48,565 nt of DNA from a virus. Below are positions 1 to 48,565 of the stretch, in pieces. Position numbers and translations under genes: made by a program. Below the pieces are notes generated by a model. The model had not been told where the DNA came from and did no database searches. It saw nothing but the letters and a program-made list of their open reading frames with translations. Numbering within the stretch: position 1 is the stretch's first letter; every line of letters begins with the position of its first letter. Where the stretch lies: positions 1 through 48,565 of IMG/VR virus record IMGVR_UViG_3300047409_000384. One strand, given 5' to 3'.

Positions 1-101
1 CTTTCGCTTTAAATTCTGCACATTTAGATCCGTTCGAATCCGGTTGGACTTAGGTCCTGGGCCGGTGGGCTATGGTTGGGTGGGCGACGAAGGGTGATGA
101 G

Positions 102-863
102 ATGAGGGGGCCAAAACCGACGCCGACGCATCTAAAAATCCTACGCGGCAATCCTGGCCAGCGCCGTTTGCATCCTGAGGTTGAACCGGCTGCCGCCGCA
201 GACATTCCCGATCCGCCCGGGTTTTTGACGTCCGACGCCAAGGTGGAATGGCGGCGAATTGTCACCGAGTTATATCGCTTGGGATTGTTGACGCTTGTCG
301 ACGAACGCCCGTTCGCGGCTTACTGCCAGGCTTACGGGCGTTGGGTCGCGGCGGAAAAAGCGATTGCCAGGATGGCCGAAGGCGACCCACTGAACCACGG
401 ATTGATGATCAAGTCTGACACCGGCAACACGATTAAGAACCCACTGGTCGGGATTGCCAGTCAATCTGCCGCCGAGATGGTGAAATATGCCGCCGAGTTC
501 GGATTTACTCCTGCCGCCCGCGCCCGCATCGCCGCTGGGGTTGCTTCCGGAAGCGTCAAGTCGAAGTTTGCCGGCCTTATCGGCGGAAGTGAAGCGGACG
601 CTGGACGGAAGGCGGCGCGCGGCGCGCGTTATCAGGTTCATCGAAACGCTGACGGTGCCGAGTGGGAAGGGCCAGGGGAAGCGGTTCAAGCTGGCGACGT
701 TCCAGAAAAATTGGATTCGGGACATCTACGAGCCGCACCGGAACGGGCGCCGGGTGGTGCGCCGAGCGATCCTGTCCATCGGCCGGAAAAATGGCAAGAC
801 GGCGTTGATCGCGGCGCTGGCGCTAGCACACTTGGTAGGACCGGAAGCGATTCCGAACGGTGA
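102..863 (+). CDS. terS: terminase small subunit, P27-like
   Basis: Small terminase subunit that would recognise phage DNA and load the large subunit for packaging. The N-terminus RGPKPTPTHLKILRGNPG is the hallmark of the P27 family, and the middle part (up to AEFGFTPAARARI, about residue 155) fits the rest of that domain. The ATG at 102 is preferred over the in-frame ATG at 72 because AGGG at 91-94 lies just upstream and the family begins at this motif. The family is usually about 150 residues. Here the frame runs on to 253, and the last ~90 residues are read over terL in another frame, so the tail is probably not functional. It is the first gene of the late module. Identity is firm; the C-terminal end is uncertain. 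Confidence 0.85.
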   Translation: MRGPKPTPTHLKILRGNPGQRRLHPEVEPAAAADIPDPPGFLTSDAKVEWRRIVTELYRLGLLTLVDERPFAAYCQAYGRWVAAEKAIARMAEGDPLNHGLMIKSDTGNTIKNPLVGIASQSAAEMVKYAAEFGFTPAARARIAAGVASGSVKSKFAGLIGGSEADAGRKAARGARYQVHRNADGAEWEGPGEAVQAGDVPEKLDSGHLRAAPERAPGGAPSDPVHRPEKWQDGVDRGAGASTLGRTGSDSER

Positions 864-2160
864 AATCTATTCGGCAGCGAACGATCGCGACCAGGCGGCG
901 ATCGTGTTCAAGTTCGCTCGCCAGATCATCGAGCAGGAGCCCGAGTTGGTGGCGATGGTCGAGGTGGTGCCTTCGACCAAGACCATGGTGGCGCGACCGA
1001 CCGGCTCGATCTATCGCGCGGTGTCGGCGGAAGCTGGTACGAAGCACGGCTATTTACCGAGCCTCGTCATCTACGACGAGCTGGCACAGGCGAAGAATCG
1101 CGATCTCTACGACGTCCTCGACACTTCGTTCGGCGCCCGCGAGGAGCCGCTGTTCGTCACCATCAGCACGCAATCGAACGATCCCGAGCACATCCTTTCG
1201 AGGCTGATCGACGACGGATTGTCGAAGACTGATCCGGCAATCGTTTGTCATCTGTACGCCGCGGACGAGGACTGCGCGCTCGACGATGAAGCGCAATGGG
1301 TGAAGGCCAATCCGGCGCTCGGCATCTTTCGCGATCGCGAGGACCTGGTCACCGCGGTGCGCAAGGCGATGCGCATGCCGGCGGAAGAGCCGAAGGTCCG
1401 CAATCTGTTTCTCAATCAGCGGGTCTCGCCGTCATCGCCGTTGATCGCTCGCGCCGAATGGTTCGCTTGTGCCGCAAGCGGCCCGATTGAGTTCGTCGAT
1501 GGTGAGGACGTTTATCTCGGCCTCGACCTGTCGAGCGTGCTCGATCTCACCGCGCTGGTGATGGGCTCGGTCGATGAGCCGATGCGAGTGCAGTCTTGGT
1601 TCTGGAAGCCGGCCGAGTTGTTGCGTGAGCATGGCGATCGCGATTTCGGCGCTGGCAACCAGCGTTATGTCGAGTGGCACGACGCCGGCCATCTCAACAC
1701 CAGCCCTGGCAAGAGCATCGCGCCCGAGGTGATCGCGCGGTTCGTGGCTGAACTGACACAGCGCTACCGGATTCGCGGCCTGGCCTATGATCGCTGGCGC
1801 ATCGACGAACTGATGCGTGAATTTGATCGGCTCGGGCTGCAGACCTACAAGGACGGCGACAAGGGCGATGGCTTGCGCGTGGTGCCGTGGGGCCAGGGCT
1901 TCAAGGACATGGCGCCGGCGATCGATGCGCTCGAGCTCGCGATCACCGAGCGCTCGCTCGTGCATGGCAACAACCCGCTCTTGAACTGGAACATCGGCAA
2001 CGCCATCGCCACCACCGATCCGGCCGGCAACCGCAAGCTCGACAAGGGCAAGGCGCGATTCCGCATCGACGGTGCGGTGGCGCTCGCGATGCTGCTCGGG
2101 CTCCGCGCGCGCGATCGGCAAACGGACAAGCCGATCGATATCGAAGCTCTTATCGGGTAG
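487..2160 (+). CDS. terL: terminase large subunit (ATPase/nuclease)
   Basis: Packaging motor of the HK97-like Terminase_1 family, which pumps DNA into the prohead and cuts it. Counting from the ATG at 487, the Walker A-type loop GRKNGKT is at about 99-105, Walker B LVIYDE at 193-198, and the RNase H-like nuclease domain begins at YLGLDLSS (Asp about 347). The conserved region starts only at RVIRFIETLTVP (about residue 47), and the residues before it look like a shadow of terS. The true start may therefore be the GTG at 589 or a nearby TTG, although none has a convincing ribosome site. The overlap with the terS frame is 377 nt (275 nt if GTG 589 is used), which is unusually long. The function is certain. 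Confidence 0.93.
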   Translation: MPPSSDLLLPPAPASPLGLLPEASSRSLPALSAEVKRTLDGRRRAARVIRFIETLTVPSGKGQGKRFKLATFQKNWIRDIYEPHRNGRRVVRRAILSIGRKNGKTALIAALALAHLVGPEAIPNGEIYSAANDRDQAAIVFKFARQIIEQEPELVAMVEVVPSTKTMVARPTGSIYRAVSAEAGTKHGYLPSLVIYDELAQAKNRDLYDVLDTSFGAREEPLFVTISTQSNDPEHILSRLIDDGLSKTDPAIVCHLYAADEDCALDDEAQWVKANPALGIFRDREDLVTAVRKAMRMPAEEPKVRNLFLNQRVSPSSPLIARAEWFACAASGPIEFVDGEDVYLGLDLSSVLDLTALVMGSVDEPMRVQSWFWKPAELLREHGDRDFGAGNQRYVEWHDAGHLNTSPGKSIAPEVIARFVAELTQRYRIRGLAYDRWRIDELMREFDRLGLQTYKDGDKGDGLRVVPWGQGFKDMAPAIDALELAITERSLVHGNNPLLNWNIGNAIATTDPAGNRKLDKGKARFRIDGAVALAMLLGLRARDRQTDKPIDIEALIG

Positions 2161-2176
2161 CACAGTAAGACCGCCG

Positions 2177-2464
2177 ATGTCCGAGCGCGAGGCCTGGCAT
2201 CATTTTTATGGCGGCTATTGGCAGCGGCGCCGGCGGTTGCATCTGCTCGAACACCCGCTTTGCAAGTTCTGCGCTGAGAACGGGCTGGTCGTCCGTGCGA
2301 GCGTGGTCGATCACGTCAAGGCGCACCGCGGTGACTGGAATTTGTTCGTGCTCGGTGAGCTGCAATCGCTGTGCAAGCACTGCCACGATTCGATCAAGCA
2401 GAGGCACGAGCAGACGGGTGTAAGCGCCGTCGATGCCGACGGCTGGCCGCTCGATCGGAGATGA
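2177..2464 (+). CDS. HNH endonuclease next to terminase
   Basis: A 95-residue HNH nuclease. It shows a CKFC pair near residue 27, the metal/catalytic run VVDHVKAH, and a second pair in LCKHCHD, which is the usual Cys4-HNH layout. It starts 16 bases after terL. In HK97-like cos phages a similar small HNH protein works with the terminase in cutting concatemers at cos, and the position here suggests the same role. That role is inferred from context and family. The ATG at 2177 is the first start after the terL stop; a longer frame upstream is a shadow of terL. Confidence 0.88.
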   Translation: MSEREAWHHFYGGYWQRRRRLHLLEHPLCKFCAENGLVVRASVVDHVKAHRGDWNLFVLGELQSLCKHCHDSIKQRHEQTGVSAVDADGWPLDRR

Positions 2465-2586
2465 AAGGGTTCGGAGAGAGGCTTCTGTTTCTGCTGACTC
2501 GCCGCCTTGCATTTGGCGGTGGGAGCTTCAGGCGACTTGCTGCTTGCGCTTACGCCATCCGGCCGCTTTGTGTCCGTCCTCTCACC

Positions 2587-2603
2587 GAACCCTTCGGGGG
2601 TTC
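2587..2603 (+). terminator. terminator-like hairpin after the HNH gene
   Basis: GAACCC pairs with GGGTTC around a TTCGG loop and is followed by TTTC. It stands in the gap of about 310 bases between the terminase/HNH genes and the capsid fusion, so it may separate packaging from head transcription. The T-run is short, so termination would be partial at best. Confidence 0.45.
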
Positions 2604-2654
2604 TTTCTGTGACCTACTGGCCATTCCCATTTCCGTCCTGATGTCAGTAATATA

Positions 2655-2696
2655 TAGTATTCGAAGAATAGTGCAAGTATAGAAACGCGAATACTA
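2655..2696. promoter_or_regulatory. AT-rich leader with 9-bp inverted repeat
   Basis: The stretch 2640-2740 is much richer in A+T than its surroundings. It contains a perfect 9-bp inverted repeat, TAGTATTCG at 2655-2663 and CGAATACTA at 2688-2696, with centres 33 bp apart (about three helical turns). It lies upstream of the capsid gene, so a late promoter with an operator or activator site is plausible. No clear -35/-10 pair could be fixed. The rest of the 2465-2774 gap shows no gene. Confidence 0.4.
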
Positions 2697-2774
2697 CAAA
2701 TTATCTCAACTATTTTTTAGACAATACAGTTGAAGCCACACAGTAAATCACACACTACATCGCAGGAGTCCGAC

Positions 2775-4916
2775 ATGCGCATGCAACAGCGCCAGGGCGA
2801 TCTCTATCCCGCGCTCGATGAATCCTACATCGATTTCATGAGCCGTTGCGGCAATGAGATCGGCGATCAGGACGTCTGCCAACTGATCTGGGAGGACGCC
2901 TGGGACGAGGACCGCAGCGCTAAAAATGGCGACATCCGCCACAAGACCCATGCCGGCAAGACAGGCGGGCTCGAATATGTGCTGTCGGACGAGACGCCCG
3001 ATCGCATGGGCGACGTCATCATGGCTGATGGCTGGGACTTGGCGAACTTCCAGAAGAATCCGATCGCGCTGTTCGGGCACAACAGTAGTTTCCCGATCGG
3101 CAAATGGAAGAACCTGCGCGTCGTCGATAAGCAATTGCGCGGCCGCCTCGAGCTCGCAGCGGCTGGCACCAGTCCACGCATCGATGAAATCCGCGCGTTG
3201 GTCGACGCCGACATTCTGCGCGCCGTCAGCGTGGGCTTCGCCCCAAAGGAGTCCAGGCCGCGGCCGGAATCCGATTTCGGCGTGTTCTTCACCAAAGCCG
3301 AGTTGATGGAAACCAGCTTGGTTGCGGTTCCAGCCAATCCGAACGCACTGGCGGTCGCCAAGTCGCTCAACATTTCGCCTGCCACCATCGATCTGGTGTT
3401 TGCCGGGAAAGGCAACGGACATCAGCGCAGACGGCGCGGGCTCACCGGCGGGCAAGCCGAGACACCACCGCAAGTCATCAGAAAGGGCACGACCATGTCG
3501 TCGTTTGCTCAACGCATCACGGCTACCGAGCAGCGCCTCAACGCGCTGCGCGATCAACTTAACGAGCACTGGACTAAGACCGACGAAACCAATGTCAGCG
3601 ACGAGCAGCTGAGCACCGCTAACGGGATCACCGAGCGGATCAACCAAGAAGAGCGGGCGCTGGCCGGCTTGCGCGATGCCGAGCGTCATCTCGCCTCCAC
3701 GTCGGACGATGGAACCGGCTCTCGCGCACTCGTTCCAGCACGGGCGGCACAATCATCGATCGTCACCGCACCTGCGGTTCTGACGCCGCGCCCGTTCAGC
3801 CTGGCGCCCAAAAAACAACTGAGTGCCCTCGATCATCTGGTGCGCGCTGGCACCGTGATGCTCAAAGCGCATTGCGATCGCGCGCCTTTCCAGCAGAAGC
3901 TGGTGGAAATCTACGGCCAGGATGAAGGCACGCGCGCGGTGCTCGAATGGACGCAGCGCGCCGCTTCTACTGTGGCGACGACCACGCAAACCGGATGGGC
4001 CGCCGAGCTATCCCAGACGCTGTTCACCGCCTTTATGGAGGTGCTGTATCCGAAGGCGATCTATCCGCGGCTGGCGGCCAAGGGCCTGTCGCTGAGCTTC
4101 GGCCCTGCGGGAAAAATCCTCATTCCGACGCGGGCGACCACTCCGACCGTCGCCGGCTCGTTCGTCGGCGAAGGACTGCCGATCCCGGTCCGCCAGGGTT
4201 TGTTTACATCACAAACGCTGACGCCAAAGAAGATGGCGGTCATCACGACTTGGACCCGGGAAATCCAGGACCATTCGGTGCCCGCGATCGAGGGCTTACT
4301 GCGCGACGCCGTGCAGGAAGACACCGCAATTTCGCTCGACTCGGTGCTGCTCGACGCCAACGCGGCGACGACCGTGCGCCCGGCCGGCATCTTGAACGGC
4401 GTTAGCGCCCTTACGGCGACGACTGGCGGCGGCTTCGCGGCGCTGACCGGCGACATCAAAGCGGTCTCCGGGGCTCTGCTCACCGGCACCAGGGGCAATG
4501 TCCGCAACCCGGTTTGGCTGATGAATCCGCAACAGATCAACAGCGCGCTCTATGTTGCGGCTCCCGGTGCAGGCGTGTTCCCGTATCGTGGTGAGATTCA
4601 AGCCGGTCAGTTGGGCGGCTGGCCGATCATCGATTCCGGCACGGTCCCGGCCGGCACCGTAATTGCCATTGATGCCGCGGACTTCGTTGCGGTGGGCGGC
4701 GATGCTCCACGCTTCGAAATCAGCGACCAGGCGACGCTGCACATGGAGGACACCACGCCGCTCGACATCGGCACGCCGGGCTCGCCGGCCACGGTAGCGG
4801 CGCCGGTCAAATCGATGTGGCAGACGGATTCGCTTGCCCTGCGGTTGATCCTGCCGACCAACTGGACGATCCGCCGCGCGGGCGTCGTCGCCTGGGTTGC
4901 CGGGGTCACATGGTAG
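2775..4916 (+). CDS. prohead protease-major capsid fusion protein
   Basis: One 713-residue reading frame joins an HK97-type prohead protease (S78/U35 family) to a major capsid protein. Protease signs are NPIALFGHNS (His), LRAVSVGF (Ser) and ETSLVAVPANPNALAV. A helical delta/scaffold region follows (about 245-310, FAQRITATEQRL). The HK97 capsid fold follows that (GWAAELSQTLF, GEGLPIPVRQG, RPAGILNGV). The start at 2775 has GCAGGAG at 2762-2768. An in-frame ATG at 3495 has its own GAAAGG at 3481-3486 and would give a stand-alone 473-residue scaffold-capsid protein, so both forms may be made. The protease should remove the delta region during maturation. The gene lies before the portal gene, which is not the usual order. 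Confidence 0.92.
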   Translation: MRMQQRQGDLYPALDESYIDFMSRCGNEIGDQDVCQLIWEDAWDEDRSAKNGDIRHKTHAGKTGGLEYVLSDETPDRMGDVIMADGWDLANFQKNPIALFGHNSSFPIGKWKNLRVVDKQLRGRLELAAAGTSPRIDEIRALVDADILRAVSVGFAPKESRPRPESDFGVFFTKAELMETSLVAVPANPNALAVAKSLNISPATIDLVFAGKGNGHQRRRRGLTGGQAETPPQVIRKGTTMSSFAQRITATEQRLNALRDQLNEHWTKTDETNVSDEQLSTANGITERINQEERALAGLRDAERHLASTSDDGTGSRALVPARAAQSSIVTAPAVLTPRPFSLAPKKQLSALDHLVRAGTVMLKAHCDRAPFQQKLVEIYGQDEGTRAVLEWTQRAASTVATTTQTGWAAELSQTLFTAFMEVLYPKAIYPRLAAKGLSLSFGPAGKILIPTRATTPTVAGSFVGEGLPIPVRQGLFTSQTLTPKKMAVITTWTREIQDHSVPAIEGLLRDAVQEDTAISLDSVLLDANAATTVRPAGILNGVSALTATTGGGFAALTGDIKAVSGALLTGTRGNVRNPVWLMNPQQINSALYVAAPGAGVFPYRGEIQAGQLGGWPIIDSGTVPAGTVIAIDAADFVAVGGDAPRFEISDQATLHMEDTTPLDIGTPGSPATVAAPVKSMWQTDSLALRLILPTNWTIRRAGVVAWVAGVTW

Positions 4917-4961
4917 CCTGGGGTTCATCCTGAACTTTCCCATAACAGAAGGAGGTCCATC

Positions 4962-5327
4962 GTGACCGACACCGATCATCAAGCACAGGCGCAAGAACGA
5001 GCTCGCGCCACTGAAGCGCAAAATGAAGCCGTCAAAAAGCGCCTCGCCGAGGAGCGGCAAGCGCGTGAAAAGGCGCACGCCGAACACCGCGATGCGCTCG
5101 GCGGCGGCAACGTAAAGCCGACGCCGACGCAGGAGGAGAATGATCTCGCGGCATCGGGCGTCCATATCATCGAGCACGAGCCGGACGGCTCGCCGCCAGA
5201 TCCGGGTATCAACCAGCCGGCGCCGCTGGGCAGTACCGCCGGCCACATCACGCGGCAGGTCGAGCCGGGCAAGCCGGCGAGCCGTGGCGCCTATCCGACC
5301 CGCAGCGTGACGCCAGAAAAAGTATGA
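4962..5327 (+). CDS. small hydrophilic protein of the head operon
   Basis: A 121-residue protein of unknown function. The first 45 residues are rich in Ala, Glu, Arg and Gln and would form a charged helix or coiled coil; the rest is Pro/Gly-rich and probably disordered. It starts at GTG 4962 after a strong AAGGAGGT (4949-4956). Its stop overlaps the portal ATG (ATGA), so it should be translationally coupled to the portal. Possible roles are a minor head protein or an assembly helper; the sequence gives no firm clue. Confidence 0.7.
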   Translation: MTDTDHQAQAQERARATEAQNEAVKKRLAEERQAREKAHAEHRDALGGGNVKPTPTQEENDLAASGVHIIEHEPDGSPPDPGINQPAPLGSTAGHITRQVEPGKPASRGAYPTRSVTPEKV

Positions 5328-6784
5328 CTGAGACGGCTGTCGCCAAGCCGCGGTTTCGCGTCAAGGCCGGGAGCGTTCCGACGCTTAGCAAGGCCGAGGG
5401 CGAACCGCACGCCGGCCCATGGCTGCTGCCGGTCAGCGGCGGCTGGCTTCCGGCCGACGTCGGCGACAGCTGGAACTGGTGGCAGAACGGGCACAACATC
5501 GTCGGGCTATCGACGCAATCGGCGATGGTCGAGGCTTGCGTGTCCGCCTATTCGCAAACCGTCGCCATGTGTCCCGGCGATCATTGGCGGCTCAACGACA
5601 AAGGCGGGCGCGAGCGCATCAAGACGTCGTCGCTCTCGCGCCTGCTTCGTCATCCTAACGACTATCAATCCATCAGTGATTTTCTGCTCAACGCAACACG
5701 CTCGCTCTACCTTTACGGCAACACCTATGCGCTCGGGCTGCGCAACGCGCGGTTCGAGATCGACGAGTTGCACCTGATGGACCCGCAGTTGTCCTATCCG
5801 CGCCTCGCCAGCAACGGTGAGATTTTCTATCAGTTGCACGGCAACCAGGTTGTCGAGAAGCGGTTCGGACCCGAGCCGATTCTCGTGCCGCAACGCGACG
5901 TGCTGCACATCCGCTTGCATACGGTGCAGCATCGCTACCCGTCGCCGCTGGTCGGCGAGAGCCCGATCGTCGCGGCCTATAGCGATATCGGCATCAACAG
6001 CGCGATCGGGCAGCAGCAGCTGCGCTACTATCTCAACCAGGCGCGGCCATCGGCCGTGATCTCGACCGATCTGACGCTCGACAAGGACCAGGTACAGGCC
6101 CTGCGCGACCGATGGAACGAGCAGGCAAAAGGCCTGCACCAGGGCGGCACACCGATCCTTACTTCTGGCCTGAAGGTCCTGCCCTGGTCGCAAAGCGGCA
6201 AGGATGCCGCCACCGCGGAGATGCTGAAGCTATCGAACGAGCACATTGCGCTCGCCTTTCGCATCCCATTGCAAATCCTCGGCATCGGCGGCACGACCTA
6301 CAGTTCAACCGAGTTGCTGATGCAGAGCTGGATCGCCAGCGGTTTGGGGTTCGCGCTCAATCACATTGAAGAATCGCTCGGGCTGTTGTTCGACCTCCAG
6401 GGACAGCCCGACGAGTACGTGGAGTTCGACACCGAAGCGCTACTGCGCTCGGCGATGAAAGACCGCATCGAAAGCCTTGCGCGCGGTGTGCAAGGCGGCA
6501 TCTTCGCGCCGAATGAAGCGCGGGCGCTCGAAGGCTATGAAGCAGTGCCCTACGGCGACGAGCCGCGCGTGCAGCAGCAGGTCGTACCGCTCAGCCAAGT
6601 CGGCAAGATTCCCGCGCCGGTCGCGCCATCAGCGCCGATCGCGGCGCCGCCAGCGCCGAACGAGCAGTCAAAGCCGCCAACACCGGCACCGCCGCAAAAA
6701 GGCAACCGCGATGACACTGCACGAAAGGTCCGAAGCATTCATGCCAGTGCCGACCGATTCGGACGACGCCGACCCGCTGCTTGA
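5324..6784 (+). CDS. portal protein, HK97 family
   Basis: A 486-residue portal protein that would form the dodecameric ring through which DNA enters and leaves the head. Family signs include SRLLRHPNDYQSISDFL, LYLYGNTYALGLR, HIRLHTV, SPIVAAYSDIGI and the crown/stem region AFRIPLQILGIGGTTYSS. The last ~70 residues are a Pro/Ala-rich tail, and the next gene begins inside it. The start overlaps the stop of the preceding gene. It stands downstream of the capsid gene, whereas most HK97-like phages place the portal between terL and the protease. The identification is secure. Confidence 0.95.
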   Translation: MTETAVAKPRFRVKAGSVPTLSKAEGEPHAGPWLLPVSGGWLPADVGDSWNWWQNGHNIVGLSTQSAMVEACVSAYSQTVAMCPGDHWRLNDKGGRERIKTSSLSRLLRHPNDYQSISDFLLNATRSLYLYGNTYALGLRNARFEIDELHLMDPQLSYPRLASNGEIFYQLHGNQVVEKRFGPEPILVPQRDVLHIRLHTVQHRYPSPLVGESPIVAAYSDIGINSAIGQQQLRYYLNQARPSAVISTDLTLDKDQVQALRDRWNEQAKGLHQGGTPILTSGLKVLPWSQSGKDAATAEMLKLSNEHIALAFRIPLQILGIGGTTYSSTELLMQSWIASGLGFALNHIEESLGLLFDLQGQPDEYVEFDTEALLRSAMKDRIESLARGVQGGIFAPNEARALEGYEAVPYGDEPRVQQQVVPLSQVGKIPAPVAPSAPIAAPPAPNEQSKPPTPAPPQKGNRDDTARKVRSIHASADRFGRRRPAA

Positions 6785-7733
6785 TGCGTGGAGCGAGGCG
6801 CTCGGCGAGGTGCTCGACACCGAGCGCCGGCAATGGCAGCGCGAGCGCGCTCTGATCGAGGCGCAGGCGGCCGAAGTCATCGCAACGCTGCGGGCTGAAG
6901 TTACAGAGCTACGTGCTGACGTTATGGCGCAGGTCATGGCGCGGCTTGGCGAGCTCAAGGACGGAGAGAAGGGCGAACGTGGTGAGCAGGGCGAGAAAGG
7001 CAATTGCGGCGAAGTTGGCGCGGCAGGCGAGCGCGGAGAGCAGGGCGAAGCCGGGGCGGCAGGCGAACGCGGAGAACAAGGCGAACGCGGAGAACAAGGC
7101 GAAGTTGGCGCAGCAGGTGCTCGGGGTGAGCAAGGCGAAGTTGGTGCGGCAGGCGAGCGCGGAGAGAAAGGCGAGCGCGGAGAGAAAGGCGAGCGCGGCG
7201 AGCAAGGTGCGCCGGGGCGTTTGAGCGTGGCGAAAGCATTCGTCGAGGGCGCGGTCCATTATGAGGGCGACGTTGTGCTTGCCTCGGGCAGTACCTGGCA
7301 GGCACGTTGCGATACCGCCCGCGCGCCACCGCACGAGGATTGGCTTTGCATCGCCGCCAAGGGGCGCGACGCAGCGATGCCAAACGTGCGTGGCACCTGG
7401 AGCGAGGGCGAAACCTATGCGGCGCTCGATATCGTCGCGCTCGGCGGTTCGAGCTTCATTGCCCGGCGCGACCAGCCCGGCCGTTGTCCGGGCGAGGGCT
7501 GGCAGTTGATCGCCTCGGCCGGCAAGCCTGGCATCAAGGGGCCGAAGGGCGACACCGGCGAACGCGGCGAGCCTGGTGTGCGCGGGTTGCCGGGTGCGGC
7601 GGCGCCGTTGATCATCGGTTGGACGATCGACCGTAAGGCTTATGCGGCCACGCCGATCCTCTCGGACCAAAGCCCGGCACCACCGCTTGAACTGCGCGCA
7701 CTGTTCGAGCAGTTCCACGACGAGGCGCGCTGA
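6711..7733 (+). CDS. collagen-like structural protein 1
   Basis: A 340-residue protein. The N-terminal ~85 residues are a charged helix (RQWQRERALIEAQ). A collagen-like run of Gly-X-Y triplets follows (GEKGERGEQGEKG and relatives), then two related beta domains resembling small carbohydrate-binding modules (YEGDVVLASGSTWQAR and YAALDIVALGGSSFIAR), a second short triplet run (GIKGPKGDTGERGEPG), and a globular end. Such proteins usually form trimeric fibres on heads or tails; here it may decorate the head or connector. The ATG at 6711 lies inside the portal gene (74-nt overlap), and the stop overlaps the next ATG. The exact role is unknown. Confidence 0.8.
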   Translation: MTLHERSEAFMPVPTDSDDADPLLDAWSEALGEVLDTERRQWQRERALIEAQAAEVIATLRAEVTELRADVMAQVMARLGELKDGEKGERGEQGEKGNCGEVGAAGERGEQGEAGAAGERGEQGERGEQGEVGAAGARGEQGEVGAAGERGEKGERGEKGERGEQGAPGRLSVAKAFVEGAVHYEGDVVLASGSTWQARCDTARAPPHEDWLCIAAKGRDAAMPNVRGTWSEGETYAALDIVALGGSSFIARRDQPGRCPGEGWQLIASAGKPGIKGPKGDTGERGEPGVRGLPGAAAPLIIGWTIDRKAYAATPILSDQSPAPPLELRALFEQFHDEAR

Positions 7734-8383
7734 TGGCGGATGTCTGGGTCAAGGTGCTGACGCCGGCCAATAGCTATGCGCTACTGACGCTGGACGAGCT
7801 GAAGGCCATGCTCAACGTGCCGTCGACGAACACCGGCGAGGACACGCAGCTGCAGTTGTGGATCGATCAGTACAGCGACGTGGTCGCGACCATGTGCAAT
7901 CGCGTGTTTGCTTATGAGACAGTCGAAGAGACCTGGCGCGGCGACTTGCTGCCGTTCGACGCTCCGCGTTTGTTCTTGACGCGCTACCCGGTCGCCGACG
8001 CCGACCTGACGGCGGTGGAATCGCCGCGAGGTTCAACGCTCGACCCGGCGAGCTACGAGATCGAAAACAGCTCCGGCAAGCTGCGCATCGAAGGGCGTTG
8101 GACCGAGCCGGTCATGGTAACCTACAGCGGCGGCTACCACCTGCCGGACGAGGCGCCGCAGGCACTCAAGGCAGCGACCGGGCTCTTGATCCAGGCCGCG
8201 CGGCTGCAGGCGCAGATCAATGCCTCCAAAGGCGTCCGATTGATCTCGCATCAAGACACCCGCATACAGTATTTCGATCCGGTGCAGATGTTCGGTGGCA
8301 AGTCTGGCAGCACTGGGCCGCTGCAGGCGGCAACCGACACCGTCAACGCCTTGCTCAACGCTTACATGCGCCTTCATGTGTGA
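7733..8383 (+). CDS. head-tail connector protein (gp6/gp15-like)
   Basis: A 216-residue connector that would bind under the portal and join the head to the tail. The start LTLDELKAMLNVPSTNTGEDTQLQLWIDQYSDVV is the typical helical opening of this family. A beta-rich middle with the xxYSGGYHLPDEAPQALKAA region and a C-terminal helix follow. It overlaps the previous gene by one base (TGATG). It sits exactly where head-tail joining genes are expected, after the portal and before the tail terminator. Family membership is judged by eye but looks good. Confidence 0.83.
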   Translation: MADVWVKVLTPANSYALLTLDELKAMLNVPSTNTGEDTQLQLWIDQYSDVVATMCNRVFAYETVEETWRGDLLPFDAPRLFLTRYPVADADLTAVESPRGSTLDPASYEIENSSGKLRIEGRWTEPVMVTYSGGYHLPDEAPQALKAATGLLIQAARLQAQINASKGVRLISHQDTRIQYFDPVQMFGGKSGSTGPLQAATDTVNALLNAYMRLHV

Positions 8384-8392
8384 GCACGAACG

Positions 8393-8818
8393 GTGGATGG
8401 CGTGAGCGTCGACTATAGCGCGCTGCTGTATGATCCCGTCTACGCGGTAATCGGCGTGCCGGCCGTCATCGGCACTACGGAAATCACGGTCATTGACGCT
8501 ACCCGGGCGAAGGCGCTCCCGGTCTCAGGGGGAGGCCAGACAGCGGAGGTGAGCAGCGTCGGGCCTGCGGCTTTCGCGCGTGTTTATGAACTCGATGCTA
8601 AAGGTATCACTCGCGATGTTTGGCTTGATGCGCCGCTCGCTTTCAACGGCAGAACCTGGACGGTGCGTTCCTGGGAGTTGCGTGGCAGTCCCAACGGCGA
8701 AGACCTGGGCGAGGTGCGGTTTTTGCTGAAAGAGTACAACGCCGGCAACGGCGGCGGCGGCGGCGGCTTTGTGTCGAGCTCCGTGTCGAGCCGCTCGATT
8801 GCGGGAGGGGCGATCTAA
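8393..8818 (+). CDS. probable head completion/head-tail joining protein
   Basis: A 141-residue, mostly beta protein ([40 protein letters not shown]), with a Gly-rich stretch and a Ser-rich tail. The start is GTG 8393 (GTG 8402 is an alternative); no strong ribosome site is visible. Position between the connector and the tail terminator suggests a head closure or adaptor protein. This rests on context and length rather than on a recognised motif. The stop overlaps the next start (TAATG). Confidence 0.65.
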
Positions 8819-10116
8819 TGACCGTGATGGGAACGCCGTTCGACCGCGTTGTGTGCCCTACGGCCACGCTCGGTACCGGCAATGTCGTAGTCACCGACCC
8901 CGAGCCGCGGTACATGCGCCCCTACGATGCCGGCGTGCGCGATGGCGATCCGGTCACGCTGCTGCTCGAGGAAGGCAGTGATTTTGAACTATCAGAAGCC
9001 ACGGCCAGTAATTGCACAGCACAGAGTTGCACGTTCGCGCGCAATGCGGTGCGATACTCTTCGATCGGCGGGGTGGTCAGTCAAGCCAAGCTGAGCTTGA
9101 AGGGCGCGGCGCAAGTCTCTGTCGTTGCCGGCGCTGCCGATCTCAACGTGCATCGCGGTGGCACGATCGACGGCAACATCATCCTCAACGGCGATCTCTC
9201 GATCAGCGGCACGCTCACGGGACCGAATCTCCCGGCCGGACCTCCTGGGCCGCAAGGGCCGCAAGGCGACCCGGGGCCGCAGGGTCAGGTTGGCCCGCAA
9301 GGCCCGCAAGGGTTGCAAGGACCGCAGGGCGCCCAGGGTCAGCCAGGTGTAGCCGGACCGCAAGGCGTGCCGGGGGCGGCATCCACCGTTCCCGGTCCAC
9401 AGGGTCCGCCCGGGCCTACGGGGCCCGCTGGTGCGGATTCCACCGTTCCTGGTCCTCAGGGGCCGGCAGGGGCAACTGGCGCACCAGGAGCCACCGGAGC
9501 CCCAGGGGCGACGGGCCCGCAGGGGCCAAAGGGCGACAAGGGCGATGCTGGCAGCGCTGGCACAACGGGCCCGCAAGGCCCGGTTGGACCGGCAGGGCCG
9601 ACTTCCGTCAGCGCCAACGCTGGAAACCTAGCCAAGCTCGGGACCGACAGCCTCATCTACGTTCCGAACACTGGTCCGATCAAAGGCGTGACCGACGGAA
9701 GCGATGCTGCTGCGGGCATGGTGGGCGAGGTTATCTCGTCTACTAATTTTGGCGGAATCGCCTTGACCACGAACGTGTCGATTAACGTCACCTACATAAC
9801 CCTGTCACCTGGCGACTGGAACGTGGGCGGGGTGGTTATCTTTTCGCCGGCCAACACCGGGCCCAATTCCGTCATTGCGGCGCTGAGCCAGACGGCGGCG
9901 ACGTTGCCGTCAGACAACGACGTGGCCACAGGCAAGGCCATCATGCAGCAGATTTGGGCGAGTTCGATGCCTTCGAACAAGACCCAGACAACGCCAACGA
10001 GCCTCATTCGCGTCAACACCAGCACGCCGAAGCCAGTGTATCTGGTGGCGTTCGCGACCTTCGGCGGCGGAACGGTGAGCGTGACCGGCTATATATCTGC
10101 TAGAAGAGTACGATGA
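8818..10116 (+). CDS. collagen-like structural protein 2
   Basis: A 432-residue protein. The N-terminal ~135 residues include a short beta-repeat ([19 protein letters not shown]) of the kind that caps fibre shafts. About 120 residues of Gly-X-Y triplets follow ([16 protein letters not shown] and so on), and then a C-terminal globular domain of about 170 residues that could be a receptor- or surface-binding head. This is the layout of trimeric phage fibres. Unlike the first collagen-like protein, whose triplets are rich in Glu/Arg/Lys, this one uses Pro and Gln, so the two runs probably arose separately. Whether it sits on the head or the tail cannot be told. Confidence 0.8.
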
Positions 10117-10124
10117 GGTAGGCC

Positions 10125-10649
10125 ATGCAATTGCTGCCAATTGTAAAGCGGGTAAGCGGGAACAACTGGCATCCCGGAACTCTTGTTTTTAGAACCGTTG
10201 CTCATGCCCAGGTGGACGATAAGCACTTCGGGTACTTGAGCCAGTTTTGTTGGACATTCATTGGCGAGGGCTATCCGCGCAGGCGAGAAAGAGATCGGTC
10301 AATCTATCTTCATCACGAAGTGTGGAGACTGGAGGGGTTACTTCCGGTGAAGCGATTGGATCATATCGACACCAATGTGCGAAATGCACAGTTGATTAAT
10401 CTCAGGCCAGCTACCCAGTCCGAGAATGTTGCAAATTCAAATCTGCGCAAAGGCTCAATGACTGGATTGAAGGGAGTCAGTTGGTACAAGGACAGAAGCA
10501 AATACGTGGCACGGATCAAGTTTCAAGGAGAGACCGTTCGTCTTGGCGGATTTACCACCGCGGTCGAGGCTGCAAAGGCATATGACATTGCTGCTCTTAA
10601 ATACTTCGGACCATTTGCTTTGACCAATGAATCCTTGGGGCTCTTGTAA
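10125..10649 (+). CDS. HNH homing endonuclease with AP2 domain
   Basis: A 174-residue free-standing homing-type nuclease. The HNH core shows YLHHEVWRLEGL and VKRLDHIDTNVRNAQLINLRPATQSENVANS. The C-terminus GLKGVSWYKDRSKYVARIKF ... GGFTTAVEAAKAYD is an AP2 DNA-binding domain, a common partner of HNH nucleases in phages. It is inserted in the structural operon 8 bases after the fibre gene and is richer in A+T than its neighbours, which supports recent mobile arrival. It has no expected role in virion assembly. The ATG at 10125 follows GAGGTAGG. Confidence 0.88.
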   Translation: MQLLPIVKRVSGNNWHPGTLVFRTVAHAQVDDKHFGYLSQFCWTFIGEGYPRRRERDRSIYLHHEVWRLEGLLPVKRLDHIDTNVRNAQLINLRPATQSENVANSNLRKGSMTGLKGVSWYKDRSKYVARIKFQGETVRLGGFTTAVEAAKAYDIAALKYFGPFALTNESLGLL

Positions 10650-10679
10650 TGAACATCCTTGCTCGCCGAGTCCGATGAT

Positions 10680-11123
10680 ATGACCGACGTCCGCGAGGCT
10701 ATCCTCGATCGCCTGCTCGAGGTGGTCGCAGGCATTCCGAATATTCGCTGGGCGCAACGCAACAATACCGACGTTCCGCCCGACCAGTTTCCGGCCGGCA
10801 TTGTCTTCGATGCTGACGAGCAAAGTAACGGCGCGGACGACATAACGTCGGGGCGGCCGGCAAAGCGGTCGTACATTACGCAGATGACGCCGCACATCGT
10901 CATCATTGAGCAGGCAAACGCAGCAGGGACAGAACTATCCGTATTCCGACGAGAGGTGATCAAGCGCGTGGTGAACGACGCCACGATTACAGCGCTCGTC
11001 GGGACGAATGGGGCCGTCCGCTATCTCGGTGATCAGACTGACTTCGGCTGGGGCCGGTCGCTGCAAGGTGCGCTGGTCGTTGACTTCGTCTTCAAATATT
11101 CACTCAAGATAGAGGAGCTATAA
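10680..11123 (+). CDS. probable tail terminator/completion protein
   Basis: A 147-residue protein starting MTDVREAILDRLLEVVAGIP and ending FGWGRSLQGALVVDFVFKY. This alpha/beta pattern with a beta-rich end is typical of siphophage tail terminators, which cap the tail tube and bind the connector. The ATG at 10680 is preferred over an in-frame TTG at 10659; the ribosome site is weak. It lies immediately before the tail tube gene, as expected. The assignment rests on pattern and synteny. Confidence 0.72.
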   Translation: MTDVREAILDRLLEVVAGIPNIRWAQRNNTDVPPDQFPAGIVFDADEQSNGADDITSGRPAKRSYITQMTPHIVIIEQANAAGTELSVFRREVIKRVVNDATITALVGTNGAVRYLGDQTDFGWGRSLQGALVVDFVFKYSLKIEEL

Positions 11124-11128
11124 AGGCC

Positions 11129-11689
11129 ATGCCCGTGTCACCGAGTATTCAAAACTATCACATCGGCAAAGGTATCGTATCGTTCAAGGAGGATGGCGCC
11201 ACCGCCTTCCTCGATCTCGGCAACGCACCGTCGTTCATATGGACGCCGACGATCGCAAAGAAAGAGCACTTTTCGAGCAGAGAAGGGATCAAAGTCAAAG
11301 ACTTCACCGCAATCACTCAAGTCGGCGCGACAATCAAGATGACGCTCGACGAAATCAACGCGCCGAATTTGGGCATATTTACTCTGGGCGAAGTCGGGGC
11401 TCCCGACGTTGACGGTAGCGTTGCTGTATCTGCTTTCAAAAAGACCGAGATCGCCGGGATCATCAAAGTCGAGGGCACCAACGATGTCGGCCAGCACGTC
11501 GACTTCACCGGCCGCATCTCGGTTAATCCGAGCGGCGATTTCAAGCTCATCACCGACAGCGACGACTTCACGACATTGGAGATCGAGGCCGAGGTGCAGA
11601 AGGATGACACCACCGGAGACTTCGGCGTGTTCACCGTCCACGAGCCGGCGGGCGGCCTAACCACCCATAAGGTGCGGGCGCCTGCTTGA
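11129..11689 (+). CDS. major tail tube protein
   Basis: A 186-residue tail tube subunit. The sequence alternates beta strands (GKGIVSFKEDGATAFLDLGNAPSF, IKMTLDEINAPNLGIFTLGE, VDFTGRISVNPSGDFKLI) in the way of lambda gpV/HK97 gp6-type tube proteins. It follows the terminator by 5 bases, with GAGGAGC at 11112-11118 as ribosome site, and precedes the assembly chaperone. This order is conserved in siphophages. Confidence in the call is high. Confidence 0.85.
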   Translation: MPVSPSIQNYHIGKGIVSFKEDGATAFLDLGNAPSFIWTPTIAKKEHFSSREGIKVKDFTAITQVGATIKMTLDEINAPNLGIFTLGEVGAPDVDGSVAVSAFKKTEIAGIIKVEGTNDVGQHVDFTGRISVNPSGDFKLITDSDDFTTLEIEAEVQKDDTTGDFGVFTVHEPAGGLTTHKVRAPA

Positions 11690-11701
11690 AGGAGCTGATA
11701 T

Positions 11702-12172
11702 ATGGCCGACTTGTTGGATATTGCGCCATCGACCGCAAGTGCGGTTGTCAGGATTCAAGGCCAGCGGCTGGTTGTGCGCGGATTGAATGCGTCGGCAACG
11801 GCGCTGCTGGCATCGCGATTTCCAGAGCTGAGAAAGGTGTTCAGCGGTGGCTCCAATGACATCGTCGGACTGCTGATCGAGTTATGCGGATCGTCTATCG
11901 GCCCGATCATCGCCGCCGGCTGCGGTCATCTCGGTGATGAAAAATACGAACAGCAAGCCAGCGGGCTGCTGTTGGAAGAACAGGTGGAGTTGTTGACGGC
12001 AATTCTGGGACTCATGTTCCCAAACGGAGTCGGCTCTTTCGTGGAGAAGGTGACCACGCTCATGGGCGGCGGGGCGGGCGAAAGAGCAAAGACAGTCAAA
12101 ATGCGCTTGAGGAAATCGCCATTAACATCACAGCCCTCATCCGCCGAGGATTCCCGCCAGACTTTGCAATGA
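11702..12172 (+). CDS. tail assembly chaperone, zero-frame product
   Basis: A 156-residue G-type tail assembly chaperone, which would hold the tape measure in a soluble form during tail assembly. The N-terminal ~120 residues form the conserved domain, ending LLTAILGLMFPNGVGSFVEKV. The last ~35 residues of the zero frame look non-conserved (shadow-like). The frame at -1 carries a well-formed coding sequence to 12321. The start ATG 11702 has AAGGAG at 11689-11694. It sits between the tube and the tape measure, the standard place for a frameshifting G/GT pair. Confidence 0.8.
   Translation: MADLLDIAPSTASAVVRIQGQRLVVRGLNASATALLASRFPELRKVFSGGSNDIVGLLIELCGSSIGPIIAAGCGHLGDEKYEQQASGLLLEEQVELLTAILGLMFPNGVGSFVEKVTTLMGGGAGERAKTVKMRLRKSPLTSQPSSAEDSRQTLQ
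12019..12025 (+). promoter_or_regulatory. candidate -1 ribosomal slippery heptamer
   Basis: CCCAAAC is in register with the zero frame as C CCA AAC, a perfect X XXY YYZ site for a -1 shift. The -1 frame is open from here to the TGA at 12319-12321. The chaperone domain seems to continue past the site in the zero frame (NGVGSFVEKV), so a later, non-canonical site near 12070-12090 cannot be excluded. Confidence 0.5.
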
Positions 12173-12321
12173 TGCTGACCCCTCGTCAGATCGATGCTTA
12201 CCTTGAGTTCAGCGATAAGCTCGACCGCATTGAGCGGGCAAATAATCTGCAGATCATCGCCATCGGCGCGCAGGGCAACAAGGAAGCAATCGAGAAGAGG
12301 CTTAAGGAGTTGGGCGGGTGA
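12019..12321 (+). CDS. tail assembly chaperone, -1 frame extension (GT-type)
   Basis: The C-terminal part made after a -1 frameshift from the chaperone gene. The -1 frame encodes NALEEIAINITALIRRGFPPDF, MMLTPRQIDAYLEF and an acidic/basic helix ending IEKRLKELGG. This resembles the short T domains that follow tail chaperones in alphaproteobacterial phages and gene transfer agents. No ribosome site stands before the internal ATGs at 12169 and 12172, so translation by frameshift is more likely than a separate start. The first ~25 residues after the heptamer are Arg/Gly-rich and may act as a linker. Confidence 0.65.
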   Translation, partial: PKRSRLFRGEGDHAHGRRGGRKSKDSQNALEEIAINITALIRRGFPPDFAMMLTPRQIDAYLEFSDKLDRIERANNLQIIAIGAQGNKEAIEKRLKELGG

Positions 12322-12328
12322 GCTTCCA

Positions 12329-12853
12329 TCAAAGTTTCCCCGCTTCAATTGTTGCATTGCGAACGCTTTGGGACGCAACATCGACTGTGCAGCTATATTT
12401 GATGGGCATCCAATTACCGAGACCGTTTTTGGCCTCGGCCTCGTCGCCGAGTAGACGGATGGTTCCGTCTTCGGCAACACGAGAACTAAATCGCGTATAA
12501 CTCAAGAGGAATGCAGCATTTTGACCAGAGTTCTTGCCCCAAAAAATACCGGGCGCCCGAATTTCATATTTTATGAGCCGATAGAGTTCTTTGCCGCACT
12601 CATAGCTCATCTTTCTTTCGATGTAGCGGAAATATTCTTGGCCGACATCCTCGCCGATCTTAGGGGTTGGCGGCAGTTGTGGTGGCTGTGGTGGTTGCGT
12701 GGAATCGACGTTCGTTTTCTTGCTTTGCAGGAGGCGCTGGCGGACCTCGGCCGTGAAGGCCGCATCCGGAGACGGCATCTTTTGCTGTGCGGCTGCGACA
12801 AGCGGCGCGAATATTCCGCCGACGACAATGCTAACTGCGAGCATCTTTCTCAT
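12329..12853 (-). CDS. secreted protein, moron inside the tail operon
   Basis: A 174-residue protein on the opposite strand to the late operon. A clear signal peptide (about 1-22: Arg/Lys start, hydrophobic core, ending in a run of Ala) is followed by a Pro/Gln linker and a globular part with two Cys (SYECGK and KYSCTVDV). Its ribosome site GCAGGAG lies just before the ATG at 12853. It is less GC-rich than its neighbours and separates the chaperone from the tape measure genes. This is the classic picture of a moron, a gene expressed from the prophage to change the host envelope. The function is unknown. Confidence 0.8.
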   Translation of the reverse strand: MRKMLAVSIVVGGIFAPLVAAAQQKMPSPDAAFTAEVRQRLLQSKKTNVDSTQPPQPPQLPPTPKIGEDVGQEYFRYIERKMSYECGKELYRLIKYEIRAPGIFWGKNSGQNAAFLLSYTRFSSRVAEDGTIRLLGDEAEAKNGLGNWMPIKYSCTVDVASQSVRNATIEAGKL

Positions 12854-12940
12854 TGTGCTCCTGCCTCTAATTGGTTTTGTCTTTCAGCAGATTTGCGCAG
12901 GTGCCCGGGGCCGGCGCAAAGGGAAAGAGTTGGCATTTCC

Positions 12941-12966
12941 CGCCAAAAGTTGTTTTTTGGCGCCAA
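12941..12966. promoter_or_regulatory. hairpin/palindrome upstream of the moron and the tail gene
   Basis: CGCCAAAA at 12941-12948 pairs with TTTTGGCG at 12955-12962. A 10-bp palindrome TTGGCGCCAA overlaps it at 12957-12966. It lies between the divergent moron (12853, minus) and the next tail gene (12973, plus), where an operator for the moron promoter or a stop for late transcripts would fit. The choice between these is open. Confidence 0.45.
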
Positions 12967-12972
12967 TCTGAC

Positions 12973-13515
12973 ATGAAGCTCATTTTCTCGGCGCAGGAAG
13001 CGGTCCTCGACCGGCTCATGAAGGAGATCGCGCGGGACATCGACGAGGCCAGGGCGGGCGCGGTAAAGGACGCTGCTGCATTTGCGGTGGCGCAGGGCCG
13101 GGCCAATATCGCGGCGGCCGGGTTCCCGGCACGTTGGCGAACAGCGCTGCAGTCGAGATTTTTCCCAAATAAGGGCGGCGATCCGGCGGCGCTGATCTTT
13201 GATACCATCCCGTTCGCGGGCGTGTTCGAGCGCGGGGTCACGATCCGGGGTCGGCCGCTGTTGTGGTTGCCGCTGGAGCGGAATCTGCCCGCAGTCATCC
13301 GCTCACCGCGCCAATACGGCCGCAAGCTGGTTTCGGTAAATGTCGCTGGGAAGCCGCCGCTGTTGTTCGATGCCGGCAACCGAAGTCTCGGGCCGCTGTT
13401 CGTCGGTGTGCCGCAAGTCACCATCCGCAAGCGATTGGATTTGTATTCTATCTTCGCACTGGCTGCAGGGCGCATGACTGAGTTCTATGAACAGCGGATC
13501 AAGGGCAGGGGCTGA
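12973..13515 (+). CDS. conserved tail protein before the tape measure
   Basis: A 180-residue protein of unknown function. The N-terminal ~45 residues are helical (AVLDRLMKEIARDIDEARAG). The rest has RGRPLLWLPLERNLP and a short C-terminal helix. Genes of this size and pattern (possibly the DUF6441 type) commonly precede tape measure genes in alphaproteobacterial siphophages, so a role in tail assembly is likely. The ATG at 12973 is the first in frame after the moron promoter region; a longer frame upstream lacks support. Confidence 0.65.
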   Translation: MKLIFSAQEAVLDRLMKEIARDIDEARAGAVKDAAAFAVAQGRANIAAAGFPARWRTALQSRFFPNKGGDPAALIFDTIPFAGVFERGVTIRGRPLLWLPLERNLPAVIRSPRQYGRKLVSVNVAGKPPLLFDAGNRSLGPLFVGVPQVTIRKRLDLYSIFALAAGRMTEFYEQRIKGRG

Positions 13516-13521
13516 CCGTCG

Positions 13522-16413
13522 ATGGCCAACACGATAAGCCAGCGCATCAGCCTTGAGGGCTCGGAGGACATCCGCAAGAAGCTGGAAGATCTCGGCAAGG
13601 CCGGCGAGAAGTCGTTCAAGCAGATCAGCGACGCCGCTTCGAATGTTAAGGTTGATCCGGCACGAGTAGACCAAACCAAGCAGGCATTCGATCGCCTCGG
13701 TGCCGCAGGCGCGCAACTGGGAGATCAATTCAAGGGGCTGGCCGAAAGCGTCGTCTCGTTCGGAAGCCGCGGTGTAAAGTCGGCCCTCGATGTCGCGTCC
13801 GGATTGCAGCAAACCGCGGCCGCAGCGGAACAGGTCGGGAGTGCAATCGGGCAGGCCTCGCAACAGATCGCGGTTTCCGGCCAGTCGGCCAGTCAGCGAC
13901 TTATTTCAACCGCCACCGCGTTCAAGATTGCTGCCGCCGGCATTGTTGGCGCCATCGCTGCCATCACCAACGCTCTAACCAAGGGCGCGGTAGAAACCGG
14001 GTCCACTATCGCCGACCAAGCCGAGAAATTGAAGATACCCACTGAGCAGTGGGTAGAGCTGCGCAAAGCCATTGCTGGCTCGGGTGTATCCAACGAAGAT
14101 TTTGTAAAATCAGCAGACACGGCCAATAAGCAACTCGACAAGATGCGGGATGAGCTCAAGGGAGTATTCCAGGAATTCGATTTCGGTGGGAACAAAGTCA
14201 CTGTCGTCAGCGGTTCACTATCGAAGGCAACCGGCGACTTGGCGAAGCTGTTTCGTGACCTCGGCCTCAACATCAATTCACTCCGAACTGGTGATAACGC
14301 CGCCGTACTGCGCGAGCTTGCGACGGCCATTAGCCGGATGCCGGATGCCACGAAGCAGGCCGCAGCAGGCGTGAAATTATTTGGCGAGAACTGGAAGGAA
14401 GTGATCAAAGTCCTGGCTACTGCGCCGGGTGCGATTACCGACCCGCTCAAGGCCTCGCGCGAGTTGACGGCAGAGCAGGTAGACACGGCAAAAAAAGTCA
14501 AGGAAGCGTGGGATGATCTTGGCAAGGCCGTCCGCGCCACCAGAGATCAGATCGGCGCGCTGTTTCTGGGTGGTGCATTGGGTCGAGCTGAATGGCTGAC
14601 AAACCTGGTCGACGGCACACGGGAGTTGCTGAAAAACTGGCTCGGGTTGTCCGAGGTAGAGAAAGGGGGATTCCTCGAAAACCTTGCCAGCGGTCCGGCG
14701 GAAACCGCGTTCAAGGTTTTGGTCGCGCTCGGCAACCAGTTGGCCGGGATTTGGCGCGACGTCCTGGTCCCGGCTGGTGAAATGATTGCGGGAATTATCG
14801 GGCAGATCGCCGACAATCTTGAGGGAGTAAAATCAACCGACATAGCGGCATTTTTCATAACTGCGGCGATTGCCGCCACCGGGTTGGCGATCGCGCTCAA
14901 GGGCATCCAAGTGGTGCTGACACCATTCTCGCTGTTGATTTCGTTGTTCTCCGGGTTCGGGCCCATCTTGATTCCGCTCATCGCTCTGGTGGCGCTGTTC
15001 TGGGATCAGATCAAGGAGGGCGCCACCAAGGCGATGGACTTGATCCCAAATGCAATATTGGGATTCAAGCAGGCGTTTGCGGCGCTGTTTGCGGGCGACT
15101 TTCAATCATTCTGGGGGCTGTTCGCGGCTTCGGCCGATGTCGCGTTCCGCACTATCAAGCAGTCTATTTTGCAGTCTGAAGGAGTACTTGGCGACTTCAT
15201 GCGGGCGATCACCGGAGAGGGCGCGGTACAGACTCCTTGGGTGAAAGAGTTTGTTGACTCCATCAAGGAGATTGCCAAGGAATTGCCGGCGGCGATTGGC
15301 GTGATCATTATTGCTTTTCTCGCCCTGCGCCGTGCCGGTGTAGCTCTCGCGCCGATCATGTCTCGCATATTCGGGACGGAGATCTCTGGTACGGGAGCGA
15401 TCCTGTTGACACTCATCGGATCGATGACGGGAGCACTGCAGGCGTTGGCGTCGGTGGCTACGGTCGTGGCGTCGGCATTCACTGCCTTCGGAGTTTCCTT
15501 CGGTATCTTGGCCACAATCGTCGGCGGCCCATGGGCCTTGGTGATTGTGGCAGCACTTGCGGCGATTGCTGCGGCATTGGCTGCGCTCATCATCTATTGG
15601 CCGGAAATAAAACAGGCTGCGATAGATGCAAGCAACGCCATTGAAGCAAAGTACAGGGCACTCAAGGCCTTCATTGATGAGTGGGTCACGACGCCGGTTG
15701 CGAACGCCTGGGGCTGGATCAAGGACACATGGAACGGTCTCATTGCGTGGGTCAACCAAAAGGTCGCCGAGGGGAAGGCCTTCATTAATGAGTGGGTCAC
15801 GACGCCCGTCGAGAATGCCTGGGGCTGGATCAATCAAAAATGGGATGAGATTATCGGCTACATCGGCACCAAGGTCGAGCAGGGCAAGCAGTTGGTTCGT
15901 GACTGGGTTACGACGCCCGTCGCGAACGCCTGGGGCTGGATCAAACAAAAATGGAATGAAATGCTGGCCTCGTTGGGCTTCGGCGGCGGCACACCCGCGC
16001 CTGCGGACGGCAACATTTCTGGCAATGCCCGCGGCGGTCTGATCGGCGGGCGGGGCACCGGGACATCCGACTCGAACCTGTCCTGGGTATCGCGCGGGGA
16101 ACACATCATGCCGGCGCATGCGGTGGCGCAGCCGGGCGTGTTGGCGTTTCTGGAATCGCTGCGACACTCGGGCGGCAACCTGCGCGCTGTGCTCGACGGC
16201 ATGGGCCGCTTCGCGCTCGGTGGCATGGTGCGCGCGCCAATCTCGATTCCCGCTTTTGCCGGTGGCGGCATGAACCATGTCACCATCAACTTCCCAGGGT
16301 TGCCCGAGATCACCGGCCTGCGCGCCTCATCGGGAGTGGTCGATGAATTGCGCAGGGCCGCTGCACTGTCACAGGTCCGAAGCGGCGGAAGAAAACCAAG
16401 TCGGTATAGCTGA
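13522..16413 (+). CDS. tape measure protein
   Basis: A 963-residue tape measure, which sets tail length and is ejected with the DNA. Coiled-coil regions at the N-terminus (SEDIRKKLEDLGKAGEKSF) are followed by several hydrophobic helices (for example around 445-500 and 595-690, AAFFITAAIAATGLAIALKG, ALVIVAALAAIAAALAALI), three 37-residue repeats, and a Gly-rich C-terminus. At about 1.5 angstrom per residue the tail would be near 145 nm. It starts 6 bases after the previous stop. The identification is firm from size, position and composition. Confidence 0.92.
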   Translation: MANTISQRISLEGSEDIRKKLEDLGKAGEKSFKQISDAASNVKVDPARVDQTKQAFDRLGAAGAQLGDQFKGLAESVVSFGSRGVKSALDVASGLQQTAAAAEQVGSAIGQASQQIAVSGQSASQRLISTATAFKIAAAGIVGAIAAITNALTKGAVETGSTIADQAEKLKIPTEQWVELRKAIAGSGVSNEDFVKSADTANKQLDKMRDELKGVFQEFDFGGNKVTVVSGSLSKATGDLAKLFRDLGLNINSLRTGDNAAVLRELATAISRMPDATKQAAAGVKLFGENWKEVIKVLATAPGAITDPLKASRELTAEQVDTAKKVKEAWDDLGKAVRATRDQIGALFLGGALGRAEWLTNLVDGTRELLKNWLGLSEVEKGGFLENLASGPAETAFKVLVALGNQLAGIWRDVLVPAGEMIAGIIGQIADNLEGVKSTDIAAFFITAAIAATGLAIALKGIQVVLTPFSLLISLFSGFGPILIPLIALVALFWDQIKEGATKAMDLIPNAILGFKQAFAALFAGDFQSFWGLFAASADVAFRTIKQSILQSEGVLGDFMRAITGEGAVQTPWVKEFVDSIKEIAKELPAAIGVIIIAFLALRRAGVALAPIMSRIFGTEISGTGAILLTLIGSMTGALQALASVATVVASAFTAFGVSFGILATIVGGPWALVIVAALAAIAAALAALIIYWPEIKQAAIDASNAIEAKYRALKAFIDEWVTTPVANAWGWIKDTWNGLIAWVNQKVAEGKAFINEWVTTPVENAWGWINQKWDEIIGYIGTKVEQGKQLVRDWVTTPVANAWGWIKQKWNEMLASLGFGGGTPAPADGNISGNARGGLIGGRGTGTSDSNLSWVSRGEHIMPAHAVAQPGVLAFLESLRHSGGNLRAVLDGMGRFALGGMVRAPISIPAFAGGGMNHVTINFPGLPEITGLRASSGVVDELRRAAALSQVRSGGRKPSRYS
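15667..15999 (+). repeat. three 111-bp in-frame repeats in the tape measure gene
   Basis: Copies begin at 15667, 15778 and 15889. Each encodes 37 residues around EWVTTPVANAWGWI (EWVTTPVENAWGWI and DWVTTPVANAWGWI in copies 2 and 3). Gain or loss of a copy would change tail length by about 5.5 nm. Confidence 0.85.
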
Positions 16414-16414
16414 A

Positions 16415-16798
16415 ATGCCTGCCTATACGTTGCTCGCGATCGACGGCATCGACTTTTCTCAGTACGCCGTGCGCGGGATCACCATGACGCTCGCGCCGAT
16501 CGACCAAGCAGCGGCTTTGGCGCGCGATTGCCGCGGCGAACTCGCTGATATCTCGCTTGCACAGTTCCGACAATACAAGGTCAGCATCACCTGCACCGAC
16601 CATGAAGCCCCCGAGCTGACCGATGCGTGGCCAGGCACGGACATCACTATTACCTGTATTCCTGGCCTCGGTGCTGCCAACACGACCGGCGACGTGTTGA
16701 CCATTCTCGCCAAGGTGACGGCTTGGAATACATCGCGCGACGAGTGGGCGGCCGAGGTTGCGTGGACGCTTGAGGCACAGCAAAGGGTTATCGCCTAA
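16415..16798 (+). CDS. minor tail protein, unknown family
   Basis: A 127-residue, mostly beta protein (YTLLAIDGIDFSQYAVRGI, YKVSITCTDHEAPELTDAW). The start ATG 16415 lies one base after the tape measure stop and the stop overlaps the next ATG (TAATG), so it is part of the tightly packed tail operon. Position directly after the tape measure fits a distal tail or tail-tip component. No motif was recognised. Confidence 0.65.
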   Translation: MPAYTLLAIDGIDFSQYAVRGITMTLAPIDQAAALARDCRGELADISLAQFRQYKVSITCTDHEAPELTDAWPGTDITITCIPGLGAANTTGDVLTILAKVTAWNTSRDEWAAEVAWTLEAQQRVIA

Positions 16799-18792
16799 TG
16801 CCCGCCGGCATGCCGTACTTTGCCTGGATCGATCCTGGCGAGGACGTCTTCGGGCCAGGGCACATGCGTTGGGATGAGAACATCTTTTCATTCACGTTGA
16901 AGCAGGACGAGGGCGACCCGGCGAGCCTGACTGCGGTTGTCCGCCGACCGCGCAACGTGGATGGCGATCCGATCGGTCTGCTCGGGCCGGGCCGCAAGAT
17001 TTGGTGCTGGTTTGCTTTAGACTGCGGGCCGGACCTTATCCGCTTTCGTGGCCGCCTGGTCGGCGTGCCCACGAGCTTATTCGAGGAACTGGTGACACTC
17101 GAATTCGTGGCCCGGCCGATTGATCTCGTGGCGCAGAAAGCAGATTTGGCCGACACGTTGCGGGTGCTGCCGTATTACGACGAGGTGGTCATCGACGAGG
17201 CGCGGCGCACCGATCCGGAGGTCGTGCTCGAGGGCTATAGCGCGATCTGGCACTACGATCGCGAGACCCACGTCCTCAGCATCTCGGACGAAATCGACGG
17301 CGAAGACGGACTCGTCGAGTTCGACGGCGCCAGCGATGGCGGCAAGGTGCTCTATGACGGGCTCGGGCTTACGTTGACCAGCGGGCCGCTGTCGCGGGTC
17401 GATGTTACTGCCGAATACACCTGGACCCAACAAGCACGCGGGACGACCGATCTCACTCCAATCATTCTTGCCGGCTGGCCGAACGGCGTCATCACCTCAT
17501 ATTCTTTCACCGCCGACAATTGGCCGAAGGCGGGAGCAGGCATTGGCGATGGATGGGTCGTCACCGATTCAAGCGCGACGGCGCTTTACGATCTCACCGT
17601 TCACACCAAGACCGATGGCTCGACGCTTAAGGTAGATTTCGGCGATTCGAGTTTCAACACGACGTTCACCGAGACGAAATCTTTTTTGACTCCAGGCCCT
17701 CCGGCTGGCTCGATCAATCTCGGCACAGTCCTACTTAAGGACGACATCAAGGTCACCTATGGCGGCGGCGGCGAGGAGGCGATCAGAGCGACGTCTTACA
17801 GCCGTTCCTATTCAGACGTCAGCTCGTTCCTGCCGCTCAATTACACCAGAGCCACGCTGAGTGCTGCATACACGGCCAATCGGCAATGCACCGAACAGGT
17901 TTTGTTTTCCCTCTATGCCGACGTGCAGTCCATCCTCACCGATCCCGAGGATGGCGAGGCGTTGAGCATCACCGATATCAAATCTGTCAACTTGAGCGAA
18001 GCGATCGGTGAGGGCGCCGATGCTTATGTGCCGATCGGCAACACGGCGCGCCGGTCCTACATCGCGACCGAGCGCGGCAATCGCAGCCTCGAACACTTGA
18101 TCGCGGTTGCCCGAGCCAACATATTCAAACGCGCGCGGGTGGTCGAAATCGCGTTTGCACCCAAGCTCGAGCGCATGCCTGAAATCACCCTGCGCAAGAA
18201 CGGGTTCCTCGTCGAGCCGCGCGTCGGCGAGGCACTCGGCAAGATCATCGGGTATTCGCTGGCGCTTGATGGCAATGACGGTCAGATCAAATGCGAAATA
18301 CGCATTGGTTGCACCATCGGTCGCGGCGGCTCGGCGGTGGCATCCGGCGGGGAACCGACCTATTGCGACGTCGACTATTGCGGCGCCGATTATCAGGTCT
18401 TTACCGGGCGCATCGTCTTGTTCGACAGCTCGGTCGGCTATGCGCCGCCGGCATCGGACCCAAATGATGATGGTCTCGAATTGACTGGTGGTGGGCTGAC
18501 TGCAGGGCCTCATTTGCTTGCGACGCCGGTTGGCATCGAGAACCCGCCGGACGTCCAGCGGGCCCACATCATGAGCAATTTGGTGCCAAGTTCGCCGAAG
18601 CCGTCGAGCAGTGACGACGCTCGGCAAGCTATCGTCGCGGCGCGTGCTGAAGCGGTCAACAACGCGCTGGCCGAAGTCGAGACCAAGATCACATTCAAGC
18701 TCAAAAGCATGACTGGCGATTTCACCACCGAGTATGTGGTGCAGGTCACTGATGTGAAAGTGCCAGTCGGCTATGATCTTGAGGCAGCATGA
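16798..18792 (+). CDS. large tail-tip/baseplate hub-like protein
   Basis: A 664-residue protein. The N-terminus (PYFAWIDPGEDVF ... FTLKQDEGDPASLTAVVRRP) and the middle part (EEAIRATSYSRSYSDVS, SLEHLIAVARANIFKRARVVEIAF) look like the hub/tail-associated proteins that follow tape measures. The C-terminus contains a helix and a beta-rich end. It overlaps the genes on both sides by a few bases. The likely role is to form the tail tip through which DNA passes. This is inferred from size and position. Confidence 0.68.
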   Translation: MPAGMPYFAWIDPGEDVFGPGHMRWDENIFSFTLKQDEGDPASLTAVVRRPRNVDGDPIGLLGPGRKIWCWFALDCGPDLIRFRGRLVGVPTSLFEELVTLEFVARPIDLVAQKADLADTLRVLPYYDEVVIDEARRTDPEVVLEGYSAIWHYDRETHVLSISDEIDGEDGLVEFDGASDGGKVLYDGLGLTLTSGPLSRVDVTAEYTWTQQARGTTDLTPIILAGWPNGVITSYSFTADNWPKAGAGIGDGWVVTDSSATALYDLTVHTKTDGSTLKVDFGDSSFNTTFTETKSFLTPGPPAGSINLGTVLLKDDIKVTYGGGGEEAIRATSYSRSYSDVSSFLPLNYTRATLSAAYTANRQCTEQVLFSLYADVQSILTDPEDGEALSITDIKSVNLSEAIGEGADAYVPIGNTARRSYIATERGNRSLEHLIAVARANIFKRARVVEIAFAPKLERMPEITLRKNGFLVEPRVGEALGKIIGYSLALDGNDGQIKCEIRIGCTIGRGGSAVASGGEPTYCDVDYCGADYQVFTGRIVLFDSSVGYAPPASDPNDDGLELTGGGLTAGPHLLATPVGIENPPDVQRAHIMSNLVPSSPKPSSSDDARQAIVAARAEAVNNALAEVETKITFKLKSMTGDFTTEYVVQVTDVKVPVGYDLEAA

Positions 18793-19202
18793 GCGGCTTT
18801 GAAGTTGTCGTCCGGCCGGTTGTCTTTCCCAATATCCGGCCGCAGGCGCCGCGCGTTCTCGCGCCTGCGAGCGATCCCACCCAAGGCATCGCGACGATTG
18901 GCGGTAGCGGCGGGCGCGTGATCGATCTGCCGCACTCGTGGCAAGTGTCATCGTCGCATACGGTCGCACAGACTGAAACCGAGCGCACTTACGATGTGGA
19001 CCGGATTTATAAAAAGGACGATGGCGGCGTTATCGACGAGGACTCAGGGAGCTATGTCGATGTCGAGCGCATCAAAAAGGCCATCATGAAAGACCCAGAC
19101 GGGTCTGCTACAACGTATCATTATGCGGACCCGCCAACGGCGGACAACGTCAAGACCTTGCAGACAAACCTCGTGCGCAAATCGGACGGGCAGTCACCAT
19201 AA
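18789..19202 (+). CDS. small tail protein, unknown
   Basis: A 137-residue hydrophilic protein with a polar, acidic C-terminal half (DVDRIYKKDDGGVIDEDSG). The start overlaps the hub-like gene (ATGA). It may be a minor tail protein or adaptor; nothing recognisable beyond operon membership. Confidence 0.6.
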   Translation: MSGFEVVVRPVVFPNIRPQAPRVLAPASDPTQGIATIGGSGGRVIDLPHSWQVSSSHTVAQTETERTYDVDRIYKKDDGGVIDEDSGSYVDVERIKKAIMKDPDGSATTYHYADPPTADNVKTLQTNLVRKSDGQSP

Positions 19203-19203
19203 A

Positions 19204-19998
19204 ATGACAATTGTATATGTCACCGATGGCGCCTGGGGTGGCGGCACCGGCACGCCCAATAGTGCCGCGCAAGTCGACGGCAGTTTCTGGGATCTCGACC
19301 AGCGCGTCGTCGCGCTGAACGCCGATCTTGCCGCCGGCAAGATGATCGAGAGCGTCACCTATACCGAAAGCTCGTTCACGTTCCACTTCACCGATGGAAC
19401 GTCGCAGGTCATTCTGCTGCCGGTGGCGACGTTGACGTTCGTCGGCGAATGGTCGAACTCGACACCCTATACTCGCGCCAACATTGTGAGCGTCAAAGGC
19501 CAGGGCATTTTCCAGGTCCTGCAAGATCACACCACGCCAGCACTGCCGGCCGTGTTCGACCCGGGCGCGGTGGACGGCAGCGGCAATCCGCTATATGCGC
19601 TTTGGGTTCCGATCGGCGATACCAATTACGACGCGGCGATTTTTGTACCTGGCACGGTCCAGCGCTCGGCCGGTGAGTTGTTGTTTGTCGGCATTGCCAA
19701 CCGGACCATGCATCTCGCCAACGGCAACGCGAACGCCTACGCCTATCTCGATGTCGGCGTCGCCACCGGCACCAACATCGTTATCTCGATACAGAAGAAC
19801 CGCACCGAGATCGGCACCGTCACATTTACGGTGGGCAGTGGGATCGACACCGCGGGCGGGCAAGTTGGGGCGGTCTATGTGGCAACGGCGACCGACTTTG
19901 CCGAAGGCGACCGCTATGCTCTGCGGGTGACGGCCTCGAACAACGCCGCGCCGTCCGGTCTGTCGGTGACGCTGCCGTTCCTGCGGACGGATATTTAA
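19204..19998 (+). CDS. tail fibre-like protein
   Basis: A 264-residue protein starting at ATG 19204, one base after the previous stop. The N-terminus (MTIVYVTDGAWGGGTGTPNSAAQVDGSFWDLDQRV) resembles attachment domains of tail fibre proteins. The middle (FVGEWSNSTPYTRANIVSVKGQGIFQVLQDH) has the pattern of a small carbohydrate-binding repeat. The C-terminus is beta-rich. A receptor-binding or fibre role is inferred from this layout. The stop overlaps the next ATG. Confidence 0.68.
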   Translation: MTIVYVTDGAWGGGTGTPNSAAQVDGSFWDLDQRVVALNADLAAGKMIESVTYTESSFTFHFTDGTSQVILLPVATLTFVGEWSNSTPYTRANIVSVKGQGIFQVLQDHTTPALPAVFDPGAVDGSGNPLYALWVPIGDTNYDAAIFVPGTVQRSAGELLFVGIANRTMHLANGNANAYAYLDVGVATGTNIVISIQKNRTEIGTVTFTVGSGIDTAGGQVGAVYVATATDFAEGDRYALRVTASNNAAPSGLSVTLPFLRTDI

Positions 19999-20177
19999 TG
20001 GCGTCCGCCGGAAGCGGCTTCGCTCAGGACATTTTAACCCGCATCATCAATGTGCATTGGGCGACGGGCGGGCTTGCCGTTGAATTCGGCGATAAAGATC
20101 AGGACGCGCCTGGGATGGGATCGGTGGCATCAAGGTCAGTTGGGGTGGAGGCTCCCCGCAATCGGGAGAAGGCATGA
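19998..20177 (+). CDS. 59-residue ORF linking fibre genes
   Basis: A short frame that overlaps the previous stop (TAATG) and the next start (ATGA), so it exactly fills the gap between two tail genes. The product is polar with one possible amphipathic stretch (AQDILTRIINVHWATGGL). Such double coupling supports a real gene. It may be a small connector of a fibre complex; function is unknown. Confidence 0.5.
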   Translation: MASAGSGFAQDILTRIINVHWATGGLAVEFGDKDQDAPGMGSVASRSVGVEAPRNREKA

Positions 20178-21751
20178 GCTATCTGCAAATCATCAGCGGC
20201 ATCCCGAATTTTTCCAAGGCTGTGATCTCGTTCTGGTTTCGATGCCCGAAAGAGACCATGGCAAAAGCCTATGACAATAGCACGTCCATAGACTTGTTGG
20301 CATTCGGTGGTCGGCAAACAAATCAACGTCTAGTTGGCACGACTTTGGAAAAAACGATGAACGTTCAGTATTGGAAGAACTCGGGTCCGAGTACACCGTA
20401 TTTTTCGGTGTCTCCGGTTATGCAACAGTTTCTTGGTAACGATTCAATTCTTACTGAAGCTGCTGAGCCAATTAAAGTTCCGCCGTGTTTGTTCTACCTG
20501 GATACGAATGGTGACGTCCTCATTTTTCATATCGATCTGCAACTGAGTAAGTCGGGGACTGGCGCAGGAATCGCGTTCACATCGACGATCGACGCTACGA
20601 CTACCCTGAACGCAGTGACTCCTCCCAACGGTATCCCGACCATCACCGACGATTACGGCACCACTTTGGGGTACCAACCGCCGCCGTTTCATGTCGATCA
20701 CCAAAGCACCGACGTTACCGAACAAATATTAGATGCGAGCAACGATAGTTTCCTCATCGGAGGATCGATGGTTGGCCTCGAAGGAAGTCGTTCATGCTTG
20801 GTAACGCCAGACGAATGGCATCATGTGTTGTTCTCCATCGACATGGGCGGAAAGATGCAGGCGAACGGTACTTTGTTTTCTACGATAGTTACTCAAGGAG
20901 CCGATCCCCCTTATGAGCGGGTCGTGGATACACCTCCAGCAATCTCATCTATTTGTAAAGTGTGGCTTGCCATCGACGACGAAAACGTCTTCGGACAAAG
21001 TCTTACTGGGGCATTTCCTGAAATGGGGCTCGACAAAAATGATCTAGTATCGCGGCAGACGCTTAATGCTTGGCACGCCGGTAATACAAATAATTACACC
21101 ACGCACAGCTTTGCACAATCCATCACGGAGGGTCATTCCGGTTTTGGGTTCTGGGAAGAAGCTTACAAAGGAAATGACATATTACCGAGTTACAGCTTAA
21201 GCGGCGCTCGGCTTGAGACAGACGGGAAACCTATCGGTATTCCATCGACCAAGGAGTGGGGGATCGATGAACTGCCGGGTTCGATCCTTCGTAGCGAGAT
21301 GGCCGAGTTCCAGATGTGGACTGACGTCACGCTCGACACCGCTGTCGAGATCAACCGCCGTGCCTTCATCGATTACGAGCGCGACGGCAATGGCCACCCG
21401 GTCAGGGACAACGATGGAAATTTCACATTGATGCCGGTCAAGCCGGAAGGACAACCTGCGACAGATGACCGGCCAGTGCAGCCGGCGCCGGCAGAGAAGT
21501 TGTTGGGAAAGAAACCGGAAATCCTGCTGCACGGCAGCAACAATTGGATCGATGGCAAGAATACGGGGACCACAGGTTTCGACTACAGCACCGATCCTCC
21601 GACAGTAAAGCCAATCGGGCAATTCAATCGGACTGGTGGGATCAAAAAATATACCCCTGACCCAAGCCTAAAACAAAATCCGCCTCCACCTGGCAGCAGT
21701 CGCAAGGCTCGGCCGGCGCTGACCAAGAAGCCTGCGGATGCTCGTCTGTAA
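20174..21751 (+). CDS. LamG/concanavalin-like tail fibre protein
   Basis: A 525-residue protein. FSKAVISFWFRCP at the N-terminus and DEWHHVLFSIDMGGKMQ in the middle are typical strands of LamG/concanavalin A-like jelly rolls, so a glycan-binding domain is likely. The C-terminal ~100 residues are Pro/Lys-rich and probably disordered. The first ~1,100 bases are more A+T-rich than the flanks, which suggests exchange of the binding region between phages. GGGAGAAGG stands before ATG 20174. A host-recognition role is inferred. Confidence 0.7.
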   Translation: MSYLQIISGIPNFSKAVISFWFRCPKETMAKAYDNSTSIDLLAFGGRQTNQRLVGTTLEKTMNVQYWKNSGPSTPYFSVSPVMQQFLGNDSILTEAAEPIKVPPCLFYLDTNGDVLIFHIDLQLSKSGTGAGIAFTSTIDATTTLNAVTPPNGIPTITDDYGTTLGYQPPPFHVDHQSTDVTEQILDASNDSFLIGGSMVGLEGSRSCLVTPDEWHHVLFSIDMGGKMQANGTLFSTIVTQGADPPYERVVDTPPAISSICKVWLAIDDENVFGQSLTGAFPEMGLDKNDLVSRQTLNAWHAGNTNNYTTHSFAQSITEGHSGFGFWEEAYKGNDILPSYSLSGARLETDGKPIGIPSTKEWGIDELPGSILRSEMAEFQMWTDVTLDTAVEINRRAFIDYERDGNGHPVRDNDGNFTLMPVKPEGQPATDDRPVQPAPAEKLLGKKPEILLHGSNNWIDGKNTGTTGFDYSTDPPTVKPIGQFNRTGGIKKYTPDPSLKQNPPPPGSSRKARPALTKKPADARL

Positions 21752-22238
21752 CGTTAGCCTGCTGCAACGGCGGGCGGCAATCGCGGTCGATCTCGCCGAG
21801 GCTGCTGCGGCGCTGGACACGCCAGGCACCGGCAACGTCGTCTTCGCCACGCTCGTCGACGACCCGGCGTCGGTGGGCGACCACGTCGATGCATTCCTCG
21901 GGCAGATCATGCTGGAGGCGGCGAGCGCCAGTTCGACCGTCACCGCTGGACTCGCTTACGCGGCCGCGATCGTAGAGGCGGCAACCGCGATCGATGCGGC
22001 TTCCGCTTCTCGCCAGACGAGTGACGCGGTGGCAGAAACGGTTGCCGCCGATTCCGCGCAAGACGCCACGGTGGTGTCCGCACCCATTGTGAGCGGAACG
22101 GTGACCGAGGCGGCGAGCGCGGCTGACTTGGTGAATGCTTCTGTGACTGCTGGCCTGATCTTTGGCGGCATGCTCGCGCTCGACGGGCCGATCATGCCAG
22201 GCGCGACGGCGCCGGCTGTAATTTATATCGAGGGGTAA
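21738..22238 (+). CDS. Ala-rich tail protein, unknown
   Basis: A 166-residue protein. The first ~55 residues look folded (VVFATLVDDPASVGDHVDAFLGQIMLEAAS). The remainder is an Ala/Ser/Thr/Val-rich helix with a repeat of about 24-30 residues (EAASASSTVTAG, EAATAIDAAS, EAASAADLVNAS). It overlaps the preceding gene by 14 bases. Position among the fibre genes suggests a structural or adaptor protein. Confidence 0.6.
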   Translation: MLVCNVSLLQRRAAIAVDLAEAAAALDTPGTGNVVFATLVDDPASVGDHVDAFLGQIMLEAASASSTVTAGLAYAAAIVEAATAIDAASASRQTSDAVAETVAADSAQDATVVSAPIVSGTVTEAASAADLVNASVTAGLIFGGMLALDGPIMPGATAPAVIYIEG

Positions 22239-22242
22239 GACC

Positions 22243-24039
22243 TTGGCCTTCGCTGACACCACTTGGTACGTAAATGCTGGAAATCAGTCTTCGACTGGTT
22301 ACTACGCAGTGCCGCAATTTGCCGCCTCGACTGCTTACTCGGCCGGTCAATTAGTTCGCCAACTCACCGCTCCGACGGTTGGCAACGAGCGTGTGTTCGT
22401 CGTCATTATTGCTGGCACGAGCAGCACCGAGCCGTCGTGGACAGTAACGCGCGGCGCGAAGAACACATCCGGCGGCGTGACCTTTCAGGAATGCACTGGC
22501 GCGGCGTCTTTAAATGGAGATGCCACCAACACGCCGAACTGGACTGCGCAGAAGGCGGCAGGCAATCCGACGCTCGGCGCCATAATCAAAAGGAACAACG
22601 GCGCCAGCTATCAGATTTGCTCGACGGCCGGCACGCTGGGCGCGTCCGAGCCGGCATTCAGTGACACTGCTGGCACGACGACGACTGAAGGCACGACCAC
22701 ATGGACTTCGCTCGGCCCGGTTTCCGGTTTCACCGGCGGGCAGGCTCCATTCGCCAGGCTTGCAAGCGTGTTCGGATCGAACTGGTTCGCGGCGGGCAAC
22801 ACGGTCTACGTCGGCGACAACCACGCCGAGTCACAGACGACGACGATCAACATTTCACCCACACTATCCAATACGACTATGGGCCGGATACTCTGTCACA
22901 ATCATTCCGGTAGCTACCCGCCTGCCAGTTCGGATTTGACTGCGGGGGCGACGGTTTCAACGACGGCTGCGGCCAGTATTAATTTCAGTCCTTCGGGGGG
23001 CGGAATCTATGTTCGCGGCATCGGGCTCATAGCCGGTGCCGGACAATCAACCAGCGCGTCTGTGCTTTTGGGGCCAACCGGTGCTTTTTACTACTTTGAC
23101 AATTGTCTTTTTAAAGTCGCCACTACTTACCAATTTGCAGGTATGCAAATCAACACCAACACCGCAGGCGTCGTCATATGGAATAATTGCACTGCCTATT
23201 TCGGGCATGCAGGACAATACATCAATCTAGGTGTTGCCCTCTTCACCTGGCAAAATACCGGAGCAATTCTCGCCAGCGGGTCGTCGGTGCCTACTGGGCT
23301 ATTTGGACAAGGTAGCAACAATCAGTTGGGCAACATCACGTTGGAGGCCATTGATCTTAGCCAATTTACGGGTGCTATCGATAAACAAGCATCTAGTTAT
23401 CAGATGGGTAATTGGCTGCTCAAGGATTGCAAGCTCAATGCGTCGATGACGATCCCGACACCGTTGGCTTTCGGGCAAACCATTCAACTCGTTCGTTGCG
23501 ACAGCGGCGCCACTGCTTACAAATCCGCACGCTACCTCTACGAAGGTACCGAGACCACCGAGACTTCGATCACCCGTGTCGGCGGCGCAGCCGATCCCAC
23601 CGGGCAGGCGCAGTCGCGCAAGATCGTCACCACAGCGAACTCACAATGGCTGCGGCCGTTCAAGGCCGAGCCTTACGCGATTTGGAACGCGGTTACAGGC
23701 GCCAATGTCACGGTCACGGTCTACGGCACCATCAACGCGGGTGCGTTGCCTTTCAATGACGACATCTGGTTGGAGGTGGAATACCTCAGTGCGTCCGGGT
23801 CGCCGCTGGGTACGATAGTCACGACGACCAAGGCCAGCGTGCTCGCTGCCAACGCTGCGGTGGCATCCGATAGCTCAACCTGGAACGGCGGCGGCAGCGG
23901 CGCCGGCTGGACGCCCTTCAAGCTCGTCGCCACGTTGTCTTCACCGCAGCCCGGTCTCGCCGGCTACCTGCACGCGCGGGTGCGAGCGGCGAAGCCGAGC
24001 ACGACGTACTACCTCGATCCCCAGATCGTCCTGACCTGA
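22243..24039 (+). CDS. large beta-rich tail fibre/spike protein
   Basis: A 598-residue protein that begins with TTG at 22243 after GAGGGG. The N-terminus TTWYVNAGNQSSTGYY and the middle strands (NTAGVVIWNNCTAYFG, GNWLLKDCKLNASMTI, QLVRCDSG) follow the short-strand, Asn/Gly-turn rhythm of right-handed parallel beta-helices. This is usual in tail spikes that bind or cleave surface polysaccharide. No catalytic residues can be named. It is the most likely receptor-binding spike in the window, but that is an inference. Confidence 0.65.
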   Translation: MAFADTTWYVNAGNQSSTGYYAVPQFAASTAYSAGQLVRQLTAPTVGNERVFVVIIAGTSSTEPSWTVTRGAKNTSGGVTFQECTGAASLNGDATNTPNWTAQKAAGNPTLGAIIKRNNGASYQICSTAGTLGASEPAFSDTAGTTTTEGTTTWTSLGPVSGFTGGQAPFARLASVFGSNWFAAGNTVYVGDNHAESQTTTINISPTLSNTTMGRILCHNHSGSYPPASSDLTAGATVSTTAAASINFSPSGGGIYVRGIGLIAGAGQSTSASVLLGPTGAFYYFDNCLFKVATTYQFAGMQINTNTAGVVIWNNCTAYFGHAGQYINLGVALFTWQNTGAILASGSSVPTGLFGQGSNNQLGNITLEAIDLSQFTGAIDKQASSYQMGNWLLKDCKLNASMTIPTPLAFGQTIQLVRCDSGATAYKSARYLYEGTETTETSITRVGGAADPTGQAQSRKIVTTANSQWLRPFKAEPYAIWNAVTGANVTVTVYGTINAGALPFNDDIWLEVEYLSASGSPLGTIVTTTKASVLAANAAVASDSSTWNGGGSGAGWTPFKLVATLSSPQPGLAGYLHARVRAAKPSTTYYLDPQIVLT

Positions 24040-24058
24040 CCATCAAATGGAGAAACCC

Positions 24059-24646
24059 ATGACTGAGGAACGCGCCAACGCGCGCGAGCATAACGACGCG
24101 TCTGTTGTCCGCGGCAGTGGCCTCGGCGAGCAGGCCGAGGCGCATGGCCGTTATGAGGTCGAATGCATCAGTGCGGACGGCAAACTCAAATGGCGTGACA
24201 CGATCGAAAACGTCGTGCAGACGGTCGGTAAGAATTTGGCGCTCGATACTTTCCTGGCCGGATCGGCATACACCGTGGTCGGGCCCTACATGGGCCTGAT
24301 CTCGTCGGTGTCCTACACGACGGGTCCGGCGGCCGGCGACACGATGGCGTCGCATTCGGGATGGCTTGAGGCCGGCGGCACCAACGCGCCGACTTATTCC
24401 GGCAACCGCAAAACCGCAGTTTGGTCGGCGGCAGCATCGGGATCGAAGGCGTTATCGGCGGCGCTGTCGTTTGCGATTACGAGCACGGGCACCGTCAAGG
24501 GCGCGTTCCTTTGCTTCGGCTCAGGCGCGGTCGCCACCAAGGACGACACCAACGGTGTGTTGTGGTCGGCGGGCACGTTCTCGACCGGCGATAAGTCGGT
24601 CGTGAATGGGGACACTCTCAATGTAAATTACTCGACGAGCCTTTGA
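24059..24646 (+). CDS. small structural protein at the end of the tail module
   Basis: A 195-residue protein with TVGKNLALDTFLAGSAYTVVGPYMGLI and a Ser/Ala/Thr-rich second half. The ATG at 24059 has GGAGAA at 24049-24054; an in-frame ATG at 24047 lacks this. Proteins with this opening are common near fibre genes in many phages and are thought to be virion components. It ends 13 bases before the lysis genes. Confidence 0.62.
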   Translation: MTEERANAREHNDASVVRGSGLGEQAEAHGRYEVECISADGKLKWRDTIENVVQTVGKNLALDTFLAGSAYTVVGPYMGLISSVSYTTGPAAGDTMASHSGWLEAGGTNAPTYSGNRKTAVWSAAASGSKALSAALSFAITSTGTVKGAFLCFGSGAVATKDDTNGVLWSAGTFSTGDKSVVNGDTLNVNYSTSL

Positions 24647-24659
24647 TAAGGAGGCGATC

Positions 24660-24887
24660 ATGTCCCTTGGTGGCATCTTGTTGGGAATCATCGACATCGC
24701 GATCGTCGTCGCGATCCTTTTGTTGGTGGGCGCGGTCATCATATGGTTCATGTCGTGGATGGGGCAAAGCGTGCCTCCGAACGTGCAGAAAGGGTATATG
24801 ATCGTGGTCGCCCTCGTCGGGCTCTACATGCTGGTCGCCCTATTGCTCGGCATCCCGTCGGTCCACCTCATCGGGGCTGTAAGGTAG
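24660..24887 (+). CDS. two-TM small membrane protein, holin candidate
   Basis: A 75-residue protein with two transmembrane helices (about 5-33 and 44-68) and short ends, the layout of a class II-like holin. AAGGAGG stands before the ATG at 24660. It opens a run of three small membrane proteins ahead of the endolysin, and that endolysin has no signal peptide, so a holin is needed. Which of the three is the holin cannot be decided. Confidence 0.6.
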   Translation: MSLGGILLGIIDIAIVVAILLLVGAVIIWFMSWMGQSVPPNVQKGYMIVVALVGLYMLVALLLGIPSVHLIGAVR

Positions 24888-24891
24888 CCAA

Positions 24892-25119
24892 ATGGTCGCG
24901 GAGGAAGTCGCCAAGGTCGCGACGTCAACTTTGGAGGCGATGAAGTCGACGCCGCTCGCGATCGCGCTGCTGGTCGTCAACGTCGGCTTTCTCAGCTTCG
25001 CCGCCTATGTGCTGGGCGAGGTCGCCGCCAACGCCAGCGAGCGCAACAAGTCGCAGCTTGAGCTGATCAGCAATCTTGTCAGAGACATTCGCGACTGTCG
25101 GCAAGGACCGCCGACATGA
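24892..25119 (+). CDS. one-TM small membrane protein of the lysis cassette
   Basis: A 75-residue protein with a polar N-terminus, one TM helix (about 21-44) and a charged C-terminal helix (ASERNKSQLELISNLVRDI). This resembles antiholins or other one-TM holin partners. Its stop overlaps the next start (ATGA). Confidence 0.55.
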   Translation: MVAEEVAKVATSTLEAMKSTPLAIALLVVNVGFLSFAAYVLGEVAANASERNKSQLELISNLVRDIRDCRQGPPT

Positions 25120-25205
25120 GTTCGCTCGACTGGCGCGCTGTCCTGTTCGGCATGCTCGCGATTGGCGCGGTCGTGATCATTCTGGTGATCTTGTTTGGAG
25201 TTTGA
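25116..25205 (+). CDS. 29-residue single-TM peptide
   Basis: A very short frame encoding a single hydrophobic helix (VLFGMLAIGAVVIILVILFG), coupled by ATGA overlap to the preceding gene and ending 3 bases before the endolysin. Size and place support a small holin accessory peptide. The case rests on gene packing and the clear membrane helix. Confidence 0.5.
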   Translation: MSSLDWRAVLFGMLAIGAVVIILVILFGV

Positions 25206-25208
25206 ACC

Positions 25209-26204
25209 ATGACTGCATATAGCCGCATCGTTATCTCGTCCGGTCACGGCAAGCATGTGCGCGGTGCTTCCGGCATCATCGACGAGGTCGACGAGGCGAG
25301 GCGCGTGGTCGAACAGTTGGCCGACGAGCTGCAAGCCAGGGGCATCGACGTGAAGGCGTTTCACGACGACACCAGCCATTCGCAAAACGAAAACCTCCAC
25401 ACCATCGTTGATTATCACAACAAACAGACCCGCGACCTAGACATCAGCGTGCATTTCAATGCCTATGAGCAGGTGTCAAAACCGATGGGGACCGAGGTAC
25501 TTTATGTGACGCAGAGCGCGCTTGCCGGGCAAGTGTCGGCGGCGATCGCGTCGTCCGGCTTCGTCAACCGCGGTGCGAAAAAACGTACTGACCTGTTTTT
25601 CCTCAACAACACGGAGATGCCGGCGATCCTGCTCGAGGTCTGTTTCGTCGATAGCGAGGCCGACTGCGATATCTATGCGGATCAATTCGATGCAATCTGC
25701 AGTGCGATTGCCGACGTGCTCGGCGGTGAGGATGATGCGGGTATTGATCGCCCGCCACGACCGGAATCGCCCGGTGACGGCGAGGCCTTGCTGCACGTTA
25801 CCGGCAAGGTCTCGCATTTCGGCGGGCCGGACGACACTGGCGTGTCGGCGAGCGAGGGGCTGGCTTTTATCCATGACATTGACCAGCACAGCCAACATCT
25901 TTTCCTGCCGATGCAGCCTGCGGGAACGACCGGGCTCGCGCGCCGGCTCAATGAACACGTGCATTATATTGCCTGCCGGTGGGACTATGCGGCGACGCCG
26001 AAAGAAATGCTGCGAACATCCGGGCAGGTCGCGTTGGTGCGCTCGCCGGACACTGAGATTGCACTGACGGCGTTTCCGGCCGACTGGGGACCGCACGAGG
26101 ACACCGGCCGGGTGGCCGACCTCTCCCCGAGCCTCATGGCCGATCTCGGTATTACGACCGACGACGAGGTCGAGATTATCTATCCGCACAAGAGCGGGAA
26201 GTAA
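25209..26204 (+). CDS. endolysin: amidase_3 fused to a DPBB-like domain
   Basis: A 331-residue endolysin. Residues 1-175 form an N-acetylmuramoyl-L-alanine amidase of the Amidase_3 type. Zn ligands would be His13 (SSGHG), Glu26 or Glu29 and His82 (SVHFNA); the catalytic Glu is about 143 (LLEVCFVDS). After a Pro-rich linker, the last ~130 residues (VTGKVSHFGGPDDTGVSAS ... TGRVADLSPSLMADLGI ... VEIIYP) look like a double-psi beta-barrel of the RlpA/expansin kind, probably a peptidoglycan-binding or second catalytic unit. No signal peptide is seen, so export depends on a holin. TTTGGAG at 25194-25200 is the ribosome site. Confidence 0.85.
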   Translation: MTAYSRIVISSGHGKHVRGASGIIDEVDEARRVVEQLADELQARGIDVKAFHDDTSHSQNENLHTIVDYHNKQTRDLDISVHFNAYEQVSKPMGTEVLYVTQSALAGQVSAAIASSGFVNRGAKKRTDLFFLNNTEMPAILLEVCFVDSEADCDIYADQFDAICSAIADVLGGEDDAGIDRPPRPESPGDGEALLHVTGKVSHFGGPDDTGVSASEGLAFIHDIDQHSQHLFLPMQPAGTTGLARRLNEHVHYIACRWDYAATPKEMLRTSGQVALVRSPDTEIALTAFPADWGPHEDTGRVADLSPSLMADLGITTDDEVEIIYPHKSGK

Positions 26205-26234
26205 GGCCGGGGCCGAAGTCGGGCGGCCGTGGGC

Positions 26235-26417
26235 TTATCCGAACACTTTGACGAAGGCGATGGCGGCACCGAACAGAGCCGCGCCCGCAGTCATGAACGT
26301 TAGCGCCATCTGCCATGGGGCAAACTTGATTTCCTGTCGCTTGCGATCGTGGTCGGCCAGAGCGTTGTCTATATCAGCGAGGACTGATTTCAGTAGATCG
26401 GACATAGGGGCGGTCAT
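26235..26417 (-). CDS. small C-terminal TM protein
   Basis: A 60-residue protein with a charged helical N-terminal half (DIDNALADHDRKRQ) and one TM helix near the end (LTFMTAGAALFGAAIAFVKVF). It is convergent with the endolysin and follows the next gene in the leftward direction by 12 bases. It may be a prophage membrane protein or a spanin-like part. Function unknown. Confidence 0.6.
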   Translation of the reverse strand: MTAPMSDLLKSVLADIDNALADHDRKRQEIKFAPWQMALTFMTAGAALFGAAIAFVKVFG

Positions 26418-26429
26418 AGCTTTGTTGCC

Positions 26430-27032
26430 TTACAAAATATTAGAGAGGGGCTTACCGACTTTCGCCTGTACCCGAACCCTGCGGCCAGAAGTAACGATCA
26501 TCGCGCCGGCGCCCATCATGGCAATGCCGAGCACGAGCGCGACAAGCGTCGGCAGCAGTGACGGTGGGTGGCGGCGGTCCATGGCGGCCGGCCCGATCTG
26601 GCCGTCGTCGATGGGGACATCGCGAGGCACAGGGCCGGTTGGTGCGACCACCGCCGCGTCCGATACTAGTCCTCGGTACAGTTCCGTCCAGTCGTTATCG
26701 GGCCAGCGTTCGCCGATCGTGACCAGCACCGCACCAGCTTCGGCCTGGGCGGGCACTGGTGCGGCCGGCGGCCGAGTGGGGCGGGTTGTAGCCTGCGCTC
26801 GATCCGCCGCAGCCTGGCGCGCCTCTGCGGGCCAGTAGAGATCGGTCTTGGCCAGGCGTCGGCGGCCTGGGTACCAGCAGCGCCGCCCGTCCACATCACG
26901 CCACGAATAGTATCCGCCGCTGCCCTTGTGCGCTGCGCACTCGATTGCGGTAGCGGCGCGGGCGGGTTCGGCACCGGCGAGCAAAGAGAGGGTCGCGGCT
27001 AGTTTGGCAATTCGCCAAATTCTCTTTTGCAT
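26430..27032 (-). CDS. secreted or membrane-anchored protein, unknown
   Basis: A 200-residue protein with a signal peptide (about 1-26) and a small domain GYYSWRDVDGRRCWYPGRR containing Cys. A Pro/Ala-rich linker and a TM helix near the C-terminus follow (LLPTLVALVLGIAMMGAGAMI). The same arrangement occurs in rhizobial genomes as an envelope protein of unknown use. In a prophage it may be a lysogenic-conversion gene. The start at 27032 overlaps the cluster of GTTTGGCA repeats of the attachment region. Confidence 0.62.
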   Translation of the reverse strand: MQKRIWRIAKLAATLSLLAGAEPARAATAIECAAHKGSGGYYSWRDVDGRRCWYPGRRRLAKTDLYWPAEARQAAADRAQATTRPTRPPAAPVPAQAEAGAVLVTIGERWPDNDWTELYRGLVSDAAVVAPTGPVPRDVPIDDGQIGPAAMDRRHPPSLLPTLVALVLGIAMMGAGAMIVTSGRRVRVQAKVGKPLSNIL

Positions 27033-27182
27033 TCTATGCGGGCCGTTACGCCGGTTTGGCAGTCTAAGCCATTGATCTTTCGCACTTATCGTAGTCCCTC
27101 CACTCCTGCCACCCCCCTAAAAAATCCCCTTATCTTCAATGACTTAACCAAAGTTTGGCAATTTTTTCCCTGGGGTTTGGCA
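27002..27182. repeat. GTTTGGCA repeats, candidate integrase arm sites/attP
   Basis: GTTTGGCA occurs four times in the same orientation, at 27002-27009, 27054-27061, 27153-27160 and 27175-27182. The first is part of the inverted repeat TTTGGC-AATTC-GCCAAA. They lie downstream of the integrase in the 27033-27440 gap, which holds no convincing gene. Short direct repeats beside an integrase are typical arm-type sites. The crossover core could not be located. Confidence 0.5.
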
Positions 27183-27440
27183 ATCCATCTGTTCACTTGC
27201 GCTGCATGTTGGTTGCCGAATTGAGCAAAGGTTGCAGAAACACATTCCGCTTCCCCGCCTTCCTGCGTATCCTCATCGGACGCTCGGCTAGGCGCCCCAT
27301 ATGCTACCGTCGCAGTCACGGGACGCAGCCTATCTGGCTCGGATGCATCGTCGAGGCCTCTTGTATTTTCGGGCGATTGCGTCGCCACTCGCCAGACCCG
27401 AAAGCTCCATAAGTTTGTCTCATGTGGTGATAGGGATCGC

Positions 27441-28505
27441 TCACTTATTCCTGCCCTTTTCGGGGAAGGCGGCGAGCGTGCGTGCCATGCCCTCGGTTGC
27501 CATGCGCGCCTTATTGGCGGCCGCAACATAGATCCTGATCTCGCGCATGTCCTTGTGGCCGCTGACCGAAGCGATGAAGTCCTCGGAGCATCCGGCCTCG
27601 GCCATGCGCCGCAGGAACGCCTTGCGCAGCCCGTGGGCGCTGCAATGGGGAAGGCCCGCCTCGTCGCACCGCTCGCGAAACCACCCACCGAAGCCCGCCG
27701 CAGTGAACGGGCGGCCATAGTCCGTGACGAGAAAAGTCTTAACCCCGATCATGGGAGTCGCGGCCAGGATATCGGCAAGGGGCATGGCGATCGGAATATC
27801 CATTTCGGTCCTGGTCTTCGATTGCGTGAAAAGGAGCCGTCCACCACGCAGCATTGGCGGACCAAGATTGACGACGTCCGACCGCCGTTGTGCCGTGTAG
27901 AGCAGAAGGGCGAGGGCGAGCCGAGCCTTGCTGCCGATCGGGTGGCGCGCCTCGTACTGGCGCAGCTCGTCCTCGGACCACGAATGGAACCCGGCCGTCG
28001 TGGTGGTTTTCAGCTTGATGCCGAGCGCCGGGTTGTCGGGGCGAAGCCCTTCCTCGACCGCGAAGCCCAGCAGCACGCGGAGCACCCGCAGCAGGTTGCG
28101 TTGAGCGGCGGGCCGGTCCGCCTTCTCTGCCAGCATCGACACGACGTGGCGCCGCTCCATAGTGGCCAAGCGCTTATCGCCATGCGGAATGCGGAAGGTC
28201 TCTAAGATGTTGCGATCAGTCTGGCGTGTGATGGGCTTGTTTTTCGTGAAAGTGTAACTCTTGTAGAATGCGACGACGGCGGCGTTAATAGTGCCTGGCA
28301 CGGTGTGCTGCGCCCCGATCTCGATCTTCGCAGCAGAGGCGGCGCCGCCTAACGCGGCTTCATAGGCGGCCATGAATTCCGGCGACCATGGCATGTTTGG
28401 CAATGGCACTCGCGGCAGGCCAGGCCGCCGCAAATAGAACCGCGGCTTGCCGAACCGATCGGCGAATCCATCAACGTATTTCGGCCACTTCACTTTTCGT
28501 CCCAC
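27441..28505 (-). CDS. int: tyrosine recombinase (integrase)
   Basis: A 354-residue integrase for insertion and excision of the prophage. Catalytic residues are visible: Arg207 (LYTAQRRSD), Lys230 (FTQSKT), His291-x-x-Arg294 (SAHGLRKAF), His317 (VSGHKD) and the nucleophile Tyr326 (IRIYV). The N-terminal part (TRQTDRNILETFRIPHGDKRL) is the core-binding helical domain. The start is GTG 28505, overlapping the upstream small gene by 16 bases, so the two are co-transcribed leftward. The attachment region is expected downstream, where short direct repeats are found. Confidence 0.94.
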   Translation of the reverse strand: MGRKVKWPKYVDGFADRFGKPRFYLRRPGLPRVPLPNMPWSPEFMAAYEAALGGAASAAKIEIGAQHTVPGTINAAVVAFYKSYTFTKNKPITRQTDRNILETFRIPHGDKRLATMERRHVVSMLAEKADRPAAQRNLLRVLRVLLGFAVEEGLRPDNPALGIKLKTTTTAGFHSWSEDELRQYEARHPIGSKARLALALLLYTAQRRSDVVNLGPPMLRGGRLLFTQSKTRTEMDIPIAMPLADILAATPMIGVKTFLVTDYGRPFTAAGFGGWFRERCDEAGLPHCSAHGLRKAFLRRMAEAGCSEDFIASVSGHKDMREIRIYVAAANKARMATEGMARTLAAFPEKGRNK

Positions 28506-28672
28506 TCATTGGTCCTTTCCGTTTCGCCCGGTTCGGCTCCGTTGCGCATGACGATGATGATCTTGCCGGTCTTGTCGATCTCGACGCGCACCACCTCGGC
28601 ACCGGCGTCACGGGCGGCTTTGAGTGCCGCCGTTACATCACGTTGACGAAATGTGCATTCGCCGCGGGCCAT
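28490..28672 (-). CDS. small gene directly upstream of the integrase
   Basis: A 60-residue protein, FRQRDVTAALKAARDAGAEV then RVEIDKTGKIIIVMRNG. Small proteins with this pattern often stand before integrases in rhizobial prophages and may be directionality or DNA-binding factors, though this is not established. Its end overlaps the integrase start. A palindrome 28-44 bases upstream of its start could be its operator. Confidence 0.7.
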   Translation of the reverse strand: MARGECTFRQRDVTAALKAARDAGAEVVRVEIDKTGKIIIVMRNGAEPGETERTNEWDEK

Positions 28673-28685
28673 TAGTCACAATTTC

Positions 28686-29207
28686 CTAATATGACGCAAA
28701 CTTGGACACGTCCAATTTCTCCGATACGGGCAAATTGTTGACTCGCGCCACCGCATGCAGCCGGAAGCCCTGATCGCGCAATTGCGCCTCGATGGCGGCT
28801 AAGTGCCCGCAGAACGGCGAGCGGCCGGCGTCAAGCATCGCCTCGAGTTTCCGCATGCCAGTGAACATCGTCGAGTGGTCGCGGTGATGTGCGCGCGCGA
28901 TGCCGGCACACGACATCCAGACATAGGTTGCGCATAATTTCATGCTGATCCAGCGCGCAATCGTGAGCCGTGTTCCTCGCACCGGGCTGATCAGCTCATC
29001 GACGCTGACCTCGAACCGCGCTGCGACCAATTGTTGGATTTCATAGATGCGTGGACGGCGCTTTTTGTTGGCAAAGAGCCCGCCGATCGGGGCGCATCGC
29101 TTCGGGCATTGCCCATCGGCGTCCGCGACGCAATCGCCGCGCCATAGGCCGCAGCGGCAATAGTCTTCCTCGGTGCGGTCGGTCGTTTTCCAGTGATCGT
29201 AGGTCAT
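28686..29207 (-). CDS. DnaA domain IV protein with a Cys-rich N-terminus
   Basis: A 173-residue protein. Residues about 55-125 match the DNA-binding domain IV of the replication initiator DnaA: YEIQQLVAARFEVSVDEL, LTIARWISMKL and the signature RDHST at 109-113. The first 40 residues hold five Cys (17, 19, 26, 34, 38), suggesting a metal site. The AAA+ ATPase part of DnaA is missing. It could bind host-type DnaA boxes to recruit or block initiation, or act at the phage origin. It is the last gene of the leftward recombination cluster, and a GCCNN array starts 16 bases upstream of its ATG. Confidence 0.85.
   Translation of the reverse strand: MTYDHWKTTDRTEEDYCRCGLWRGDCVADADGQCPKRCAPIGGLFANKKRRPRIYEIQQLVAARFEVSVDELISPVRGTRLTIARWISMKLCATYVWMSCAGIARAHHRDHSTMFTGMRKLEAMLDAGRSPFCGHLAAIEAQLRDQGFRLHAVARVNNLPVSEKLDVSKFASY
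28701..28716. promoter_or_regulatory. palindrome shared with the site at 43.7 kb
   Basis: CTTGGACACGTCCAAT is a near-perfect palindrome and matches the site at 43717-43732 in 14 of 16 bases. It lies upstream of the small gene and integrase, inside the last codons of the DnaA-domain gene. A shared operator for a phage or host regulator is likely. Confidence 0.5.
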
Positions 29208-29223
29208 GGATAATCTAACCCTC

Positions 29224-29343
29224 GCCTAGCCTCGCCAAGCCACGCCATGCCCAGCCTTGCCTTGCCTTGCCGGGCCACGCCCCGCCTAGCCACGCCGCGC
29301 CTTGCCCGGCCAGGCCCTGCCGCGCCGAGCCCTGCCGCGCCGT
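29224..29343. repeat. GCCNN array 1 (24 units)
   Basis: Twenty-four consecutive pentamers GCC+NN in perfect 5-bp register (120 bp). GCC is fixed and NN varies over most dinucleotides. It occupies nearly the whole space between a terminator-like hairpin and the DnaA-domain gene, so any leader of that gene runs through it. Confidence 0.9.
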
Positions 29344-29344
29344 G

Positions 29345-29386
29345 AAGAAAACCCGCCGAGCGATGCGGCATTGAGAACTCGGCGGG
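29345..29386 (-). terminator. intrinsic terminator after the PEP-CTERM-like gene
   Basis: On the minus strand CCCGCCGAG pairs with CTCGGCGGG (29378-29386 and 29352-29360, 17-base loop) and is followed by TTTTCTTC. This is a good Rho-independent terminator for leftward transcripts, placed 43 bases after the stop of the secreted-protein gene and just before array 1. Confidence 0.75.
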
Positions 29387-29429
29387 CTGTTTGCCGGCAG
29401 GCGGGGCAGGTGCCTACCGGCTCACTTCG

Positions 29430-30125
29430 TTAGGCGGTTGTCGTGTTGCGCCGCCGGCGCCGCCAGCCAAGGCCGAGCAGGCCAAAGCAGGCCGCGATCA
29501 GTCCGGGCAGTCCGGCGCCTGCGATGGGTCCTGGTACTGCGTTGACAGCGAACCCAAGCGCCTGGTTTGGCGCATTCACCGCGTCGGTCAGGACAGTGAG
29601 CGTGCAGGTCGGGCAATCGATCGATCCGCCAGGTGCGCTGTCGGCGAGCTCGAGGTTCATGCGGTTGAGCAGCGCGGTGGGCAGATTAGCGAACACGATC
29701 GCCGCGCCATACTCCACGCGCCAGATGGCGAGCTGCGTTGCCGCGTCGTCCTGGTTGGCGTCGAGACCGCCCAGCGTCAGGCCACGCAGCATCAGGCTTG
29801 CAATCTGCCGCAGCTGCCCACCATCAAAGCCGCCGGGAGGAAGCCCTGGGAAAGTCTGCCCAGCGCCGAGTTGATGCAGTTGGAACGTGTAGGGTACAGT
29901 CAACAAATCATTCACGTCCAGGCACCAGACCAACAGATCGGCGGTGGGATTGTTCTGGTGCAGGTTGATCTCACCCGCCCGCACGGTTTCAGTCAGCGCA
30001 CCGAGCGTGATGGTGACGTCCTGAAACCCGTTCGGCTGAGTGAACGAATCGGCCCGGAACGTGTCGGCCAAGGCAGGAGTGGCCAGGGCCGCGAAGGCGC
30101 TTGCTAGTAGCAAAAGCTTTCTCAT
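29430..30125 (-). CDS. secreted protein with PEP-CTERM-like sorting signal
   Basis: A 231-residue protein with an N-terminal signal peptide (MRKLLLLASAFAALATPALA) and a C-terminal VPGPIAGAGLPGLI, a hydrophobic helix and an Arg cluster. This is the order of PEP-CTERM-type sorting tails, recognised by exosortase-like proteases. The middle part (DVTITLGALTETVRAGEINL) is beta-rich and extracellular-like. Such tails occur on host surface proteins, so the phage gene would use host sorting machinery. The start at 30125 has GAGGAAC upstream. An open extension through array 2 to 30353 is in frame but unlikely to be used. It is followed by a strong terminator. Confidence 0.78.
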   Translation of the reverse strand: MRKLLLLASAFAALATPALADTFRADSFTQPNGFQDVTITLGALTETVRAGEINLHQNNPTADLLVWCLDVNDLLTVPYTFQLHQLGAGQTFPGLPPGGFDGGQLRQIASLMLRGLTLGGLDANQDDAATQLAIWRVEYGAAIVFANLPTALLNRMNLELADSAPGGSIDCPTCTLTVLTDAVNAPNQALGFAVNAVPGPIAGAGLPGLIAACFGLLGLGWRRRRRNTTTA

Positions 30126-30249
30126 TTGCTGTTCCTCATCATCATGAAGGTTGAAGTTTAGTTTAGGTGGGCATTCCGTCTTACATGCCTTCGGCCTCTC
30201 TTCCGGTTTCAACTGCGCATCGCAACTTTTGAAAACTGATAAAAACAAT

Positions 30250-30341
30250 CCTTGCCTTGCCTCGCCTTGCCCAGCCGTGCCGTGCCGTGCCTCGCCGCGC
30301 CGGGCCCCGCCCTGCCGAGCCGTGCCTCGCCGCGCCGTGCC
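30250..30341. repeat. GCCNN array 2 (about 18 units)
   Basis: CCTT followed by seventeen GCCNN units and a final GCC, all in register. It begins 8 bases after the stop of the 122-residue gene (leftward) and lies 124 bases before the secreted-protein start. Its first 30 bases (plus strand) are identical to those of array 3. Confidence 0.9.
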
Positions 30342-30349
30342 AAGAAAAT

Positions 30350-30718
30350 TCATGTCTGTACTTGCAGGTCGCCATGCGCGGCTTTCATCTCGGACATCGC
30401 ATCCCGAATCTGCTGCGCGAGCGCCGCGGCACGAGCGCCGGTGTTGATGCCTACGCGCAGCGTCTCGCGAATGCGCGCCAGGTCTGCGACGAGCACATTG
30501 TCTAGGAGTTGTGCCTCGGCGATCAGCTCACGGATGACCGCGCATTGCATCCCGATCGCTTTCTCGGCGACCTCTTCGAGATGCGCGAGAACCTTCGCGG
30601 TTGAGGCCGTCTGCGCGGGCTGCGCTGGTTCGGCGCCGTCGTTGCTCTTGCTCGTGATTTCGTTGAGCCTCTTAATCAGCTCGTCCGGATCGGTGGTGTT
30701 GTCGTTCCACTGTTGCAT
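30350..30718 (-). CDS. helical protein downstream of RecT
   Basis: A 122-residue, almost fully helical protein (EEVAEKAIGMQCAVIRELIAEAQLLDNVLVADLARIRETL). It starts 12 bases after the RecT stop, with GGGAG upstream, so it is co-translated with RecT. It may be a coiled-coil partner of the recombination proteins. No family was recognised. Confidence 0.65.
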   Translation of the reverse strand: MQQWNDNTTDPDELIKRLNEITSKSNDGAEPAQPAQTASTAKVLAHLEEVAEKAIGMQCAVIRELIAEAQLLDNVLVADLARIRETLRVGINTGARAAALAQQIRDAMSEMKAAHGDLQVQT

Positions 30719-30730
30719 TTCAGTCTCCCT

Positions 30731-31894
30731 TCAGCCTACGTCCAAAGCCTTGCATTTCTCGGCTATCCATCCGTTGATCTCTTCGAAGGCATCGCGCCTC
30801 ACGCCGGCCGAGTTGCGCAACTTGCGTTGCACGTCCGAGCGAAACCAGCGTTCCAATTCATCGGCAGACGTCGCCTCGTCGACAATCACGCGCGCATAGG
30901 CGCGGTATTCATCTTCGCTCTTGGAAACAGCCGACGACGGCACCTGCGACTCGTGACCAGAAGCAGGCGCCGCCGCCGGTGCCTCGCCAGCGTCCGCACC
31001 TACGATCGTGCGATGCGGTTGGTCATCGGTTTTGGACGCTGGGGAAGCTCGGGGAGTTCGGGGCGTTCGTGCTGCGGGTGCCGCTGCCTCTTGCGGCGCG
31101 CCGCCTTCCGCAAACCAATCAAGCGCCGCAGCTGCCGAGCCAGGCCGCTCGACCTTACGGCCTTCCTCGCGCGCGCGGTCGAAATCGTACAAGGCGTCGT
31201 CGCGGTGCATGAGGCGGTCGAGGTCGGTCGACATCGGCAGCTGTTTTGAGTGCAGCCGCGCCACGGTCTTTCGCGCCATCTCGGGATAAAATACCGGGTC
31301 GGCCCATGGTCCCTTCTGCGCTTTGCTCTTACGCCTAATGTCCTCGATCTGGTCGGCGTTCATGATTTCGCGCGAGACAGTGCCGTCCGGATAGGTCGCG
31401 ATCGAATAGGCCGCGATCACCTTGCGACTGCGGCCGCCGCTCATTGCCGGCTTGTGATGGATGTAGGGCTCGTCGCCGAGCCGATAGTCGAACTCGTCGC
31501 CCTGCTGCACCACCTGCACATTCCAATCCGAGAGCGCACCCGCGTTGCGGACCTTTTTGCGAATGCCGGCAATCATCGGCAAATACTGCGCCGTGTCGGC
31601 CGAAGCCCTGCCCTCCTCGTTGACGCCGTAGGGCACGATCGCGGCCTCGCGACCGTCTGGCAGCAATCCATCCTGCGCGCATTTCATCAGCGCATTGAAC
31701 AAACTTTGCCGGTCGCAACGCAGCAGCTTTGGATTGGCTTGGACGGCCGTCATCACCACGCGCGAGAAACGTGCGACCGGGATATGCGGCGGCAATGCCG
31801 TGGTGAACTGCGACTCCATCGCGGTGAGGTCGCCGCGCAGTTGCTTGATCGCGGTCGGCAGTTGCACCTCCTCGGTGCGGGCCAGTGCTGTCAT
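30731..31894 (-). CDS. recT: RecT-family single-strand annealing protein
   Basis: A 387-residue RecT. Conserved stretches are PKLLRCDRQSLFNALMKCAQDGLLPDGREAAIVPYG, LPMIAGIRKKVRNAG, DEPYIHHKPA and KGPWADPVFYPEMARKTVARL. It would anneal strands resected by the YqaJ exonuclease two genes upstream. After residue ~260 a long Pro/Ala-rich linker leads to a helical C-terminal region (EYRAYARVIVDEATSADELERWF) that may bind partners. ATG 31894 is preferred because GGAGG stands 7 bases before it; an in-frame ATG lies at 31909. Array 3 ends close upstream. Confidence 0.92.
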   Translation of the reverse strand: MTALARTEEVQLPTAIKQLRGDLTAMESQFTTALPPHIPVARFSRVVMTAVQANPKLLRCDRQSLFNALMKCAQDGLLPDGREAAIVPYGVNEEGRASADTAQYLPMIAGIRKKVRNAGALSDWNVQVVQQGDEFDYRLGDEPYIHHKPAMSGGRSRKVIAAYSIATYPDGTVSREIMNADQIEDIRRKSKAQKGPWADPVFYPEMARKTVARLHSKQLPMSTDLDRLMHRDDALYDFDRAREEGRKVERPGSAAAALDWFAEGGAPQEAAAPAARTPRTPRASPASKTDDQPHRTIVGADAGEAPAAAPASGHESQVPSSAVSKSEDEYRAYARVIVDEATSADELERWFRSDVQRKLRNSAGVRRDAFEEINGWIAEKCKALDVG

Positions 31895-31919
31895 TTGCAC
31901 GTCCTCCATTTAAAGAAAT

Positions 31920-32023
31920 CCTTGCCTTGCCTCGCCTTGCCCAGCCTCGCCATGCCTCGCCTTGCCTTGCCTTGCCGTGCCTTGCCATGCCCCGCCGCGC
32001 CCTGCCGCGCCGTGCCGCGCCTC
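31920..32023. repeat. GCCNN array 3 (about 20 units)
   Basis: CCTT plus twenty GCCNN units in exact register, followed by a near-unit GAC. It fills the gap between the stop of the 209-residue gene (32031) and the RecT start region, leaving 7 and about 10 bases on the two sides. Confidence 0.9.
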
Positions 32024-32030
32024 GACAAAG

Positions 32031-32660
32031 TCATTCCCACCTCGTGACCGAAAATTTCCCAAACACTCCTCTGAACGTGCCAAGCCCAAGCGCGCGGCCG
32101 CCTTCCTCGATGAGGTTGAGAATGTCCTGCTCCTTGATCTCGCGGTTCGGGAAAATGTCCATCGTCAGATCGAGCGACCAATCGAGCGGCAGCACCGGCC
32201 GCACTTTCGGATTCGGAATGCCCTTGTCGAGGCGCGCCACGTGTCGGGTGATGTAGACGCCGCTCTGCGGATCAACGTCGCCGTCAAATTTGCCGAGCAC
32301 GATCGGCTTGCCGCCGCGCAAGAATGGAATGAACGACTCGCGGATGCTGAGAAACGAGAGCATCGCGTTGGCGATATCCTTGTATTTGCGTTTGTCACGG
32401 AGTCGCTTGGGCGCAGAATTGGTGTTGTGCGCCGAAAGAAAGCTCATGATATTGATCGAAGGGAGACCAATAACGCGAGAATCTCCAGGTTCCAGATACA
32501 ACTTTTGATGCGGCTCCAATCGAGTGTTGTTGTCGCCGGGATAGCGATCGAACATCACGTCCGTAAGGCCCTGGAAAGTAACCTTCTTCGTGATCGTATC
32601 TGTGATCCGTGCAATTCGAACAGGCGGGGATTTGTCTTTGTTTGTTTTGTCGAGCACCAC
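32031..32660 (-). CDS. conserved recombination-module protein, possibly RAMP-like
   Basis: A 209-residue protein placed between the exonuclease and RecT. It starts at GTG 32660 with AGGAG upstream. Beta-strand/helix alternation is seen (YITRHVARL, VLPLDWSLDLTMDI), then a C-terminal ILNLIEEGGRALGLGTFRGVFGKF. This Gly-rich ending, aG..lGiG..R...fGrF, recalls the RAMP (Cas7-like) fold, and similar proteins sit beside phage annealing proteins. That likeness is only a pattern match. A role in binding single-stranded nucleic acid during recombination is a reasonable guess. Confidence 0.68.
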   Translation of the reverse strand: MVLDKTNKDKSPPVRIARITDTITKKVTFQGLTDVMFDRYPGDNNTRLEPHQKLYLEPGDSRVIGLPSINIMSFLSAHNTNSAPKRLRDKRKYKDIANAMLSFLSIRESFIPFLRGGKPIVLGKFDGDVDPQSGVYITRHVARLDKGIPNPKVRPVLPLDWSLDLTMDIFPNREIKEQDILNLIEEGGRALGLGTFRGVFGKFSVTRWE

Positions 32661-32698
32661 ACTTCTCCTTCTGTTGTTGCCTAGCCATGAATTTTAGA

Positions 32699-32930
32699 CC
32701 TTGCCTTGCCTTGCCTCGCCTTGCCTCGCCTTGCCTCGCCTTGCCTCGCCAGGCCGCGCCCAGCCATGCCTTGCCTTGCCCTGCCGCGCCCGGCCCCGCC
32801 TTGCCGAGCCAGGCCATGCCATGCCCGGCCCAGCCGGGCCGCGCCACGCCCCGCCATGCCCTGCCGTGCCCAGCCCAGCCCTGCCATGGCTGGCCGAGCC
32901 ACGCCGAGCCGCGCCGCGCCTAGCCACGCC
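32699..32930. repeat. GCCNN array 4 (about 46 units)
   Basis: CCTT plus forty-five units and a final GCC, 5-bp register unbroken over about 230 bp. A single unit deviates (GGCTG at 32888). It starts in the last codons of the exonuclease gene, whose TAG stop is part of a TAGGC unit on the minus strand, and ends 38 bases before the start of the next gene. Confidence 0.92.
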
Positions 32931-33843
32931 CGTCCTCCTGATCCCTCGAAATGAAAAATCGTCTTGACGACGACGCCTTTCGCACGTGCTCGCGCACAAC
33001 GATCTCTTTGAGTGAGACCTTCCATCCACGCACGATCGCGATCTCGGCGTCGCCGATCTTCTCACGGAGTTCGGTTTCGGCCTCAGCCTTTGCAGCCTCG
33101 GCTATCTTTATTTGCTCCATCGCGGCCTCGCGCTGGGCGAGGAGCTCGAGCGCGCGGTTGTCGCCGCGCAAATCGATCTCTTTGCCGGGGACTTGGCGCG
33201 GATAAATGATCTGCATCAGCCGATCGTCGCGCGCGTAGTCGGTTTTCGGCGGACGGCCGGCGGCGACGTCGTCCCAGAATTTCGTGACAGCCTCGCGGAT
33301 GCGCGCCTCGGCGCCAGCGTTGCGCGGCACGTCGTAAAGATGCAGATCGAAGTTCCAGCCGTCGACGACGAGGGCGGCGATCACGCCAAAGTCGGCGTTG
33401 TCGAGCATCATTTCTGTGGCCGTCTGCAACGCGACATGAGTAGGCGGCGTCTCTTCGGTCCAGCTCGACCGGAAGGCGTTCGGCGCGACGGTTTTAGTTT
33501 GTAAAACACCGCGGCGGTTGTTCTCATCGTAGACGTAGAAATCCGGTGTTGCCCCGAGCCTGATTTTTGCATCGCGCAGATACTCGTTCGCCTTGGCGAT
33601 CGCCCACCACGGGCGTTCCTCGCGCACTGCCTCGGCGACGGCGCCTTCGAGCAGCCGGCCGCGGCGCAGCACCTTACTGTCGATGTCGGGCATGGCGACG
33701 CCGGTCTTAGCGGCATAGAGCCCGAGCGCGGTTTCGTATGGGTGCAGGCCGAACAGTGCGGCCACCGTCGAGGCGGTCACGTCGCCCTTGCGCAAGGCCA
33801 GCCACTCCTCGCGTGATGCAAACGTCAAGCGCTCGATCATCAT
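32920..33843 (-). CDS. YqaJ-type exonuclease
   Basis: A 307-residue lambda-Exo-like nuclease (YqaJ family), which would degrade one strand to feed RecT. Visible motifs are GDVTASTVAALFGLHPYETA, GRLLEGAVAEAV, GATPDFYV (Asp101) and LQTKTVAPN, where Gln115-x-Lys117 replaces the usual Glu-x-Lys. A C-terminal helical part (EQIKIAEAAKAEAETELREKI) follows. GGAGG lies upstream of ATG 33843. The stop codon and the last few residues (DGRG) are inside array 4. It is the first gene of the leftward recombination cluster after brnTA. Confidence 0.88.
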   Translation of the reverse strand: MMIERLTFASREEWLALRKGDVTASTVAALFGLHPYETALGLYAAKTGVAMPDIDSKVLRRGRLLEGAVAEAVREERPWWAIAKANEYLRDAKIRLGATPDFYVYDENNRRGVLQTKTVAPNAFRSSWTEETPPTHVALQTATEMMLDNADFGVIAALVVDGWNFDLHLYDVPRNAGAEARIREAVTKFWDDVAAGRPPKTDYARDDRLMQIIYPRQVPGKEIDLRGDNRALELLAQREAAMEQIKIAEAAKAEAETELREKIGDAEIAIVRGWKVSLKEIVVREHVRKASSSRRFFISRDQEDGRG

Positions 33844-33914
33844 GGCGCACGCCTCCGATGCGAGGTCCGTCGCGCGACCTTGACGCCGGCATTTATTGTA
33901 ACTACATAATTGCC

Positions 33915-34196
33915 ATGTTTGAGTGGGACGACCGGAAGGCCGCCAACAATCTGGCCAAGCATGGCGTTCCGTTCGAATACGCGGTGCGCGTGTTCGACGA
34001 TCCGCACTGTCTCGAATCCGACGTCTCGCGCATGCGAGACGAAGAAGCGCGACGGAAGACCGTGGGCCGCATCGGCGGCAAACTGTTCGCGGTGGTGTTC
34101 ACCATGCGCGGCAACATCCGCCGCATCATCTCCGCGCGGCGCACCAACACGAAGGAGGAGCGGCGCCATGCCAATCGTGCGCAAGACCAAAGCTGA
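33915..34196 (+). CDS. brnT: BrnT-like toxin
   Basis: A 93-residue RelE-fold ribonuclease toxin of the BrnT family. Signs are MFEWDDRKAANNLAKHGV, FEYAVRVFDDPH and RIISARRTNTKEERR. It overlaps the antitoxin gene by 29 bases, the normal brnT-brnA order. TTGACG at 33880-33885 with an A+T-rich box near 33903-33910 could be its promoter; the ATG would then lie almost at the transcript start. BrnA is known to repress its own operon. In a prophage such a pair may stabilise the lysogen or block other phages. Confidence 0.87.
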   Translation: MFEWDDRKAANNLAKHGVPFEYAVRVFDDPHCLESDVSRMRDEEARRKTVGRIGGKLFAVVFTMRGNIRRIISARRTNTKEERRHANRAQDQS

Positions 34197-34515
34197 TCTG
34201 AAAGGCTTCCGACTCACGGGTGCGCAGCGTAAGCGGCTCGACACCATGACCGATGCCGAGATCACGGCCGCTGCCAAGTCTGACCCGGACAACCCGCCGA
34301 TCACCGCAGCCGGGTTCAAGCGCATGCGTCTCGGTCGACCGCCGCTGCCCGCCGGAGAACGCAAGAAGAGCGTGACGCTGCGCATCGATCCCGCCGTGGT
34401 CGCCCACTTCCGCAGCCTCGGACCCGGCTGGCAGACAAGGATCGGCGCGGTGCTCTCAAGCCACATCAAACGATCTCGCCTTGCGTCTTCTCGGCCACCA
34501 CGCAAATCGGGTTAA
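34168..34515 (+). CDS. brnA: BrnA-like antitoxin
   Basis: A 115-residue antitoxin. The N-terminal half (LTGAQRKRLDTMTDAEITAAAKSDPDNPP) would wrap the toxin, and the C-terminal half (KSVTLRIDPAVVAHFRSLGPGWQTRI) is a ribbon-helix-helix DNA-binding motif that ends IGAVLSSHI. GGAGGAG at 34153-34160 gives a strong ribosome site, which favours antitoxin excess. Typical of BrnA in length and order. Confidence 0.87.
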   Translation: MPIVRKTKADLKGFRLTGAQRKRLDTMTDAEITAAAKSDPDNPPITAAGFKRMRLGRPPLPAGERKKSVTLRIDPAVVAHFRSLGPGWQTRIGAVLSSHIKRSRLASSRPPRKSG

Positions 34516-34518
34516 TCA

Positions 34519-34794
34519 TCACGACTGCCCCTGCTCGTAGATCACGACCGCACCGTGAGCGACGTAGCCGCCATCACATCGGCGCGGCCCTGAGAACACG
34601 GCGTAGCCGCTGCCGTCGTCCACCTTGTTCATCAGGTCGGTGATCGCCGACTGTACTGCCTCACGGGTGGAGGCGGTGATGCGATAGACCAGGCGGCTGG
34701 GACGGGCCGGATCAGCCTCGTGCTCGATGGATGCGCGGGCGGCGGGCGGCTGTGACAGGTGGGCTACGATGTCGTGGACAGGGTCGGTGGTCAT
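34519..34794 (-). CDS. first gene of the putative leftward (PL) transcript
   Basis: A 91-residue protein of unknown function (SRLVYRITASTREAVQSAITDLMNKVDDG). The start ATG 34794 has GGGAG 6 bases upstream; a longer in-frame start at 34821 would fall inside the promoter/operator. It stands directly behind the proposed leftward promoter and 3 bases from the convergent brnA stop. By place it corresponds to an early-left gene, but no antiterminator feature is seen. Confidence 0.7.
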   Translation of the reverse strand: MTTDPVHDIVAHLSQPPAARASIEHEADPARPSRLVYRITASTREAVQSAITDLMNKVDDGSGYAVFSGPRRCDGGYVAHGAVVIYEQGQS

Positions 34795-34819
34795 TGCGAG
34801 CTCCCGAATGGACGGGAGC

Positions 34820-34847
34820 ACACTACCTAAAACTGGGTACGCGTCAA
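34820..34847 (-). promoter_or_regulatory. leftward early promoter PL with operator in spacer
   Basis: On the minus strand TTGACG (34847-34842) is followed after 16 bases by TAGTGT (34825-34820). The spacer contains TACCCAGTTTTAGG, part of an operator. The layout is almost identical to the rightward promoter at 37889-37916 (same -35, same spacing, same operator position). Confidence 0.65.
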
Positions 34848-34861
34848 CCTAAAAATGGGTT
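34824..34861. promoter_or_regulatory. two repressor operators OL
   Basis: TACCTAAAACTGGGTA at 34824-34839 and AACCTAAAAATGGGTT at 34846-34861 (22 bp apart, two helical turns). The reverse complement of the OR site at 37898-37913, TACCTAATTTTGGGTA, matches the first in 13 of 16 bases. They are probably bound by the CI-like repressor. Confidence 0.7.
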
Positions 34862-34952
34862 AATAATGACCAGGGACGGTTTTGGGTGGATAGAAGATGA
34901 CGTGGAAAGCTTTTTTGGCGGGCACGAGGCGAGGCGCCGGGCCAGCGGCGCT

Positions 34953-34977
34953 GCCGGGAGGGTAGGCACCTCCCGGC
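34953..34977 (+). other. strong hairpin in the gap 34822-35071
   Basis: GCCGGGAGG (34953-34961) pairs with CCTCCCGGC (34969-34977), and the stem extends outward with a one-base bulge. No T-run follows, so it is not a standard terminator. A short frame 34866-34994 crosses it and is not believed. Otherwise the gap shows only a broken peptide frame near 34992. Confidence 0.5.
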
Positions 34978-35071
34978 GCGATGAGCGGCCGTGACGATTA
35001 GGAAAACCAAGACTGGCTGGCAGATCGAAGTCTAGATCAAATCCCAGCCGAAGTTCAAGACGAGTACACCG

Positions 35072-35269
35072 ATGATGATCATGGTCAGAGCGGAATTCGA
35101 TTCCGAAAGCCAATCATGGTGGGCTGCGGCCGATATTGACGAAAAGCACGCATTGGCAACGGGGGCGGACACATTCGCAGAACTTCTGGATCGTATTCCA
35201 GTCGTTCTGCGAGACCTCCTGGTCGACGCTTACCCTGAATATTGGGGTTGTCCCGCGGAAAAAAGGTGA
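35072..35269 (+). CDS. DUF1902/HicB-like small protein
   Basis: A 65-residue protein with MVRAEFDSESQSWWAAADI and LATGADTFAELLDRIPVVLRDLL, the pattern of DUF1902/HicB-type partial RNase H-fold antitoxins. No HicA-like toxin stands beside it, so it is an orphan. ATGs at 35075 and 35081 are alternatives. It opens the accessory stretch after the leftward promoter. Confidence 0.7.
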   Translation: MMIMVRAEFDSESQSWWAAADIDEKHALATGADTFAELLDRIPVVLRDLLVDAYPEYWGCPAEKR

Positions 35270-35297
35270 GCTACAATGGGGTAGCAAGAGGATAGAC

Positions 35298-35549
35298 ATG
35301 CAACTGACGCGCGAGCAAGTAGACCGCAATTATGAGGCGTTTATGGCGATGCTTCCTAGCATTCTTCCGCTTCATGAAGGCAAGTATGCCCTCATGAAGG
35401 ATGGTGCTGCGGTGGGATTCTATTCGACGCTCGACGATGCCTATATGACGGCCAATCAGTTTTACAAAGATCAACCCTTCTCAGTTCAGAGGGTGACTGA
35501 CACCCCCGTTGATCTTGGCTTCTTTTCGCATGCCGTCATTAGCAGGTAA
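35298..35549 (+). CDS. DUF5678-like small protein paired with retropepsin
   Basis: An 83-residue protein with LPLHEGKYALMKDGAAVGFYSTLDDAY and FSVQRVTDTPVDLGFFSHAV. Small proteins of this kind (DUF5678-like) are often next to retropepsin-like genes in bacteria. The start ATG 35298 follows AAGAGGA. It overlaps the next gene by 20 bases, so the pair is translationally coupled. The role is unknown; substrate, inhibitor or sensor of the protease are possible. Confidence 0.72.
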   Translation: MQLTREQVDRNYEAFMAMLPSILPLHEGKYALMKDGAAVGFYSTLDDAYMTANQFYKDQPFSVQRVTDTPVDLGFFSHAVISR

Positions 35550-35985
35550 TTATAATCCGGCAGTAGGCGTAATCCTTCAGGTTGCGATCTTTGATCCTGC
35601 CCAAGTCGCCGCTATTGGCACCCAGCAGGCTGCACAGAATGCAAATCTTACATTGTTCGCGGCGCTCCTAGATACCGGAGCGTCGGTGACATGCATTTCG
35701 AATAACGTTGTGCAGAAACTCGGATTGCAGCCAAGCGGAAAAACCCGCATGAGCGGTTCGACCGGGACCAGCACAGTCGATCAATTTACATTTGGCGTTG
35801 GCTTTGTTTTTGGCGCTCAGCAAAGCCCAACCGGCGCTTTCAGTGGGCACCTACACCTGCACATGGTGCAAGGATGCGAGTTCACGCATCATGGATTCGG
35901 ATTTGACGTTCTTGTAGGCCGTGACATTCTCTGCAAGGGCGTCTTCTCAATGTCCTTCGATGGGCACTTCATATTGTCCCTATAG
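35530..35985 (+). CDS. retropepsin-like aspartic protease
   Basis: A 151-residue protein with the catalytic motif LLDTGASVTCIS (Asp48-Thr-Gly-Ala) and, near the end, the second hallmark VLVGRDILCKGVFSMSFDG, in which the hydrophobic-Gly pair lies before the last strands. This is the clan AA fold of retroviral proteases, active as a dimer. The ATG 35530 is preferred over TTG 35509. It is coupled to the small protein before it and followed by membrane protein genes within 5 bases. The target is not known. Confidence 0.82.
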   Translation: MPSLAGNYNPAVGVILQVAIFDPAQVAAIGTQQAAQNANLTLFAALLDTGASVTCISNNVVQKLGLQPSGKTRMSGSTGTSTVDQFTFGVGFVFGAQQSPTGAFSGHLHLHMVQGCEFTHHGFGFDVLVGRDILCKGVFSMSFDGHFILSL

Positions 35986-35990
35986 AAACA

Positions 35991-36530
35991 ATGCTGACAC
36001 CCGAATCGCTACGATCTGTAAAAGTCAATCTTGACGTCGCAAAAGAGGCGTTGGCGCAAGCCGAAAAACGCCTCGGTGACGCGCTTGAAGCAAAGAAGAC
36101 GATCGAACAAAAAGCAACGGTTCTATTTGGTGCCTATGTAACGATATCTCTGGCCTTATTTGGCTTTGGTGGCGCCCTGGCGAAGGATGTCGGATCAAAA
36201 ACGTGGCCGGTGTTCGTCGCCGGCATGTGTTTTGTAATAGGGGCTGCTGCTTTTGCTCATGTCTTCTGGGGGCGAGAGTATGGCGATCTAGGAAGCCAAC
36301 CATCCATGTGGCTTCAACCAGGTCGCATCGATGGAAATAACGATGAATTTGCGAGAATGATCGCGTATGTGGCTTATTATCACGACAAGCGGATTCGGCT
36401 AAGTTATGACAGCAATACAGTCAAAAGCCGCTCAGTACACTGTGGGCTGATTGCAGGTATCGTCGGAGCTCTGGCGCTATTTGCAGCCATGGTATTCATC
36501 TTTTACGGATTCTTGACCAGCCATCCTTGA
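35991..36530 (+). CDS. three-TM membrane protein A of the accessory cassette
   Basis: A 179-residue protein with an N-terminal coiled coil (AKEALAQAEKRLGDALEAKK), a hairpin of two TM helices (about 46-64 and 72-92), a soluble segment of about 55 residues, and a final TM helix (about 152-173). The same topology is found in the next gene. Such coiled-coil/two-TM proteins resemble SLATT or Pycsar-type membrane effectors, but no direct motif proves it. Confidence 0.66.
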   Translation: MLTPESLRSVKVNLDVAKEALAQAEKRLGDALEAKKTIEQKATVLFGAYVTISLALFGFGGALAKDVGSKTWPVFVAGMCFVIGAAAFAHVFWGREYGDLGSQPSMWLQPGRIDGNNDEFARMIAYVAYYHDKRIRLSYDSNTVKSRSVHCGLIAGIVGALALFAAMVFIFYGFLTSHP

Positions 36531-36578
36531 TGCTCGTCCCAAGATCGTCAGCCGGCCCGAAAGGAAAGGTTGAATAAA

Positions 36579-37091
36579 ATGGAACCTCAAAAGCTTCCTG
36601 ATTTCTCCGACTTGCCGGCCGGTGCCACCGACGAAGTGTTGCGGCTTGGCGAAGCAACTCTTGCCGGAACTGTGCAACTCGCTGTTGCCGCCGACCAGCG
36701 GGCCACTGCCATGGCTGGCATCTTCGGCGCGGGATTTGTCGCCCTACTGGCAGTTGCGGCGGCGGTCGCCACGAACGAGCGGTACATGGCATCGTTGCTC
36801 TCTGCTGCGCTCACTACGGCGGCCGGGTTATTTATGGCGGCGGTCTTCAGCGCCTGGGCAGCTCGGCCCAACGATTTCTTTGTCGGCGGCTATGAACCGC
36901 GCAAGATCATGAAATCGGCTGGCAATGTCGTGTGGATGAAACGCTACGCCTGCGAGGACGTCCAGAAGCGTATCGATGCCAATCGGAGCTCACTTGAAAA
37001 CGGAGCGAAATTCGTACGTGCCGGCGCGGTCATCGCCCTCTTGTCGCCGGTCCTGGGAACCATTGTCTTCTGGCTCAACCGCCCTTCTTGA
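36579..37091 (+). CDS. three-TM membrane protein B of the accessory cassette
   Basis: A 170-residue protein: helical N-terminus (DEVLRLGEATLAGTVQLAV), TM helices about 45-67 and 73-93, a soluble segment with FFVGGYEPRKIMKSAGNVV, and a TM helix at the end (about 147-166). Topology equals that of the preceding gene, though sequence likeness is low. ATG 36579 has AAGGAAAGG upstream. The cassette 35298-37091 is likely one transcript. Confidence 0.66.
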   Translation: MEPQKLPDFSDLPAGATDEVLRLGEATLAGTVQLAVAADQRATAMAGIFGAGFVALLAVAAAVATNERYMASLLSAALTTAAGLFMAAVFSAWAARPNDFFVGGYEPRKIMKSAGNVVWMKRYACEDVQKRIDANRSSLENGAKFVRAGAVIALLSPVLGTIVFWLNRPS

Positions 37092-37197
37092 ATGGCGTGC
37101 TTGGGTCGGGCCGGGGCGGCGGCTCCGGGGCTGACGGCGAAGGCGGTGGTGCCGGCGGCTGCGGCGGTGACGTCGGCTTTTTGGGTTCGTCGGTCAT
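37075..37197 (-). CDS. 40-residue Pro-rich peptide after the repressor
   Basis: A short frame starting MTDEPKKPTSPPQPP and ending FKKGG, 10 bases downstream of the repressor stop and overlapping the end of the convergent membrane protein gene by 17 bases. It is probably disordered. A similar Pro-rich peptide is encoded at 47720. No function can be given. Confidence 0.45.
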   Translation of the reverse strand: MTDEPKKPTSPPQPPAPPPSPSAPEPPPRPDPSTPFKKGG

Positions 37198-37207
37198 TTT
37201 TTGCCGG

Positions 37208-37837
37208 TCACAGATCGAGCACCGCGCGGCGGACGCGGCCGATGACCTCTACATCGTGCTTTCCCTTGATATAAAACGGCCTATGGCTGCCATTCCACGA
37301 ATGGGGCGCAAACTGCGGAGGATCGGGACGCCACAGCTTAAATGTGGTTTCCCCGCGACACATGAATACATAGGCTTTATCGGGTACCAAGACGCGGTCA
37401 GCGCGATTGACGACAATGATCGAGCCGTCCGGCACTAGCCTATCCATCGAATCGCCCTCGACCCGCAGGGCAAAAAAATCCCCCGATCCCAAGTCCGCGA
37501 AAGCCAGCAGTGGCACATCTTCAACGGGTATCTGCGACTGACGATCCACCAGCCGTCCTGCCGTGACCGACGAAATCAAAGGGACTTGAGCAATGCTGGG
37601 AGGTTTCGGCGCGACGTGAGCCGGTCCATCTTCCCAGAGTAGCCACTCTCCAGTGGTATTTAATGCTTGCGCCAATTCCCCCAGCATTCGGGGCCGCGCT
37701 ACAAGGCCACTTTCTATGTTGGCGATTCCCTGCTGCTTCATACCTACCCGGACAGCCAAAATGGTCTGGCTGATTCCTAATGCCTCCCGCTTTTGCGTAA
37801 CCCTTGCCCCAAATGCTTTTTTATTGACCGCCTTCAT
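37208..37837 (-). CDS. CI-like repressor with LexA-type self-cleavage domain
   Basis: A 209-residue repressor that would keep the prophage silent. The N-terminal XRE-type HTH spans about 8-65 (ARVTQKREALGISQTILAVR, MKQQGIANIESG). The C-terminal S24 domain has a cleavage site Ala93-Gly94 (SVTAGR), Ser130 (VEGDSMD) and Lys167 (ETTFKLW), so RecA-stimulated autocleavage after DNA damage is expected. The start at 37837 is preferred; an in-frame ATG at 37870 would place an operator inside the gene. It is divergent from the Cro-like gene. Confidence 0.92.
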   Translation of the reverse strand: MKAVNKKAFGARVTQKREALGISQTILAVRVGMKQQGIANIESGLVARPRMLGELAQALNTTGEWLLWEDGPAHVAPKPPSIAQVPLISSVTAGRLVDRQSQIPVEDVPLLAFADLGSGDFFALRVEGDSMDRLVPDGSIIVVNRADRVLVPDKAYVFMCRGETTFKLWRPDPPQFAPHSWNGSHRPFYIKGKHDVEVIGRVRRAVLDL

Positions 37838-37845
37838 GGCGGGAA

Positions 37846-37914
37846 GGCTACCCAAAATTTTGTAGCCCATCCCTAACAGAGTTATAGGTTGACGAATACC
37901 CAAAATTAGGTATT
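37846..37914. promoter_or_regulatory. repressor operators OR
   Basis: Two related sites lie between the repressor and the Cro-like gene. TACCCAAAATTTTGTA (37849-37864) lies within the arms GGCTAC/GTAGCC at 37846-37867. TACCCAAAATTAGGTA (37898-37913) lies within the arms AATACC/GGTATT. They agree in 14 of 16 bases, with centres 49 bp apart. Related copies stand at 34.8 kb. Confidence 0.75.
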
Positions 37915-37916
37915 TT
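37889..37916 (+). promoter_or_regulatory. rightward early promoter PR
   Basis: TTGACG (37889-37894), 16 bases, TATTTT (37911-37916). The operator fills the spacer. Transcription would begin at about 37923, which is the ATG of the Cro-like gene, so that message may be leaderless. Confidence 0.65.
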
Positions 37917-37922
37917 TGCTGC

Positions 37923-38147
37923 ATGTCGGTAGCAGCATTGGAACTCGCCTGTGTGCGTGTCGGTGGGCAAAAGCCACTAGCCGACCTCATTGGGACCACT
38001 CAGGGACAGGTTTGGTATTGGCTAAAGCGCTCAAAGCGCGGCGTTCCGGCCGAATTTGTACTGCCGATCGAGCGCGTCACCGGAGTATCGCGCCACGATC
38101 TGCGCCCCGACTTGTATCCAGCTTCTGAGTCAGAGGCGGTTACATGA
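37923..38147 (+). CDS. Cro/YdaS-like HTH regulator
   Basis: A 74-residue DNA-binding protein with QKPLADLIGTTQGQVWYWLKRS and VPAEFVLPIERVTGVSRHDLRPDLYP, the pattern of YdaS/Cro-type regulators. It is the first rightward early gene and probably represses CI synthesis. No ribosome site is visible before the ATG, in line with a leaderless start. Confidence 0.85.
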   Translation: MSVAALELACVRVGGQKPLADLIGTTQGQVWYWLKRSKRGVPAEFVLPIERVTGVSRHDLRPDLYPASESEAVT

Positions 38148-38166
38148 TCGCCTTTCGCTACTAATG

Positions 38167-38210
38167 CCTGACCTTGCAGGTGCGACGGCAATCGCGCCGG
38201 CAAGATCAGG
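38167..38210 (+). terminator. long hairpin after the Cro-like gene
   Basis: CCTGACCTTGC (38167-38177) pairs with GCAAGATCAGG (38200-38210) with one G-T pair; the 22-base loop is GC-rich. It lies 20 bases past the cro-like stop, where lambda has tR1. There is no T-run, so attenuation may need Rho or other factors. Confidence 0.4.
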
Positions 38211-38339
38211 GTGACTACCAAACGTTCTCGCTACCGACCTGAAACTAAGCGTCCTTTTGCTCGATCCTCCTCGTCCATGCCCAGTAACCTGGACGAAGGA
38301 ATTGTTTCGGTGCTGTCAAAAAATGCCAGAGATAGGAAC

Positions 38340-38702
38340 ATGAGTGTTGCCGTCGCCTCGGCCAGAAACGCAGCGCAAGCGCTGGTCGATACCGAGGAAC
38401 GAAAAACCCGTTCCCGCATGCTCGCCTACAAATCTGTAGCAGGCAAAGTCGGGCGTTCCGCGACGTGGCTGCGCAATCTGCTGGCGGGCGGGTTGAGCCG
38501 GGTAGATGGTGAAATCAAGCGGCGCTTGGATGCGCTGCTGGTACGCGAAATCGAGGCCGAGATTGCGCGACTTACCCACGAACTGGAAATGGCGAAGAGA
38601 TGCGGCGATCACCCTGCTGCGCTCAATGTTAGCGAGATTGAGACGCATCTTTCGAAGGTAAGGATGTTGTTGACGGGAGCAGCGCCGCAAAAAAATCCTT
38701 AG
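38340..38702 (+). CDS. early protein with HTH-like segment
   Basis: A 120-residue protein. MLAYKSVAGKVGRSATWLRNLLAGG is an HTH-like segment, and a helical C-terminus follows (EIEAEIARLTHELEMAKRCG). It occupies the place of CII-type regulators, but likeness to CII is not evident. In-frame starts at GTG 38211 and ATG 38277 exist; ATG 38340 follows ATAGGAAC and is the shortest version that keeps the folded part. Its stop overlaps the ribosome site of the next gene. Confidence 0.6.
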   Translation: MSVAVASARNAAQALVDTEERKTRSRMLAYKSVAGKVGRSATWLRNLLAGGLSRVDGEIKRRLDALLVREIEAEIARLTHELEMAKRCGDHPAALNVSEIETHLSKVRMLLTGAAPQKNP

Positions 38703-38713
38703 GAGGCGAAGCC

Positions 38714-39301
38714 GTGAATGGCACGCTGGTCCGCTACGATGCGATGTGCCGCGCAATCGCCGAGGCGCACGCCGTCGATGAGGTCAAGGACATACACGAC
38801 AAAGCTGTCGCGCTCGAAGCCTATGCGCGTCAAGCGCAGAACACGGATGCCGAACGCGAAGCGACCGAAATTAGGCTGCGTGCCGAGCGCAAGGTGGGGC
38901 AATTGCTAGCGGAGCAAATAAAGCAGGGTGGTGATACCCGGCGTTCAAAGTCGAGCGAGCCGACTTTGAAAGACCTTGGCATTTCCAAGGATCAATCCTC
39001 GAAGTGGCAGAAGATCGGTGCCATGTCAGATGAAGATTTCGACTTGGCGATCGGCACCAAGACATCAAAACCATCGACGAACGGCATCCTTAGGGGTGCC
39101 ACTCCTCCGTCGGAAAAGTTATTTGTTTCAGCGGACGCGCTTTGGCTTTGGGGTCGATTGCGCGATTTCACCACCGAGGAATGGCTGGCCAAGTCGCCGA
39201 ACGATGTCATGTCCACGATGACTCCCGAAATGAAAGACGACGTCCATCGGTTCGCACCGCGCTTTGCAAAATGGCTCAAGCGAATAGGGGAAATATCGTG
39301 A
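38714..39301 (+). CDS. early protein co-occurring with MT-A70 methylases
   Basis: A 195-residue protein starting at GTG 38714 after AGGAGG (38701-38706). AVDEVKDIHDKAVALEAYARQAQN and AEIRLRAERKVGQLLAE-like helices are followed by TLKDLGISKDQSSKWQKIGA, an HTH-like segment. This family is widespread in phages and plasmids, often beside MT-A70 methyltransferases, as here (2 kb downstream). Binding to DNA is likely; the biological role is unknown. Confidence 0.7.
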   Translation: MNGTLVRYDAMCRAIAEAHAVDEVKDIHDKAVALEAYARQAQNTDAEREATEIRLRAERKVGQLLAEQIKQGGDTRRSKSSEPTLKDLGISKDQSSKWQKIGAMSDEDFDLAIGTKTSKPSTNGILRGATPPSEKLFVSADALWLWGRLRDFTTEEWLAKSPNDVMSTMTPEMKDDVHRFAPRFAKWLKRIGEIS

Positions 39302-39741
39302 CGCACGAAGAAAGTCAGTTGGCGGAGATCGTCGCGCGCATCATCGATATCAGACGGACGCATGTTCGGATCGTTCCATCCTGGATCGCCACTGAAGCTT
39401 TGAAAGAAATCGATCCAGCTAACCGCTCGCATCCGCTAGTCAGGGCTGGTTGTCATTTACAATTGCGCCAGATCGCTCGCGCGCAATGTCGCAACCTTTT
39501 CGAGGACGGCGACACGATCGATGATGGCGAGCCTGAATTCACTGGCTTCAAAGAACTTCAATGGCGTTACCCGGCAGCGCATTCAAAGGGGAAACCTGAA
39601 CCCGAATATGTGCTGCTCGATCAGTTGAGCCGCGCCGATGTCATTTACAACGTCCGGCGGCTGCGGCGCGAGGGACAAGCCAAGCTGAAGCATGCCGACG
39701 CGCTCGAAGCATGGGATTTGGCGAGGCGTGGTGCTGCGTAG
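39298..39741 (+). CDS. early protein, unknown
   Basis: A 147-residue protein starting with GTG 39298, overlapping the preceding stop (GTGA). It contains VPSWIATEALKEIDPAN, HPLVRAGCHLQLRQIARAQCRNLF and a conserved-looking YVLLDQLSRADVIYNVRRLRREGQAK. Translational coupling shows it works with the protein before it. No family was recognised. Confidence 0.62.
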   Translation: MTHEESQLAEIVARIIDIRRTHVRIVPSWIATEALKEIDPANRSHPLVRAGCHLQLRQIARAQCRNLFEDGDTIDDGEPEFTGFKELQWRYPAAHSKGKPEPEYVLLDQLSRADVIYNVRRLRREGQAKLKHADALEAWDLARRGAA

Positions 39742-39776
39742 TGAGAGACAGCAACCAAAAACGATGAGGCATCAAA

Positions 39777-40247
39777 ATGACCGACACCCACGGCGCCAAC
39801 TCGCTTGGCGTGATCGCCGAGCCCTTCGTGATCCGCATCGAGAACGTCCACGCCGACCTGGAATCGCTCAAGGGCGAATACATGCAGAGATGCCAGGCCC
39901 GGCGTGAGGACATCAAACAAATCTGCATCGAGGCCAAGGATAAGGGCGTCGATCCGCGCGCGCTCAAGGGCGTCATCAAGGCGCGGGCACTACAGCGCAA
40001 GATCGACGGCATCGATGACGGTTTCGACGAAACCGAGGCGGCGGCCTATCGCGAGCTGGCGGAAACCCTCGGTCCCCTCGGGAACGCTGCCGCCAATCGC
40101 GCCGGCTTCGCCGAGAAGGACTTGCGGCCGGCATTCATGCAAGACACCGAGAAAGCCGCGGCGCACGCGGCCGGTCTCAAGACCGTGGGCCGCGGTCGCG
40201 GCCGGCCCAAAAAAGCAAAAGACCATCCTGTCGATGCGCTCGCCTGA
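39777..40247 (+). CDS. GapR/DUF2312-like protein with AT-hook
   Basis: A 156-residue protein. Residues 17-75 (VIRIENVHADLESLKGEYMQ, REDIKQICIEAKDKGVDPRALKGVIKAR) match the DUF2312/GapR family, alphaproteobacterial nucleoid proteins that clamp overtwisted DNA ahead of forks. A C-terminal GRGRGRPKKAK is an AT-hook-like motif not usual for GapR. It could organise replicating phage DNA. Position among the early genes agrees. Confidence 0.78.
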   Translation: MTDTHGANSLGVIAEPFVIRIENVHADLESLKGEYMQRCQARREDIKQICIEAKDKGVDPRALKGVIKARALQRKIDGIDDGFDETEAAAYRELAETLGPLGNAAANRAGFAEKDLRPAFMQDTEKAAAHAAGLKTVGRGRGRPKKAKDHPVDALA

Positions 40248-40270
40248 CAACGTCATGCACGGGGGCCGCC

Positions 40271-40708
40271 ATGCAGCGCGCGCGGCAATTGAGGCTATTT
40301 GCTTCGCGCCGTCAGCGTGGCGTTGCCGTGGATTATTCGCCGTCTGAATTTCAACTCCACTGTGCTGTCGCGGACACGCTCAAGAGGTGGGCGGCGCCGA
40401 ACTGGGTGTTCACACATCTTCCGCTCGGCGAGGAGCGCTCGGCACTGGCCGGCGCGCGACTTAAGCGCATGGGCACAATGCCGGGATGGCCAGACATCAT
40501 CCTGATCGGCCCGAAGGATCACCCGATCCAGCGGCCGCACTTCCTCGAACTGAAACGCCGCGGCGGCAGGCTCACCGAGCCGCAAGCCGCCATCCAGCTC
40601 TGGTGCATGCTCAACGGCTGCCCATTCGCGGTGGCGGATAGCTACGCAGCCGCAATCACAATTCTTAAAGACTGGGGCGCACTGCGGACGGGAGTGCACG
40701 TGCAATGA
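40271..40708 (+). CDS. VRR-NUC nuclease
   Basis: A 145-residue PD-(D/E)XK nuclease of the VRR-NUC type: PSEFQLHCAVADTLKRW, GWPDIILIGP (catalytic Asp), HFLELKRRGGRLTEPQAAIQ (Glu-x-Lys) and a final helix. Related phage proteins cut branched DNA such as Holliday junctions before packaging. The ATG 40271 is used; the stop overlaps the next gene (ATGA). Confidence 0.88.
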   Translation: MQRARQLRLFASRRQRGVAVDYSPSEFQLHCAVADTLKRWAAPNWVFTHLPLGEERSALAGARLKRMGTMPGWPDIILIGPKDHPIQRPHFLELKRRGGRLTEPQAAIQLWCMLNGCPFAVADSYAAAITILKDWGALRTGVHVQ

Positions 40709-41739
40709 CGAAGCACATCGGGCCGATCAATCAAGCATACGGCGAGTTAAAAGAGGACTTACACTTTACCGGCTATGCGTTCGAGCGCGGGTGCCACCGC
40801 CTGCGTCAGTTGTTGTCAGATGATAGTTGGAAGCAATGCGGCGGCGGATTCGACAACGTCGACGATTTTCTGGGCAGTCTACAACTGGAACAGTTTGCGA
40901 AGATCGCGGAGGAGCGTCGCGAGATTGCGAAGCTGATCAAGGAGCTTCGGCCAGAGCTCAGCACGAGGGCTATTGGGCGGGCTCTGAAGGTAGCTCACAC
41001 GACAGTGGTGCGGCGTGCACCACAAAAGGGGGAAAAGACCAGTGCCCTCAATGATGGGGTGGTGCAAGGTGCACCAACGTCAGGCGCGTCGGCCGTTCCG
41101 CCATCCGGCACAGAAGCAGCCAAAGCGGTGGTTGCGCTTGAGGCGCGGCAAGAGCGCAAGGCCCGCAAGGACAGCGCGAAACACGCGGTCGCAAACGCCG
41201 TCTTTTCAGAGGACGGCCCATTCGGGTCGGTGGTGATTGATCCGCCATGGGCCATTGAAAAGATCGACCGCGATGTGCGGCCCAATCAGGCCGAGTTCGA
41301 CTATCCGGTGATGAGCGAGGACGAGCTACGCTCATTCTGGCACGTTGAAATGGTCCCGCGTATTGAGCCGGACTGCCATCTATTTATGTGGACGACGCAG
41401 AAATTCCTACCTGTCGCATTGAAGCTGATCGGCGAATTTGGATTCCGTTACGCTTTCACGATGGTTTGGCACAAGGCCGGCGGATTCCAGCCGGTTGATC
41501 TTCCTCAGTTCAATTGCGAGTTTGTTGTTTATGCCCGTAGGGGCTCGCCGGTTTTTATCACAACCAAAGATTTCCCGTGTTGTTTTGATGGCGAACGGCG
41601 CGAGCATTCCCGCAAGCCTGATCGCTTCTATGAAATCGTGCGCCGGGTGACCGGCGGCTCGCGCATCGACGTGTTCTCACGCGAACCGCGCGAGGGATTT
41701 GCTCAATTTGGTAATGAGTCGGGGAGGTTCGCAGCATGA
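40705..41739 (+). CDS. MT-A70 N6-adenine DNA methyltransferase
   Basis: A 344-residue methyltransferase. The N-terminal part has an HTH (RPELSTRAIGRALKVAHTTVVRR, about 82-104). The catalytic motif DPPW is at 179-182 (SVVIDPPWAIEKI), and MWTTQKFLPVAL and SRKPDRFYEIVRRV complete the MT-A70 fold. It would methylate adenine in phage DNA, perhaps against restriction or to interfere with host methyl-based control (CcrM). The added HTH suggests sequence-directed targeting. Confidence 0.9.
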   Translation: MTKHIGPINQAYGELKEDLHFTGYAFERGCHRLRQLLSDDSWKQCGGGFDNVDDFLGSLQLEQFAKIAEERREIAKLIKELRPELSTRAIGRALKVAHTTVVRRAPQKGEKTSALNDGVVQGAPTSGASAVPPSGTEAAKAVVALEARQERKARKDSAKHAVANAVFSEDGPFGSVVIDPPWAIEKIDRDVRPNQAEFDYPVMSEDELRSFWHVEMVPRIEPDCHLFMWTTQKFLPVALKLIGEFGFRYAFTMVWHKAGGFQPVDLPQFNCEFVVYARRGSPVFITTKDFPCCFDGERREHSRKPDRFYEIVRRVTGGSRIDVFSREPREGFAQFGNESGRFAA

Positions 41740-42299
41740 AAGGTGAATATACCGAGGACCGGCGCGATTCAGATCGCGTGATGCCGTCAGTGCAGGGTAT
41801 TCTGCTAAAGCGGCTGAAGTGGCACACAACAATTGCGCCAGAGCATATTGATATCTCGCAAGCTGCTGATTTGATCGCTGATACTGGCGACCGCCTTGCG
41901 GTTCGCGTTCGCTCGCCTGGCTATCTTGATCAATGGCCACACGACTTCACCATTCGCGCAGCTCGCACGTTGACCGGCGCTGGAACGGAATACGTGAAAA
42001 TTGTCGATCAGGGATTCGGTGATTTCATCTTTTACGGGCACCGTGACGATAAATACAATGTCGTCTCTTGGCGCATTTGCAATCTGTACATCCTTCGGCG
42101 GGCGATTCAACATCAAGGGCCAGAAGCCTACGGATCGCTACAAGCAAATCCGCACGATGGTGTGCTGTTCTGGGCATTCGATGTCCGCAAACTTTTACAG
42201 CACAAGTGGCCCGTCGTTTACGATCGTTCAGTGCCAACCAACAGCACTGCTGGCGTCGAATATACCGCCGCATGGATTCGTGGCGAGGTGACCTCATGA
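41736..42299 (+). CDS. early protein, unknown, coupled to the methyltransferase
   Basis: A 187-residue protein overlapping the methyltransferase stop (ATGA). It shows alpha/beta segments: ADLIADTGDRLAVRVRS, YLDQWPHDFTIRAAR, VKIVDQGFGDFIFYGH and VVSWRICNLYILR. Comparable frames occur in early regions of other phages. The mixture of charged strands hints at a nuclease-like fold but no catalytic set can be named. Confidence 0.6.
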   Translation: MKGEYTEDRRDSDRVMPSVQGILLKRLKWHTTIAPEHIDISQAADLIADTGDRLAVRVRSPGYLDQWPHDFTIRAARTLTGAGTEYVKIVDQGFGDFIFYGHRDDKYNVVSWRICNLYILRRAIQHQGPEAYGSLQANPHDGVLFWAFDVRKLLQHKWPVVYDRSVPTNSTAGVEYTAAWIRGEVTS

Positions 42300-42568
42300 T
42301 CGACCTCAATGATGCCGATCCGTTCCGGTCGCTCTCTGAAGAGCGCAAGCGCCGTCTGTCGCAGATTGCGCAATGGCGTCGCGATGGTTGCTGCACATTT
42401 TGCGGCTGCGTCCTGCTCGGCGACGTTACGCCGCTTGATGAGGAGGGCGCCAAATTTTTCGGCGGGCCACCGCACTTGGCCGGCGACCGCATGTGCTTCT
42501 GGTGCTTCGAATCCTGGACCGAATGTCAGCCAGACGAACCGTCCCGCTACCAAGGGGGACGCGCATGA
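42296..42568 (+). CDS. zinc-finger small protein
   Basis: A 90-residue protein with two Cys pairs, CTFCGC and CFWCFE, separated by about 40 residues, forming a likely zinc ribbon. ATGA overlaps connect it with both neighbours. It may bind nucleic acid or protein. Confidence 0.65.
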   Translation: MIDLNDADPFRSLSEERKRRLSQIAQWRRDGCCTFCGCVLLGDVTPLDEEGAKFFGGPPHLAGDRMCFWCFESWTECQPDEPSRYQGGRA

Positions 42569-42717
42569 CCTTCCGCTACGTCACCCATCACCGCGTGCTC
42601 GACTACGCGCGGCTTGGCTGGTGTATCGCCGATACGTTCGAGCACTGCTACCACGGCGAGTTCTCGATCCTGATGATGTGGATGTGCCCGTGTCCACCCG
42701 TGGAGCCAAAGCAATGA
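42565..42717 (+). CDS. 50-residue early protein
   Basis: A short product (TFRYVTHHRVLDYARLGWCIADTFEHCYHGEFSILM) with several aromatic residues and four Cys. Both ends overlap neighbours as ATGA, which supports translation. Unknown function. Confidence 0.55.
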   Translation: MTFRYVTHHRVLDYARLGWCIADTFEHCYHGEFSILMMWMCPCPPVEPKQ

Positions 42718-42788
42718 GCGCGGCCTTTGAATCGGAAATCGGCAGCGCACGGGCGTCAGGGGGGCTGGGGATCGTGCGCTGCCGCTAG
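42714..42788 (+). CDS. 24-residue ORF ending the early run
   Basis: A tiny frame (SAAFESEIGSARASGGLGIV) that keeps the chain of ATGA overlaps. It may only be a translation tail. The 73 bases after it show nothing clear. Confidence 0.3.
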   Translation: MSAAFESEIGSARASGGLGIVRCR

Positions 42789-42861
42789 ATGCATCACTCG
42801 TGGGGGGAAACGGGATGCGACAAGGATATGGGGACATGCCGGTGAAAGCTCCAGCGCCCTT

Positions 42862-43146
42862 TCATGGCACCTTGGCGATAATGGCGTCGAGGCGCCGCTC
42901 AAGCCGGGTCTCGAGGTGCGCAAACAGACCGCCGATCTCGGTGCGGATCATCAACTCAAGATCGTCGCGCAGCCCTTGGATCGATCGGGCCGTCATCATT
43001 TGGTTCTCGCTCAAGCGGCGCAGTTCATTGCGCATGGCCGCCTGCTCGTCGATCGCGTGCTCGATCGCCTCGCGCATGGCCGACTGCTCGTCGAGCACGC
43101 GCTCAAGCTGCTTGGCGATAAAATCCAGGGTCACTTCCTCAGCCAT
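42862..43146 (-). CDS. coiled-coil protein 1 of the reverse trio
   Basis: A 94-residue, almost entirely helical protein with heptad pattern (IAKQLERVLDEQSAMREAIEHAIDEQ). It is the last of three overlapping genes on the reverse strand (8-base overlap with the second). No membrane helix. It probably assembles with the other two. Confidence 0.65.
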   Translation of the reverse strand: MAEEVTLDFIAKQLERVLDEQSAMREAIEHAIDEQAAMRNELRRLSENQMMTARSIQGLRDDLELMIRTEIGGLFAHLETRLERRLDAIIAKVP

Positions 43147-43372
43147 CAGTATTTTCCAGCTTTCGAACGCGGTCGCCCATGCGCGAATGCTGTGCGTGCA
43201 TGGTGCGGATCTCGGTCAGCATCTCGGTCAGCAAACTTTCGTGGCGTTCGCGGGTGTTGTCGATCCGGATCACGATTGCGGTCAGCACACGCATGTCGTC
43301 ACGCAAGCTACCAACCTCGGTGGTCAGCCGCTCAAGGCTACGGGCGAAGAAGGCAAGGTCAGGATCGATCAC
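43139..43372 (-). CDS. coiled-coil protein 2 of the reverse trio
   Basis: A 77-residue helical protein (LERLTTEVGSLRDDMRVLTAIV, HESLLTEMLTEIRTMHAQHS). It starts 6 bases after the third gene ends. The pattern is close to the first coiled-coil protein, so these may be diverged copies. Confidence 0.65.
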   Translation of the reverse strand: MIDPDLAFFARSLERLTTEVGSLRDDMRVLTAIVIRIDNTRERHESLLTEMLTEIRTMHAQHSRMGDRVRKLENTDG

Positions 43373-43378
43373 GGCACC

Positions 43379-43696
43379 TCAACCGAAAAATTTAATGCTG
43401 GCGAGGATTGCGACGATGGCCGCGGACATCAGACCACCACGCACTGTCAACCGGTGATCGAGGGCGAGCAGGTCAGTGCGCACAAGAGCGAGCTCTTGCC
43501 GCATATCGGTACGCACAGCAGCGAGTTCTTGCCGCATATCAGTGCGCAACTCGGCGAGGTCCGCCGACGTCGCCACGCTCTCGCGCAATGCCTCGTGCAT
43601 CGCCTCGGCGTGGGCGCGGGCTTGCTCTTCGGGAATGCCAGCAGCCTTGAGGCGGTCGAGGTAAATCAGCTTATCGAACAGGATTTGGTCACTCAT
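43379..43696 (-). CDS. DUF1640-like coiled-coil protein with C-terminal TM
   Basis: A 105-residue protein. DKLIYLDRLKAAGIPEEQARAHAEAMHEAL resembles the start of the DUF1640/CCDC90 family. A repeat ELRTDMRQELAAVRTDMRQEL and a TM helix at the end follow (GGLMSAAIVAILASIKFF). It would anchor a coiled coil in the membrane. The ATG 43696 has AAGG upstream. A 16-bp palindrome lies 21 bases upstream, between this gene and the divergent Zn-finger gene. Confidence 0.7.
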   Translation of the reverse strand: MSDQILFDKLIYLDRLKAAGIPEEQARAHAEAMHEALRESVATSADLAELRTDMRQELAAVRTDMRQELALVRTDLLALDHRLTVRGGLMSAAIVAILASIKFFG

Positions 43697-43716
43697 TGCC
43701 ACACCTTAGCACCGAG

Positions 43717-43732
43717 CTTGGACGCGTCCAAG
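43717..43732. promoter_or_regulatory. perfect 16-bp palindrome in a divergent promoter region
   Basis: CTTGGACGCGTCCAAG stands in the 50-base gap between the divergent genes at 43696 (minus) and 43747 (plus). A 14/16 copy occurs at 28701-28716 upstream of the integrase gene pair. This looks like an operator for a dimeric regulator. Confidence 0.65.
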
Positions 43733-43746
43733 TTAAGGAAAGCCTA

Positions 43747-44028
43747 ATGCGCACGCTATCCGAACTGTTCGCCAACCTCGGAATAACTGCCGCGCCGCGC
43801 ACCGGCCGTTTCAACACGACATGCCCGCGCTGCAGCACGCTGCGCTCGAAGAAGCACAAACGCCGCCACAACTGCCTGCGCGTCAACGCCAGCGACGATC
43901 GTATCCACTGGCATTGCTTCCACTGTGGCTACGAGGGCGTGCGCTACGCCGACGAGAGCCTCGACGTGCGGAAAGGTTTCGAGGTGCAGAAGAAACCAAG
44001 AGCAGCCGCATGCAGCCCACACCCATGA
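43747..44028 (+). CDS. zinc-ribbon protein
   Basis: A 93-residue protein. CPRC (about 27-30) and HWHCFHCGY (about 55-60) make a zinc ribbon like that of primases (CHC2-type). AAGGAA at 43736-43741 precedes ATG 43747. Its position shortly before the primase-helicase suggests a role at replication, perhaps in DNA recognition, though the downstream primase has its own ribbon. Confidence 0.7.
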   Translation: MRTLSELFANLGITAAPRTGRFNTTCPRCSTLRSKKHKRRHNCLRVNASDDRIHWHCFHCGYEGVRYADESLDVRKGFEVQKKPRAAACSPHP

Positions 44029-44044
44029 TGAACGAGGGATAGAA

Positions 44045-44512
44045 GTGGAGTGTGAACATTCACGGTCTGAAATTCGCCGGCGCGTCCTCTCCAACGGCGT
44101 GATTGCGTATTATCGGCAATGCCTGACGTGCTCACAATCAGTAGGCAGCGCCATCAAGAAGTGCGATGTCCCTACCGATTGCGCAATGTTCGATGAGCAA
44201 GCGCGCGCCGACTATTGGGAGAGACAACACGCGCAGCGCCGATCTGAATATGATCTAGAGAGGGCTGAGCGGCGGGCTGAATGGTGGGATCGTTATGACA
44301 ACTATCTCTGCTCAGAAGAATGGGCTCGCAAGCGGGGCCTGGTGCTGGCGCGCGACGGCAACCGCTGCCAAGCGCGCCTCGATGGCTGCTCAATGTTCGC
44401 GCGGCAAGTTCACCACCTGACTTATCGGCATGTCTTCAACGAACCGTTGTTTGATCTGGTTGCGGTCTGTGAGTCTTGCCACGATCAATTGCATCCCCCT
44501 GATGGGGAGTAG
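44045..44512 (+). CDS. HNH endonuclease, early region
   Basis: A 155-residue protein. N-terminal CEHS and QCLTC may bind zinc, a charged helix follows (RRSEYDLERAERRAEWWDR), and the HNH core is GNRCQARLDGCSMFARQVHHLTYRHVFNEP then LVAVCESCHDQLH. The start is GTG 44045 with GAGGGA upstream. Standing between replication genes, it could be a homing nuclease or a phage DNA-processing enzyme. Confidence 0.83.
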   Translation: MECEHSRSEIRRRVLSNGVIAYYRQCLTCSQSVGSAIKKCDVPTDCAMFDEQARADYWERQHAQRRSEYDLERAERRAEWWDRYDNYLCSEEWARKRGLVLARDGNRCQARLDGCSMFARQVHHLTYRHVFNEPLFDLVAVCESCHDQLHPPDGE

Positions 44513-44514
44513 GC

Positions 44515-46581
44515 ATGGCCATCTTCTCCGCTCAGGAACTATTGACGCGCCACGGTATCCAATATGTCGCGACGCAGAAGAACAAATATTCGACGGCATG
44601 CCCGACTTGCGGCAATGGTTACTTGAACGTGGAGATCAAGAGCGATCGCGTAGTGTGGTACTGCCAAAGCTGCAAGGAAGGGTCTGGGGAGCAATTCGAC
44701 CAGCCTGACGCGACCGGCGAGCTTGGCGAGCCCAAAGCCATTTACGACTATCATGACGAGAAGGGCGCGCGGCTCTTTCAGGTGCTGCGATTTGAGCCGG
44801 TTAACGGCGCCAAGCAGTTTCGCCAGCGCACTGACCCCGACCAGAAAAAGTGGTCACTCAAGGGCGTGCGCATTGTGCCGTTCCTGTTGCCCGATTTGAT
44901 CGACGCAGTGACTAACGACAAGGTCATCTATGTCGTGGAAGGCGAAAAGGACGTGCTCACATTGCGCGCGCATAATTTGGCCGCAACCTGTAATGCCATG
45001 GGCGCCGGCAAGTGGCGCGCGGATTTTGCGAAATATTTTGACGGGGCCGACGTTGTTATTTGCGGCGACAACGACAAGCCCGGCCGCGATCACGTCATTA
45101 AGGTCGCGCGTACAATCATCGACGTGGCGCGCTGCGTGCGCATTCTGGACCTGCAAACGATCTGGCCAACCATCGAAGAGAGTGATGACATCACCGACTG
45201 GTTCGTGCGCGGCGGTGGAACGGTCGACGCGCTGGAGGAGGCGATTGGGCATATTGCGCCGCTGACTGAAATTCCAAACGGCTATGATCCCGATCCACCA
45301 TGGAGTGATGGCAAGCCAGGTCGCGCCGAACCTCTGCCGGCGCCTTCGGTGGTGTGGCCCATGCCCGTCATCGAGTCCGACATTCCGCTTCGTGATTGGG
45401 TGGTGCTCGGTCTACTCATGCGCCGGCAGGTGACGGTGTTTGTTGCTCCACCTGGTGCTGGCAAAAGCCTGCTCACCTTGCAGCTCGGGCTCGCCTGCGC
45501 CCACGGCACGCCATGGTCGGGTTGGCGCCCGCGCAAGACCTTCCGCGTCATGATCATTAACAGCGAGGATGATATTGACGAGATGCGCCGTCGGCTGGTC
45601 GCCGCAACCTTGCGGATGAGCATCAAGCAAGATGGCGTTCGAAACCGCTTGTGCTTGATCGACAACTCGGCAAGCGGCGCTGTGATCGCCAAGTTTGACA
45701 TGCGGAGCAAAACATTGGTGCGCACGCCATTGCTTGACCAGATAGTCAAAGCGGTGCTCGACAATGAAATAGACATCGTTTTCGTGGACCCCTTCGCGGA
45801 GACGTTCGAAGGTGACGAGAACTCCAACAGCGAACTTAAATGGGCCGGCATGCTGTGGCGCGAAGTGGCGCGGCGGACCAACGCCTCGGTCTGCTTGGTA
45901 CATCACACCAAGAAATACGCCACCGGCATGGCCGGCGATGTCGATGCCGCGCGCGGCGCTGGTGCGTTGATCGGCATCGCGCGTATTGTGTCAACGCTAT
46001 TCCCCATGACAGCGCGGGAAGCCGAGGCCATGGGGGTCGCCGACGACAAGCGCGGTTATTTCCTGCGCTATGACGACGCCAAAGCCAATCTCAACATCAA
46101 GAGCCCGTTCGCCAGGTGGTTCGAAAAGCAGACCGTCACACTCCAGAACGGCAAGGACGATCTGCCGGGCGACGATGTAGGCGTGCTGATCCCATGGGCG
46201 CCGAAGGGTCCGAGCCTGCTGGAATTGGACATTATCAACTTTTTCGCCGCCGTCGACAAAGGCGTGCTCGATCAGCACCAGCAGCCAACGGGTGAATTTT
46301 ACACCTTCGACGGCAAGCGCGGACCCGCCTCAAGCCACTCGGTCGTCGACTTCGCGCTGGCGCATTTCGATTTGGAATCGCGGGCACAAGCGGCCAAGCT
46401 CATCGAGGGCTGGCGGCGCGACAAACGCCTTGAGCAAATCCTGTACCGGTCCCCACGCGCCCGCAAAGCGCGCCCGCGCGTGATCTCCGAACTCGATCCG
46501 CTCGCCCCAAAACGGCAGGCCGCGGAGCCCCGAGCAGAACCTGATCTCCAAGAGGCGTTCGACTATGGGTTGCATAAATAA
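44515..46581 (+). CDS. primase-helicase
   Basis: A 688-residue replicative protein. The zinc ribbon Cys29/32/50/53 (CPTCG, WYCQSCK) is followed by a TOPRIM primase domain (VVEGEKD with Glu142; ICGDNDKPG with Asp185) and a RecA-like AAA_25 helicase (Walker A APPGAGKS at 311-318; Walker B IVFVDPFAE; VCLVHHTKK). It would unwind and prime phage DNA. It starts 2 bases after the HNH gene. The last ~130 residues contain a helical region (VVDFALAHFDLESRAQAAKLI) and a basic tail. Confidence 0.92.
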   Translation: MAIFSAQELLTRHGIQYVATQKNKYSTACPTCGNGYLNVEIKSDRVVWYCQSCKEGSGEQFDQPDATGELGEPKAIYDYHDEKGARLFQVLRFEPVNGAKQFRQRTDPDQKKWSLKGVRIVPFLLPDLIDAVTNDKVIYVVEGEKDVLTLRAHNLAATCNAMGAGKWRADFAKYFDGADVVICGDNDKPGRDHVIKVARTIIDVARCVRILDLQTIWPTIEESDDITDWFVRGGGTVDALEEAIGHIAPLTEIPNGYDPDPPWSDGKPGRAEPLPAPSVVWPMPVIESDIPLRDWVVLGLLMRRQVTVFVAPPGAGKSLLTLQLGLACAHGTPWSGWRPRKTFRVMIINSEDDIDEMRRRLVAATLRMSIKQDGVRNRLCLIDNSASGAVIAKFDMRSKTLVRTPLLDQIVKAVLDNEIDIVFVDPFAETFEGDENSNSELKWAGMLWREVARRTNASVCLVHHTKKYATGMAGDVDAARGAGALIGIARIVSTLFPMTAREAEAMGVADDKRGYFLRYDDAKANLNIKSPFARWFEKQTVTLQNGKDDLPGDDVGVLIPWAPKGPSLLELDIINFFAAVDKGVLDQHQQPTGEFYTFDGKRGPASSHSVVDFALAHFDLESRAQAAKLIEGWRRDKRLEQILYRSPRARKARPRVISELDPLAPKRQAAEPRAEPDLQEAFDYGLHK

Positions 46582-46600
46582 CGAATTCAGGAACCCTCCT

Positions 46601-46822
46601 ATGACAAATCCCCGAATGCTCATCCTGACCGCCCTTGAGCGGCAAATCCAAGAACGGGTGCATTTGCTCGACATTGAGTTTGTTTTGCATGGCAGCGAAA
46701 GGACCAAACGAAAAAGCTTCCGAAAGGAGGTAACCGATGCTGTTTTTGCGTTGCGGCACATCCACAACCTCATTCAAAAAGAAACCGCAAATGCAACTTC
46801 CGCGGTAACTTCCTGGAGGTAA
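46601..46822 (+). CDS. small helical protein after the primase
   Basis: A 73-residue helical protein (MLILTALERQIQERVHLLDIEF, EVTDAVFALRHIHNLIQ). ATG 46601 is used; an in-frame ATG at 46565 overlaps the primase end. It may be a regulator or helicase loader, but no family was recognised. Confidence 0.55.
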   Translation: MTNPRMLILTALERQIQERVHLLDIEFVLHGSERTKRKSFRKEVTDAVFALRHIHNLIQKETANATSAVTSWR

Positions 46823-46841
46823 AAACGGCGCGCAAAATGCT

Positions 46842-46868
46842 GCGCTAGTTTCCACCTGAAACTAACGC
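46842..46868 (+). other. stem-loop in the post-primase non-coding region
   Basis: TAGTTTC (46846-46852) pairs with GAAACTA (46858-46864) around CACCT. Outer GCG/CGC pairs extend the stem to 46842-46868 with one mismatch. No T-run follows, so a plain terminator is less likely. Confidence 0.55.
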
Positions 46869-46905
46869 ACAATTGGCGCACCGAATTTGCGCGAGTTTGC
46901 GTGCT

Positions 46906-46991
46906 CTGCTTCGCAGAAGGAAACCCGCGCAAAGGTGCGCGGGTATTTCCGGCGCTACGCGCGAAATACTCGCTTCCTTCTGCGAAGGCAG
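46906..46991 (+). ncRNA. compact three-way-junction element (ncRNA or origin)
   Basis: An outer stem of 17 pairs with one bulge (46906-46922 with 46974-46991) encloses two hairpins. ACCCGCGCA/TGCGCGGGT (46923-46931/46936-46944) begins right at the outer stem, and ATTTC/GAAAT (46945-46949/46963-46967, with inner GCG/CGC) begins right after. Only six bases (46968-46973) join back. CAATTGGCGC is repeated on both sides, at 46870-46879 and 47012-47021. The region 46823-47089 shows no good gene. It may be a structured RNA or part of the replication origin. Confidence 0.6.
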
Positions 46992-47089
46992 GCCGCAGAT
47001 GCACCTCGGCGCAATTGGCGCGGCCGGCGCAAAGAAAGAATAAGGTTGTATCGACGATGCCCATGACTCACGTCTGATGGAGTTGTATC

Positions 47090-47578
47090 TTGCCCCGGCT
47101 GACCACCATCTCGATCGACAGCCAGCCGCAGGTCGCCCCGGCGCAATGGTCCGGCGCCTGGGTGCAGTGGCGGCTGGTCGCCGCCTACAGCGTCGAGCGG
47201 CGGCTGCCGCGGTTGCGGCGGCGCCCGATCGCCAGCGCCTGGCCGGCTACGGTGGTCGAGTGGGAGGACGTCATCGGCCGCGCCGAGCAAGCGCGCCATG
47301 AGGTCTGGCAATCATGGGAGCTGGCCAATGCCGGCGTGTCTGCCGACGAGGTCACGGCGATGGAACAGGCCCACGACTGGCTTAGGGTAATACTCAAGCC
47401 CTACCCAACGGAAAGGCTCTGCCTTGCGCAATGGGCTACCGCCATAGCATACGGCCGGTCCGTGCGCCGGCTGCTGGCACAACGCCGCTGGTCGCGATCA
47501 ACGTTCTACAGGCATGTCACGGCTGGCGCCCACGTCATCGCCCTCGAACTCCAGTGCCAAGGGCAGCCGGTGGTGTGA
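47090..47578 (+). CDS. DUF6362-like protein
   Basis: A 162-residue protein: WVQWRLVAAYSVERRLPRL, SAWPATVVEWEDVIGRAE, VTAMEQAHDWLRVIL and RRWSRSTFYRHVTAGAHVIA, the last an HTH-like end. The family stands near terminase genes in many alphaproteobacterial phages and may control late genes. The start is TTG 47090 with GGAG upstream; it is the only one that keeps the conserved N-terminus. Confidence 0.75.
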   Translation: MPRLTTISIDSQPQVAPAQWSGAWVQWRLVAAYSVERRLPRLRRRPIASAWPATVVEWEDVIGRAEQARHEVWQSWELANAGVSADEVTAMEQAHDWLRVILKPYPTERLCLAQWATAIAYGRSVRRLLAQRRWSRSTFYRHVTAGAHVIALELQCQGQPVV

Positions 47579-47603
47579 CCGCGCAACAAAAGTACAACAT
47601 CTT

Positions 47604-47619
47604 GATTTCACGTGAAACT
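47604..47619. promoter_or_regulatory. parS-like palindrome
   Basis: GATTTCACGTGAAACT contains the 12-bp palindrome TTTCACGTGAAA (47606-47617). It agrees in 13 of 16 bases with the bacterial parS consensus TGTTTCACGTGAAACA, which is the ParB clamp-loading site. It lies between the DUF6362-like gene and a small Pro-rich ORF. No parA or parB gene was seen in this window, so host ParB would be the reader. Confidence 0.6.
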
Positions 47620-47719
47620 TCTGGTACCAGCGGGACCAGGGTGAACTGGTGGGGTGGGGTTTCGCGCTCGGAACATCCATTTCGGTGCAGTGTTACTTTC
47701 GGGCAACGGAGAAAACACC

Positions 47720-47833
47720 ATGGCAAACCCGAACCCGAACCATCCCGACGATCCAACCCCCACACCGCCGCAGCCAGGCCAGCAGCCGAAGCCAGCGCCG
47801 CAGCCTAGCCCAAATCAACCATCCCCCCGCTAG
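47720..47833 (+). CDS. 37-residue Pro-rich peptide
   Basis: A short frame (MANPNPNHPDDPTPTPPQPG and so on) with GGAGA upstream at 47708-47712. Pro makes up over a third of the residues, so it should be disordered. It resembles in kind the peptide at 37075 and many small Pro-rich proteins in rhizobial genomes. Function unknown. Confidence 0.5.
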   Translation: MANPNPNHPDDPTPTPPQPGQQPKPAPQPSPNQPSPR

Positions 47834-47927
47834 TAGACCGCCGATCCAATCTGCTATGATTTGCGCGGCCGAACGGTGATTGCGTCACCGCCCGGCCACT
47901 TGACCTCGAACCGCAAAGGACGGTCCG

Positions 47928-48179
47928 ATGCCCATCGCAGATATTGCTCCGAATTCGTTAGCAAAACCTCAAGTCCAAAAGCTCTACATCGGCAAGACTT
48001 TCACCGGCGTGACGATTGAACCGGATGCCCGATGGCCGAACATGTGGCGAGTGCGCAAAGGCGAGCGCCTGTCCGACATGGTCAACCTGAGCCGAGCCAA
48101 GGATGCGGCGCTCACTTGGGCACGCCCCAAGGATGCTACAGGTGGCATCATCGGCACCCAGGTCGTCTATTGGCGATAG
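47928..48179 (+). CDS. small basic protein near the genome end
   Basis: An 83-residue protein (PQVQKLYIGKTFTGVTIEPDARWPNMWRVRKG, LSRAKDAALTWARPKDATGG). AAGGACGG precedes ATG 47928. Its pattern is that of a small beta-plus-helix protein. No family known to me. It is the last gene with good support before the end. Confidence 0.65.
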   Translation: MPIADIAPNSLAKPQVQKLYIGKTFTGVTIEPDARWPNMWRVRKGERLSDMVNLSRAKDAALTWARPKDATGGIIGTQVVYWR

Positions 48180-48565
48180 TACCTAACGAGACTGGAGGCG
48201 GTGCGGATGCGATTGTCTGATGTGGCGGCTACCCTACCTAAGGCACCTTAAATGCGACGCATGGGCCACCCATCCCGCTCCTAGGCCTGAAGGTACCAGG
48301 GCCAAGGTGAACATCCTCAAATCGGAGCAAAATCGCCAGATACCCAAACCGCCTATGCCAATGGCCACCCGTAAGCACGCCAAGGTGGCTAGCTTTGCCA
48401 GCACGGTGCCCAAAGACTTAGCTTTGTTCCTCGCGTCAGCATCACTGCGTTGCTTGGACCAGGCCGGTGCCCCCGCGCGCGAAGTGGCCAATGAGCCTTA
48501 AAGCCGGGGGGGGAATCAAAAAAAGGCAGGCCCGGCTCATGTATGACCGGGGCCCCAACTTTCGC
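48180..48565. other. end region without a convincing gene, possible cos
   Basis: Only weak frames occur here (for example 48361-48501 plus, 48234-48491 minus), and their codon patterns are not convincing. The last 60 bases contain a run of eight G and a run of seven A. The final CTTTCGC equals the first seven bases of the window. Since terS begins at 102, a cos or packaging start at this junction is plausible. Confidence 0.4.

Follow-up and report, generated by a model that had tools for sequence, protein, structure and literature searches.

The virus record analyzed here over its full length (IMGVR_UViG_3300047409_000384 of IMG/VR, 48.6 kb or 48,565 nucleotides, hereafter the window) carries terminase and head genes at its left and a replication block at its right. 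The latter includes a gene for a primase-helicase of 688 amino acids, and an HNH endonuclease-like gene (PHROG match) is located immediately 5' of it at 43925-44512. The primase-helicase gene is followed by a small open frame, for which family searches gave no significant match, and then by a folded region flanked by repeats (Table 1). The gene 3' of the fold, which the initial annotation presumed to be a late control gene, is DUF6362-like with a score under the Pfam cut-off, and the genes after the structure differ between relatives.

The primase-helicase joins a Toprim domain, a helicase and a predicted winged helix in a single chain. The helicase part matches Pfam AAA_25 at 4.7e-35, and the only solved relative found for it is RepA of RSF1010 (1g8y, E 5e-19). 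The Toprim_2 match has 22.8 bits, barely above the Pfam cut-off of 22.1.

Table 1. Features of the replication region in the window, and the corresponding modules on four plasmids (plasmid positions are numbered within each locus).
Feature	Position	Strand	Remark
Primase-helicase gene, proposed initiator	44515-46581	+	Zinc-ribbon-like start, Toprim, RSF1010-RepA-type helicase, C-terminal winged helix (predicted)
C-terminal-domain codons, residues 544-688, proposed iteron reader	46144-46578	+	Predicted winged helix
Wing-tip residues R650-K651	46462-46467	+	Vary with the iteron word across phages
Small open frame, may not be a gene	46565-46822		Between primase-helicase and folded region
Upstream hairpin	~46826-46883		Contains TAGTTTC/GAAACTA inverted repeat; folds on both strands
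Iteron copy CAATTGGCGC	46870-46879	+	Direct repeat; word form as in the iterons of relatives
Iteron-like copy AATTTGCGC	46884-46892	+	One mismatch
Outer stem, 5' arm	46909-46922		14 perfect pairs; 17 including 46906-46908 beyond one bulge
Hairpin 1	46923-46944		9 pairs, inverted GCGCA-core pair; adjoins outer stem directly
Hairpin 2	46945-46967		Adjoins hairpin 1 directly
Third joint ACTCGC	46968-46973		6 nt here; 2-6 nt in relatives
Outer stem, 3' arm	46974-46987		46989-46991 also pair, past one bulged G
Downstream iteron copies GGCGCAATTGGCGC and CCGGCGCAAAG	47008-47033		Second CAATTGGCGC at 47012-47021
Plasmid module L110	4167-4603		
Plasmid module L111	4167-4367		
Plasmid module L112	4092-4239		
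Plasmid module L113	4086-4232		

The region folds into a compact three-way junction. Its outer stem is extended by CTG/CAG after one bulged G to 17 pairs in total and encloses two abutting hairpins, with joints of 0, 0 and 6 nt. This is exactly the geometry described by the initial annotation, and the separate hairpin and the flanking direct repeat reported there are also found, the hairpin upstream of the junction and the repeat, CAATTGGCGC, on either side of it. The computed fold of the 218-nt region has z-scores of -5.6 (RNA, plus strand), -8.0 (RNA, minus strand) and -6.3 (DNA), and 0 of 200 shuffles were equally stable. In the whole 48.6 kb, the stretch 46909-46987 is the sole one to pass our strict junction test, and apart from the outer stem it contains no non-overlapping perfect inverted repeat of at least 14 nt within 150 nt. 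We also looked for the exact 17-mer of the outer arm in viral contigs and set this lead aside, as the four of the 6 matches that we read look like chance.

The shape of this fold is kept in related phages although almost every base has changed. Relatives were gathered with the primase-helicase protein, giving 22 and then 80 viral loci, the 80 being the non-redundant set, and the nearest of them (L030) has 63% identity in its best segment. None of the phage records covers 80% of the primase-helicase query, with the best-ranked matches being ~33% identical or less, and a scan of genome contigs with query A1 gave no relatives. In most of these loci the sequence behind the stop codon defies alignment, yet one layout recurs in it. 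Single iterons are followed by a long, phage-specific outer stem and by a hairpin that usually consists of a pair of inverted iterons (e.g. TGGCGCAAAGTGCGCCA); then come a second hairpin directly abutting the first, a short joint, the closing arm and more iterons.

We searched for this layout using a strict detector that demands a long outer stem around two hairpins, each with at least 5 closing pairs, and joints of 0, 0 and 0-8 nt. The junction was found after the primase-helicase gene in 17 of the 80 non-redundant relatives, in the same orientation and with unrelated sequences, a count that is partly post hoc because the final detector was designed after several loci had been seen. Its controls are independent of that, and none of 960 windows taken from other parts of these loci passed, nor did any of 800 Markov shuffles. 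The third joint is 2-6 nt long in all 17 junctions (the other two being 0 and 0), and the mirror form occurs twice. The 63 relatives failing the test have iterons with other hairpins, or neither. An earlier strict detector with hairpin loops of at most 12 nt gave 3/80 only, and a detector based on minimum-energy multiloops was dropped as unspecific (31/80 versus 175/400 controls).

Covariation in homologues had been suggested at the outset as a check on a selected structure, and compensatory changes were seen when we ran it. In the alignable clade formed by the window, L030, L031 and L032, 9 of the 14 outer pairs changed on both sides; the whole-structure covariation score was reached by 0 of 500 shuffles, and slid pairings scored far lower. 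A closer pair of relatives, L067 and L074, differs by 3 double changes in the outer stem and 1 in hairpin 2, with no broken pairs. As part of the origin reading given below, it is likely that the shape rather than the sequence of the three-way junction is under selection.

The folded molecule appears to be DNA rather than RNA. Across the 17 junctions, G-T pairs account for ~4% of the plus-strand pairs (27 of 655) and 3% of the minus-strand pairs (20 of 647), and the mean fold z is equal on the two strands. Selection on an RNA should allow G-U pairs on one strand only, so the equal rarity of G-T pairs on both points to folded DNA, as do the iterons, which lie on both strands. We therefore consider it improbable that the region is transcribed into a structured RNA, be it a 3' UTR element, an antitermination signal or the small RNA acting on host or phage functions that was one of the two roles initially proposed. 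Such an RNA would fit the good folding of both strands and the fixed orientation of the junction relative to the gene, and it could be linked to a NusG-family gene shortly downstream in a Rhodoplanes plasmid and to the protein starting after the L030 region, which looks NusG-like by eye. But it leaves the lack of strand bias in G-T content and stability unexplained, and the iterons on both strands track a DNA-binding-type domain. Rfam gave 0 matches above the gathering score in the window, and the search for a sigma-70-like promoter found none, which further disfavors the small RNA.

The repeats around the junction are best described as iterons, given their form of short, phage-specific words on both strands. 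Words of 7-8 bp were enriched after the primase stop with log10 p of at most -8 in 19 of 79 regions, compared with 4 of 1580 controls, and the enrichment was above all twenty of a region's own controls in 39 of the 79. The enrichment in the window itself is modest, with log10 p of -5.6. The word varies by phage and often has a common form, as in AATGGCGCA, ACTGGCGCA, AGTGACGCA, ATTCGCGGA and AATTGGGGA, which CAATTGGCGC shares. Several short repeats of one word are thus clustered at one place, as is the case for iteron origins.

The C-terminal domain of the primase-helicase is predicted to be a winged helix and might be the reader of these repeats. AlphaFold2 models the last 145 residues with a pLDDT of 83 in the order H-H-H-E-E, i.e. 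three helices and a beta hairpin. The structural matches of this domain are mostly winged helices with middling Z scores (5.9 for BLM RQC), which may reflect merely a common arrangement; with the same domain as the query, Foldseek gave no significant match and the profile search no significant solved relative.

The residues at the tip of the predicted wing go together with the iteron word. Wing RK is accompanied by GGCGCA in 16 of 17 loci with a clear repeat, while wing RR is accompanied by it in 0 of 8, five of which have GACGCA or TACGCA. The contrast between RK with GGCGCA and RR with other cores gives 8e-6 in Fisher's test, based on loci that we judged to have a clear repeat and on classes defined after part of the data had been seen. 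In a second clade, wing KGR corresponds to GGGGA and QGR to GAGGA, and wing SSKG corresponds to GCGGA in L056 and L072. When aligned, the K to R and K to Q changes of the wing fall on two neighboring positions. We calculated phylogenetically independent contrasts on a tree of the helicase domain only, and 4-5 of 6 agree with this correspondence and 0 are opposed (sign test p 0.06-0.125). The exceptions are L030, L040, L048 and L090.

One pair of relatives, otherwise nearly identical, differs in the C-terminal domain and the repeats jointly. Between L043 and L046, the identity within the gene is mostly 84-100% as far as the end of the helicase domain; it drops to 30-72% over a block of ~890 bp (L043:4901-5790) and is mostly 79-100%, with one indel, beyond this block. 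The C-terminal-domain codons make up the block together with the repeat/fold region, and a junction-type fold is retained inside it by both phages. Such a joint difference, seen in one pair, would be expected if a DNA reader and its site are inherited together. Going by the alignment of the two loci, we take the block to be a natural cassette exchange.

Each of the other explanations of the region, like the RNA element discussed above, clashes with at least one observation. The region could be an operator array, in which transcription is controlled by the primase-helicase or another regulator bound to the repeats, with the hairpins as terminators, and 4 terminator-like stems were found on the minus strand where 1.5 are expected. 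However, their T tracts are poor, a terminator has no need of an outer stem of 14-17 bp or of a junction with two hairpins, the gene that follows varies between phages and the apparent reader of the repeats is a replication enzyme, so we give this possibility as small a chance as the RNA. Slightly less probable again is a packaging site (pac/cos region) or partition site read by the terminase small subunit or a Par protein. The gene of the terminase small subunit is at the other end of the record and would be close by if the genome were circular or permuted, but the repeats track the C-terminal domain of the primase-helicase and changed jointly with it in L043/L046, and iterons and a hairpin are also present on the Microvirga plasmid pR24_3, whose (incomplete) annotation lists no terminase. 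A mobile palindromic element of REP or MITE type that is here by accident is hardly credible, its compact and palindromic build notwithstanding, as the element is present in a single copy in the window, blastn of 1.3 kb against the phage collection gave no matches, and its position stays the same in spite of a complete turnover of its sequence.

Our analysis suggests that the region 46823-47040 is most likely a replication origin, with iterons bound by the winged helix of the primase-helicase and with a DNA junction, selected for its shape, as a platform. A lytic origin was the other role initially proposed, and it gains support from the phage-specific iteron arrays, from their constant position 3' of the primase-helicase gene and from the correspondence of the iterons with the winged-helix tail of that protein. 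The hairpins may be the primase start sites suggested along with it. We infer the binding, unwinding, priming and origin activity as well as the job of the fold, and they might be connected as follows. The primase-helicase, encoded by the gene upstream, would bind the CAATTGGCGC-like iterons through its predicted winged-helix C-terminus, assemble on them and use its RepA-type helicase to open the DNA. As DNA, the inverted repeat could fold into the three-way junction, either in the unwound single strand or as a cruciform. Most likely this junction would serve the same primase-helicase as an assembly or priming platform, by analogy with the ssi stem-loops of RSF1010 and with the stem-loop of pRN1 as proposed for that plasmid.

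In our best reading, the origin works like the origins of P4 and pRN1 and the oriV of RSF1010 but is a member of none of these types, since the domain set differs from each. In pRN1, a ~100 bp stem-loop 3' of the gene for a primase-helicase with a winged helix (orf904) is necessary for replication and is sufficient for it together with the replication operon (PMC4234260). The structure of this stem-loop is conserved among the relatives of pRN1 and its sequence is not; the authors suggested that the replication protein uses it as a platform, and they proposed a stem-loop origin of this kind for phage BIP-1 as well (PMC4234260). The window resembles pRN1 in having a large stem-loop of conserved shape and unconserved sequence 3' of a primase-helicase gene that ends in a (predicted) winged helix. 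In contrast to the archaeo-eukaryotic primase and SF3 helicase of pRN1, however, the phage protein has a Toprim domain and a RepA-type helicase, and where pRN1 is without an iteron structure, the phages have arrays of iterons and a three-way junction, one hairpin of which is built from inverted iterons.

The alpha protein of P4 has, in one polypeptide, a primase of the Toprim type as well as a helicase and a winged helix that binds the origin repeats (PMC4234260). The phage protein likewise has a Toprim primase and a predicted winged helix in one chain. The P4 alpha helicase belongs to SF3, whereas that of the phage is of the AAA_25/RSF1010 RepA type. Furthermore, the repeats in the window are directly behind the gene and around a conserved fold, which is absent from the description of P4. 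The RepA-type helicase is shared with RSF1010 (IncQ), and the oriV of the latter also pairs iterons with stem-loops, the ssi sites, that are read by a primase. But RSF1010 has separate RepA, RepB' and RepC proteins instead of one polypeptide (or two genes, in some of the plasmids described below), and its ssi sites are two short stem-loops instead of one three-way junction. In the rep-ori modules of SaPI/PICI elements, too, an iteron origin lies behind the gene of an initiator helicase, and its repeats vary by element and match the C-terminus of the initiator. Their initiator is from a protein family different from the phage primase-helicase, and these modules are not known to have a conserved junction. 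Our literature search did not return the Streptococcus thermophilus phage origin near a primase gene, and the comparison makes no use of it.

The same module is encoded by circular plasmids, which provide circumstantial support for autonomous replication from the putative origin. In four circular plasmids of Alphaproteobacteria, a gene for a RepA-type helicase is directly followed by iterons and long hairpins, the iterons being AGGTGGGG, AAGGTGACGCA, AGGTGGGGCA and AGGTGAGG. The Toprim part is a separate gene in three of the four, and phage tail genes are present on pVL1_6 of Methylobacterium indicum and the Rhodoplanes plasmid. We compared the plasmids, with their incomplete gene tables, with three other initiator families and obtained 0 matches for pR24_3 and the Rhodoplanes plasmid, a weak, sub-threshold RepC-like match for pVL1_6, and a clear and strong RepC match for M. 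lotononidis unnamed3. GC skew was uninformative for both the window and the plasmids, and in the plasmids it gave no indication of the site.

A more general hypothesis, to which we give a little less than an even chance, is that these loci represent a widespread class of dsDNA phage origins whose initiator recognizes two codes, a repeat word set by the wing of its winged helix and a three-way DNA junction (cruciform or folded single strand) read by nothing but its shape, and that word, wing and fold thereby evolve as one exchangeable cassette. If the region is an origin of the kind proposed here, it would provide the origin and the initiator for a large group of mostly uncultured phages, which is without a close relative in the phage collection searched, and for phage-like plasmids. 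It would also extend the structure-coded origin of the archaeal pRN plasmids to an unrelated primase-helicase of the Toprim/RepA type. The correspondence between wing and iteron, together with the natural swap of domain and origin, makes the specificity of the initiator directly testable, and the covarying fold raises the question whether origins can have a DNA junction as a functional component.

Other repeats in the window lie away from the replication region. Two open frames at 6477-7733 and 8818-10116 have collagen-like Gly-X-Y repeats and possibly encode tail or fibre proteins. Four arrays of a pentanucleotide (GGCNN, minus strand), each ~90-190 bp long, are located at 29223-29342, 30250-30341, 31920-32024 and 32699-32888, between minus-strand open frames or just upstream of them, and a 19-mer of this array type is present in 29 viral contigs.
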